A stretch of 38,877 nt of DNA. Origin: Pirellulales bacterium. GTDB lineage: Bacteria; Planctomycetota; Planctomycetia; Pirellulales; JACPPG01. Below the pieces are notes generated by a model. The model worked only from the letters and a program-made list of their open reading frames with translations. It had not been told where the DNA came from and ran no database searches. The translations under genes were made by a program, and so were the position numbers. The DNA lies in the NCBI GenBank assembly GCA_036490175.1, contig DASXEJ010000392.1, forward strand, positions 1 to 38,877, written 5' to 3'. Positions 1 to 38,877 of the stretch are shown in pieces; the first letter of the stretch is position 1, and the number at the start of each line of letters is the position of its first letter.

Positions 1-198
1 ACCTTTCGCGCAATCTTCCGAAATCTCGACCAGGGGTGGATCGACACCAAACCCACGGAAGTCCTCCAATTTCACCCGTTTCCGTAGCAGTTCCTCCAAC
101 TCGCAGGGCAACAACAGCGCGCACACCGGCTGTCCCAGCCAGTCGCTGGCTCGCTTGCGGCAATACGCATAATCACGTTGGTACAAAGAGAGTGACAT
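1..198 (-). CDS. Hypothetical protein, 5' part (runs off the window)
   Basis: Reading the minus strand, an ATG at 198 opens a frame of 66 codons that is still open at base 1, so the 3' end lies outside the window. The peptide begins MSLSLYQRDYAYCRKRASDW and continues with a Leu/Glu/Arg-rich stretch, then an acidic segment ending near EISEDCAKG. An in-frame stop lies three codons upstream, so this is the 5'-most ATG available in the frame. No good Shine-Dalgarno precedes it. No domain, signal peptide or membrane segment is recognised, and no function can be given. It is divergent from the sigma factor gene, with 222 bases between them. The case for a real gene is the uninterrupted frame; a spurious open frame is possible in GC-rich DNA. 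Confidence 0.45.
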   Translation of the reverse strand, partial: MSLSLYQRDYAYCRKRASDWLGQPVCALLLPCELEELLRKRVKLEDFRGFGVDPPLVEISEDCAKG

Positions 199-254
199 GT
201 CGCGTCATGACAGCCGGTAGTCGCCACAGGTTCGCAGGCCTACTCTCCGATCCG

Positions 255-285
255 GGAACGAAACTCGCTCGGCCGGCGTCTAAAC
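255..285 (+). promoter_or_regulatory. Putative ECF-type promoter of the sigma factor gene
   Basis: GGAAC at 255-259, preceded by a G, is followed after 17 bases by CGTC at 277-280 and then TAAA. A GGAAC-like -35 and a CGTC/GTC-like -10 at 16-18 bp is the architecture of many group 4 (ECF) sigma promoters. It lies about 135 bases upstream of the sigma factor start, so it could mediate autoregulation. It was found by eye, and there is no experimental support for a transcription start. Confidence 0.4.
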
Positions 286-420
286 TTCGCCAAATCGATG
301 ATTCCTAGCTCTAATAAACGTCGTCGTTAGGCGTTCTCTGGATAGGAAGCGGCTGGCTGGCGGCGGGGCAGGGGGCGTCGCACCTGCCAGTTGCCAACCG
401 ATAGACGATCGAGGAACCGC

Positions 421-1059
421 ATGAGCGATCAGTCGCCAGGCGAAACGGAATGGATCCGCGGCGTGCTCGAACAGCACGAGACAGCGCTGTTGCGCTATGC
501 CACGCGGCTGACGGGCGACCCAGAACACGCCAGAGATATTGTCCAGGAAACCTTCTTGCGTCTGTGTCGCGTCCCGCGGGCCACGCTCGACGGGCATGTC
601 GGCCCGTGGCTGTTCCGTGTCTGCCGGCAACGGGCTTTGGATTCTCATCGTGCGGAGCAACATATGCCAATTGCAGCCACGCACGTAATCGACGGTCACA
701 TCTGCCAAGAGGCAGGTCCGGCCGAGCGCATGGAACGCAAGGACGAGTCGCACCACGTACTTGAGCTGTTGGCCTTGTTGCCGGCGAATCAGCAGGAGGT
801 AGTTCATCTTAGATTCCAGGCCGGCCTCAGCTATCGCCAAATCAGCGAGGTCACTGGACTCAGCGTTTCCAACGTCGGCTTCTTGTTACACACGGCACTT
901 GCCCGCTTGCGAGAGCAGACAAATGCCACGGACGCCCATGGCAATGCTGTACACGTTAAGGGGGCATTGAATGGAAATTCGTTGGCGGGTACATCGTCGA
1001 ACCGCGAGCGGCTCAGTAGTGAACGATTGGACGGCGAGCAATGGGGCGCTGTGAGATGA
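421..1059 (+). CDS. ECF (group 4) RNA polymerase sigma factor
   Basis: A 212-residue sigma-70 family factor. It would direct core RNA polymerase to a dedicated promoter set. Region 2 is visible at about residues 19-85 (LLRYATRLTGDPEHARDIVQ, then ETFLRL and WLFRVCRQRALD). Region 4, with its helix-turn-helix, is at about 112-166 (LLPANQQEVVHLRFQAGLSY, then RQISEVTGLSVSNV and LHTALARLRE). There is no region 1 or 3, as expected for ECF factors. The last 45 residues are a polar tail without recognisable structure. The ATG at 421 is chosen because GAGGA lies six bases upstream; an in-frame ATG at 391 lacks such a site. A gene 98 bases downstream encodes a membrane vWA protein with an anti-sigma-like N-terminus, so the two probably form a signalling pair. 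A GGAAC-N17-CGTC element upstream suggests self-activation. The ECF subgroup and target genes cannot be told from sequence alone. Confidence 0.93.
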   Translation: MSDQSPGETEWIRGVLEQHETALLRYATRLTGDPEHARDIVQETFLRLCRVPRATLDGHVGPWLFRVCRQRALDSHRAEQHMPIAATHVIDGHICQEAGPAERMERKDESHHVLELLALLPANQQEVVHLRFQAGLSYRQISEVTGLSVSNVGFLLHTALARLREQTNATDAHGNAVHVKGALNGNSLAGTSSNRERLSSERLDGEQWGAVR

Positions 1060-1157
1060 CCGATGGCATTTCGCAATATTCGGACAAGCATTCTGCCGTG
1101 AAAGTCGCTGCCGACGAGACAGATACATATTTAGAAATGGGCAGAAGGGAATAGATC

Positions 1158-3908
1158 ATGACACTTTCCGCGAACGATCCTCGCTTGACCGCGTACGCGT
1201 TGGGAGAACTCGATCAGCACGAGGCCGTATTACTAGAGGCAGAACTCGGCGCGTCGCCCGACGGGAAGCGGGCACTCGCCGAGATTCGGCATCTTACTGG
1301 GCAATTGGCTCAGGCACTGTCGGCAGAGCCCGGCCCAACGCTGCCCCCCTCAGTTCGTGAAATGATCCTCGCGACCAGTGCCAAGCTCTCGGCGCATAAT
1401 GATCAGGCCGTGACACATTCAAGGGCTGACAAATACACTGTGCGATCCGTCCGGCCGGCAATGACGAATCCCTCGTCGCCAGCGTTGCACCGTACGGTTT
1501 GGTTGCGCCGGCACAGCAGGTTATTGACCGTTTGTGGTGTGCTGATATTTGCCGCTGCTCTGGTGCTCCCCGGCATACGGCCAGTTCGAGAATCGGATCG
1601 GAAGGACACTATTGCCAAAGTTGAGTTCGACCCAAGCCAGCAATCGCAGGCTACCGAGCAAGTCCTGCCCCATCTCCGCTACAACGTAAATCAAACGCCA
1701 CCGGCCGAAGATCCCGCGAAAGCGAATCCGGAACAGATCGCCGTGATCGTGGATCAGTTCAATCAACTGATCGAAGCGCAGCGGTACGAAGAAGCCGAAG
1801 TATTGGCAACGAAGGCGGAGTTGGACTCACCCGACGATTCCGTTGTAAGACAGTTAAGTCTGCAGGCGAAGTTCGCTCAGCGGCTTGCCAGATCGAAGCA
1901 TAAGACAACGGGGCCGGCAACCGGTCACGTCGAGGTGCTGAAGTCCGTAGACGTCGGAACACAAAGCGGCGAACCCGCACTATCCGGCGCGGTACCTTCT
2001 GAAAAAGCATCACAGAAACCGACCTATATTGTTTCAAAACCGGTTTACGAAAACAGTACCGTTAGGACCCGGCAGTGGATGTATCTTGCCAATCCGTCTC
2101 AGAGGAATCGCGTGGCCGGTGGCGGACAAAATGGTGCAAAGAATGAAGTCGGGGCCTATCGAATTCAGACCTTCGGCGAAAAGCAAAACACCGAAGGCGT
2201 TGATAAGCGATACAATCTGGCGACCACCCATTCGTACGATCCTCCAGCGCAAACCGCGCCAGCAGACGCCAAGGTATGGGACGTTGACGACGTTTTGCAT
2301 ATAGGGCTTCCCGGCGCTGCCAATTTCGGTCTTTCGGTTGCCCTCAAGGATAATAATGCCGCTGTGATGATGGTTCGCCCGAGGATCATCATCCAGGAAG
2401 AAGAGGAGGCAAAGCTCGCCGAGGGGCGGCGAGGCTCCAACACGGAAACGTACGATTCGATCGTCGACAATCCGTTCCAGTCTGTCGCGCAGCAACCGCT
2501 TTCGACGTTTTCGATCGACGTCGACACAGCCTCGTACGCCAACGTGCGCCGGTTCTTGAATCAGGGCACGCTGCCGCCGCCAGGGGCTGTTCGGATCGAG
2601 GAAATGCTGAATTACTTCCGTTACGGCTATGAGGGCCCCAAGGACGCTGCCGCGGAGAAGCCAAAGGACACTGCCGCGGAGGGGCTGAAAGATACCGCCC
2701 CGTTCGCCGCCCATACCGACGTCGCGGCTTGTCCCTGGGCGCCCCAGCATCGGCTGGTGCGAATCGCGCTCAAAGCGCGCGAGATCGCGGTCGACAGTCG
2801 ACCGGCCAGCAACCTGGTCTTTCTGGTCGACGTTTCTGGTTCGATGCAGGATCAGAATAAACTGCCGCTAGTCAAAGAAGGCTTGCGTCTGCTGGTCGAG
2901 AAACTGGGCGAGAACGACCGTGTGGCCATTGTCGTGTATGCTGGCGCTTCGGGATTGGTGCTACCGTCCACGCTCGGCACGCACAAAGATAAGATCCTCT
3001 ACGCCATCGACCAACTCGAAGCTGGCGGCTCGACCAACGGCGCCGCGGGCATTCAGCTTGCCTACGACACGGCCGTTGGCAGCTTCATCAAAGGGGGCGC
3101 CAATCGCGTCATCTTGGCCACCGACGGCGATTTCAACGTCGGCATTTCGGATCAAAGCCAGTTGGTCGGTCTGATCGAAAAGAAAGCCACCAGCGGCGTG
3201 TTTCTGAGCGTGTTGGGATTCGGGATGGGCAACTTAAAGGACTCCAACCTGGAAAAGTTGGCCGACAAGGGAAACGGCAACTATGCCTATATCGACAGTC
3301 CAGGCGAAGCCCGCAAGGTACTGGTCGAAGAACTCAGCGGCACACTGGTTACCGTCGCCAAAGATGTGAAGATCCAGATCGAGTTCAACCCGGCCAAGGT
3401 GCAAGCATATCGTTTGCTTGGTTACGAAAACCGCGTTCTGGCCAAGGAAGATTTCAACGACGACAAAAAAGATGCCGGCGAGATTGGCGCTGGGCACACC
3501 GTGACCGCGCTCTACGAAGTAACGCCGGCTGGCGTCACGACAGAGCAGCCTCGCGGCGTCGACAAGCTGGAATATCAGGCCGAGGCCACTCCCCGGGATG
3601 TGGCTGCGCGATCGGACGACTTGTTGACACTCAAACTCCGCTACAAAGAGCCTGAGGGAACGGTAAGCCGGCTGTTGAAGTTCCGGGTGGCTGACAAGGA
3701 TCAGGAGATCGGCGTTGCCGGCGACGATTTTGAGTTTGCGGCGGCAGTAGCTGCCTTCGGGATGCTGCTGCGGCACTCGGCCCACAAGGGAGCGGCGACC
3801 TTTCCCATGGTCCTCGAAATTGCCCAGGGAGGGCTCGGCGCCGACCACGAGGGCTATCGCCACGAATTTATCGAACTGGTGAAAAAAGCGCAGCAGCTGC
3901 TGCAATAA
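1158..3908 (+). CDS. YfbK-like membrane-anchored vWA protein with anti-sigma-like N-terminus
   Basis: A 916-residue protein. Residues 1-75 are helical and resemble the N-terminal domain of planctomycete anti-sigma factors (DPRLTAYALGELD is typical), but without an obvious Cys/His zinc site. One membrane helix is at about 121-140 (RLLTVCGVLIFAAALVLPGI). A TPR-like helical stretch and a long low-complexity linker follow. Then come the YfbK N-terminal segment (QPLSTFSIDVDTASYANVRR), a von Willebrand A domain with a complete MIDAS start DVSGS at 558-562, and a C-terminal YfbK-type domain. A short Lys-Asp-Ala repeat (KDAAAEKPKDTAAE) interrupts the segment before the vWA domain. AGAAGGGA before the ATG supports the start. 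By position it is probably the regulator of the adjacent sigma factor: cytoplasmic domain inside, metal-dependent adhesion domain in the periplasm. The ligand is unknown. The family assignment is firm; the anti-sigma role is inference. Confidence 0.9.
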   Translation: MTLSANDPRLTAYALGELDQHEAVLLEAELGASPDGKRALAEIRHLTGQLAQALSAEPGPTLPPSVREMILATSAKLSAHNDQAVTHSRADKYTVRSVRPAMTNPSSPALHRTVWLRRHSRLLTVCGVLIFAAALVLPGIRPVRESDRKDTIAKVEFDPSQQSQATEQVLPHLRYNVNQTPPAEDPAKANPEQIAVIVDQFNQLIEAQRYEEAEVLATKAELDSPDDSVVRQLSLQAKFAQRLARSKHKTTGPATGHVEVLKSVDVGTQSGEPALSGAVPSEKASQKPTYIVSKPVYENSTVRTRQWMYLANPSQRNRVAGGGQNGAKNEVGAYRIQTFGEKQNTEGVDKRYNLATTHSYDPPAQTAPADAKVWDVDDVLHIGLPGAANFGLSVALKDNNAAVMMVRPRIIIQEEEEAKLAEGRRGSNTETYDSIVDNPFQSVAQQPLSTFSIDVDTASYANVRRFLNQGTLPPPGAVRIEEMLNYFRYGYEGPKDAAAEKPKDTAAEGLKDTAPFAAHTDVAACPWAPQHRLVRIALKAREIAVDSRPASNLVFLVDVSGSMQDQNKLPLVKEGLRLLVEKLGENDRVAIVVYAGASGLVLPSTLGTHKDKILYAIDQLEAGGSTNGAAGIQLAYDTAVGSFIKGGANRVILATDGDFNVGISDQSQLVGLIEKKATSGVFLSVLGFGMGNLKDSNLEKLADKGNGNYAYIDSPGEARKVLVEELSGTLVTVAKDVKIQIEFNPAKVQAYRLLGYENRVLAKEDFNDDKKDAGEIGAGHTVTALYEVTPAGVTTEQPRGVDKLEYQAEATPRDVAARSDDLLTLKLRYKEPEGTVSRLLKFRVADKDQEIGVAGDDFEFAAAVAAFGMLLRHSAHKGAATFPMVLEIAQGGLGADHEGYRHEFIELVKKAQQLLQ

Positions 3909-4130
3909 TCAAACTCCGCTCGAAACGGACGAGCGCCGCAAAAAACGCCATCGCGATTCCTTCGCTGCTAGCACCTCCCTCGCGAATTCTTTAGGCAGCC
4001 CGCATCGAGACCAACAGGGGAGATCGCCGATACCCGCCATGTTGCTGCTGACATGAACGTGCCACGCCGCACAATCATGCTCGGCGAGCCGGCGTTTTGA
4101 CAGGCTCGGCCGGTTGTTTGCGAGCGGCAT
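3909..4130 (-). CDS. Possible small ORF, 73 codons, uncertain
   Basis: On the minus strand an ATG at 4130 is preceded by GAAGGAG, but the spacing of two bases is shorter than usual. The frame runs 73 codons to a TGA directly after the stop of the vWA gene. The peptide starts MPLANNRPSLSKRRLAEHDC, has four cysteines and many basic residues, and no recognised domain. It spans the first copy of a local direct repeat, and the second copy includes its ribosome-binding site. It fills the gap between the vWA gene and the glycosyltransferase on the opposite strand. Random open frames of this length are common in such DNA, so it is listed only as a candidate. Confidence 0.18.
   Translation of the reverse strand: MPLANNRPSLSKRRLAEHDCAAWHVHVSSNMAGIGDLPCWSRCGLPKEFAREVLAAKESRWRFLRRSSVSSGV
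3958..3982 (+). repeat. Direct repeat, copy 1 of 2
   Basis: A 25-base segment containing TGCTAGCACCTC, matched by 4134-4158 with three mismatches (core TGCTAGCACCTC, then C or T, then CTCG; both copies begin TCCTTC). The copies are 176 bases apart in direct orientation in the gap between the vWA gene and the glycosyltransferase. No function is evident. They may mark an old duplication or deletion boundary. Confidence 0.55.
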
Positions 4131-4133
4131 GTC

Positions 4134-4158
4134 TCCTTCTTTGCTAGCACCTCTCTCG
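4134..4158 (+). repeat. Direct repeat, copy 2 of 2
   Basis: Second copy of the repeat at 3958-3982. It lies inside the upstream extension of the glycosyltransferase reading frame, in a stretch that does not resemble the protein family. This is one reason for placing the glycosyltransferase start downstream of it. Confidence 0.55.
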
Positions 4159-4266
4159 ACTTCGGTTGTGTTGGGCTTCCGACCGATAACTGTCGTATCC
4201 CCGTGTTGCCCGTTTGGGTATAGTCCGTGCCGCATGCCGCCCTCTATTCTGAAGGCAGGACCATCT

Positions 4267-5208
4267 GTGACACGCGTCAGTAATTTGAAACCGACGTTCG
4301 TTGCGCGCGTGGCGGGAACGATTTCGCCCAGCGGAAGTTGGAGCACGACTGTGACCCCCGCCGCCGGAATTGCTCCGGGCGCCGCGCCGGCTGCGGATGT
4401 TGCGGCCTCGCTGGCAACCTCGCTTCCGGCGACAGACCATGAATTCACCGTTATCATCCCCGCTTACAACGAGCAACGTCGCCTGCCGAAGACGCTAGCG
4501 GAAATCGGCCGCTTCCTCGATGCTTCGCAGCTCGACTATCGGGTTATCGTGGCCGATGACGGCAGTAGCGATAACACGCCCGAGTTGGCCGGTCGTCACG
4601 GGCCGCGATTTTCCACCGTTCGTCTGGCGCAGAATTCGGGCAAAGGTTGCGCCGTACGCACCGCCATGCTGGCGGCCACCGGCCAGGTGATAGCCTTCAC
4701 CGACGCCGACTTGCCATTTCAGTTGGCAGCACTTCGTCAGGGTTACGATTGGATCCGCCAATCGAACTGTGAAATTGTGTTTGGCAGCCGTCATATTGGG
4801 CAATCTTCGCAGGCCGCCAAGCGCAACGTGATGCGAAAGATCGCAACCCGTACTTTCCACAGCCTGGTAAAGGTCCTGGTATCGACCGACGTGACCGATA
4901 CGCAATGCGGGCTGAAGATATTCAGCCGTCGAGCTGCCGTGGAAATCTTTTCACGGGCTACCGTGAACGGATTCGCCTTCGATACCGAAGTCGTGGTGCT
5001 AGCTCGTCGGCTAGGCCTTGCGCACCTGTCCATGTCCGTCACGTTGGTCAATGAAGAAGCATCGACGGTGTCATTGGTGCGACATTCGCTCCCCATGCTG
5101 TGGGACGTGATAAAGATGCGCGCCCGACTCCGCCATTCGCGGACCGCGCTACAACTGCCCCTGGGATGGGGGCAATTCTCCCCGCAGCGCCATCGCGCCG
5201 CTGCCTGA
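4267..5208 (+). CDS. Family 2 glycosyltransferase (dolichyl/polyprenyl-phosphate sugar type)
   Basis: A GT-A fold family 2 glycosyltransferase. The domain runs from FTVIIPAYNE to about 250 residues further on. Visible motifs are the nucleotide-binding VADDGSSDNT, the metal-binding FTDADLPF, then GSRH, TQCGLKIFSR and NGFAFDTEVV. This order matches the ALG5/polyprenyl-phosphate beta-glucosyltransferase branch, which moves a sugar from a nucleotide donor to a polyprenyl phosphate. No membrane helices are evident, so it would act at the cytoplasmic face. The frame is open back to an ATG at 4114 and has another ATG at 4234. The GTG at 4267 is preferred because GGCAGGA lies six bases before it; start confidence is low. 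The first 58 residues are not conserved-looking. It heads a same-strand cluster with a ChbG/HpnK deacetylase and a GT87 membrane transferase, suggesting assembly of a lipid-linked or surface glycan. Confidence 0.85.
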   Translation: MTRVSNLKPTFVARVAGTISPSGSWSTTVTPAAGIAPGAAPAADVAASLATSLPATDHEFTVIIPAYNEQRRLPKTLAEIGRFLDASQLDYRVIVADDGSSDNTPELAGRHGPRFSTVRLAQNSGKGCAVRTAMLAATGQVIAFTDADLPFQLAALRQGYDWIRQSNCEIVFGSRHIGQSSQAAKRNVMRKIATRTFHSLVKVLVSTDVTDTQCGLKIFSRRAAVEIFSRATVNGFAFDTEVVVLARRLGLAHLSMSVTLVNEEASTVSLVRHSLPMLWDVIKMRARLRHSRTALQLPLGWGQFSPQRHRAAA

Positions 5209-5304
5209 GCGGTGCATTCGGCGTATTGCTGTGTTCACGCCTGCGTAAATACGCTATATCGACGCCCGAATTACGGCCAATGTGGCCATGACGCCGATTC
5301 TGCG

Positions 5305-6309
5305 ATGGATGCGGACAGCGTTCGGGGAAGATGCGTGCCTGCACGAATTGTTCTACATGCCGATGATTTTGGGTTGAACGCAGCCGTCACGGGCGGAATC
5401 CTGCGAGGGTTCGCGCATGGCCTGCTGACCAGCACATCGCTCCTGGCGGGCGCGCCGTACGCTGCGCACGCCATCGCGGCATGGAAGAGGCTGACCTCGG
5501 TCCATCTCGCCGGAGAATTGCCGTCGGCGGTCACTCGCCACGGACTCGGCGACGCGGGGATGCCCTTTGATCTGGGCGTGCATCTGAATCTCACACAAGG
5601 TCGCCCGCTGACGGGTAGCAAGTATCCGGCTCAACTGCTGGACAGTCACGGTCGTTTTCCGGGCATTCTTCGCCTGTTCGCGCGCCTGCAGCGCCGACGC
5701 AACGCGTTCGTGTTCGCCAAGGTGCAAGCGGAAATGGCTGCTCAGATCGCCTTTGTTGTCGATCATGGCCTGCGGCCGACGCACCTCAACGGTCATCAGT
5801 ACGTTGAACTGCTGCCGCAAATCGGCAATTTGCTGCCGGAACTACTCGCGCATTTTGGCATCCCTACGATGCGCATGGCAGCCGAACCGGCACTGGTTCA
5901 TACCACGCTGTGGCACGAATTTCGGCTGCCGTCGTGGTTGCTGGCCGTGGTCAAGCAGCATTACGCTCGCCGCCTGCAGGCCAGCGACGTAGCACGAACC
6001 GCGCTGGCACCGAGTGTGTATTTTGGCACCGCTCATGCTGGTCGGATTAATCTCGGCGTCATGGAGCTGTTTCTCGCTCGGGTCGGTCAACACGGCACAG
6101 TCGAGATCGGCATGCACCCGGGATTGGAGGACGACAGCACCGCCGCTCGCGACAACGAAGATGGTTGGCGGGATCCTTTGGCGAACATCCGACCGCGCGA
6201 ACTAGCGATGCTCGAGTCGCCGGAGTTGGCCAGCCGATTGCGGACTACGGAAATGACACTCGGACGGTTGACGCAGCTGGCAGTCGTTTCACGGGCCAGA
6301 GCCGCCTGA
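5305..6309 (+). CDS. ChbG/HpnK (YdjC-like) family carbohydrate deacetylase
   Basis: About 334 residues. Members are metal-dependent amidohydrolases that remove acetyl groups from N-acetylated sugars; ChbG acts on chito-oligosaccharides and HpnK lies in hopanoid clusters. The metal site is visible: IVLHADDFGLN near the N-terminus, GVHLNLTQGRPL, and THLNGHQYVELLP with the His-x3-His ligands. GMHPGLEDD near the C-terminus is also typical. There is no signal peptide, so it is probably cytoplasmic. The start is uncertain: ATG at 5305 is used, while a GTG at 5335 has GGGGAAG four bases upstream and would begin just before the conserved core. It sits between two glycosyltransferases on the same strand, so it probably trims the product or acceptor they make. 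The substrate cannot be told. A second, secreted family member is at 37490-38533. Confidence 0.87.
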   Translation: MDADSVRGRCVPARIVLHADDFGLNAAVTGGILRGFAHGLLTSTSLLAGAPYAAHAIAAWKRLTSVHLAGELPSAVTRHGLGDAGMPFDLGVHLNLTQGRPLTGSKYPAQLLDSHGRFPGILRLFARLQRRRNAFVFAKVQAEMAAQIAFVVDHGLRPTHLNGHQYVELLPQIGNLLPELLAHFGIPTMRMAAEPALVHTTLWHEFRLPSWLLAVVKQHYARRLQASDVARTALAPSVYFGTAHAGRINLGVMELFLARVGQHGTVEIGMHPGLEDDSTAARDNEDGWRDPLANIRPRELAMLESPELASRLRTTEMTLGRLTQLAVVSRARAA

Positions 6310-6381
6310 GCCTGCTGTCATCGGCCGCGAACCGCGGCCAGCATCTTATCAACATCGCGCCTCGACAGTTTCTTACTTCCC

Positions 6382-7617
6382 ATGAACAAATACTTAAAAG
6401 CCTTGGAAATCCGTCCCGCCTGCGGCGGCGACCCGTCGAGATTATTCCAAGTCGCCGTAACGGTGTGGATCGTGTTCACGATTGTCGTCGGGGTAAAGGC
6501 CGTCGCCTCGCCGGTGAAGCACAATAGCTATTATGCATTTCAGGCCGGCGCGCATTTGTGGTGGGCCGAACAAGACATGTACGACGGTACGTTCAACGAG
6601 TTTCGCTACGGACCGGCCTTCGCCGTGGTATTCTCGCCGCTTGCGCAGCTGCCTTTGCCGCTCGGGTCGTTGATCTGGATGTGGATCAACGTAACGGCTT
6701 TCTTCTGGTCGCTAAGAATCCTGGTGCGCGATATCCTGCCGGCCACTTGGACGCCTGACCGCGAAGCCGTGTTTCTGCTGTTGGTGTTGGTAGCGTCATA
6801 TCGCGGGATTTGGTCGGCGCAAACCAATACTTTGATTTTCGCCACCGTGGTGGCTGGCATTCATGCGATTCAGCAGCAGCGATGGACTTGGGCCGCGTTC
6901 TGGCTGGCCGTGCCGGTGCATATCAAGATTTGGCCCGTGGCGGCCGCGCTATTGTTGATCGCGTGTTGGCCGCGCCAACTGGCGGTGCGATGGGTCTGTG
7001 CGCTGTCCGCCATAGCACTGTGGCCACTCACCACCAAGTGGCCTGGCGTCGTCTTGGCGCGCTATCACGAATGGTATCAGGCACTAAGCGGTCCGATGCA
7101 AGTACGACACGACTATCGGGATATGTGGACTCTGTGGGAAGCGGTCTGCCCGCCCGTCGACAAGCCGGCATACCTTGTGTTGCAACTCTCCACAGCGCTG
7201 TTGGCGGCCGCGTTGTGCCTATGGCAGCAGCGTCGGTCGACATCGCAATCGCAACTTATGACTTTCGTTCTCGGCATGTGGACGGCCTGGCAGCTCTTGT
7301 TTGGTCCGGGCTCGGAGCGCGCCACGTTTTCTCTGATCGCTCCGCTGACGGCCTGGGCCGTTGTCACTTGTACGAGCGGATCACGCGGCCGCACGTTGGC
7401 TGGAGCAGCCTTCGCATTGACGGTGCTGGCATCAATTGGACAAGTCGAAAGACTTCTCCGGCCGAGCATGCCCATTGTTGCGGCGTTGCACCCCATCGGA
7501 GTGTCTGTCTTTGCCGTCTGGTTGGTGATGCACGCTCGCCACTGGCAATCCGTGCAGCAGCAGCCGGAGCAGAGCGAACGACTCGCCCTGCCCGCCGGTT
7601 GGGCGCCGGCAACGTAA
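6382..7617 (+). CDS. GT87-family (DUF2029) membrane glycosyltransferase
   Basis: A 411-residue polytopic membrane protein with about nine or ten hydrophobic segments. The signature of the GT87/DUF2029 family is clear: YYAFQAGAHLWWAEQDMYDG in the first periplasmic loop, followed by FRYGPAFAVVFSPLAQLPLP. Family 87 enzymes are GT-C fold transferases that use polyprenyl-phosphate sugars on the outer face of the membrane, for example PimE mannosyltransferase. This fits the context: the GT2 enzyme two genes upstream is of the type that makes polyprenyl-phosphate sugar donors. The gap to the deacetylase is 72 bases and no terminator is seen between them, so co-transcription is likely. No strong ribosome-binding site precedes the ATG at 6382. 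The sugar and acceptor are unknown. Confidence 0.85.
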   Translation: MNKYLKALEIRPACGGDPSRLFQVAVTVWIVFTIVVGVKAVASPVKHNSYYAFQAGAHLWWAEQDMYDGTFNEFRYGPAFAVVFSPLAQLPLPLGSLIWMWINVTAFFWSLRILVRDILPATWTPDREAVFLLLVLVASYRGIWSAQTNTLIFATVVAGIHAIQQQRWTWAAFWLAVPVHIKIWPVAAALLLIACWPRQLAVRWVCALSAIALWPLTTKWPGVVLARYHEWYQALSGPMQVRHDYRDMWTLWEAVCPPVDKPAYLVLQLSTALLAAALCLWQQRRSTSQSQLMTFVLGMWTAWQLLFGPGSERATFSLIAPLTAWAVVTCTSGSRGRTLAGAAFALTVLASIGQVERLLRPSMPIVAALHPIGVSVFAVWLVMHARHWQSVQQQPEQSERLALPAGWAPAT

Positions 7618-7991
7618 TGCGCGGCATCAGGCCACGTGCGCTCACTGCTTGATCCTCTCGGCGCGAATGCGGCAGTGCTAGCCGCCGAGATGACTCGTCT
7701 ACCAATCGTGGCTGACGACGTCGCCGGGACCAGCAGATTCGTGCTTTAGCCCAATCGTGGTACGCCGTTCGTGACACTTTCGACAGATTATGGTCAGGTC
7801 GCATGTCGATCGACCTGTTTCCGCTTAGGTTCGCGCATCAGAGCGACCACAATGCTCAGCGATCTGGGGGGCGGGTTTAAGCTTGCAGCGGCTGTCTCGG
7901 ATCCGATTTCTGGCGGCAAGTGGCACTGCGAGTCCTTGCCCCAGAGGTAGCGCCGGCGCAAAATAGTCCCTCGGAACACGAAAATTGCGAG
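7618..7991. other. Intergenic region upstream of the LEPR-XLL gene
   Basis: About 370 bases without a convincing gene. The LEPR protein's reading frame is open back to a GTG at 7920, but that part does not look like protein. No terminator with a T-run was found after the GT87 gene. A promoter for the surface-protein gene should lie here, but no clear -35/-10 pair stands out. Confidence 0.5.
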
Positions 7992-8010
7992 CTAGTGAGA
8001 ATCTCACTAG
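7992..8010. promoter_or_regulatory. Perfect 19-bp palindrome, operator-like
   Basis: CTAGTGAGA-A-TCTCACTAG: two 9-base arms that are exact reverse complements around one central base. It ends 18 bases before the preferred start of the LEPR-XLL protein. Such symmetry fits a dimeric repressor site or a short mRNA hairpin in the 5' leader. No regulator is known for it, and it has no T-run, so it is not a terminator. Confidence 0.5.
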
Positions 8011-8027
8011 TATTGGGAAGGGGCTCA

Positions 8028-10820
8028 TTGTGGCGGGGATGTACTTTGTCCATCTGGAACAACGCTCGGCGAGGCGGCCGGCTGCGCTCGTTTGAAAGCC
8101 TTGAGCCGCGAGATCTTCTCACAGTCACCTCGATGAATCCCATCGGAGACGTGTCGCATGACGGCATCGTCAACGGTTTAGACATTGCTGCTGTCGCGGA
8201 TCATTGGCTGCAAACCGGCGGCGTGAGCCTGTCAGGCGACGTGAACGGGGACGGGATCACCAATGGATTGGATCTCTCCACAATTGCCAGTCATTGGTTG
8301 CAAAAGGCCGGCAGTCTGGCCCTGGGGACACTTACGCCCCCACCGGCCGTCGAAGGGCAGCCGTTTAACAATGTGACGGTGTACCATTTCACCGATTCCA
8401 ACCCAGCCGCCAAGCCCAGCGACTATACGGCCGTCGTTACGTTGGGAACTGGCAATCAAGTTACGTTATCGAGTACGGCCAACTCGTTCGGCCAAATCGT
8501 CGCCGATGCCGGGGGCGGTTTCGACGTGCAACTGTCCTTCAGCTATCCAAAGGCGACTCAGAACCTGACGTTCGGCGTAACCGTGACAAGCGCCAATGGG
8601 CAGGGGACGAGCATTCGGACCGATACGTTCTCAGTTGCCGACGCGCCTTTGACCGCCGGAGCGATCACGCCGCCCGTGGCGATCGAGGGCGTTGCCTTTC
8701 AAAACGTGACGGTGTTTCATTTTACCGATGCCGATCCAGCCGGCGTGCCCAGCGACTACGCGGCTATTGTCACGCTGGGTGATGGCAACACCGTGACCCT
8801 GACCAATGCGCCAAGCCCGAACGGACAGATTGTCAGTGGCTTCAACGGTGGTTTCGACGTGCAGCTGTCGTATAACTATGCGGCGCCGTTGACCAATCAG
8901 GTTTTCAGTGTCGCGGTAACCGACGTGGGCGGCCAGTCGACCGCGGCCAGCATCAGCACGTTTGCTGTGGCGAATTCTCCGTTTACGCCTGGCAGCTTGA
9001 CGCCCCCGGTGGCAACATCGAGCAACCCTTTTTCTAATGTCACGGTTTTCCAGTTCACGTACGACGATTCGTCGGTCACGGCGAGCAGTTTTTCTGCCCT
9101 CGTAGCACTGGGCAATGGCAGCTCCGTCACACTGACAAGCACGCCCGGTCCGAACGGCCAGATCGTGGCCAATGCGAGTGGCGGTTTCGACGTGCAGCTT
9201 TCGTACAACTATCCCACAGGGCTTAGTCATCAGGTCTTTTCCGTTCTCGTGACCGGGCCCCATGGGCTAACAGTGGGCGCCAGCACGACCACGTTTTCAG
9301 TCGCCTGGCTCGCTTCGCAGTTCTCGCCCGAGGTGGCGCTGGACGCGACCAATCGCGCCACGGTGGGCACTATTGGTGGCGGCGCGATGTTGAATGTCGC
9401 GCAAAGTCAGTACCTGACCGAGCCCGACAATCCGGCCTTGGACACGTTGTTCAACAACGCCAGCCAGCTCACGATCGAGTTCCAGGCTCGCCAGCAGACG
9501 CTTGGTCTGGATCGCAGCTTCTTGACCAAGTGGAATTCCGGCAACAATGGCACGATCTCGATTTCCACGGGACAGCATCCGGGGGAAGAAGGAGAAATCG
9601 TTGTCTGGTTCGCTACGTTTAACGGCGATGTCTCTGGAACCGTTACGACCGTCGGCGCGAATCTGCAAGCCAGCGTGAACTACGACATTGCCTTCGTCTT
9701 CAATGCCGGGCAAGTCCAGATTTACGTGAACGGCCAGTTGCAGTCGAGTTACGTCAGTTCCGGAGTCATTCCCACGACTTTGGCGGCGTCGAGCAACGCC
9801 GCCCTGGAATTGGGCCGTTGGAACAACTTGGGACGCTACTTCGATGGCTCGATCGAGAATCTCAACATGTGGAGCGTGGCCAAAACCCAGGCCCAGATCC
9901 AATCGCTGCAAGGGGACGTGATTCCGTATGCCCAAATGACAACCACCCAGCGGGCCGGGATCGTGCAGTCATTCCCTCTGACTGAGAATAGCGGGCCGGG
10001 AGTCGACGCGGTTAATGGCTATCAGATGCTGAATCCGACCGGCGTTTTGCGCGAGCAGATTGTCACCTCATGGGCGAGTACCGGATCGCTGCCGGCGTAC
10101 TTCGTGCCCAGCCCCGAGGGGCAAGCCCCCGACTACGTCAGCAGCGTACCGTCGATGAACGGGCAAGCGGCCCTGAAGTTCAACGGCATAAATGATGCGC
10201 TGAAGTATGCCTCGACGCAGTTGCCCAACGAGAGTAGCGGCGATGTATTTATCGTCGCGCAGTTTTCCGGCGGCGGCGATAATCTCGAGGTCGACACGCT
10301 GTTCTCTTCCGCATCGGATACGACGGCGGTTGATTATTTCTTCTTCGCTTCGTACGACCCGAGCACTACGCAGACTCCGGCCAGCGAGGGTGGTGGTACG
10401 GCGCTGCCGCGACTCCGTTTCCGCGACGACACGTTTCAGACCGATATCCGGGGAAGTCAGATCGTTATTCAGCCCGGCGTTACGTACGTCTTGCACTTTT
10501 GGGGGCTAGGAACCGCCAAGGGCTATGGGATGACGATCAACGGCCTCAATGATTCTCCGTTCTACACGACGTCGAGTCCGGAGGACTACGCCACGGCGGC
10601 CGGCAGTTGGTTCGCGGCTTCGGCGAATCGCACCAATCTGACGATCGGTGATTTCGAGCGCTCGGATGGACCGCAGGGATTTGCCGCGGCGCTGATTTCC
10701 GAAATTGACGTGTACGCGGGAACGCCTTCGCAGCCCGTGCTGCCGCAGAACGTGTCGCAACAAATCGTCAACTCGCTGATGACCAAGTACGGTGCCACGC
10801 CGCTGGGCAACGACGGCTGA
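8028..10820 (+). CDS. LEPR-XLL surface protein with dockerin repeats, three 111-residue repeats and two LamG-like domains
   Basis: About 930 residues and probably exported. The N-terminus carries the planctomycete LEPR-XLL motif (SFESLEPRDLL), typical of large secreted proteins. Two dockerin type I calcium repeats follow (GDVSHDGIVNGLDIAAVADH and GDVNGDGITNGLDLSTIASH). Three tandem beta-sandwich repeats have a period of exactly 111 codons, each starting about xLTPPxA and ending GGFDVQLSYNY...FSVxVT. Next is a concanavalin-like LamG domain (about 9390-9920; LTIEFQAR, QIYVNGQLQSSY, LELGRWNN) and a second one (about 10155-10780). No ATG precedes the LEPR motif in frame. TTG at 8028 is chosen because GGAAGGGG lies just upstream; TTG 8046 and GTG 7920 are alternatives. 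It probably binds carbohydrate or cell-surface partners. It ends 69 bases before the convergent beta-helix gene. Confidence 0.85.
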   Translation: MWRGCTLSIWNNARRGGRLRSFESLEPRDLLTVTSMNPIGDVSHDGIVNGLDIAAVADHWLQTGGVSLSGDVNGDGITNGLDLSTIASHWLQKAGSLALGTLTPPPAVEGQPFNNVTVYHFTDSNPAAKPSDYTAVVTLGTGNQVTLSSTANSFGQIVADAGGGFDVQLSFSYPKATQNLTFGVTVTSANGQGTSIRTDTFSVADAPLTAGAITPPVAIEGVAFQNVTVFHFTDADPAGVPSDYAAIVTLGDGNTVTLTNAPSPNGQIVSGFNGGFDVQLSYNYAAPLTNQVFSVAVTDVGGQSTAASISTFAVANSPFTPGSLTPPVATSSNPFSNVTVFQFTYDDSSVTASSFSALVALGNGSSVTLTSTPGPNGQIVANASGGFDVQLSYNYPTGLSHQVFSVLVTGPHGLTVGASTTTFSVAWLASQFSPEVALDATNRATVGTIGGGAMLNVAQSQYLTEPDNPALDTLFNNASQLTIEFQARQQTLGLDRSFLTKWNSGNNGTISISTGQHPGEEGEIVVWFATFNGDVSGTVTTVGANLQASVNYDIAFVFNAGQVQIYVNGQLQSSYVSSGVIPTTLAASSNAALELGRWNNLGRYFDGSIENLNMWSVAKTQAQIQSLQGDVIPYAQMTTTQRAGIVQSFPLTENSGPGVDAVNGYQMLNPTGVLREQIVTSWASTGSLPAYFVPSPEGQAPDYVSSVPSMNGQAALKFNGINDALKYASTQLPNESSGDVFIVAQFSGGGDNLEVDTLFSSASDTTAVDYFFFASYDPSTTQTPASEGGGTALPRLRFRDDTFQTDIRGSQIVIQPGVTYVLHFWGLGTAKGYGMTINGLNDSPFYTTSSPEDYATAAGSWFAASANRTNLTIGDFERSDGPQGFAAALISEIDVYAGTPSQPVLPQNVSQQIVNSLMTKYGATPLGNDG
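8325..8657 (+). repeat. Protein-level tandem repeat, unit 1 of 3
   Basis: Encodes a 111-residue module beginning GTLTPPPAVEGQPFNNVTVY and containing GQIVADAGGGFDVQLSFSYP. It is most similar to the next unit. Confidence 0.85.
8658..8990 (+). repeat. Protein-level tandem repeat, unit 2 of 3
   Basis: Encodes a 111-residue module beginning GAITPPVAIEGVAFQNVTVF and containing GQIVSGFNGGFDVQLSYNY. The period to unit 1 and to unit 3 is exactly 333 bases. Confidence 0.85.
8991..9305 (+). repeat. Protein-level tandem repeat, unit 3 of 3
   Basis: Encodes a module beginning GSLTPPVATSSNPFSNVTVF and containing GQIVANASGGFDVQLSYNYP. It is slightly shorter than the first two and runs into the first LamG-like domain. 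The acidic turn seen in units 1 and 2 is altered here. Confidence 0.8.
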
Positions 10821-10889
10821 GCGTCGCCGGCCGACGCCGTGGCAATGGGAAGTTAACTCTCAAACTTGGGGCGATCAGGTGGCTGCCCC

Positions 10890-12041
10890 TTACCGTCCAC
10901 CGCCCGCCGCGCCGGGTGTGCCGCTCCAGCTTGGCAGCTTCGTCGGGAACGACTTGGTCGTCGCTTCGCTCCAGCCATTGCCTACGCCTTTGCCGCTCCA
11001 GAACAAGTCGCCGCCGGGCGCGCCGAGGCTCTTGATGCGCTTCGACACATTGCCGCCGTTGTCCGACAGAGCGTTGTCGTGAATGAAGTTATTGTCGGGG
11101 TTCGGCTCGACGTTCAACTTGTGCTCCGGCGGAAAGACATCGGTCAAGGCATACAACGCGATCCCGTATGAACCATGGCCACACACTTCGTTCTTGGTCA
11201 CGTCTGTATTGTCGGCCGCGTTCACGGCGATGCCGATACCCGGCTCGACCAGGTTGACGGTGTTCCCCGGTGGTGACAGGTTTTGATAATTATTGTCGAG
11301 CACACGATTGTTAATCACGCGCGCGTTCGAGGCCACGGTTGTGGGCAGATCGGGCAATAAGACCACCAGCAGGCCCAGGGAATTCTGGTGGGCCGAGTTG
11401 TTAGCCATCAGCACGTTGATGCAGTTCTCGGTCTCCATGCCGATCGTGTTACGGTACGACTCGCAATTCTGAATGACGACGTCCTGGCACTGCCCGGCAT
11501 AGACACCGGCGTCCCACACATCGCTGACGACGCAGCCGTCGACCAGTACTCCTTGGCAAAGGACGGGGTAGACGCCGTATTTGCCGGTGTTATGGCAGAC
11601 GAGGTTCTTGAAGGTGGCGTTCTTGGCTTTGTTAACGACGACGCCATTCCCCTTGTAATTACGAATCTCGAAGCCCGAGATCAAAAAATTGTTGCCCGAC
11701 GCCAGCACCGCGTCGTTCATGGTGTTTTTGCCGTCGAAGACGGGCCGTTCGCCGCTCTGCACCGTACCCACAAGCTCGATATCGTCAAAATCGATCGTCA
11801 CGGTTTCGCTGTAGGTGCCGGGCAGCACTTGGATCCGGTCACCGGGCCGTGCGCGGTCCACAGCCGCTTGGATCGATTGGCCTGGCGCCACGGTGAAGGT
11901 GCCGCGGATCGATTGCGATGTCACGCCGGGAGCAGACGCATTGCGCTCGGGATACTTTTCTTCCTCGGCCGCCTTGGCCGCTGTGAAAGAGAGCAATGCG
12001 AAGCAAGCGACCAGCGCGAACCACTCGAGCGAGAATTTCAT
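10890..12041 (-). CDS. Secreted parallel beta-helix repeat protein
   Basis: 383 residues. A signal peptide is at 1-23 (MKFSLEWFALVACFALLSFT, then AAKA). FTVAPGQSIQAAVDRARPGD opens a right-handed parallel beta-helix of the NosD/pectate-lyase-like type, with stacked turns such as NFLISGFEIRNYKGNGVVVN and GVLVDGCVVSDVWDAGVYAG. The closing segment APGGDLFWSGKGVGNGWSE is shared with the C-terminal half of the upstream cytochrome fusion, so the two are paralogues. The ATG at 12041 is certain: AGGAGG lies eight bases upstream and the ATG overlaps the TGA of the upstream gene as ATGA, indicating translational coupling. The protein is periplasmic or extracellular. Related beta-helix proteins are found beside dihaem c-type cytochromes; their substrate is unknown. 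A 6-bp GC hairpin at 10821-10837 lies in the convergent gap. Confidence 0.88.
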   Translation of the reverse strand: MKFSLEWFALVACFALLSFTAAKAAEEEKYPERNASAPGVTSQSIRGTFTVAPGQSIQAAVDRARPGDRIQVLPGTYSETVTIDFDDIELVGTVQSGERPVFDGKNTMNDAVLASGNNFLISGFEIRNYKGNGVVVNKAKNATFKNLVCHNTGKYGVYPVLCQGVLVDGCVVSDVWDAGVYAGQCQDVVIQNCESYRNTIGMETENCINVLMANNSAHQNSLGLLVVLLPDLPTTVASNARVINNRVLDNNYQNLSPPGNTVNLVEPGIGIAVNAADNTDVTKNEVCGHGSYGIALYALTDVFPPEHKLNVEPNPDNNFIHDNALSDNGGNVSKRIKSLGAPGGDLFWSGKGVGNGWSEATTKSFPTKLPSWSGTPGAAGGGR

Positions 12042-14614
12042 GGCGAACCTCCTGTCAACGGGGATGAGTTCGTGTCGGTGGACGAAGTGGAATCTTGTGC
12101 GGGGCGCGCCGCTGTGGCTGGCCCGCGTAATAGATCGACGGGGAACGTGACGACGTCGCCACTTTCGCGCCATACGTTACCTACGCCAGTGCCGTCCCAG
12201 TACAGGTCGCCGCCGGGGGCCTTGCGGCGCTCGGTGTAGGCCGAGTGCGGGTGGTAGCCATTGCCGCGATAGGTATTGCCAGTGATTTGCGTATGGTCCG
12301 AGTTTGGCTCGATATCCAGCTTGTGATCCCCGGCGGGCTGCGACAGCGCCCCAACCACTATGCCATACGAATCGTTATCGGCGATCCAGTTCTGCGTGAC
12401 TTCGGTACGGTCCGCAGCCATGACCAGGATGCCGATGCCCGAAGGCAAATTTGCGATCAAAGTGCCGGGCTTGCCGAAATTCTCGTGATTGTTGGCCCAC
12501 GACCGGTTATTGATCACGCGCGTATCGAAACCGACTTTCAACGGATTGTTCGGCAGCACGAAGACCAACAGCCCGGCGGTGTTGTGATGGGCGCTGTTGT
12601 TGGTCACCAGCGCCGCTGTGCAGTTTTCGATCTCGATGCCGGCCACGTTGTTGAAGACTTCGTTGTTGCGAACCACGATGTCTCGGCTGCTACCGACATA
12701 GATGGCCGCGTCGCTGATGCCGCTGACGACGCACCCCTCGACCAGCACGCCAGCGCATTCGACGGGATACACACCGTACAACCCCGCATTGTCGACGATC
12801 AAATTGCGAAACACGACCCGCTGGGCCTTGCTCGCCAGAACTCCGTTTCCCTTGAAATTGCGGATGACAAAACCCTCGACCAACAGATCATCGGCCGAAC
12901 TCTGCACGGCGTCGGCCAGCGCTCCGCCGCCATCGAGAACGGCCCGCTCGCCGTCACGGTTAAGACCAACCAGCGTGACACCATCCTTGTCGATGACGAT
13001 TGTCTGGTGATACACGCCCGGCTCAACCTCAACACGATCTCCGGCCGTGCAACGATCGATGGCCGACTGTATTGATTGCCCGGGGCTAACATGGAATGTC
13101 GCGGCAGCGCGATTACCTGCCGCACGCCCTGCAGGCAAACCGTTGAGCGCTGCCACCCAAGACAGGCCCTCGCCAGCACCTTGCCTGGTCGCAATATCGT
13201 TCGGCGGCGTCGCACCCGTGGCGATTCTCTCCAGGCCGGGTATACGGTGCATGTTGCCGCTCGAGTAACCGGTCAACGGCGCGCCAGGTGTTGCGGCCGC
13301 CACGGATTTCGGTTGCAGTGTGGAAGCCGCGGCCCGCGGGTGGGACGTAACCAGGCCGCGAATTGTCGGCGGAGCGCTGCCAGATGATTGCCGTAGGGCA
13401 GGGGATGCCTTTGCGCGCACCAGTTGCGGTGCCGGCATCGCCTTCGTCTTTACAGATACAACCGGCAACCCGCTGGGAACGCCCCGCGGAGGATCAGGTT
13501 GCAATGATGTGTCCGTCAGCGCTTTTAAAAAGGCCACCAGATCGGCAATCTCAGCGTCCGTAATATCGAACTTGCCGATCTTGTCATCCATCCCTTGCGG
13601 CGGGTACGGCTCGCCGCGGCCCCCTCCTTTGGCGTAGAACTTGATAACGTCTTCCAACGTGTCGAATGCGCCATTGTGCATGTAAGGCGCTGTAAGCTCG
13701 ATGTTGCGCAGCGACATGGTCTTAAAGGCACCACGAGGGCCTTCGCCGGGGACGCCCGCCCGGCCGTGGTCAGGCTCTCCTTTGTCGGGCACACCGATCA
13801 CCCGAAAAGTGTCGTCAGCAAACGTCGGAAAGTTATGGCATTCAAAGCAGCGAGTTTTGAGCGAGCGGAAGAGTTTCATGCCGTCGCGCTCGTGCGCGTC
13901 GAGCGCGCCAGTGTCGCCGGCAGCGTATCGATCGAACTTGGAATTGAACGAAAGCAGCGTGCGCTCGAAGGCGGCCACCGCCTTGGTCACATGATCAAAC
14001 GTGACGGCTTCGTCCGCTGAGCCGCCAAACACCTTTTGAAATTGCGATACGTACTCTGGAATCTCGCACAGTTCCTTGACGAGGGTATCCGGATTCTCCC
14101 CCATTTCGTGTTCGTTCGTGATCGGGCCGGCGGCCTGGGCTTCGAGATCGTCGGCCCGGCCATCCCAGAATTGCCATTTATGATAGGCGGCATTCCATAT
14201 GCTTGGCGCGCTGCGACCCAAGACATGGCCGCCATTGCGCTCGGGCCCAACCCCCAGCCCGTTGAAGCCCATGCTCAACTTGCGGCCGTCGGCAAAGCCA
14301 TGATCAGGGTGATGGCAATGGGCGCACGAGATCGTATCGGCGCCGCTGAGGATCGGGTCAAAGAACAGCAACTTGCCCAGTTCGACCTTCTCGGGAGTCA
14401 TCGGATTCTTTTCCAGCGAGCGCATCTGTGGAAAAGGGGCCTGCAGACCAGTGGCACGCGGTTGCCCGGCGACAAATGGTTCATCAGGCGCCCAGGCTCC
14501 GTCACGCATGCGCCAGCCGAGAACGCTAGGGGCGTCGTCAGCCCAGGCGGTCGGTTCGAAGAAAGGGGCCAGAACGATAGCGATCGTTGCAAATAGCAAC
14601 CACGAGCGGATCAT
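12038..14614 (-). CDS. MauG-like dihaem cytochrome c peroxidase fused to a parallel beta-helix domain
   Basis: 858 residues. A signal peptide is at 1-25. Residues about 55-370 form a dihaem cytochrome c peroxidase/MauG domain, with haem motifs CAHCH at 97-101 and CFECH at 256-260, and the conserved SLRNIELTAPYMHNGAFDTL around 301-320, whose Met/His region supplies a distal ligand in the family. A Pro/Ala/Ser-rich linker covers about 371-505. From about 506 (FHVSPGQSIQSAIDRCTAGD) to 835 there is a right-handed beta-helix paralogous to the next gene. The family reduces peroxides or oxidises protein side chains using the two haems. The beta-helix may bind a polysaccharide or protein substrate, but that is inference. 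Both haem sites look intact. The start has GGGAGA upstream. The TGA overlaps the ATG of the following beta-helix gene. The fusion is unusual in length and architecture. Confidence 0.9.
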   Translation of the reverse strand: MIRSWLLFATIAIVLAPFFEPTAWADDAPSVLGWRMRDGAWAPDEPFVAGQPRATGLQAPFPQMRSLEKNPMTPEKVELGKLLFFDPILSGADTISCAHCHHPDHGFADGRKLSMGFNGLGVGPERNGGHVLGRSAPSIWNAAYHKWQFWDGRADDLEAQAAGPITNEHEMGENPDTLVKELCEIPEYVSQFQKVFGGSADEAVTFDHVTKAVAAFERTLLSFNSKFDRYAAGDTGALDAHERDGMKLFRSLKTRCFECHNFPTFADDTFRVIGVPDKGEPDHGRAGVPGEGPRGAFKTMSLRNIELTAPYMHNGAFDTLEDVIKFYAKGGGRGEPYPPQGMDDKIGKFDITDAEIADLVAFLKALTDTSLQPDPPRGVPSGLPVVSVKTKAMPAPQLVRAKASPALRQSSGSAPPTIRGLVTSHPRAAASTLQPKSVAAATPGAPLTGYSSGNMHRIPGLERIATGATPPNDIATRQGAGEGLSWVAALNGLPAGRAAGNRAAATFHVSPGQSIQSAIDRCTAGDRVEVEPGVYHQTIVIDKDGVTLVGLNRDGERAVLDGGGALADAVQSSADDLLVEGFVIRNFKGNGVLASKAQRVVFRNLIVDNAGLYGVYPVECAGVLVEGCVVSGISDAAIYVGSSRDIVVRNNEVFNNVAGIEIENCTAALVTNNSAHHNTAGLLVFVLPNNPLKVGFDTRVINNRSWANNHENFGKPGTLIANLPSGIGILVMAADRTEVTQNWIADNDSYGIVVGALSQPAGDHKLDIEPNSDHTQITGNTYRGNGYHPHSAYTERRKAPGGDLYWDGTGVGNVWRESGDVVTFPVDLLRGPATAARPAQDSTSSTDTNSSPLTGGSP

Positions 14615-14877
14615 GGTAGAAGCTCTCCCGATCCGGAGCGACCGGCAGTTGGCGAATGGAGATCGAAATGCACGGCAACCGAGCGGCTAAGGATCGCACC
14701 GACCAGGTGGCCAGCGATCCAGCCGTCGAGCGCGCTTAAATTTAGTTGATGCCACGGCGCGGAGCAAGCGCGGGAAGAATGCGTTGGCTGGTGTAATCCG
14801 CGACAGGTCACCATTGCCGGTTACCCATTCCCTCTTCCAAACAGTGCCACAATCCCTACAATCGAGGGCTCGCGTCT

Positions 14878-14951
<74 letters not shown>

Positions 14952-14953
14952 CT

Positions 14954-14993
14954 GGCCCGAAAGTCTGAGAATCCTTGGCTTTCGGGCCTTCTT
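14954..14993 (+). terminator. Rho-independent terminator of the tRNA gene
   Basis: GGCCCGAAAG (14954-14963) pairs perfectly with CTTTCGGGCC (14979-14988) around a 15-base loop, followed by TTCTT. It begins two bases after the tRNA, as expected for a single-gene transcript. The T-run is weak. Confidence 0.75.
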
Positions 14994-15094
14994 ATGCGCT
15001 CGTGGTTCGCAGGAGCGTGGGACGTTACTAGATCGTCCGAAGCAGGCAGTGTTGCGGTCCGGTTCAGGACAAAGTGCGAAGGTCCCGGCGGTGC

Positions 15095-15283
15095 TCAATG
15101 CCCCGGCTCAACGTCCTGTAAACATAGGCTTGCGCCTTTCATGATCGCGTTGACGCCTTCCAGGTAGTCCGCGCTGCGGTAAACCTCATGCGGCGATTGG
15201 GCAACGCCCTCGAAGACTTCGGGAGCGATCGGATTAGCCTCGGTCAGATCGCGAGATTGCTCCTTAGTTGCCTCAACGTTCAT
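15095..15283 (-). pseudogene. Possible remnant of an enoyl-CoA hydratase/isomerase C-terminus
   Basis: A 62-codon minus-strand frame. Its middle (EVFEGVAQSPHEVYRSADYL, then EGVNAIMKG) recalls the end of crotonase-family enzymes, where a Glu-rich helix is followed by a Ser-x-Asp-x-x-Glu-Gly motif and a final helix. The catalytic core of a crotonase is absent around it, and the frame ends without the usual terminal residues. The likeness is short and judged by eye, so this may be chance. It lies in the otherwise empty kilobase after the tRNA gene. Confidence 0.22.
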
Positions 15284-15994
15284 CAGAATCGGACGAGCGC
15301 GGTTCGCGTGCTACGCGCGGAACTCTAAATGGCTTGCCGCTAAACTTTTTGTTTGACGTAACGCGGCCACATGCTGCAGCTCTTTTTCCCCCACCAATGG
15401 ATATGGGCGCGGGTCCATTGGGCGGCCTCGTTGTTCCGGCCCCAGACCAGTGGCGGCACGTTGCCGACGATGAAATCTATGCAGAATTCTCGATGAGAAA
15501 CGGTGTACAGCGAGGTGCCCGAACAGCCAGTCATGCTGCCCAAAACCGAGTCACGCGAAGCAACGTATCTCATTATTCATTAATGGGTTGCGGTCGCCTA
15601 TTGTGAGTCCGTCCGCCAAGCAGGGGAATCGAAGGATGGGGGCTTTGTCACTTTTTTTCCAATTTTCGCATTTAGTTCTGGCATCCCCCGCTATAGGTGG
15701 ATATGCTGGCGTTCGTTAACCACGGTAGATCAAGCGTTAGGCGCGATGGCAATCTACGAAGTTGTTATCTAAAACGCGGATCGCGTGGAGAATAAGTTTG
15801 TGATTCTGAGATTTTTGAGAAATCCAACAGAAGAGTTTTGTTGTATTTCATGTACGTCGATAGTTCGGGATTTTTTGTTGGACCGGTTTAGACTCTTTGT
15901 CTAGCATGCAGCAAGATGTGTCGCCGGCCGAAACATCGCGCCGTCGGGTCGGTTATCAGGCAAGGGTGACAGGACCACGGAAAGGACGAGCCTA
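15284..15994. other. Gene-poor region upstream of the PEP-CTERM pair
   Basis: About 700 bases without a supportable gene. Two overlapping open frames, 15268-15606 (+) and 15340-15573 (-), have no recognisable content. The last 350 bases are noticeably more AT-rich than the surroundings, with T-runs near 15650 and 15880. They contain a short inverted repeat TAGAC/GTCTA at 15889-15903. This probably holds the promoter for the PEP-CTERM genes, but no confident -35/-10 was found. Confidence 0.5.
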
Positions 15995-16780
15995 ATGAAT
16001 AGCAACCGAGACTTGATTAGACGTTCAATGCGTCTAACAATATGTGCTCTCTTCGTCTGCTGCGTGGTGCCGCTCACGGCACAAGCCGGATCAATAAATT
16101 ACGGCGATGTTACCGCAGCAACGGTGATCTTTAAGCAGGTCACCGAATCCTCGACGAATCCGGGGGTTCCACTCTTTGGCGCTCCTTCGGCATCTGGTAA
16201 TTCGCTCGTCTTCAATCCGCCGAATTTCAGCGCTACGTCGATTAACGGCGGCGTGGATTTCACCGATGGAACGCTCAACACATTGATCACTTCCAAGCCC
16301 GGTCAATTTATCACCACGATTAACGTCAACGAAGTCGGCGACTACACGCTGGCCGGTCCAGCTTCGACCACCGCGTCGGCGTCCATTTCGGCTCCGATCT
16401 TCTTGCAAATCCAAGCGGTCAATGGAGTCGATCTTGTTTCCCCTTACAACTATCAACAAAGTGTTGTGTTCACTGGCGGTGGAAACTATTCGCTGCCTGC
16501 GAATGCAGGGACGGGAGTGATCTGGTCCGGGGCGGCGAGTATCAATGTAAACGCAGTTTTGGCCGCGGCGGGGATTAGTGGTCAGGCAACCCGCATTCAG
16601 TACACCATGGACAACTCCTTGTTGACGATCACAGGCGGGGCAGGCGACTTGGCGTTCATCAAGAAGAAGGATGTCGGCGGCGTAACGCTTACGGTACCCG
16701 AGCCTTCGAGTTTGGTTTTAACGGCGATGGCCTGTCTGGGCGGGATGGCAATGTTGATTCGCCGAATTAAAATTGCTTAA
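15995..16780 (+). CDS. PEP-CTERM sorting domain protein, copy 1
   Basis: 261 residues. An N-terminal signal peptide ends near PLTAQA. The mature part is a beta-rich domain starting GSINYGDVTAATVIFKQVTE. The C-terminus is a complete PEP-CTERM tail: VPEPSSLVLTAMACLGGMAM, then LIRRIKIA, that is the PEP motif, a hydrophobic helix and a basic end. In other bacteria this tail is processed by an exosortase during export to the surface. No exosortase gene is in this window. GGAAAGGACGAG before the ATG supports the start. The next gene is a paralogue sharing most of the mature domain, including FIKKKD[VI]GGV just before the tail. Function is unknown; a role in surface or matrix material is inference from the sorting signal. 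Confidence 0.9.
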   Translation: MNSNRDLIRRSMRLTICALFVCCVVPLTAQAGSINYGDVTAATVIFKQVTESSTNPGVPLFGAPSASGNSLVFNPPNFSATSINGGVDFTDGTLNTLITSKPGQFITTINVNEVGDYTLAGPASTTASASISAPIFLQIQAVNGVDLVSPYNYQQSVVFTGGGNYSLPANAGTGVIWSGAASINVNAVLAAAGISGQATRIQYTMDNSLLTITGGAGDLAFIKKKDVGGVTLTVPEPSSLVLTAMACLGGMAMLIRRIKIA

Positions 16781-16962
16781 GTCGTCGGAAGATGTACACA
16801 GGTTTAGTTAGGGGATTCTTTCCATCGCGAGCGTCACGCGGGAGGAAGCAGGGTGACCATCTTCTCTTGGTCATGGGCCTAGCAACCTTCTGGCCAGCGT
16901 TGCATTAGATTCAACAACAAGTGGCTCTCGTCGGTCGCAGAGATTACAAAGAGGTAACGCCA

Positions 16963-17739
16963 ATGCTCGTTTATCGTTATTCCGCTGCTCTCTTGGTCGC
17001 GTTCGGCGTCCTTGCCGCGACTTCCGCTGTTCCTGCCGTCGCCGGCTCGATTAATTATGGGAATGTGGCGGCTCAAACGGTCGTGTATCAAAATGTGACC
17101 GAGTCTTCGCTCGATCCTCTGCCGCTGTACGGAACTCCATCCGCTTCGGGCAACTCTTTGCAGTTCACTCCGCCTAACTTCGAGGCGCAGTCTCTGGACG
17201 GCAGCGTGAATTTTGTCGATGGCACTTTGAATACCAGCATCGTGGCGAACCCCAATCAGGGGATTAACACGATTTCGGTCGCAGAAGCCGGAGACTTCAC
17301 ACTGGAAGGTACCGGCGCCTATGCCACGATCTCGGCCCCGATTTTTCTGCGGATTGACGATGTCAATGGGGCGCCCTTGATCAGCCCTATCACTTACAGC
17401 ACCAATTTGCTCTTTACGTCCGGCGCGGGTGGCGCAGGCAGTTTTCAAACTCCCGGTGATGCGGGAGTGGGTACGATTTGGACGGGCAGCATTTCAGTCG
17501 ATCTGAACGCGATCTTGGCAGCCCACAACATGGGTGGCAATGTCACTCAGGTTCAATGGACTATGGACAACTCGCTCACCGCCTATGCCCCTTCGGGCGG
17601 GATTTCGTTCATCAAGAAGAAGGACATTGGCGGCGTGGCCCTTACAGTGCAAACCGGCGGAATCCCCGAGCCTTCGTCCGTGATTTTGGCCGCCCTGGGC
17701 TTTGTCGGCTTGCTGTATGCCGCCCGCAAGCGGATGTAA
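16963..17739 (+). CDS. PEP-CTERM sorting domain protein, copy 2
   Basis: 258 residues. A signal peptide ends near VPAVAG, the mature part begins GSINYGNVAAQTVVYQNVTE, and the C-terminal PEP-CTERM tail is IPEPSSVILAALGFVGLLYA followed by ARKRM. It is a tandem paralogue of the preceding gene; shared blocks include SASGNSL, PPNF, DGTLNT, ISAPIFL, WTMDNSL/YTMDNSL and FIKKKD. The ATG at 16963 is chosen over an in-frame GTG at 16921 because GAGG lies eight bases upstream and the signal peptide starts there. The 182-base gap to copy 1 contains a small hairpin (TGACCA/TGGTCA at 16854-16873) without a T-run, so read-through or a separate promoter are both possible. Function is unknown. Confidence 0.9.
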   Translation: MLVYRYSAALLVAFGVLAATSAVPAVAGSINYGNVAAQTVVYQNVTESSLDPLPLYGTPSASGNSLQFTPPNFEAQSLDGSVNFVDGTLNTSIVANPNQGINTISVAEAGDFTLEGTGAYATISAPIFLRIDDVNGAPLISPITYSTNLLFTSGAGGAGSFQTPGDAGVGTIWTGSISVDLNAILAAHNMGGNVTQVQWTMDNSLTAYAPSGGISFIKKKDIGGVALTVQTGGIPEPSSVILAALGFVGLLYAARKRM

Positions 17740-17972
17740 ACGCCCACCGATCTTCAGGGACAGGTAGCTGTCAGAGATTGGAAGTGGGCAGTCGCCATCG
17801 GGCCCTTGTGCGGGTGTGACTCTCGGTGGGATAAACTCCCAAGCACCGCAATCCCGCGCGAGGTTCGCTCATCGGGCCCAGTGTTTCGAGTTCAGCGTGC
17901 AGCCAATGCCTGCTGACCGTGGGAAATGATTCAACGCGGGCGCTCAATCGCGCCGGGCCACGGTGCAACTTT

Positions 17973-19943
17973 TTAGCCGCTTCGTGCATTCAATAGCGGC
18001 GGCATCGGACATGCCAACGCGTCGGAGATGACGCGAAGCAACTCCCCTTCCTCGACCGTGACCCGTGCGTCGGCGCCGATGCACGCGGCGCATGCCTCTA
18101 GAACGCTTCGTTTTGCCAACGGCGCGGCACTCGCGAGTTCGTCGAGGGCTCGATCAAGAGGGCCCAGGCCAGTCTGATCGCGTGGTAAAAGAGTCAGCGG
18201 ATTATCGCCCGCTTGCAGCTTTGCCACACCAATTCCGAAGGCACGGTCCGCCTGCGCATCGTCGCGCGCGCCGGAGTAGGCAAGTGTCGAAAGCAACGAT
18301 CTACAAGACGCCAATACCTGGACCAGCTTGTCGTACTTCAGCTTCGCGGGCGGCGCCTGCTCCAGCCGCGGCAGTAGCCGCTTCAGCACCAGGCGGTGGA
18401 CCGCGTATTCGAACAAGCTCACCTGGTTGTCAGCCTTGATCAGAAACATCACATCGTCCCGGAACGCGGCAAGTTGGCCAGGCGAGAGCCGCTTGAGTGC
18501 AGGGAGCACCATGCTGACCAACGGCAACTTGGCTTCCGGATTGAGTCGCCGGGCCAACGGTTCGATGCGCAACGTTTCTTGATTCGCGCGTGGGTCGGCC
18601 CGCGTGGCGAGATAGTCTAGCTGCCGCGCGCAAATTTCGGACTGCCTATCGTCCAGCAGCAAGGCATAGATCGTGGCCACGGCGCCCAGCGGATCCCGCA
18701 CGTTGGCCACCAAGTCGGGCGGCAACGAGGCGACAAGCGCCGCCGCGTAGTCCAAATGCTCGATTCGTGGTGCGCCCACCTGCGCCACGGCCGCTTCGGG
18801 CGCGAAGGCGAAGCTCTGCGCGCCGGCCGTCGTCTCGGAGTGGATATTCTCCCGCGCCAGGCGCTGCGTGGCCAAGGTATGCGGGTCAACCAGATCCCCC
18901 GCCGAATAGCTGACGTTCTCTACGCGTGGGTATTTGCCATCGAACGACGGATCGATCCGTTGGATCCGTTCGGCCAAAGGAGGATGCGTGGCCAGCAAAT
19001 CGAGAAACGGTTGTGCCAGGCCATTGCCGAAGAACATATGGCTCGCTTCTTCCGCCCGTGGGCTCTGCAATCGCGAGCCGTAGACCAGGCCGCCAATTTT
19101 TTTGAGCGCGCCCGATATGCCGTCGGGCAAGCGAGTGAACTGCACGGCCGACGCGTCTGCCAGAAATTCACGCTGCCGCGATACTGCGCTTTTGATCAAA
19201 TGCCCGAAAAAGACCCCGATGTATCCAATGGCATACAGCAGTAGCCCCAAGAGGGGCAGCGGGTTCCCTCCCTTTTTGTTTTCGGATGACTCGGAAAGGT
19301 TCAGCGAGGCTGATCCGCTGCGCATGAGAAAATAGCCGATCATGGCAATTAGCAGGATGCCGTTCAGAATGCCGATCAAGCGGATGTTGATCCGCATATC
19401 GCCGTTGAGGATATGGCTGAACTCGTGGGCGATTACGCCTTGCAGCTCCTCGCGGTTGAGTGTGTCGATGGTTCCGCGCGTGACACCGAGAATGGCGTTT
19501 TGCGGAGTAGTGCCGGCGGCGAAGGCGTTGATGGCCGACTCGTTGTCCAGCAAGAACACTGGTGGCACCGGCGTGCCCGAGGCGATGGCCATCTCTTCTA
19601 CGACATTCAAGAGCACGCGCTCGCGCAGGTCGCGGGTGTTGGCCAGCACGGGCCGGCCACCAAGGTTGCGAGCCACGATTTCTCCGCCTTGGGACAGTTC
19701 GGCAATCTTGTACAAACTGCCCACGCCGATCAGTACCAGCGTGCCCACGCTTACGGCGGCGAATACGTCCGGAAACCAGAGAGTGGTCGGTGCGCCAGGA
19801 TCAGCCCCGCCCTGACTGTAAAACAACACCCCGGCAATGGCCACGTACACGGCCGTGATGATCAGAACCACGGCCAGCGAGAAGTAAACGAGCAGCAAGC
19901 CGGTCTTGCGGCGGGCACGTTCTTGATGCTCGAAGAAATCCAT
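17973..19943 (-). CDS. HtpX-like M48 family membrane metalloprotease with long C-terminal extension
   Basis: 656 residues. Two N-terminal membrane helices (about 16-42 and 60-80) precede a zinc protease domain with the HEFSH motif at 173-177 (His173, Glu174 and His177) and the downstream REFLADASAVQF segment that supplies the third ligand. Two more hydrophobic segments lie between them, as in HtpX. HtpX-type enzymes degrade misfolded membrane proteins from the cytoplasmic side. This protein is about twice the length of HtpX. The extra C-terminal part of about 330 residues is alpha-helical and ends in a TerB-like stretch (LEACAACIGADARVTVEEGE). It follows lemA by 102 bases on the same strand, a common pairing, and probably forms one operon. 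The start ATG has no strong ribosome-binding site. What the extension does is not known. Confidence 0.9.
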   Translation of the reverse strand: MDFFEHQERARRKTGLLLVYFSLAVVLIITAVYVAIAGVLFYSQGGADPGAPTTLWFPDVFAAVSVGTLVLIGVGSLYKIAELSQGGEIVARNLGGRPVLANTRDLRERVLLNVVEEMAIASGTPVPPVFLLDNESAINAFAAGTTPQNAILGVTRGTIDTLNREELQGVIAHEFSHILNGDMRINIRLIGILNGILLIAMIGYFLMRSGSASLNLSESSENKKGGNPLPLLGLLLYAIGYIGVFFGHLIKSAVSRQREFLADASAVQFTRLPDGISGALKKIGGLVYGSRLQSPRAEEASHMFFGNGLAQPFLDLLATHPPLAERIQRIDPSFDGKYPRVENVSYSAGDLVDPHTLATQRLARENIHSETTAGAQSFAFAPEAAVAQVGAPRIEHLDYAAALVASLPPDLVANVRDPLGAVATIYALLLDDRQSEICARQLDYLATRADPRANQETLRIEPLARRLNPEAKLPLVSMVLPALKRLSPGQLAAFRDDVMFLIKADNQVSLFEYAVHRLVLKRLLPRLEQAPPAKLKYDKLVQVLASCRSLLSTLAYSGARDDAQADRAFGIGVAKLQAGDNPLTLLPRDQTGLGPLDRALDELASAAPLAKRSVLEACAACIGADARVTVEEGELLRVISDALACPMPPLLNARSG

Positions 19944-20045
19944 CGCGCGTTACCGATGACAAGGCGAGTGCGAAGCAAGGCAGCGGGCTGGCATCGCCGC
20001 TGCAAAAGGCGCGACGGCATCGCGCGAGACGAAGGCCAACCTGCG

Positions 20046-20666
20046 TTAGAACTGTACCTTGACGCTCTCCCGCTGCTCTGGCGCGGTAACTTGGAACAAC
20101 TCGGCCGCGGGGAAATCGCCAAACCCGGCTACCAGATTATTGGGAAATACCTCGCGCGCCGTGTTGTAGGTCATCACCGCATCATTGTATGCCTGGCGAG
20201 CAAAGGCCACCTTGTTCTCGGTGCTGGTCAACTCCTCCTGCAGCGCCAGCATATTCTGATTGGCCTTCAGGTCGGGGTAGTTTTCCATCAGGGCCATGAA
20301 CTTTGTCATCGTGCCCGTGAGTGCGGTCTCGGCCACGGCCAAGCCTTGCATGGCTTGCGGATTGCCAGGATTGGCCGCCGCCTGTTGGCCAGCTGCTTGC
20401 GCCGTGTTGCGTGCCTTGATGACGGCTTCGAGCGTTTCGCGCTCGTGCTTCATGTAGCCCTTGGCCGTTTCGACCAGATTGGGAATCAAGTCGTAACGCC
20501 GCTTCAATTGGACGTCGATCTGTGCAAACGCATTCTTGAAACGATTCTTCAAGCCCACCAGGCGATTGTAGATGCCCACCAAGTACGACAACGCCAAAAC
20601 CACCACAACGCCTAGGCCGATCAAGATCGCGACGCCAGTGCCGATTTCAGCAAACAGCGGTTGCAT
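20046..20666 (-). CDS. lemA: LemA family protein
   Basis: 206 residues with one N-terminal membrane helix (about 10-30), then a long antiparallel helical domain. Diagnostic LemA sequence is present: YNRLVGLKNRFKNAFAQIDV, then QLKRRYDLIPNLVETAKGYM, NYPDLKANQNMLALQEELTS, TENKVAFARQAYNDAVMTYN and VFPNNLVAGFGDFP. LemA proteins are membrane-anchored with the helical bundle on one side of the membrane. Their biochemical role is not settled, but they are commonly encoded next to HtpX-like M48 proteases, as here. CTGGAG precedes the ATG. A role as partner or adaptor of the protease is inference from context. Lengths are normal for the family and nothing looks broken. Confidence 0.95.
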   Translation of the reverse strand: MQPLFAEIGTGVAILIGLGVVVVLALSYLVGIYNRLVGLKNRFKNAFAQIDVQLKRRYDLIPNLVETAKGYMKHERETLEAVIKARNTAQAAGQQAAANPGNPQAMQGLAVAETALTGTMTKFMALMENYPDLKANQNMLALQEELTSTENKVAFARQAYNDAVMTYNTAREVFPNNLVAGFGDFPAAELFQVTAPEQRESVKVQF

Positions 20667-20975
20667 GGCATTGACTCCAGGGATGGTCTGTCGAATTGCG
20701 ACGGTGGGCCAGCAAGGTCGACGCTTTTAATTAGCGCACGTCGCCCGAGACTCGGTCCTATCGTAGCGTAGCTCAGGATATCAGATTCCGACGAGCGGGG
20801 CGTCGCAATCTGCCGGCGACGACTCGACCTCGTGCCGATCCCTGCCCTGGAATCTCGAACGCTGATGCGCCCGAGGATGGTTAGCACTGGCGGTGGTTTG
20901 TCGGCGCGAAGAAGGCCCGCCAACAGCCGCCCCGAAAGTTCGCGCGGAAACGGGCGCTGCGCAGGTCACGACCCA
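20667..20975. other. Intergenic region upstream of lemA
   Basis: About 310 bases with no supportable gene. Short frames exist on both strands but none resembles a protein. It must hold the lemA promoter; no convincing -35/-10 pair or operator was recognised. Confidence 0.5.
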
Positions 20976-21017
20976 TTAAAAAGGCCGGGCAGGGGAGTGT
21001 GGCTCCCTCGCCCGGCC
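20976..21017 (-). terminator. Strong rho-independent terminator of the YTV-type gene
   Basis: Read on the minus strand, GGCCGGGC (21017-21010) is followed by GAGGGAG, a short loop, CTCCCCT and GCCCGGCC (20990-20983), then TTTTTAA. The stem is about 15 bp with one bulge. It lies 93 bases after the stop of the YTV-type gene and separates it from lemA. Confidence 0.85.
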
Positions 21018-21109
21018 AGTCGAGATCGCATAAACATTGGCCTGCGCTTAGCACGTTGCGCTGCCTTCGTTCGCAGCCGCGGCGAACATCTCGTTCCCGC
21101 TGGTGGCGA

Positions 21110-22063
21110 TTACTTTGTTCCGCAGCATGCCGGGACCATGATGGTCTTGGGCACCATTTTGCAGACGCAGACTTGGATCTGCTTTTCCACCACGTGCGGC
21201 ACGGGCACATTGCAGGTGATCGTCTTTTCCGTCGGCACGCACTCGTAGCGGGTCACTTCGCGATTCATGGTGCGCTGCTCGGGCACGAATCGGGTGAACG
21301 TCACTTCACGCGACTTCGGCTCGGTCACGAAGTCCGTCTTCTGTACGGTACGGGTGCGGGTCTCAGGCTTCATCACTGTTACGTTGCACGTGACGGGTTG
21401 ATCTTCCCAAGTGGTCTTATAGGTCGTGTACGGGATTTCCTTGGTAACCGGCTTGCAAACCCAGACGCGGCACGGCGCCTTCGCGCAAGAGGCGCAGTCG
21501 GGCTTATCAGCAGCCGGCGTTTTGTCTTCCCAATGCCCTTCGTTGACGGTTACCGTACGCGTCTTGGTGACCGGCTCGCGTTTGCAAACTTTGCGCGTGG
21601 TCTCCTTCGTTTCGACGTGCGGCACGCACACCGTGTATTCCTGTGTTGCAGTCGTAACGACGGGCTTGCACACGTTGCAAGTGATCGTCTTCGTTTCGGT
21701 CTTTGGCACCATGACGGTGACGTTGCACGAGACCGTCTCGGTCTGCGGCACGCGCTGCATGACGGTGATCGTTCGCTCGTGGGGCTCGTTGGTGTATTGG
21801 GTCACATGGATCGTGCGCGTCTCGGTCTCCATCTTGGGCACCATAATGGTCTTTTCGACCATGGTCGGCGCCGCTGGTTCGTTCTTGCAGGGGGCGCTGC
21901 TCGTGCTGCCGCACGTACCGCACGGCGCCTGCGCGCTGCAGGGGGCACTGCAAACCACTCCACATCGCCCACATCCAATGCGACTGTTTGCGAATGAATG
22001 GCTGGTCAGCGCACAAACCAAGGCCAAGGCGGCCACGAATGACCAAGATCTCGTCGTTTGCAT
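21110..22063 (-). CDS. Cysteine-rich YTV-type repeat protein, probable cell wall protein
   Basis: 317 residues. A signal peptide ends near TSHSFA. A cysteine cluster follows (CGRCGVVCSAPCSAQAPCGT). The rest is built of short repeats of the form Val-Pro-x-x-Glu-Thr-x-Thr-x-Thr-hydrophobic-x-Cys-Asn-Val, for example VPKTETKTITCNVCKP, QEYTVCVPHVETKET and CVPTEKTITCNVPVPHV. Val, Thr, Lys, Glu and Cys dominate. This composition, including YTV, matches a planctomycete family reported in cell wall preparations of Rhodopirellula baltica, probably disulfide-crosslinked. The ATG at 22063 has GGAG at good spacing; an in-frame TTG at 22075 is less likely. It is a single-gene transcript with a strong terminator. 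The structural role is inference from family and composition. Its repetitiveness creates a long false frame on the other strand. Confidence 0.8.
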   Translation of the reverse strand: MQTTRSWSFVAALALVCALTSHSFANSRIGCGRCGVVCSAPCSAQAPCGTCGSTSSAPCKNEPAAPTMVEKTIMVPKMETETRTIHVTQYTNEPHERTITVMQRVPQTETVSCNVTVMVPKTETKTITCNVCKPVVTTATQEYTVCVPHVETKETTRKVCKREPVTKTRTVTVNEGHWEDKTPAADKPDCASCAKAPCRVWVCKPVTKEIPYTTYKTTWEDQPVTCNVTVMKPETRTRTVQKTDFVTEPKSREVTFTRFVPEQRTMNREVTRYECVPTEKTITCNVPVPHVVEKQIQVCVCKMVPKTIMVPACCGTK

Positions 22064-22669
22064 GGCGAACTCCAATTCTGATTCTGCGGCGAGTTTAACG
22101 ATTGCGTAAAATGTATAAGGCTCCGTGACGCGATCTTAGTGCTGCCACCACCAAAGTCAAGTTGGGGCCGGGTTCCTGCCCCCTTTCCCCTCCGCAGATT
22201 CGTGACGGGCGTTTTGCGAACAAGGCAAAGGGAACAGTTGTTCTGCCACCGCAGAAGTGGAAGCCGGAGTACGCGGCATTCGCGATATTTTACCTACCGC
22301 CTTGGTTCCATAAACGCTCGGTGATCGATCAGCCAAACGCTCGCCGCTTGAAGCCTTCCAGGCGCGAAATCAGCGCGCAGAATGCACCGCGAACTCCGCC
22401 TCTCCAACCGAGCGACTATGGATGGAATTGGTGGCACTGCAGTCTCGTCGTCCGGAAAAAGGCTGTGGCCGCAAACTCTACCGATGTTCGCCAAAGCGAC
22501 AATTGGACAGTCCCATTGTGTACGTACCAAGTCCAGGCTGGTCGTCAGTCGAGCCGATAGATTCAGCAAGACCCCTATTTATTGGCCAGCATGGTCCCGC
22601 CGTCGGCTCAGCCAGAAATAATTGAGTTCTGGCCGCATATCCATTCTTATCTCGTTAGTGAAAGCACGC
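22064..22669. other. Divergent intergenic region between the YTV-type and porin genes
   Basis: About 600 bases. Several short overlapping frames on both strands show no recognisable protein. Divergent promoters for the two envelope genes should lie here. No palindrome, riboswitch-like structure or terminator with a T-run was identified. Confidence 0.5.
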
Positions 22670-24076
22670 ATGCGCAGGCGAATGTTATTTCTCGTCACGA
22701 TTCTGATTGGCTCGACCATCGCCTTGGCGTGGCCACACGCGAGTGTTGCTCAGGATGCCTCCGCGCCGACATCTCCCAGCGAAGCGTTAGCAGCGGAACA
22801 AGCAACGACTTCCAGCGCCGCGAGCGGCACCGATTCCATCATCTCGTCTGACGCCTGCTACGACGCGGATTCGTGCGTGGCGCCGTCGCGCTGTCGCACA
22901 GGGAATGGCTGCCAGAATCAATGCCAGTGTGACGCCTGTCGCGCACTCGCCGCCTGCAGTGCCGATCCTTACAACCGCCTGCTACCCCAGGGCGGAATGA
23001 TTAGCGTGCGCGGATGGGTGGACGGCGGCATTTTGGGGAATACCGCGAATCCTGCCAGTCACTTCAACGGGCCCTACAACGCCACGGAAGTGGACAATGG
23101 ACAGCTCAATCAGCTGTATCTGATCATGGAGCGTGCCATGGCCAGCGATGGTTCGTTCACCATCGGCGGCCGCGCGGATGTGTTGTACGGCGGCGATTAC
23201 AATCTAGCCCAATCGTCGGGCCTGGAGGTAAACCGCAATGGTTCACCTAAATGGAATAACAACGAGTTTGATGGTCTGGCGCTGCCGCAGCTTTATGGCG
23301 AGGCCGGCACGAACACGTCGAGCGTCAAGGTCGGACACTTCTATACCGTGGTCGGCTACGAAGGCGTTCAATCCCCCACGAACTTCTTTTACTCACACGC
23401 CTACAGCTACATGTTCGCAGGCCCGTTCACCAACTGGGGAGCGCTGGCAAACCAGGTCCTGGCCGACAATTGGCAGTTGCAAGCCGGCGTGGTTAATGGC
23501 TGGAACAATCTCGTCGCTACGCAGAATCATGCCAACTTCCTTGGCAATCTCAAATATACCGGCAACGATTGGTGGAGCTCGTTCGCGATCATCACCGGAG
23601 ACGAGTTCGACAACCCAGGTAACTTGCCGACCGTGAACAGCGCCTATGCCAATCGCACGCGCTTTAGCTTCATCGTCAGCCGTCAGCTCGGGTCGCGCAT
23701 GGAGTACGTGTTTCACCAGTGGCTTGGCACGCAAGCTCAGGGAGCACCGGGCGGCGGCACCGCCAAGTGGTACGGCATCGACCAATACGTCTATTACCGC
23801 CTGGCCGACAAATGGCGCGTCGGAACGCGCGTCGAATGGTTCCGCGATCAGGATGGCACCCGTGTAGGTCTGACGGAACAATCCAACCCCAACACGGTGC
23901 CCTTGGCCGGCAGCTATGCATCGTGGACAGTGGGCGTCAACTGGACCCCGCTTACCAACGTGCTGATCCGTCCCGAACTTCGTTGGGACAGCTACGTAGG
24001 CTCTGCCAAGCCGTTTGACGATGGCCAGCGGACGTCGCAATTCTTGCTGGGACTCGACGCCATCGTGCAGTTCTAG
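22670..24076 (+). CDS. BBP2-type outer membrane beta-barrel porin with Cys-rich N-terminal segment
   Basis: 468 residues. A basic N-terminus and hydrophobic segment (MRRRMLFLVTILIGSTIALA) form a signal peptide. After a Ser/Thr/Ala stretch comes a cysteine-rich segment with nine Cys in about 35 residues (CYDADSCVAPSRCRTGNGCQ, then NQCQCDACRALAACS). The remaining 370 residues alternate in the manner of an outer membrane beta-barrel and resemble the BBP2/OmpL-like family common in planctomycetes: GWVDGGILGN, LNQLYLIMER, GHFYTVVGYEGVQSPTNFFY, NWQLQAGVVNGWNN and WTVGVNWTPLTNVLIRPELR. The last residue is Phe, as usual for barrels. It probably forms a pore for small solutes. The frame is open to an upstream start at 22622; ATG 22670 is chosen as the start of the signal peptide, with 22682 possible. 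It is convergent with the next gene. Confidence 0.82.
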   Translation: MRRRMLFLVTILIGSTIALAWPHASVAQDASAPTSPSEALAAEQATTSSAASGTDSIISSDACYDADSCVAPSRCRTGNGCQNQCQCDACRALAACSADPYNRLLPQGGMISVRGWVDGGILGNTANPASHFNGPYNATEVDNGQLNQLYLIMERAMASDGSFTIGGRADVLYGGDYNLAQSSGLEVNRNGSPKWNNNEFDGLALPQLYGEAGTNTSSVKVGHFYTVVGYEGVQSPTNFFYSHAYSYMFAGPFTNWGALANQVLADNWQLQAGVVNGWNNLVATQNHANFLGNLKYTGNDWWSSFAIITGDEFDNPGNLPTVNSAYANRTRFSFIVSRQLGSRMEYVFHQWLGTQAQGAPGGGTAKWYGIDQYVYYRLADKWRVGTRVEWFRDQDGTRVGLTEQSNPNTVPLAGSYASWTVGVNWTPLTNVLIRPELRWDSYVGSAKPFDDGQRTSQFLLGLDAIVQF

Positions 24077-24207
24077 CGAGATTTCGCTCGCCGGCGGGTT
24101 GACGCACAACGTTTCAACGCCCGAGGTCCCCGGTCGTTTGCCATCGCCCAGGATCGCGCATCCGTTTGGCCACCGGCACGCGGAGCATACCAACGAATTG
24201 CGACCGC

Positions 24208-26784
24208 TTACTTAGGTGCGAACATCGCATTCTGTCGTTCGCCGCGCGACAGTAAATAGGCCATCAGATCCAACACTTCGTCATCCTTGAGCGTATTGAG
24301 CAAACCCTCCGGCATCAGTGAAACCGGCGACCTGGTAATCTCCTCGATCTCGCTTCGTTTGACACGCGTCATATGATTCGGGTCGAACATGTCCGGGCTG
24401 AGCATCAGGTCGTCGCCGTTGAGGTTCACGATTCGCCCGGTGACTACGCGTCCGTCGGACGTGGCGATTGTTACCGCCTCGTACTGATCGCTAATCACCT
24501 TGCTCGGCAACACGATGGATTCTAACAAGTCGCGAGCGCTGAAGCGGCCGGCGACGCTGGAGAGGTCAGGACCCAGTCCGCCTCCTTCTTCACTGAAGCG
24601 ATGGCAGGCAAAGCAGCGCGTGGCGGCGAATAGCGAGCGCCCACGATCGAAGTCGCGTTCCTTCAGTGTCGAGGGTGTGACAAGTGCGGTCAACTCATCG
24701 AGTGTCCAGTTCTTGACGAACGGCCGGTCGGCGACGGCGACCAGTGGCTTCTCCGACGGCTTGGCATCGAAGAGCTGGTCCAGCTCAGCCTTCTCTGTAT
24801 CGCTCAAGCCTGCGGTCGCGTCGCGTTTGATGTTGTTGATGAAGCCGCGGAAGCTGTTGCCGCCTTTGTAATCCGCCGCTTTGACGAACCAAGAAGCGTA
24901 GGCCTTGCGCAGCTCGGGCGTCCAGCCGCTGCGCAGTCCGCGCAGCGATTTGGCATAGTCGAGTTGCTCTTCCTGGGTGAGCGCGGAATTCAGCAGCGCG
25001 ACAGTTTTGGCCGCTGCGTCAGGCGCCTCCAAGTACACGAGAAGCTGCGCAAGCTCGGTATTCAGTTCGCGTCCTTTGGCCGGGAAGCAGGGGTCGAATC
25101 TTGCTACGAGCTGCGCGATGGTCTTATCGCTCGGCCGCCCGAAGCGATTCATTACAACCTGGTAAACCCGCACCAGGTCCAATTGCTGGGCATAGTCGAG
25201 TTTTTTCCAGTCGAATTGGGCGAGCGCCGTCAGTATTTGCTCGCCGAGCACCGCATCGGGTGCCGGCGTATCCTTCGCCCGATGGGCCGCATCCTGCACA
25301 GAGACCTGCGTCAGCGCCAATAAGGCTTGCAAGGTCGCCTCTGGATTCGATCGCTCGGCCAGCGCCCGCTCGCGCCAGGTTTTCGGATCCTGGAATTCGA
25401 TCGCCACCCGCGCGGCCCATCGTACGAAGCGGTCGGGATGCCCTAAGTAGGGCCATGCCGCTTCCACCGCTTTGGGATCGGCGTGGCCGTGAAATGCCTC
25501 GAGCTCGTGCCGCAAGGCGCGGGCATCAGCAGCGGCCGAGGCCTCGGCGTGCGCTGCAACTGCGGTGGGCTCGTCGCCCCGATAGGTGACGCGATACAAG
25601 CCCGAATGAGTTTTGCGACCCCCCACGAGAAAGTACATCGCGCCATCGTGCGGATTGACGACGACGTCTGTCAGCGCCAGGGGCGTGCCAGCGACGAACT
25701 CTTCTAATTCGCCACCGTACGATGCCCCCTGAGGTTTCAGGTGCAGTGCATACAACTTGCCGTAGCTCCAGTCGCACAGGTACAGGGCCTGCTCGTACTT
25801 GGCCGGAAACTTGGCCCCATAGCCAAACGTTACTCCGGTGGGCGAACCTGGGCCCACGTTGACGACCGGCGGCAGACTATCGATGTAATACGGAGGCCAT
25901 TTGCCCGATCCGTTGCGGTAGCCGAAGTCGCTGCCGCTGGTGGCGTGCAGCACGCGCGTGGGTCGATACCAGGGGGTACTGACGTCCCACTCCATGTCCG
26001 AGTCGTAAGTAAACAAGTCGCCATTGCGATTGAACGCCATGTCGAAGGGATTGCGATAGCCCATCGACACCAATTCCCATTGCTTTCCATCGGGATCGAT
26101 GCGGCAGATGTAACCCCCAGGAGCCTTTTCGCCTGTCATGAAGCCCGAGCCGTCGACCATGTACGGCAGCAACGCATCCTCTCCCCAGACGCGAGGCACG
26201 AGCGAGTTGTTCAGCGGAGGCAGTCGGGTATTGTTGCCGGCCACGATATACAGCGACTTGCCGTCCGGCGCCAGAACCACGGCGTGCGGACCATGCTCAC
26301 CGCCACCCTCGATCTTTTGCAGGAACTCGACCTTATCGAGTTGATCATCGCCATTGGTATCGCGCACGCGATACAACCCGGTCTCGAACAATTTGCCTCG
26401 ATTCACCATAACGTACAGACTGTCGAACGCCCATAACAGACCATGCGCCTCGCCGAGCGGTACGTCGATCAATTCAATCTTCGGTGCCAAATCCTTGGAG
26501 TTGGCCGGAGGTGGAGTCACTCGATACAGGCTGCCGTACTGATCCGACACGATCAGCCGGCCCTTGGGGTCGACTGTCATATTGACCCAGGAACCTTCCT
26601 TGTCCTGTGGTACCGAATAGAGCAAATCGACTTGAAATCCCTTGGGGGCATGGATCCGGCCGGCAGGATCGGCATGCTTGGGGTCCGATTTCGGGCTGCC
26701 GACGTCCTTCTTAACGTCGTCGGCAGCGAACACGAAGCTGGGAATCAGAACGAGCGCGACGACGAAGATTCTCGCGAGCGTCAT
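24208..26784 (-). CDS. PVC-type c-haem protein with N-terminal beta-propeller dehydrogenase domain
   Basis: 858 residues. The signal peptide is MTLARIFVVALVLIPSFVFA. Residues about 35-430 form a glucose/sorbosone dehydrogenase-like beta-propeller (DLLYSVPQDKEGSWVNMTVD, GEHGPHAVVLAPDGKSLYIV, GYRNPFDMAFNRNGDLFTYD). A helical HEAT-like middle part follows. The C-terminal 140 residues are the PVC-type haem domain, with CFACH at 724-728, then GGGLGPDLSSVAGRFSARDL, DGRVVTGRIVN and LKDDEVLDLMAYLLS. Such proteins are abundant in planctomycetes and are thought to oxidise sugars or polyols in the periplasm, passing electrons to the haem. The haem site is complete; the substrate is unknown. The start is placed at the signal peptide, since the frame continues upstream for 53 codons of unlikely sequence. 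Confidence 0.88.
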   Translation of the reverse strand: MTLARIFVVALVLIPSFVFAADDVKKDVGSPKSDPKHADPAGRIHAPKGFQVDLLYSVPQDKEGSWVNMTVDPKGRLIVSDQYGSLYRVTPPPANSKDLAPKIELIDVPLGEAHGLLWAFDSLYVMVNRGKLFETGLYRVRDTNGDDQLDKVEFLQKIEGGGEHGPHAVVLAPDGKSLYIVAGNNTRLPPLNNSLVPRVWGEDALLPYMVDGSGFMTGEKAPGGYICRIDPDGKQWELVSMGYRNPFDMAFNRNGDLFTYDSDMEWDVSTPWYRPTRVLHATSGSDFGYRNGSGKWPPYYIDSLPPVVNVGPGSPTGVTFGYGAKFPAKYEQALYLCDWSYGKLYALHLKPQGASYGGELEEFVAGTPLALTDVVVNPHDGAMYFLVGGRKTHSGLYRVTYRGDEPTAVAAHAEASAAADARALRHELEAFHGHADPKAVEAAWPYLGHPDRFVRWAARVAIEFQDPKTWRERALAERSNPEATLQALLALTQVSVQDAAHRAKDTPAPDAVLGEQILTALAQFDWKKLDYAQQLDLVRVYQVVMNRFGRPSDKTIAQLVARFDPCFPAKGRELNTELAQLLVYLEAPDAAAKTVALLNSALTQEEQLDYAKSLRGLRSGWTPELRKAYASWFVKAADYKGGNSFRGFINNIKRDATAGLSDTEKAELDQLFDAKPSEKPLVAVADRPFVKNWTLDELTALVTPSTLKERDFDRGRSLFAATRCFACHRFSEEGGGLGPDLSSVAGRFSARDLLESIVLPSKVISDQYEAVTIATSDGRVVTGRIVNLNGDDLMLSPDMFDPNHMTRVKRSEIEEITRSPVSLMPEGLLNTLKDDEVLDLMAYLLSRGERQNAMFAPK

Positions 26785-26951
26785 AAGGTTCTTTCGAGCG
26801 GTGGGGTGTGGGCGGGCTTGCGACACAGCTGCGGTCAATACCGTCCGACGATAACATGTCGCAAATCGCGTTGCCAGCGGGCCTACGCTCCCGGTGAGAT
26901 CGGCCCCGCGACATCGCCAAGTTGACGACCGCGAGCTGTCCATGTGTGGCT

Positions 26952-27887
26952 CTATGGTGCTCCGGCAGCTCGGGCACGCACAGCCACATCGGGGAAGTCG
27001 GAAAACAACCCATCCACGTCATAGGTCCAAAAAAAACGCTGGGTCGGTGCCTCGTCCTTGCCGAGCGTGTAGGGGTAAACCTTCAGCCGACGCTCGTGCG
27101 CCCGTCGGACTAATGAGTTGTTTGCGATCGATTGGCCATTGTTCTCAATCAGTTTGGCGGACGGCCCAATTCCATCGGCGAACGTCGCCAGTTCGTCCAG
27201 GCTGCGATCATCGAGCGATTGCCCGTGTAGATACACCAACCGTAAATCAGTTTTCAAATCGTTGCGCATCTGCCGCAAGCTGTCGAGCTCGAAGCATTGA
27301 ACAATCACCGGATCGGTGCGCCGCGTGTAACCCAAGGCCGCGTATTGCTCCAGCAACTTCGCTTCGATCGGTTGGCCCTGCTCGCGATGCCAGGCGGGCG
27401 ACTTGGGCTCGGGAATCGTCCCCACCGCGCGGCCGGCACGCTCATTCAGCCTGGCGATCATGGCGAGCATTTCGGCAAGCGTGGGAATTTGATATCCGGG
27501 CTCGGCCGCGTCATTGCGGCCTTTGACGGCCAGCGTCTTTAACTCGGCCACGGTGAAATCGATGAAGTAGTACCGCCCGTCAGCACGCCGGCGATCGGGA
27601 AACCTCTCGGCGACGTCCGTGGTTGGCCCCATGTGGATGTCATGGTTGCAGACCAGAACGCCGTCACGACTGAGCACAACATCCGGCTCGATCAGATCGG
27701 CGCCCTGGGCATAGGCCAGGGCGTAGGCCTCGAGCGTATGCTCGGGAAGATAGCCGCTAGCGCCCCGGTGCGCAATGACCAGTTTCTGGTTGGTTCCGGC
27801 CTTCGTCTCGGCGGATCGCGCAATCGACGACGGCAAAAGCACCGCTGCCAGAACACAAAGGCGGAGGGCCGCGATTGTCAGCTTCAT
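26952..27887 (-). CDS. glpQ: Secreted glycerophosphodiester phosphodiesterase
   Basis: 311 residues with a signal peptide (MKLTIAALRLCVLAAVLLPS). It hydrolyses glycerophosphodiesters to glycerol 3-phosphate and an alcohol in the periplasm. The GlpQ signature is clear: VIAHRGASGYLPEHTLEAYA at the start of the TIM barrel, with catalytic His and Arg and the metal-binding Glu; GADLIEPDVVLSRDGVLVCN followed by HDIHMGPTTDVAERFPDR, which supplies Glu, Asp and the second catalytic His; DGRYYFIDFT; and the closing TYDVDGLFSDFPDVA. Length and order match periplasmic GlpQ rather than the shorter cytoplasmic UgpQ. The start is ambiguous: ATG 27887 begins the signal peptide, ATG 27905 is also in frame, and neither has a good ribosome-binding site. 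It is 167 bases upstream of the PVC-type dehydrogenase on the same strand, so co-transcription is possible but not shown. Confidence 0.92.
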   Translation of the reverse strand: MKLTIAALRLCVLAAVLLPSSIARSAETKAGTNQKLVIAHRGASGYLPEHTLEAYALAYAQGADLIEPDVVLSRDGVLVCNHDIHMGPTTDVAERFPDRRRADGRYYFIDFTVAELKTLAVKGRNDAAEPGYQIPTLAEMLAMIARLNERAGRAVGTIPEPKSPAWHREQGQPIEAKLLEQYAALGYTRRTDPVIVQCFELDSLRQMRNDLKTDLRLVYLHGQSLDDRSLDELATFADGIGPSAKLIENNGQSIANNSLVRRAHERRLKVYPYTLGKDEAPTQRFFWTYDVDGLFSDFPDVAVRARAAGAP

Positions 27888-28027
27888 AGGGTAGCCGAGG
27901 GCCATGTGCGGCAAGGCGCGCCGTCGAGGAGGGTGTGTGTGACGCCTCCTAAACTAACGCTTGGCGGGGCCGCTTTCCAGGGTCGACCGCGAGCTGCTTA
28001 GGGCAAGCCGCGCGGGTCTCTTGAGCG

Positions 28028-28183
28028 ATGAACCAAGAGTGCCTGGTCCGCACAGATCTTACAAGTGCGCTTGGTGGGTCGACATCCGGGGGGGATCTTG
28101 ATACATTTTGCGGTGGGACGTCGCCCTTCGGGGCGCTCCTGAGTCGCCAGGTTCCTGCCCCACCTGGCGGCTCTTTTTTTTGC
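28028..28183 (+). ncRNA. Candidate structured small RNA ending in a terminator
   Basis: A segment with two strong hairpins in series: CGCCC-TTCG-GGGCG at 28122-28135, a very stable UUCG-type tetraloop, and the 10-bp terminator stem at 28143-28171 followed by TCTTTTTTTT. No convincing protein gene on the plus strand feeds this terminator, since the nearest upstream gene is on the other strand. The 5' end is unknown; 28028 is arbitrary. A 62-codon plus-strand frame and a 77-codon minus-strand frame overlap it, neither with a known domain. Confidence 0.3.
28143..28181 (+). terminator. Strong rho-independent terminator
   Basis: A ten-base-pair stem (GTCGCCAGGT with ACCTGGCGGC, one G-U pair) with a nine-base loop, followed by a near-perfect T-run. 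It is oriented to stop plus-strand transcripts. No plus-strand gene ends nearby, which makes its purpose unclear. Confidence 0.85.
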
Positions 28184-28483
28184 GCGCAGATAATTAGAAA
28201 GCTCGGCCAACGTTGAATGCGACGTGTCCAACGAGCGCTATAACTTGAGACCGAATGGGGATACCACGGAGACGTTACGCGAGATCAGCGAACCGAGTCG
28301 TCTTGCCCGCTATACGTTTGCGGGCTACGATCGAGAACCAAATTTGCCGCTTTGGTCGCGGATCGATAGAGGGGGTTGGAAACACCCAAGATGACTACCG
28401 CTGCTTAAGCAGGGGAGGTAGCACCCCTCCCATGCATACACCTCAAACTGCACCGAAAGACTTCAGGGCCGGAGCCTATCCGC
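28184..28483. other. Intergenic region before the His-rich gene
   Basis: About 300 bases with no supportable gene. An 85-codon frame at 28255-28512 overlaps the His-rich gene in another phase and looks random. The stretch GGGGAGGTAGCACCCCTCCC near 28412 can form a short hairpin in the leader of the His-rich gene. Confidence 0.4.
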
Positions 28484-28720
28484 ATGACAAATCACGAGCA
28501 TCATTCTCATGAGGAAAAGCATGAGCACGGCCATGGTCATCCGCAGGGACACCAGCACGGGGCTCACAAACGACGCGGAGTTCACAAGGACTGGCGTCTG
28601 TGGATCGTGGTGTTGATGCTGATCGCTATGGGCATCTATGTGTTGTCGGACAACGAGGCACTTCAACCTGGCGGCAAGGGTGAAGCAATGCCTGCGGCCC
28701 CTGCGCCTGCAGCCCCGTAG
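28484..28720 (+). CDS. Small His-rich single-pass membrane protein
   Basis: 78 residues. The first 34 are extremely histidine-rich (MTNHEHHSHEEKHEHGHGHP, then QGHQHGAHKRRGVHKDW), a composition suited to binding Zn, Ni, Co or Cu. One membrane helix follows (LWIVVLMLIAMGIYVL) and then a short Ala/Pro tail. With no signal peptide before the His segment and a basic KRRGVHK just before the helix, the His-rich part is probably cytoplasmic. GGAG lies about nine bases before the ATG. No metal transporter or other metal gene is adjacent, so the partner is unknown. Composition supports a metal-buffering role only as inference. The protein is too small for a family assignment, but the layout looks like a genuine gene. 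Confidence 0.72.
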   Translation: MTNHEHHSHEEKHEHGHGHPQGHQHGAHKRRGVHKDWRLWIVVLMLIAMGIYVLSDNEALQPGGKGEAMPAAPAPAAP

Positions 28721-28803
28721 GATTCACCACATCTCGAGCGACGGCGCATGAGATAATCCGCCGCGGGCCGATGTCGTCCTTCTGCCGCTGAACCGCAGCG
28801 CCG

Positions 28804-29544
28804 TCACCAATGGACGTGGACGTTCGGCAGACTTTTTTGCAGTTCTGCCACACCGGCGTCGGTGACCTTGGTCCCTTCGACGTACAGCGACTCGAGCCCG
28901 GTGATCGTACAAAGCTGCGTGATCCCCGCATCCGTGATCGGCGCATTCTCGATAATCAGGAACTTTAGCGCCGGCAGTTCCACCAGATGCGCTAAGCCCG
29001 CATCGTCGATGTGGGATGCCCCGATGCGGAGTAGTTCCAATTGCTTGAGCGCCGCAAGATGCGTCAGGCCAGCTCCCGTGATCTCTGCGGTTGCAAGATT
29101 GAGCACGCGCAGTCGAGGCATGCTGGCCAGCAGTGCCAGTCCCGCGTCAGTTATCGACGTACGGCCGAGTACCAGGGTATCGAGCTCGTCAAGCGCCGCC
29201 AGGCTGGCAATTCCGGCGTCGCTGACCGCGGCCCTTGGCAGCTTGATCACGCGGATCTGTTTCAGAGTGCGCAGTCGCGCCAGATCTTCATCGCGCAGCT
29301 CTACGTCGGGCAAATCGATCTCATCGGCGACCCCGTCAGCGACGAGATGGATTTGATGCGCGAATTCCGGATCGATCGTATGATCGGCCGCAGGCGCGGC
29401 GATCACAGGACATTCATCCGGGCCGCTGCAATCTTGTCCGCAGCCAGCCGCGGAAGCGCATACGACCAAGCACGGCAAGAATATCGCACGTGTACGCGTG
29501 AAGCCGCGAAAGCGCATCATGGCTTGTCGACTGAGAGTGATCAT
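28804..29544 (-). CDS. Leucine-rich repeat protein, probable lipoprotein
   Basis: 246 residues. An N-terminal hydrophobic segment ends in CASAAGC, a plausible lipobox. From about residue 65 onwards there are six or seven leucine-rich repeats of about 24 residues with the planctomycete-type pattern L..L..L..L.L..T.ITDAGLA.L, for example LDELDTLVLGRTSITDAGLA and ITGLESLYVEGTKVTDAGVA. Such LRR proteins are binding scaffolds; the partner is unknown. The start is fixed by context: the ATG at 29544 overlaps the TGA of the upstream DUF3500 gene as ATGA, so translation is probably coupled. It is the last gene of a minus-strand run with a PQQ-type beta-propeller and an alpha/beta hydrolase. No terminator with a T-run was seen after it. 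Confidence 0.87.
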   Translation of the reverse strand: MITLSRQAMMRFRGFTRTRAIFLPCLVVCASAAGCGQDCSGPDECPVIAAPAADHTIDPEFAHQIHLVADGVADEIDLPDVELRDEDLARLRTLKQIRVIKLPRAAVSDAGIASLAALDELDTLVLGRTSITDAGLALLASMPRLRVLNLATAEITGAGLTHLAALKQLELLRIGASHIDDAGLAHLVELPALKFLIIENAPITDAGITQLCTITGLESLYVEGTKVTDAGVAELQKSLPNVHVHW

Positions 29545-30572
29545 AGTCCCTGTCCAAAATCTCCTGGCACGTCACGCCATAACGAATGGATGTGATTGGC
29601 TACGTTGCCCGCGGCATCGGGCTGCGTGTTGACGAACTCGATCACGAACGTTGGGCCTTGCAAGACGTAATAGTGACCGATGCCTGGCTTATCGGCGCCG
29701 GCCCAGGCAAATTGAATCTTTTCCGGGCCCGCTTGCTGGATCGCGTCGAGGCGCGCCTTCGACACCGCGGCTGGCATATTGTCAGTATACGCCTTGAGAA
29801 TTCCCCGCATGAGCTCGACCTGGTCGGCGTTCATTTCGGCGGCCGATAGACCTCCCAACGATTCGCTGGGCGCCTTCGGCAGCGCTGCACCACGAAGATC
29901 GTTGGGCGCCTTGTCGGCGATAATCGCCTTTTTGCGCTGCTCGGGCGTGAGCGAAGCCAGCAGCCTGAAGCCGGTGTCTTCCTCGGGCTTGAGAATCCGC
30001 AGTCCCTTCTTGTTCGAACCGAAGTCACTTTTCACTTCGGCCGGATTGGCGCCCAAGAACGTTGGTGTTGTGGCGGCTATCCGTCCGTGGTCGACGACAA
30101 AGTTCAACGACAAGTGATGTCCCTCGACGCTCCAACCCCAGCGGCCGTCGCTATCCGGCGTGCCGAATACGGTGAAGTAATATCGCTCGGGATCACGGAT
30201 CGGTGAGTCTGTACGCGATTTCTCAAGTTCGTGCAGAATTTCTTCCAGGCCCATGATTGTCGTGGCCTTATCGTAGCCGAGATGACTTAGCCCGCTTTCC
30301 ATTAGTTTGTGCGCGGCACACCGCTGGGCGTCATCCATATGCTTGATTTGCAGCCCCTTGCGTTGCGGCTTGGGGATGAAATGCCAATCGAGTCGAGCTG
30401 GGTCGTCGAAGGGTAGGGTTGCCGTGGCGCGCTGGTCGGGAGTGAGGGACGCCAGAAAGCCTTGCGCGCCAGTGACCATGTTCGGCCCCGGATCGGTCAG
30501 CTCGAAAGCCAACCAGCCACCGCCGACGACGAGCAAGAGTAGTGCGGACACGATGATGAACTTGGATCGCAT
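29541..30572 (-). CDS. DUF3500 family protein
   Basis: 343 residues. It starts with MRSKFIIVSALLLLVVGGGW, a signal peptide or membrane anchor. The rest matches the DUF3500 family: FLASLTPDQRATATLPFDDP, RLDWHFIPKPQRKGLQIKHM, YYFTVFGTPDSDGRWGWSVE, GHHLSLNFVV, RLLASLTPEQRKKAIIADKA and a His-rich end HIHSLWRD. The family is common in planctomycetes and other bacteria and has no established biochemical function; conserved His residues (GHHLSLN, HIHS) may bind metal, which is inference. ATG 30572 is chosen because GAGGA lies upstream and the hydrophobic segment begins there. It is translationally coupled to the LRR gene (ATGA overlap) and lies 86 bases after the PQQ-type gene, so one operon is likely. 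Confidence 0.88.
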   Translation of the reverse strand: MRSKFIIVSALLLLVVGGGWLAFELTDPGPNMVTGAQGFLASLTPDQRATATLPFDDPARLDWHFIPKPQRKGLQIKHMDDAQRCAAHKLMESGLSHLGYDKATTIMGLEEILHELEKSRTDSPIRDPERYYFTVFGTPDSDGRWGWSVEGHHLSLNFVVDHGRIAATTPTFLGANPAEVKSDFGSNKKGLRILKPEEDTGFRLLASLTPEQRKKAIIADKAPNDLRGAALPKAPSESLGGLSAAEMNADQVELMRGILKAYTDNMPAAVSKARLDAIQQAGPEKIQFAWAGADKPGIGHYYVLQGPTFVIEFVNTQPDAAGNVANHIHSLWRDVPGDFGQGL

Positions 30573-30658
30573 GCTTGAATATTCCTCACAGTTGCCGGTT
30601 ACGGTTCGGTATGTCACTGCCACGCACCGCGGTAACTCGGACGTGACTGGCGATGTAT

Positions 30659-31975
30659 CTATTTCGCAGACAGGCTCGCGCAGACTAATTCCTTGTCATT
30701 GCGAGCAAAAATGTGCTTGTTGGCATAGGCAGGGTGCGACCAGCAGACCCCGTCGCCGCGGCGGAGTTGTTCGGTCGTGGGATCAATCAGCTTGGCGCGA
30801 CTGATTTCGGTAAATCCTTGGGGAGACAGCCGGCTAATGATCAATTCACCCCGATCGTTGAACATCCAGATATTCTCGCCGTTGCGCACCATGTGGATCG
30901 TGGCCCAGCGGGCACGTGGCACCGCCGCCTCGCTTTCCCATATCCGGTCTCCCGTTTTCGCGTCCAGGCAGCGCAGCTCGCCGTAGCTGTCGACACCGTA
31001 TACATAGTCGCCCGTCATGTACGGCGTGCTGATGATCGAATGTAGGGTATCGGTCTGCTTCTCATCCGGCCCTAAGCGGCGCCAGATCGGTTCCACCGCC
31101 AAGCGGTCGGGCAGAAGCTTGAGCATCAAAGAGCCGTCGTAAAACGAGCTGACAAACAAGCGATCTCCGTCCACCACCGGCGTCGTAATGTTGATGACCA
31201 TGCGGGTCGGCTTGAACGGATGCTGCCAATAGACCTTGCCCGTGGCCGGATCGAGCCCGGCCACACTGTCGCCAGTCCAGCAAACCAGCACGCGCTGACC
31301 AGCTTGCTCGATGATGATGGGGGCCGAGTACGAGGCCTGGTCATCGAGCGCGCGCCAACGTTCCTCGCCACTCTGCTTGTCGAACGCTACCAGGCAGGCG
31401 TTGTCCTCGCCGCCGATTTGCACAATCACCAGGTCCTTGTCCACCAGCGGCGAGGCCGAGATGCCCCAGATAGGCATGCGGATCTTATATAGCTCGTTTA
31501 GATCCTTGACCCAAAGAATCTTGCCGTCGGCGGCGTTGAAACAGTGCAGGTGCCCCATTGTTCCCAGAGCATAAGCGCGCCCTTCGTCGATCGAGACCGA
31601 AGCCCGCGGACCGGCCACGTATTGCACGGTGTATTCGCAGTGGTACTGGTACGACCACAGCGGCTTGCCCGTGTCGGCATCGAAGGCAAGAACCCGTTCG
31701 ATCTGTTGGGGCATGTCCTGTCGGTCCATGACAAAAACGCGCCCGTCGGCGACCGTGGGGCCGCAATAACCGCTCGAGATCGGTGCTCGCCAGCGCACGG
31801 GCAGTTGTTCCGCCGGAGTATTCTGTGCGACAGGGAACTTCTCCATGACGCCCGACTCACGCCATACGCCGTCGCGCGTCGGACCTCGCCATTGCGGCCA
31901 TTCATCGCCGCTGGCTGGTTGGACCGCTGCAATGCAAAGGATCGACAGCAGCAACAGCGCGGTTGAGCGTGTCAT
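30659..31975 (-). CDS. Secreted PQQ-type beta-propeller repeat protein
   Basis: 438 residues. The signal peptide is MTRSTALLLLSILCIAAVQP, then ASG. The mature part begins DEWPQWRGPTRDGVWRESGV, the standard opening of planctomycete PQQ-like WD40 proteins. Repeats of the type ADGRVFVMDRQ, VLAFDADTGKPLWSYQ, CFNAADGKILWVKDL, VAFDKQSGEERWRALDD, GLDPATGKVYWQHPF and CLDAKTGDRIWESEA give seven or eight propeller blades. Whether it binds PQQ is not shown; most such proteins are structural or sugar-related, and the quinoprotein catalytic Asp and cysteine pair is not apparent. GGAG precedes the ATG. It lies between the alpha/beta hydrolase gene (119 bases) and the DUF3500 gene (86 bases) on the same strand. 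Confidence 0.9.
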   Translation of the reverse strand: MTRSTALLLLSILCIAAVQPASGDEWPQWRGPTRDGVWRESGVMEKFPVAQNTPAEQLPVRWRAPISSGYCGPTVADGRVFVMDRQDMPQQIERVLAFDADTGKPLWSYQYHCEYTVQYVAGPRASVSIDEGRAYALGTMGHLHCFNAADGKILWVKDLNELYKIRMPIWGISASPLVDKDLVIVQIGGEDNACLVAFDKQSGEERWRALDDQASYSAPIIIEQAGQRVLVCWTGDSVAGLDPATGKVYWQHPFKPTRMVINITTPVVDGDRLFVSSFYDGSLMLKLLPDRLAVEPIWRRLGPDEKQTDTLHSIISTPYMTGDYVYGVDSYGELRCLDAKTGDRIWESEAAVPRARWATIHMVRNGENIWMFNDRGELIISRLSPQGFTEISRAKLIDPTTEQLRRGDGVCWSHPAYANKHIFARNDKELVCASLSAK

Positions 31976-32094
31976 GCAGGACTCCGCGGGTAGGGCGTTT
32001 TTGGGAGGGACTCTCGATGGGCAGGGCCAGCTTTGCGGCGAGGGGAGACCAGCGACCGCGTGCGCTGCTTGCGCAACTCGTCAGGTCGGGCGGA

Positions 32095-33000
32095 CTATTC
32101 TCCTCCCGCCGACGCAGCCACGGGCTTTTTCGCGCCTGCGGGTGCATGCGCCGCGAGGAAATCACGCAGCTCGCTGCGGAACAGCGGATTGCCGAAGGCC
32201 GTCATGTGATCGGCCCCGTCGATGACGACAACTTTCAGGTTGGCCATATATTTCTCTAGCTCATCGACGCCCGCCTTTAGCGGATCGATCTCGCCGATCA
32301 GCGACAACGTGGGCACTTTGTTCTTTTCCAACTGCTCTTTAGTAACAGCCAGGCCGGTCATGCCACGAATCACCGCGGCCAGCGCCTTTTGATCGTTGGT
32401 CAGCATCAACATCTGGTTGACGCCCGCGATTTGCTCCTCGGTTGGCTTAGGACGATTCGCGGGCGTCAGTTCAAGGATCAACGGCCCGATCCCCTTGCCG
32501 GCGTCGAGACTGTCGGCCAGCGTCTTCAGGAACGAGAGGCGTTCGTCATCTGCTTGTGCCCAGCCGGCACCGCCGAGGGTGGCGGTGATCAATCTTTCGG
32601 GATGCGTCGCCACCAGCTTGCTGGTGATGAATCCGCCCATGGAATAGCCCACGACATGGGCCTTGTCAATTTTCATTTCGTCGAGCAAACGGACGGCGTC
32701 ATTCACCATTTCGACGCCGTATTTCTCCGGCTCGTGCGGCTTGCCGCTGCGGCCGTGCCCGCGATTGTCGATCGCGATCACCTGGTAGTCCTTGGCCAGG
32801 TCCTTGATGATGCCGGGTACACCCCATTGCACGCCGAGATTGGCCGCAAACCCATGAATCAACAACACCGGTTCGCCTTCCCCCTCGACGACATAGTGAA
32901 TCTTCACCCCGTCGGAAAGGAAGAACCGATCGTCAGCACCCAGTCTCGAAGTACAGGCCAACAACAGGGCAACAACCAGGAGCGTAAGCCGGCGAGGCAT
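32095..33000 (-). CDS. Secreted alpha/beta-fold hydrolase
   Basis: 301 residues. A signal peptide (MPRRLTLLVVALLLACTSRL) is followed by a complete alpha/beta hydrolase: oxyanion motif LLIHGFAANLGVQWG, DNRGHGRSGKP, the nucleophile elbow GYSMG with Ser120, an acid in SLIGEIDPLKAG and the catalytic His in DGADHMTAF. The enzyme hydrolyses an ester or related bond in the periplasm or outside. The substrate cannot be deduced; the sequence is closest in style to the 3-oxoadipate-enol-lactonase/epoxide hydrolase group, but that does not define function. AAGGAAG precedes the ATG at 33000. An in-frame start at 33048 is less likely since it would bury the signal peptide. It is the first gene of the minus-strand run that continues with the PQQ-type, DUF3500 and LRR genes. 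Confidence 0.92.
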   Translation of the reverse strand: MPRRLTLLVVALLLACTSRLGADDRFFLSDGVKIHYVVEGEGEPVLLIHGFAANLGVQWGVPGIIKDLAKDYQVIAIDNRGHGRSGKPHEPEKYGVEMVNDAVRLLDEMKIDKAHVVGYSMGGFITSKLVATHPERLITATLGGAGWAQADDERLSFLKTLADSLDAGKGIGPLILELTPANRPKPTEEQIAGVNQMLMLTNDQKALAAVIRGMTGLAVTKEQLEKNKVPTLSLIGEIDPLKAGVDELEKYMANLKVVVIDGADHMTAFGNPLFRSELRDFLAAHAPAGAKKPVAASAGGE

Positions 33001-33291
33001 GGCAGCTTCCTTTGTCAAAAACAGAAACGTGAAATGCGATACGTCCACTCGCTGTCGCGTACTTGCTGGCGGCGGACAAGCGCGTGAAGCAATGCGTGAT
33101 GGCGAGGGAGCGTACGCCGCCGCAGTGTTGGACCCGCTTCGGATAGAACGCGTCTATTGTGGGCGACCGGTTGCAGCCGGTCAATCGGTGAGACGCCGCG
33201 CGTGCGTACCCCGCTGCTGGGCTAACAGCCCTGCCGGTCCGCCAGAACGGCCCCCGGCCGAGGCATCGGTTGGCTCGGCCGGGGGCGATCA

Positions 33292-34005
33292 CTACGAGGC
33301 GATCATGCTGGCCCGGCGACGCGTGCCGCGCGAGAAAATCCACATGCCAATCAGCACAGGAACGGCGAACTTCGACAATTGAAAAATCGTTTCCGCCAGG
33401 GCCGTGCTAAATCCCAGGCCCAGGTTGAGGCTACTCCGACCCGGGACCGCTGACAGCTGCATGTCGAGCTGCGCTGCGCCGGCCAACAGGCCCAGGATGG
33501 CGCCAGTGACGATGGGCCAGCGTTGCGATACATTTCCTCGTGCGGCAATCCAAGCGAAGAACGCCGCGGTAAGCCCCGCTGGCGCAAGCAACGTACTGAT
33601 GCAGAACAGTCGCATGCCCCCCACGGCCGTCGGCGAGAGGCGATCGCTCGAGATCCCCGGATCGATCCATTTGCAAAGCTGCCCCATCGCGATCACGGCC
33701 AGCACACTGGCGAACGTCGCCGCGGCCATGACGACCAACGGGAGCACGACAAACATCAGAATCGGGTGCCGGCCGCAGAAACTACGCTGCCGAAATTCGT
33801 TGTCCGCCCGTCGTGCCACTTCGTGCGGCGCGCCCAAACGATCGAAAACGCTACGGGACTGGAGAGCATCCGTGCTCATCTGATCCTCCAATGAATCGGT
33901 GACATGGTCCGACAATTCGTCCACAAGCCGCGCGACATACGCCGGCGGCAAACGTCTGCGGGTCAGCTGCTTGTGCAGCTCGTCAAGCCAGCTTCGGTCG
34001 TACAC
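33292..34005 (-). CDS. Permease-prefix-domain membrane protein
   Basis: 237 residues from a GTG at 34005. The N-terminal 80 residues (WLDELHKQLTRRRLPPAYVA, then RLVDELSDHVTDSLEDQM and FDRLGAPHEVARRA) are the permease prefix domain 1 found in front of ABC-type permeases and in small stand-alone proteins. Four hydrophobic helices follow (about 95-118, 140-165, 175-195, 210-230). There is no ABC or FtsX domain, so it is not itself a transporter. The GTG start has AAGGAGG at five-base spacing, an almost ideal site, while the longer in-frame start lacks one. The gene overlaps the end of padR by 23 bases, so the two are translated together and probably regulated by PadR. The role is unknown; a membrane-stress or efflux-related function is inference from the pairing. 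Confidence 0.85.
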   Translation of the reverse strand: MYDRSWLDELHKQLTRRRLPPAYVARLVDELSDHVTDSLEDQMSTDALQSRSVFDRLGAPHEVARRADNEFRQRSFCGRHPILMFVVLPLVVMAAATFASVLAVIAMGQLCKWIDPGISSDRLSPTAVGGMRLFCISTLLAPAGLTAAFFAWIAARGNVSQRWPIVTGAILGLLAGAAQLDMQLSAVPGRSSLNLGLGFSTALAETIFQLSKFAVPVLIGMWIFSRGTRRRASMIAS

Positions 34006-34342
34006 GCTCGCCTCCTTGCAAGCATTCGGCCACCGCCGCCACGACACGCTGCCAATCGAGCACGCTGCGGGCGAGCTGTTGGCGTCCTGAACGAGTCATG
34101 TGGTAAACCACCCGATCGCGGCCAGCTACGGCTTGCCGCTGGGCAGCCAGCAACTGTTGCGCTTCGAGTCGGTGCAAAATGGGATACACACAGCCTTCGC
34201 CGAACTCCAGGCGATCGCCCGTGGCGCGGCGAATGGCCTGCACCAGCTCGTAGCCATACATGGGGCGCTCGTCGAGCAGTTGCAGGATCAGCATCTCCGG
34301 CACGCCGTTCAGAAATGCCGGATTCGTCTTCTTCGTATTCAT
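33983..34342 (-). CDS. PadR family transcriptional regulator
   Basis: 119 residues, typical of the small PadR-s2 type. The winged helix shows MLILQLLDERPMYGYELVQA, then IRRATGDRLEFGEGCVYPIL and HRLEAQQLLAAQ, the canonical PadR core with YG(Y/E)L and YP.L..LE. A short C-terminal helix (RQQLARSVLDWQRVVAAVAE) is the dimerisation arm. PadR proteins are usually repressors that respond to small aromatic or toxic compounds. It overlaps the following permease-prefix gene by 23 bases. A perfect 19-bp palindrome lies 12 bases upstream of its ATG and would overlap the leader, so autoregulation is likely. No strong Shine-Dalgarno is seen. The inducer is unknown. Confidence 0.93.
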   Translation of the reverse strand: MNTKKTNPAFLNGVPEMLILQLLDERPMYGYELVQAIRRATGDRLEFGEGCVYPILHRLEAQQLLAAQRQAVAGRDRVVYHMTRSGRQQLARSVLDWQRVVAAVAECLQGGERVRPKLA

Positions 34343-34354
34343 GCTGGGGGCTTG

Positions 34355-34373
34355 TACCTCAAAGTTTGAGGTA
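34355..34373. promoter_or_regulatory. Perfect 19-bp palindrome, probable PadR operator
   Basis: TACCTCAAA-G-TTTGAGGTA, with nine-base arms exact around one central base, 12 bases upstream of the padR start. Position and symmetry fit the binding site of the PadR dimer controlling its own operon. Inferred from sequence only. Confidence 0.7.
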
Positions 34374-34487
34374 TGCCAAGATCAGATTCTCATGACGTTG
34401 CATGAGACATGAAATGCGTCGCGAAACGCAGGACAAAAGCGGCGGGAAGGACCCGGCAGGCGTGATTGCACGTCAGCTTCGTACTGA

Positions 34488-35294
34488 TCACTCCAGCTTG
34501 AGCACATCTTCCGGAACGTCGACGTTTATTCCCGTAGTTGGGATATCGACTTTCAGCGTCCACAGCACGCCCTGGGTGACTAGGCGCCGGTAAAACTGCT
34601 GTCGCCAGTTGTCATGAAAGTGCAGGCCGGTAAATCCGAACGAGCGTCCGCCGTCGGGACGTTGCCAGGCGACCGATACGGTTTCGTCTTGCCCGTCGAT
34701 CGCAGCCGTTAACAGCGCCTGCGGCTGGGAATCGCCTTGCGGGCGCTTAAGGCGAAAGTAGAACTCGTCGTGGATATCGATCGGCTCGAGTCCCCGCGCG
34801 ATCGGATGCGTCGGATCCGCGGGGCGCAGCCGTGTGTCTAGCTTCTCGTAGCGGCGGTCCGGTCCGCCGTGGCAGGCACCAAATAGTTGTGTGAACGGGG
34901 CCACGAATTGCTGCTCTCGGCAGCCGATGCCCCAATGCAATGCCGTTAGCCCACCGCCGCGGGCGGCGAGCTGTGCGATCGCTTCCTGACGGCGTGGGTC
35001 GTTGCCCATCCATTGCGCGCCTTCACAGACAAACAACACGATGGCGTCGGATCGACGGATCAAGTCCGCTGCTTCCGGGCAAGGTTCGTCGGCTTGGATC
35101 GTCCGGACGTCGATCGTGTCGAAAGGCTCAAGGCATTTGGCCAGTACGCGCAGGCCAGCCATGAACTCGTGCGTGGTCGGCGGGTGATTGTCTCGTTTTT
35201 GGCCGATCAACAAAAGATGCTTTTTATCCGCCGAGGTTGCCACGCTCGACAGTAACAGGAGCGCAGCAAAAGCCAGGACAATCCGCGTGGTCAT
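34488..35294 (-). CDS. Secreted ThuA-domain protein
   Basis: 268 residues. A signal peptide (MTTRIVLAFAALLLLSSVAT, then SA) is followed by a ThuA domain, a class I glutamine-amidotransferase-like fold: KHLLLIGQKRDNHPPTTHEF near the N-terminus, DAIVLFVCEGAQWM, GGGLTALHWGIGC and FGFTGLHFHDNW near the end. ThuA-like proteins in planctomycetes are linked to trehalose and other disaccharide use, but the reaction is not well established. AAGGAGA precedes the ATG, supporting the start. It is divergent from the MBL-fold gene (233 bases apart) and lies upstream of padR on the same strand, 145 bases away, with the PadR palindrome in between. No terminator was identified. Confidence 0.88.
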   Translation of the reverse strand: MTTRIVLAFAALLLLSSVATSADKKHLLLIGQKRDNHPPTTHEFMAGLRVLAKCLEPFDTIDVRTIQADEPCPEAADLIRRSDAIVLFVCEGAQWMGNDPRRQEAIAQLAARGGGLTALHWGIGCREQQFVAPFTQLFGACHGGPDRRYEKLDTRLRPADPTHPIARGLEPIDIHDEFYFRLKRPQGDSQPQALLTAAIDGQDETVSVAWQRPDGGRSFGFTGLHFHDNWRQQFYRRLVTQGVLWTLKVDIPTTGINVDVPEDVLKLE

Positions 35295-35527
35295 ATCTTT
35301 GTCTCCTTCGGAGCCGTCGAATGAGGCCGGTACGTTCGATCGATTGGGCGTTTGTTTTATGGGCAGTCGCGATTATACGCTGACGCCACGATTGTCGTCA
35401 CGCAAGGAAAGTGGCGATTTTCCCCCGCCGTGCTTGTGCGGAGCTTTGCATTGACCGAGTATCAAAAGACGCGAGATCAGCCAACAATATCATTGGTTTG
35501 GGTAATCTGCCGTACGGGAGACAGGCG

Positions 35528-36355
35528 ATGGAACAGGACTCGGCCGAAAGTAATTCGTTCGAGGTTCGTCGCGGTATTACGATCGTGCCGGTTCGCAGCG
35601 CGACCATTCCTCCGGCCACACATACCAATTGCATTCTTGTCGGAGACTGGGATCTGTATGTAATCGATCCTGGCGCGAGCGACGCTGCCGAACTGTGCCT
35701 GGTGACCGATCGCGTAAATCAGTTGATCGATCGCGGCGGCCGGGTCGTTGCCGTATTGCTGACGCATTCTCATCCTGACCATACCGCCGGTGCCGAGTAT
35801 CTCCGCCGTTTGTACGACGTGCCGATCATGGGCCACCAGGCCGCCGCTGCTCAGGTCTCGTTTGCGGTCGATCGTTTTTTGAATGACGGCGATGTCTTAA
35901 CCTCTGAACATGACCCTCAGTGTCGATTACAGTGCCTCCATACGCCAGGTCACGACCCAGGCCATTTGTGCTTTTTAGAGTCGCAAACGGGCGTCCTGTT
36001 GGCCGGCGACATGGTCGCGAATCCGGGCACGATTGTCGTTTCTCGCCAATACGCCGGAGACATGTCGCACTTTTTACAGAGCCTCGAACGTTTGCTTGCC
36101 GTCGAATGCCAGATGATCGTTCCCGCGCACGGGCAACCGTCGGACCAGCCGCGCGAGTTGATCCAGCGTCAGCTGGAACATCGTCTGTGGCGAGAAGCAA
36201 AAATCGAGCGTGCCTACGCGGCCGGAGCCACGACTTTCGACCAGTTGTTGGCCCAGGCGTACGATGATGCTGCATCGTCGGCGATGCCCCTGGCGCGGCA
36301 TGCGCTGGATGCCCATCTCGCGAAACTCGGTATCGAACTGCCAGCCGGTCTCTAA
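35528..36355 (+). CDS. MBL-fold metallo-hydrolase
   Basis: 275 residues, cytoplasmic (no signal peptide). The metallo-beta-lactamase fold is complete: NCILVGDWDLYVIDPGASDA, the metal motif LLTHSHPDHTAG (His-x-His-x-Asp-His), LHTPGHDPGHLCF for the next His, LLAGDMVANPGTI for the bridging Asp and MIVPAHGQP for the last His. The C-terminal 60 residues are helical, like the winged-helix tail of LACTB2-type hydrolases. It hydrolyses a thioester, phosphodiester or lactone-type bond with two metal ions; the substrate cannot be told. ATG 35528 is chosen because GGGAGA lies upstream, and the 39 codons before it look like non-coding sequence. It is the first plus-strand gene of the group that continues with the DUF1080 and ChbG-like genes. 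Confidence 0.92.
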   Translation: MEQDSAESNSFEVRRGITIVPVRSATIPPATHTNCILVGDWDLYVIDPGASDAAELCLVTDRVNQLIDRGGRVVAVLLTHSHPDHTAGAEYLRRLYDVPIMGHQAAAAQVSFAVDRFLNDGDVLTSEHDPQCRLQCLHTPGHDPGHLCFLESQTGVLLAGDMVANPGTIVVSRQYAGDMSHFLQSLERLLAVECQMIVPAHGQPSDQPRELIQRQLEHRLWREAKIERAYAAGATTFDQLLAQAYDDAASSAMPLARHALDAHLAKLGIELPAGL

Positions 36356-36652
36356 CTGCTCTGGTTGGAAATCCCAGGGGGTTGCCATTTGCGAGGATCC
36401 TTTGCCCATTCGTCCGCCAATCGTGTGGGCATCGTCGCTGGGAGATTTGCCCTGGGTCTGCGGCGACCCCAGCATCGGGCGAGGTGTCCTGGACTTCGGA
36501 GGTTGCCCTCCTTAGGTCGCTGGGGTCGAGGGGGTTCCGTTGGGGTGCATAGCGGCTGGTCGCTTGACGTGCGAAACCGCGGATGTAAGGTGGTTCGCAG
36601 TCCCCGTGTCGATTCTGAATATCTGCCGCCCTGTCTTGATGAGGAATAACCG
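36356..36652 (+). other. Intergenic leader with nested inverted repeats
   Basis: 297 bases before the DUF1080 gene. CGACCCCAGC at 36464-36473 is exactly complementary to GCTGGGGTCG at 36519-36528. Between them GGAGG/CCTCC at 36498-36511 can form an inner hairpin. This is either a structured leader RNA or chance in GC-rich DNA. No T-run follows, so it is not a normal terminator. Confidence 0.35.
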
Positions 36653-37291
36653 ATGAGAGTTGCGCTTCGCTGGTTCTCGTTCGCGGCCGCGGTTTTAATC
36701 GTTTCGTTCTCGACCGGCCAAGCCAACGCTCAGGAAGAGAATTGGGTTTCGTTGTTCGATGGAAAGACAATGGACGGGTGGGAGAAGGTCGGCAACGAGA
36801 AGAGCGTGTGGGAAGTCAAGGACGGTGCCATTAGTGGCTCCGGCCCCGCATCGATGCTGGTTTCGACAAAGGGCCCCTACAAGAACTTCCGCTACCGCGC
36901 CGAGATCAAAATCAATGACAAAGGAAACTCAGGCCTGTACTTCCGCACGACGCGCAAGCCGGGCTTTGCTGATGGCTACGAGGCGCAAATCGATAGCACG
37001 CACAACGACCCAATCCGTACTGGATCGCTATACGGATTTTGTCACGTTTACAAGCGGCTTGTCGAACCCGACACCTGGTTCACCTACGACTTGGTTGTCC
37101 GCGATGACGTGTGGCGCGGCCGGCCGATGACGCGCATCAAGATCACGGTCAATGACGACGAACTTTACGAATACCTCGACTTTGCCCAAACGTTCAAGGA
37201 AGGCCACTTTGCCTTCCAACAACACGATCCCGGTAGCAAGGTCTCGATCCGCAAGGTCGAAGTCATGGAACTCCCGCCCAAGGGTAAGTGA
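36653..37291 (+). CDS. Secreted DUF1080 (3-keto-disaccharide hydrolase-like) protein
   Basis: 212 residues. A signal peptide ends near GQANAQ. The mature domain is the DUF1080 concanavalin-like fold, recognised by WVSLFDGKTMDGWEKVG, VWEVKDGAISGSGPASMLVS, FRYRAEIKINDKGNSGLYFR, GYEAQIDSTHNDPIRTGSLY and the closing GHFAFQQHDPGSKVSIRKVE. Some members cleave 3-keto-disaccharides, and many planctomycete paralogues have no tested function. GAGGAA lies nine bases before the ATG. Length is normal for a single-domain member. The next gene, 198 bases on, is a secreted carbohydrate deacetylase-like protein, so both may act on periplasmic sugars. Confidence 0.92.
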   Translation: MRVALRWFSFAAAVLIVSFSTGQANAQEENWVSLFDGKTMDGWEKVGNEKSVWEVKDGAISGSGPASMLVSTKGPYKNFRYRAEIKINDKGNSGLYFRTTRKPGFADGYEAQIDSTHNDPIRTGSLYGFCHVYKRLVEPDTWFTYDLVVRDDVWRGRPMTRIKITVNDDELYEYLDFAQTFKEGHFAFQQHDPGSKVSIRKVEVMELPPKGK

Positions 37292-37307
37292 GCGCCTCAG
37301 GGGCGTC

Positions 37308-37334
37308 ACACGGCCGATCCGTGGATCGCCGTGT
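37308..37334. other. Hairpin in the DUF1080-ChbG gap
   Basis: ACACGG pairs with CCGTGT and an inner CGATC with GATCG, with one bulged C and a four-base loop, giving an 11-bp stem. It starts 17 bases after the DUF1080 stop. There is no T-run; it could be an mRNA 3'-end stabiliser or an attenuating structure. Confidence 0.4.
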
Positions 37335-37489
37335 TCGTAATGTCCGGTTCTGGGATGTCAGAGAGCGTCGGCGACGGCGTCGATGCTTGACGTGCGCCCC
37401 CGGGCTGCCCAGAATCGGATCGCTGAAGCGTCCCCGCCTCACGCCTTGCGGTTTCTTGGCCGGCACCTTTGCCAAAGGATCCATTCGAA

Positions 37490-38533
37490 ATGCAACTCGA
37501 TCTTGATTCGTTGCCCGCGTCGTTATCCCGTCGTGTGTGGGGCGATTTCATTCGCCGCAGCGTGATCGTGGGCTTGTTGGCGTGTCTGGCATCGGTGGCC
37601 GTCGTCCAAATGGTGCGCGCCGAAACGTGGGGTGAAAAGCTGGGTTACCCTGCCGGCAAGAAAGTGCTGATTTTGCACGCCGACGATATCGGCATGTGCT
37701 ACGAAGCCAACGAAGCTGCCAAGGCCTATCTCAAGACGGGCCACATTCAGTCGGCCGCCTTGATGGTGCCGTGCCCTTGGTACAACGAGATGGCGAATTG
37801 GTACATCGAGAATCCCGACTACGACCTGGGTTTGCACCTGGCCCTGACGAGCGAGTGGAAATGGTATCGCTGGGGTCCCGTGGCCGAACGGGCGAAAGTC
37901 CCCGGTTTAATCGATAACGACGGTTACCTGTGGCGTGCCGTGCAGTCGGTGGTGTTGGCGGCCAAGCCCGAAGAGATCGAAGCGGAAATCCGAGCGCAAA
38001 TCAATCGCGCTATCGCCCGCGGCACGCGCCCCAGTCATATCGATACGCACATGGGCACGCTTTTCGCGCGGCCGGACTACACCAAGGTCTATTTGAAGGT
38101 TGCCGAAGAGTTTCGTATCCCGGCCATGGCGATCGAGCCCACGCCCAAGGTGATGGCGAAGTTCAAGAAGCAGGGCTATCCGGTCAGCGAAGCCGGCAAC
38201 AAGATACTGACCGACTACAAGCTGCCGAAGCTGGATGATTTCTGGGCAGCGCCCGAGGGTAAAACCTACGAAGAGAAGCGCGAGAAATTCTTCGAGTTGG
38301 TCCGTTCGTTCGATCCGGGCATCACCGAGATCATCTTCCACCCCTCGGTACAAACCGAAGGGCTCAAGGCCATCACCGGCTCTTGGCAGCAACGCGTGTG
38401 GGAGGCGCAGATGTTCTCCGACCCTGCTGTACTGGCCTTCTTCGAACGGGAAGGAATCCTGTTCACGAACTGGAAAGAGATCATGCGCCGGTTCGACAAG
38501 AAGGAGCCAGCCACCAACAAGGCCGGCGGTTAG
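37490..38533 (+). CDS. Secreted ChbG/YdjC-like carbohydrate deacetylase
   Basis: 347 residues. A long N-terminus (MQLDLDSLPASLSRRVWGDF, then IRRSVIVGLLACLASVAVVQM) places a hydrophobic export helix after basic residues, so the enzyme is likely periplasmic or membrane-anchored. The ChbG/YdjC core follows: KVLILHADDIGMCYEANEAA, GLHLALTSEWKWYRWGP, SHIDTHMGTLF with metal-binding His, and TEIIFHPSVQTEG. This is the polysaccharide-deacetylase-like metal amidohydrolase family acting on N-acetylated sugars. ATG 37490 is preferred because AAAGGA lies about nine bases upstream; a TTG at 37469 is in frame. It is a distant paralogue of the cytoplasmic protein at 5305-6309. It probably shares a sugar-degrading role with the DUF1080 gene, though the substrate is unknown. 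Confidence 0.9.
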   Translation: MQLDLDSLPASLSRRVWGDFIRRSVIVGLLACLASVAVVQMVRAETWGEKLGYPAGKKVLILHADDIGMCYEANEAAKAYLKTGHIQSAALMVPCPWYNEMANWYIENPDYDLGLHLALTSEWKWYRWGPVAERAKVPGLIDNDGYLWRAVQSVVLAAKPEEIEAEIRAQINRAIARGTRPSHIDTHMGTLFARPDYTKVYLKVAEEFRIPAMAIEPTPKVMAKFKKQGYPVSEAGNKILTDYKLPKLDDFWAAPEGKTYEEKREKFFELVRSFDPGITEIIFHPSVQTEGLKAITGSWQQRVWEAQMFSDPAVLAFFEREGILFTNWKEIMRRFDKKEPATNKAGG

Positions 38534-38689
38534 AACACCCTGCGTCCTTGAGGTGCGCGGCCGGGTGCGGCAGCATTGATCACGAATCTCCGTAGGTCAT
38601 TGCGCGCTGGGGTGCTCCCAAAGCTGCTAGGCGCGTCGTCCACCAGGGCTTGCGCATAGAGAGCCTGGCGACTAACAAGCCAGATGTAC

Positions 38690-38706
38690 CGTCACACGAT
38701 GTGACG
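38690..38706 (-). other. Hairpin just after groES
   Basis: CGTCACA and TGTGACG are perfectly complementary around a three-base loop. On the minus strand it begins five bases after the groES stop codon. No T-run follows, so it may be a rho-dependent or imperfect terminator, or a processing site. Confidence 0.4.
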
Positions 38707-38711
38707 CCATA

Positions 38712-38877
38712 CTACTTCAGGATCGCCAGGATTTCGGTCTCGTTGAGGATCAGCAACTCTTCCATGTTGAATTGCACTTCGGTGCCGGCGTAGTCGTTGA
38801 ACAACACCCGGTCCCCTTCGTTGACCTGTGGCCTGGCGCGGGTGCCGTCTTTAAGAATGATGCCGTCCCCCACGGAC
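38712..38877 (-). CDS. groES: Co-chaperonin GroES, C-terminal part (runs off the window)
   Basis: On the minus strand, 54 complete codons end in TAG at 38712-38714; the N-terminal part lies beyond the window. The peptide contains VGDGIILKDGTRARPQVNEG, DRVLFNDYAGTEVQFNMEEL and LILNETEILAILK. This matches the C-terminal half of the 10-kDa chaperonin, including the V.EGDRVLF..YAGTEV strand and the final L.L.E.(D/E)ILA.(I/L) element. GroES caps the GroEL barrel as a heptamer in the cytoplasm. Its promoter, and any CIRCE element, would be outside the window. groEL is not immediately downstream here, since the next plus-strand gene ends at 38533. The frame is intact. Confidence 0.93.
   Translation of the reverse strand, partial: SVGDGIILKDGTRARPQVNEGDRVLFNDYAGTEVQFNMEELLILNETEILAILK

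Follow-up and report, generated by a model that had tools for sequence, protein, structure and literature searches.

A predicted family of sibling small RNAs with a near-constant CUGCCCC terminator loop in the Pirellulales

RepG of Helicobacter pylori uses the C/U-rich loop of its terminator as a seed that binds a G-repeat in a leader (PMC8295292), and sX13 of Xanthomonas, an RNA of 115 nt with three C-rich loops, acts independently of Hfq on G-rich targets near starts (PMC3771888). In the alpha-r14/cuckoo RNAs, with NfeR1, an ultraconserved loop motif is carried by hairpins whose stems differ (PMC10746234), and the FopS family of Bacteroides thetaiotaomicron has some twelve paralogous sRNAs in a genome, each with its own promoter and terminator (PMC11697453).

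We analysed a 38,877-nt stretch of DNA (the window) from a Pirellulales genome of 7.58 Mb (G000), in which an earlier reading made from the letters alone (the sequence-only reading) had noted a strong plus-strand terminator preceded by a UUCG-type hairpin at 28028-28183, and had proposed an independent sRNA gene. The features assigned to the locus are listed below in window coordinates.

26952-27914, minus strand: GDPD gene, the divergent upstream neighbour of the sRNA
28079..28084, plus strand: -35 box TCGACA, part of the sole sigma-70-like site in 25000-31000
28099..28107, plus strand: extended -10 box TGaTACATT (TG-n-TAnnnT in 4/4 genus genomes, spacer not conserved)
28114..28181, plus strand: predicted sRNA of about 68 nt, its start placed from the -10 box and its end from the T-run
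28115..28139, plus strand: hairpin 1 with a cUUCGg tetraloop (inner stem 28122-28126/28131-28135)
28141..28152, plus strand: 5' arm of the 12-bp terminator stem, from pairing and covariation in 59 copies
28153..28161, plus strand: terminator loop UCCUGCCCC, 9 nt (family core CUGCCCC at 28155-28161, next base A or G)
28162..28173, plus strand: 3' arm of the terminator stem, from pairing and covariation in 59 copies
28174..28181, plus strand: terminator T-run, from the sequence
28182..28187, plus strand: GCGCGC directly 3' of the T-run (GCGC is common there in the family)

The terminator is indeed strong (28141-28181, -22.2 kcal/mol, z -5.76, equalled by none of 200 shuffles) and is preceded by a UUCG hairpin at 28122-28135 (CGCCC-UUCG-GGGCG), though this hairpin by itself is only mildly unusual (z -1.33, 22/200 shuffles equal). 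No plus-strand protein gene ends at the terminator, as had been claimed, the upstream GDPD gene being on the minus strand. A generic terminator scan proves nothing alone, because it returned 5 sites against 5.4 in shuffles. The predicted 68-nt RNA (28114-28181) has an unusually stable fold (MFE -36.9 kcal/mol, z -4.28, 0/200 shuffles equal), and the covariance model of the family described below matches the locus at 28092-28189 with 71.6 bits. The fold of the whole interval 28028-28183 was unremarkable (z -1.02, 30/200 shuffles equal) because the unit begins near 28114 rather than 28028, and this interval was ruled out as the full RNA. The promoter, which had been suggested at 27900-28050, is predicted instead at 28079-28107, the only sigma-70-like site in 6 kb, where chance would give 2.0. 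Downstream of the sRNA, 28484-28720 encodes a His-rich protein of 78 aa with one likely membrane segment; it had no Pfam match.

Searching 57 genomes at the DNA level recovered the sRNA block in three congeners, at 92-95% identity over 65-69 nt, with the same divergent GDPD gene upstream and an LRR gene further on in each. Small His-rich frames similar to that of the window lie at the same place in two of them (G001 and G003). The conserved columns of the alignment are TCGAC, about 17 mostly unconserved positions, TG-n-TA-n3-T, a short unconserved stretch, and then the RNA, its T-run and the GCGCGC; TCGAC[AG] stands at -35 in all four genus genomes, at a spacing of 17 nt. The comparison establishes the anatomy of the predicted gene and its conservation. 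All four genomes keep the promoter boxes, exactly 17 nt apart, and the RNA of ~68 nt, but not the surrounding sequence, which is the footprint expected of an RNA gene with its promoter. We regard it as very probable that 28079-28181 is an sRNA gene, and we infer that it is transcribed. The independent gene originally proposed is therefore supported, both by the genus footprint and by the order-wide covarying family, with its borders corrected to about 28079-28181; it is however not a solitary gene but one among many siblings.

The siblings were recognised by their loop. A 17-mer around it, AGGTTCCTGCCCCACCT, occurs in ten exact copies in G000, where we estimate that ~0.001 would be expected, and nine of the ten are followed by a T-run of at least 5. 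The covariance model gave 11 family matches in this genome at E<=1e-5, which with their promoter-like sites and common loop is what paralogous independent genes sharing a seed, i.e. sibling (multicopy) sRNAs, should look like. Around the constant loop, the stems, 5' hairpins and promoters differ from copy to copy. The seed alignment was built from 76 loop matches by keeping those with a T-run of at least 4 and enough flank and removing three double-loop loci (L064, L065 and L086), which left 60, and then dropping L100 as a coding chance match, which left 59. In these 59 copies 94.2% of the cells of the terminator stem are paired and 9 of the 12 pairs show two-sided changes; the covariation score (0.626) exceeded 500/500 shuffles and all slid versions of the stem (best 0.174). 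With 85 copies, two-sided changes were found in 11 of 12 pairs, and the core CUGCCCC was present in 84 of the 85, followed by A or G. The invariance of the loop in the seed is partly by construction, because the loop was used to find the copies, and the 20 copies added via model R1 are biased towards it likewise; a set of M20 peptidase loci collected by protein, described below, is free of this bias. The three bases 5' of the core vary (UUC, UAC, UCU, UUG, UCG, UCC, GCA and others). The 5' hairpin also characterises the family, with a z that averages -2.49 over 83 copies and 0.05 over 85 control stretches (p 1e-20), although this and the other family p-values are optimistic because related sequences are not independent. 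These comparisons establish a family, and they bear out the covariation that had been suggested as a check in related planctomycetes, in that the terminator stem covaries across the order around a near-invariant loop. GCGC was enriched in the 8 nt that follow the T-run (43/59 copies vs 9/73 other terminator-like sites) but was rejected as a family mark, being partly general to strong terminators; it is also seen at ordinary ones, e.g. that of a tRNA (14878-14951), at 14910-15003.

Model R1 placed the family in 98 of 146 Pirellulales genomes at E<=1e-3, and in 73 of the 146, covering 17 of 20 families of the order, at E<=1e-7. These counts are approximate, because a match around E 1e-6 need not be a member (L251-L253 and L256 are without the loop) and a true member in G041 scored only 5e-5. 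In one family (f8) none of the 22 genomes had a copy by model R1 at E<=1e-7; the f8 genomes checked do have RRM and CsrA proteins. The RNAs are therefore not essential to the order, since no copy is seen in about half of its genomes when the threshold is strict, nor in any of the 22 from f8. In a sample of 246 genomes of the phylum all four members of the order matched, and 12 of the 242 genomes from outside the Pirellulales did so, none better than E 2.0e-4. In a sample of 297 genomes of the class (model R2, E<=1e-5) there were 54 matches, 51 within the order and three outside it, the latter with loops lacking CUGCCCC. When 84,980 species genomes were scanned for the pattern, 17 stretches matched; every one comes from a metagenome-assembled genome of Planctomycetota or lower planctomycete groups, several of them Pirellulales. 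By these searches the family is restricted to the Pirellulales, with no confirmed copy outside the order.

In the mechanism that we propose, the gene at 28079-28181 would be transcribed from the sigma-70-like promoter into an RNA of ~68 nt, capped by the 5' hairpin and ended by the intrinsic terminator, whose 9-nt loop would present CUGCCCC. The RNA would act in trans by pairing of this loop with G-rich RNA, and the sibling copies (~11 in the genome) may supply dosage or permit different expression cues, since their promoters and 5' hairpins differ and their loop does not. A fixed loop on freely changing stems implies that the loop is read by something, and the near-constant CUGCCCC suggests a common regulatory partner of the copies. 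Pairing with G-rich RNA is preferred as the mechanism because it has the best precedent (RepG and sX13). We consider the full explanation, sibling trans-acting sRNAs together with loop pairing, somewhat more probable than its negation. The target tests did not bring out a target. A scan of five genus genomes for GGGGCAGGA-N(0-14)-ATG gave 45 sites, vs 11 for the backward control, but none of the 45 was a convincing target, most lying within long frames or ahead of trivial ORFs, i.e. coding or chance. Those common to G000, G001 and G002 fall inside one conserved coding frame, which we take to be Rho, and the best match at a translation start (L214, G000:C231) was not found again when the congeners were scanned for that pattern. 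In coding sequence GGGGCAG, the loop complement, was neither enriched nor avoided (51 vs 46 +- 7), and CTGCCCC gave no signal, its count being under the codon-shuffled mean as were those of most permutations. It follows that the targets would be few and specific, or that the reader would be a protein.

The second of these possibilities is the alternative that survives best. An RNA-binding protein could recognise the CUGCCCC loop whatever the stem, with the RNAs as its decoys or cofactors and the copies setting the level of free protein, which we think rather unlikely. A near-invariant loop on covarying stems would fit such a protein, as would the doubling of the motif across both hairpins in some copies (L064, L065, L086 and L254) and the absence of any excess of the loop's complement at translation starts. 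However, neither candidate reader fits. CsrA (PF02599) is abundant, with 3 to 14 matches in each of 40/40 Pirellulales genomes and 10 in G000, yet CsrA prefers GGA and the loop contains none. RRM_1 proteins occur in 33 of the 40 genomes and do not track the family: five of the seven genomes without them (G009, G015, G021, G025 and G027) carry strong family copies, which rules out RRM_1 as an obligate partner. Hfq (PF17209) was found in none of 40 Pirellulales relatives (controls were positive in 5 of 14), so that assignment to the Hfq-dependent sRNAs, which presupposes Hfq in the host, does not hold; the expansion of CsrA is striking beside this result.

That the RNAs are anti-Shine-Dalgarno sRNAs of the cuckoo (alpha-r14) type, blocking ribosome binding sites generally via UUCCU, is very unlikely. 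The window loop does contain UUCCU and G000 does use Shine-Dalgarno sequences (AGGA/GGAG, with a peak around -13 to -9), but UUCCU is not the conserved part, because the three bases before CUGCCCC vary, and the core itself, rather than CCUCCUCCC, is what the loops have in common. In tests on 800 kb of G000 with 602 called genes, the loop paired more weakly with 525 initiation regions (-7.47 kcal/mol) than with upstream DNA (-7.94 kcal/mol), whereas anti-Shine-Dalgarno strings including CCUCCUCCC showed the opposite sign and preferred initiation regions. Generic anti-Shine-Dalgarno action was rejected on this result.

It is highly improbable that the copies are ordinary terminators or leader attenuators of adjacent genes. 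The hairpin does make a good terminator, and at some loci a same-strand gene (the His-rich gene or nuoA) lies downstream as an attenuator would require, but the downstream genes vary among loci and termination has no need of an invariant loop. With neighbours defined as ORFs of at least 180 aa by a simple gene caller, the upstream neighbour is on the opposite strand for 30 of 39 copies and on the same strand for nine; in the window it is the minus-strand GDPD gene. The copies are therefore not terminators of upstream genes. They also have promoter-like sites of their own: the best upstream promoter score averaged 9.79 in 59 copies vs 7.49 in 1,870 background windows from the same loci (p 1.5e-30), and scores of at least 9 were reached by 83% of copies vs 11% of background windows.

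A dispersed, mobile REP-like repeat that contains the hairpin by chance is barely plausible. It would account for the many copies and for the tandem arrays, five copies in L084 (G014:C364) and three in L085 (G024:C188), a few hundred bases apart, but not for stems that are dissimilar and covary, for a promoter conserved with exact spacing, or for synteny across eight families. One copy of L084 (1577-1675) is without the CUGCCCC core, which it has lost. The synteny concerns one sub-lineage, which at 14 loci stands upstream of an M20 peptidase gene in divergent orientation; several of these loci have nuoA downstream. To avoid the circularity of finding copies by their loop, 30 M20 loci were fetched by protein; 10, from ten genera, had a CUGCCCC terminator hairpin upstream, and the other 20, a few of them cut by contig ends, had none. 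Both sets together place the synteny in families f1, f2, f3, f7, f12, f17, f19 and f20. Finally, a small protein encoded by the 62- or 77-codon frames, both of which exist and had been named as the alternative to an RNA, can be practically dismissed, because one-base indels (+1/-1) among congeners fall inside the block and the starts lie outside it in unconserved sequence, and because conservation tracks the hairpins.

We also put forward, tentatively, a broader idea: an order-wide, Hfq-less post-transcriptional network, in which many sRNA genes would share only the CUGCCCC loop on freely evolving hairpins and would have one dedicated reader. If so, the reader would be a new RNA-binding protein or else a single RNA target of ancient origin, and different promoters would feed one shared signal. 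We found no sRNA study of the Pirellulales in the open-access literature searched. The fixed loop, the many copies and the synteny in eight families offer a direct handle on mRNA regulation in this order: a single RNA as bait, a single covariance model, and carrier genomes that are single contigs.

At gathering thresholds Rfam 15 gave only the tRNA in the window and no matches at the ten sibling loci. A weak full-length match to RF00519 suhB/mmgR (28116-28188, 23.5 bits, E 0.022) is far under the gathering score of 41 and was rejected as chance or shared form, and an lncRNA match at a relaxed threshold as chance. The open-access literature on sRNAs of Pirellulales and planctomycetes does not describe the family, nor do the accessible parts of PMC9029176 report it; this absence is not proof of novelty, because most subscription papers and bioRxiv preprints were outside the search.

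Among the known systems, RepG is also a stem-loop sRNA with a C/U-rich terminator loop, but it binds a G-repeat in one leader, whereas the Pirellulales RNAs have a CUGCCCC core and many copies; their loop is conserved and the scans of leaders gave no target, and we claim a likeness of form and not homology. sX13 shares C-rich apical loops and action without Hfq, but has three such loops, whereas the Pirellulales RNA mostly has one, in the terminator, and translation starts are not enriched in its complement. The alpha-r14/cuckoo RNAs likewise have a constant loop motif on differing stems, but theirs is the anti-Shine-Dalgarno CCUCCUCCC, carried in three hairpins; CUGCCCC is mostly confined to the terminator and the anti-Shine-Dalgarno test was negative. 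FopS resembles the family in its many paralogous sRNAs per genome with their own promoters and terminators, but has a single-stranded 5' seed that is associated with RbpB, an RRM protein; in the Pirellulales it is the terminator loop that stays constant, and co-occurrence with RRM proteins is not strict. On this comparison we rate the Pirellulales RNAs as a new family among sibling sRNAs, distinct in its loop and in its Hfq-less setting.
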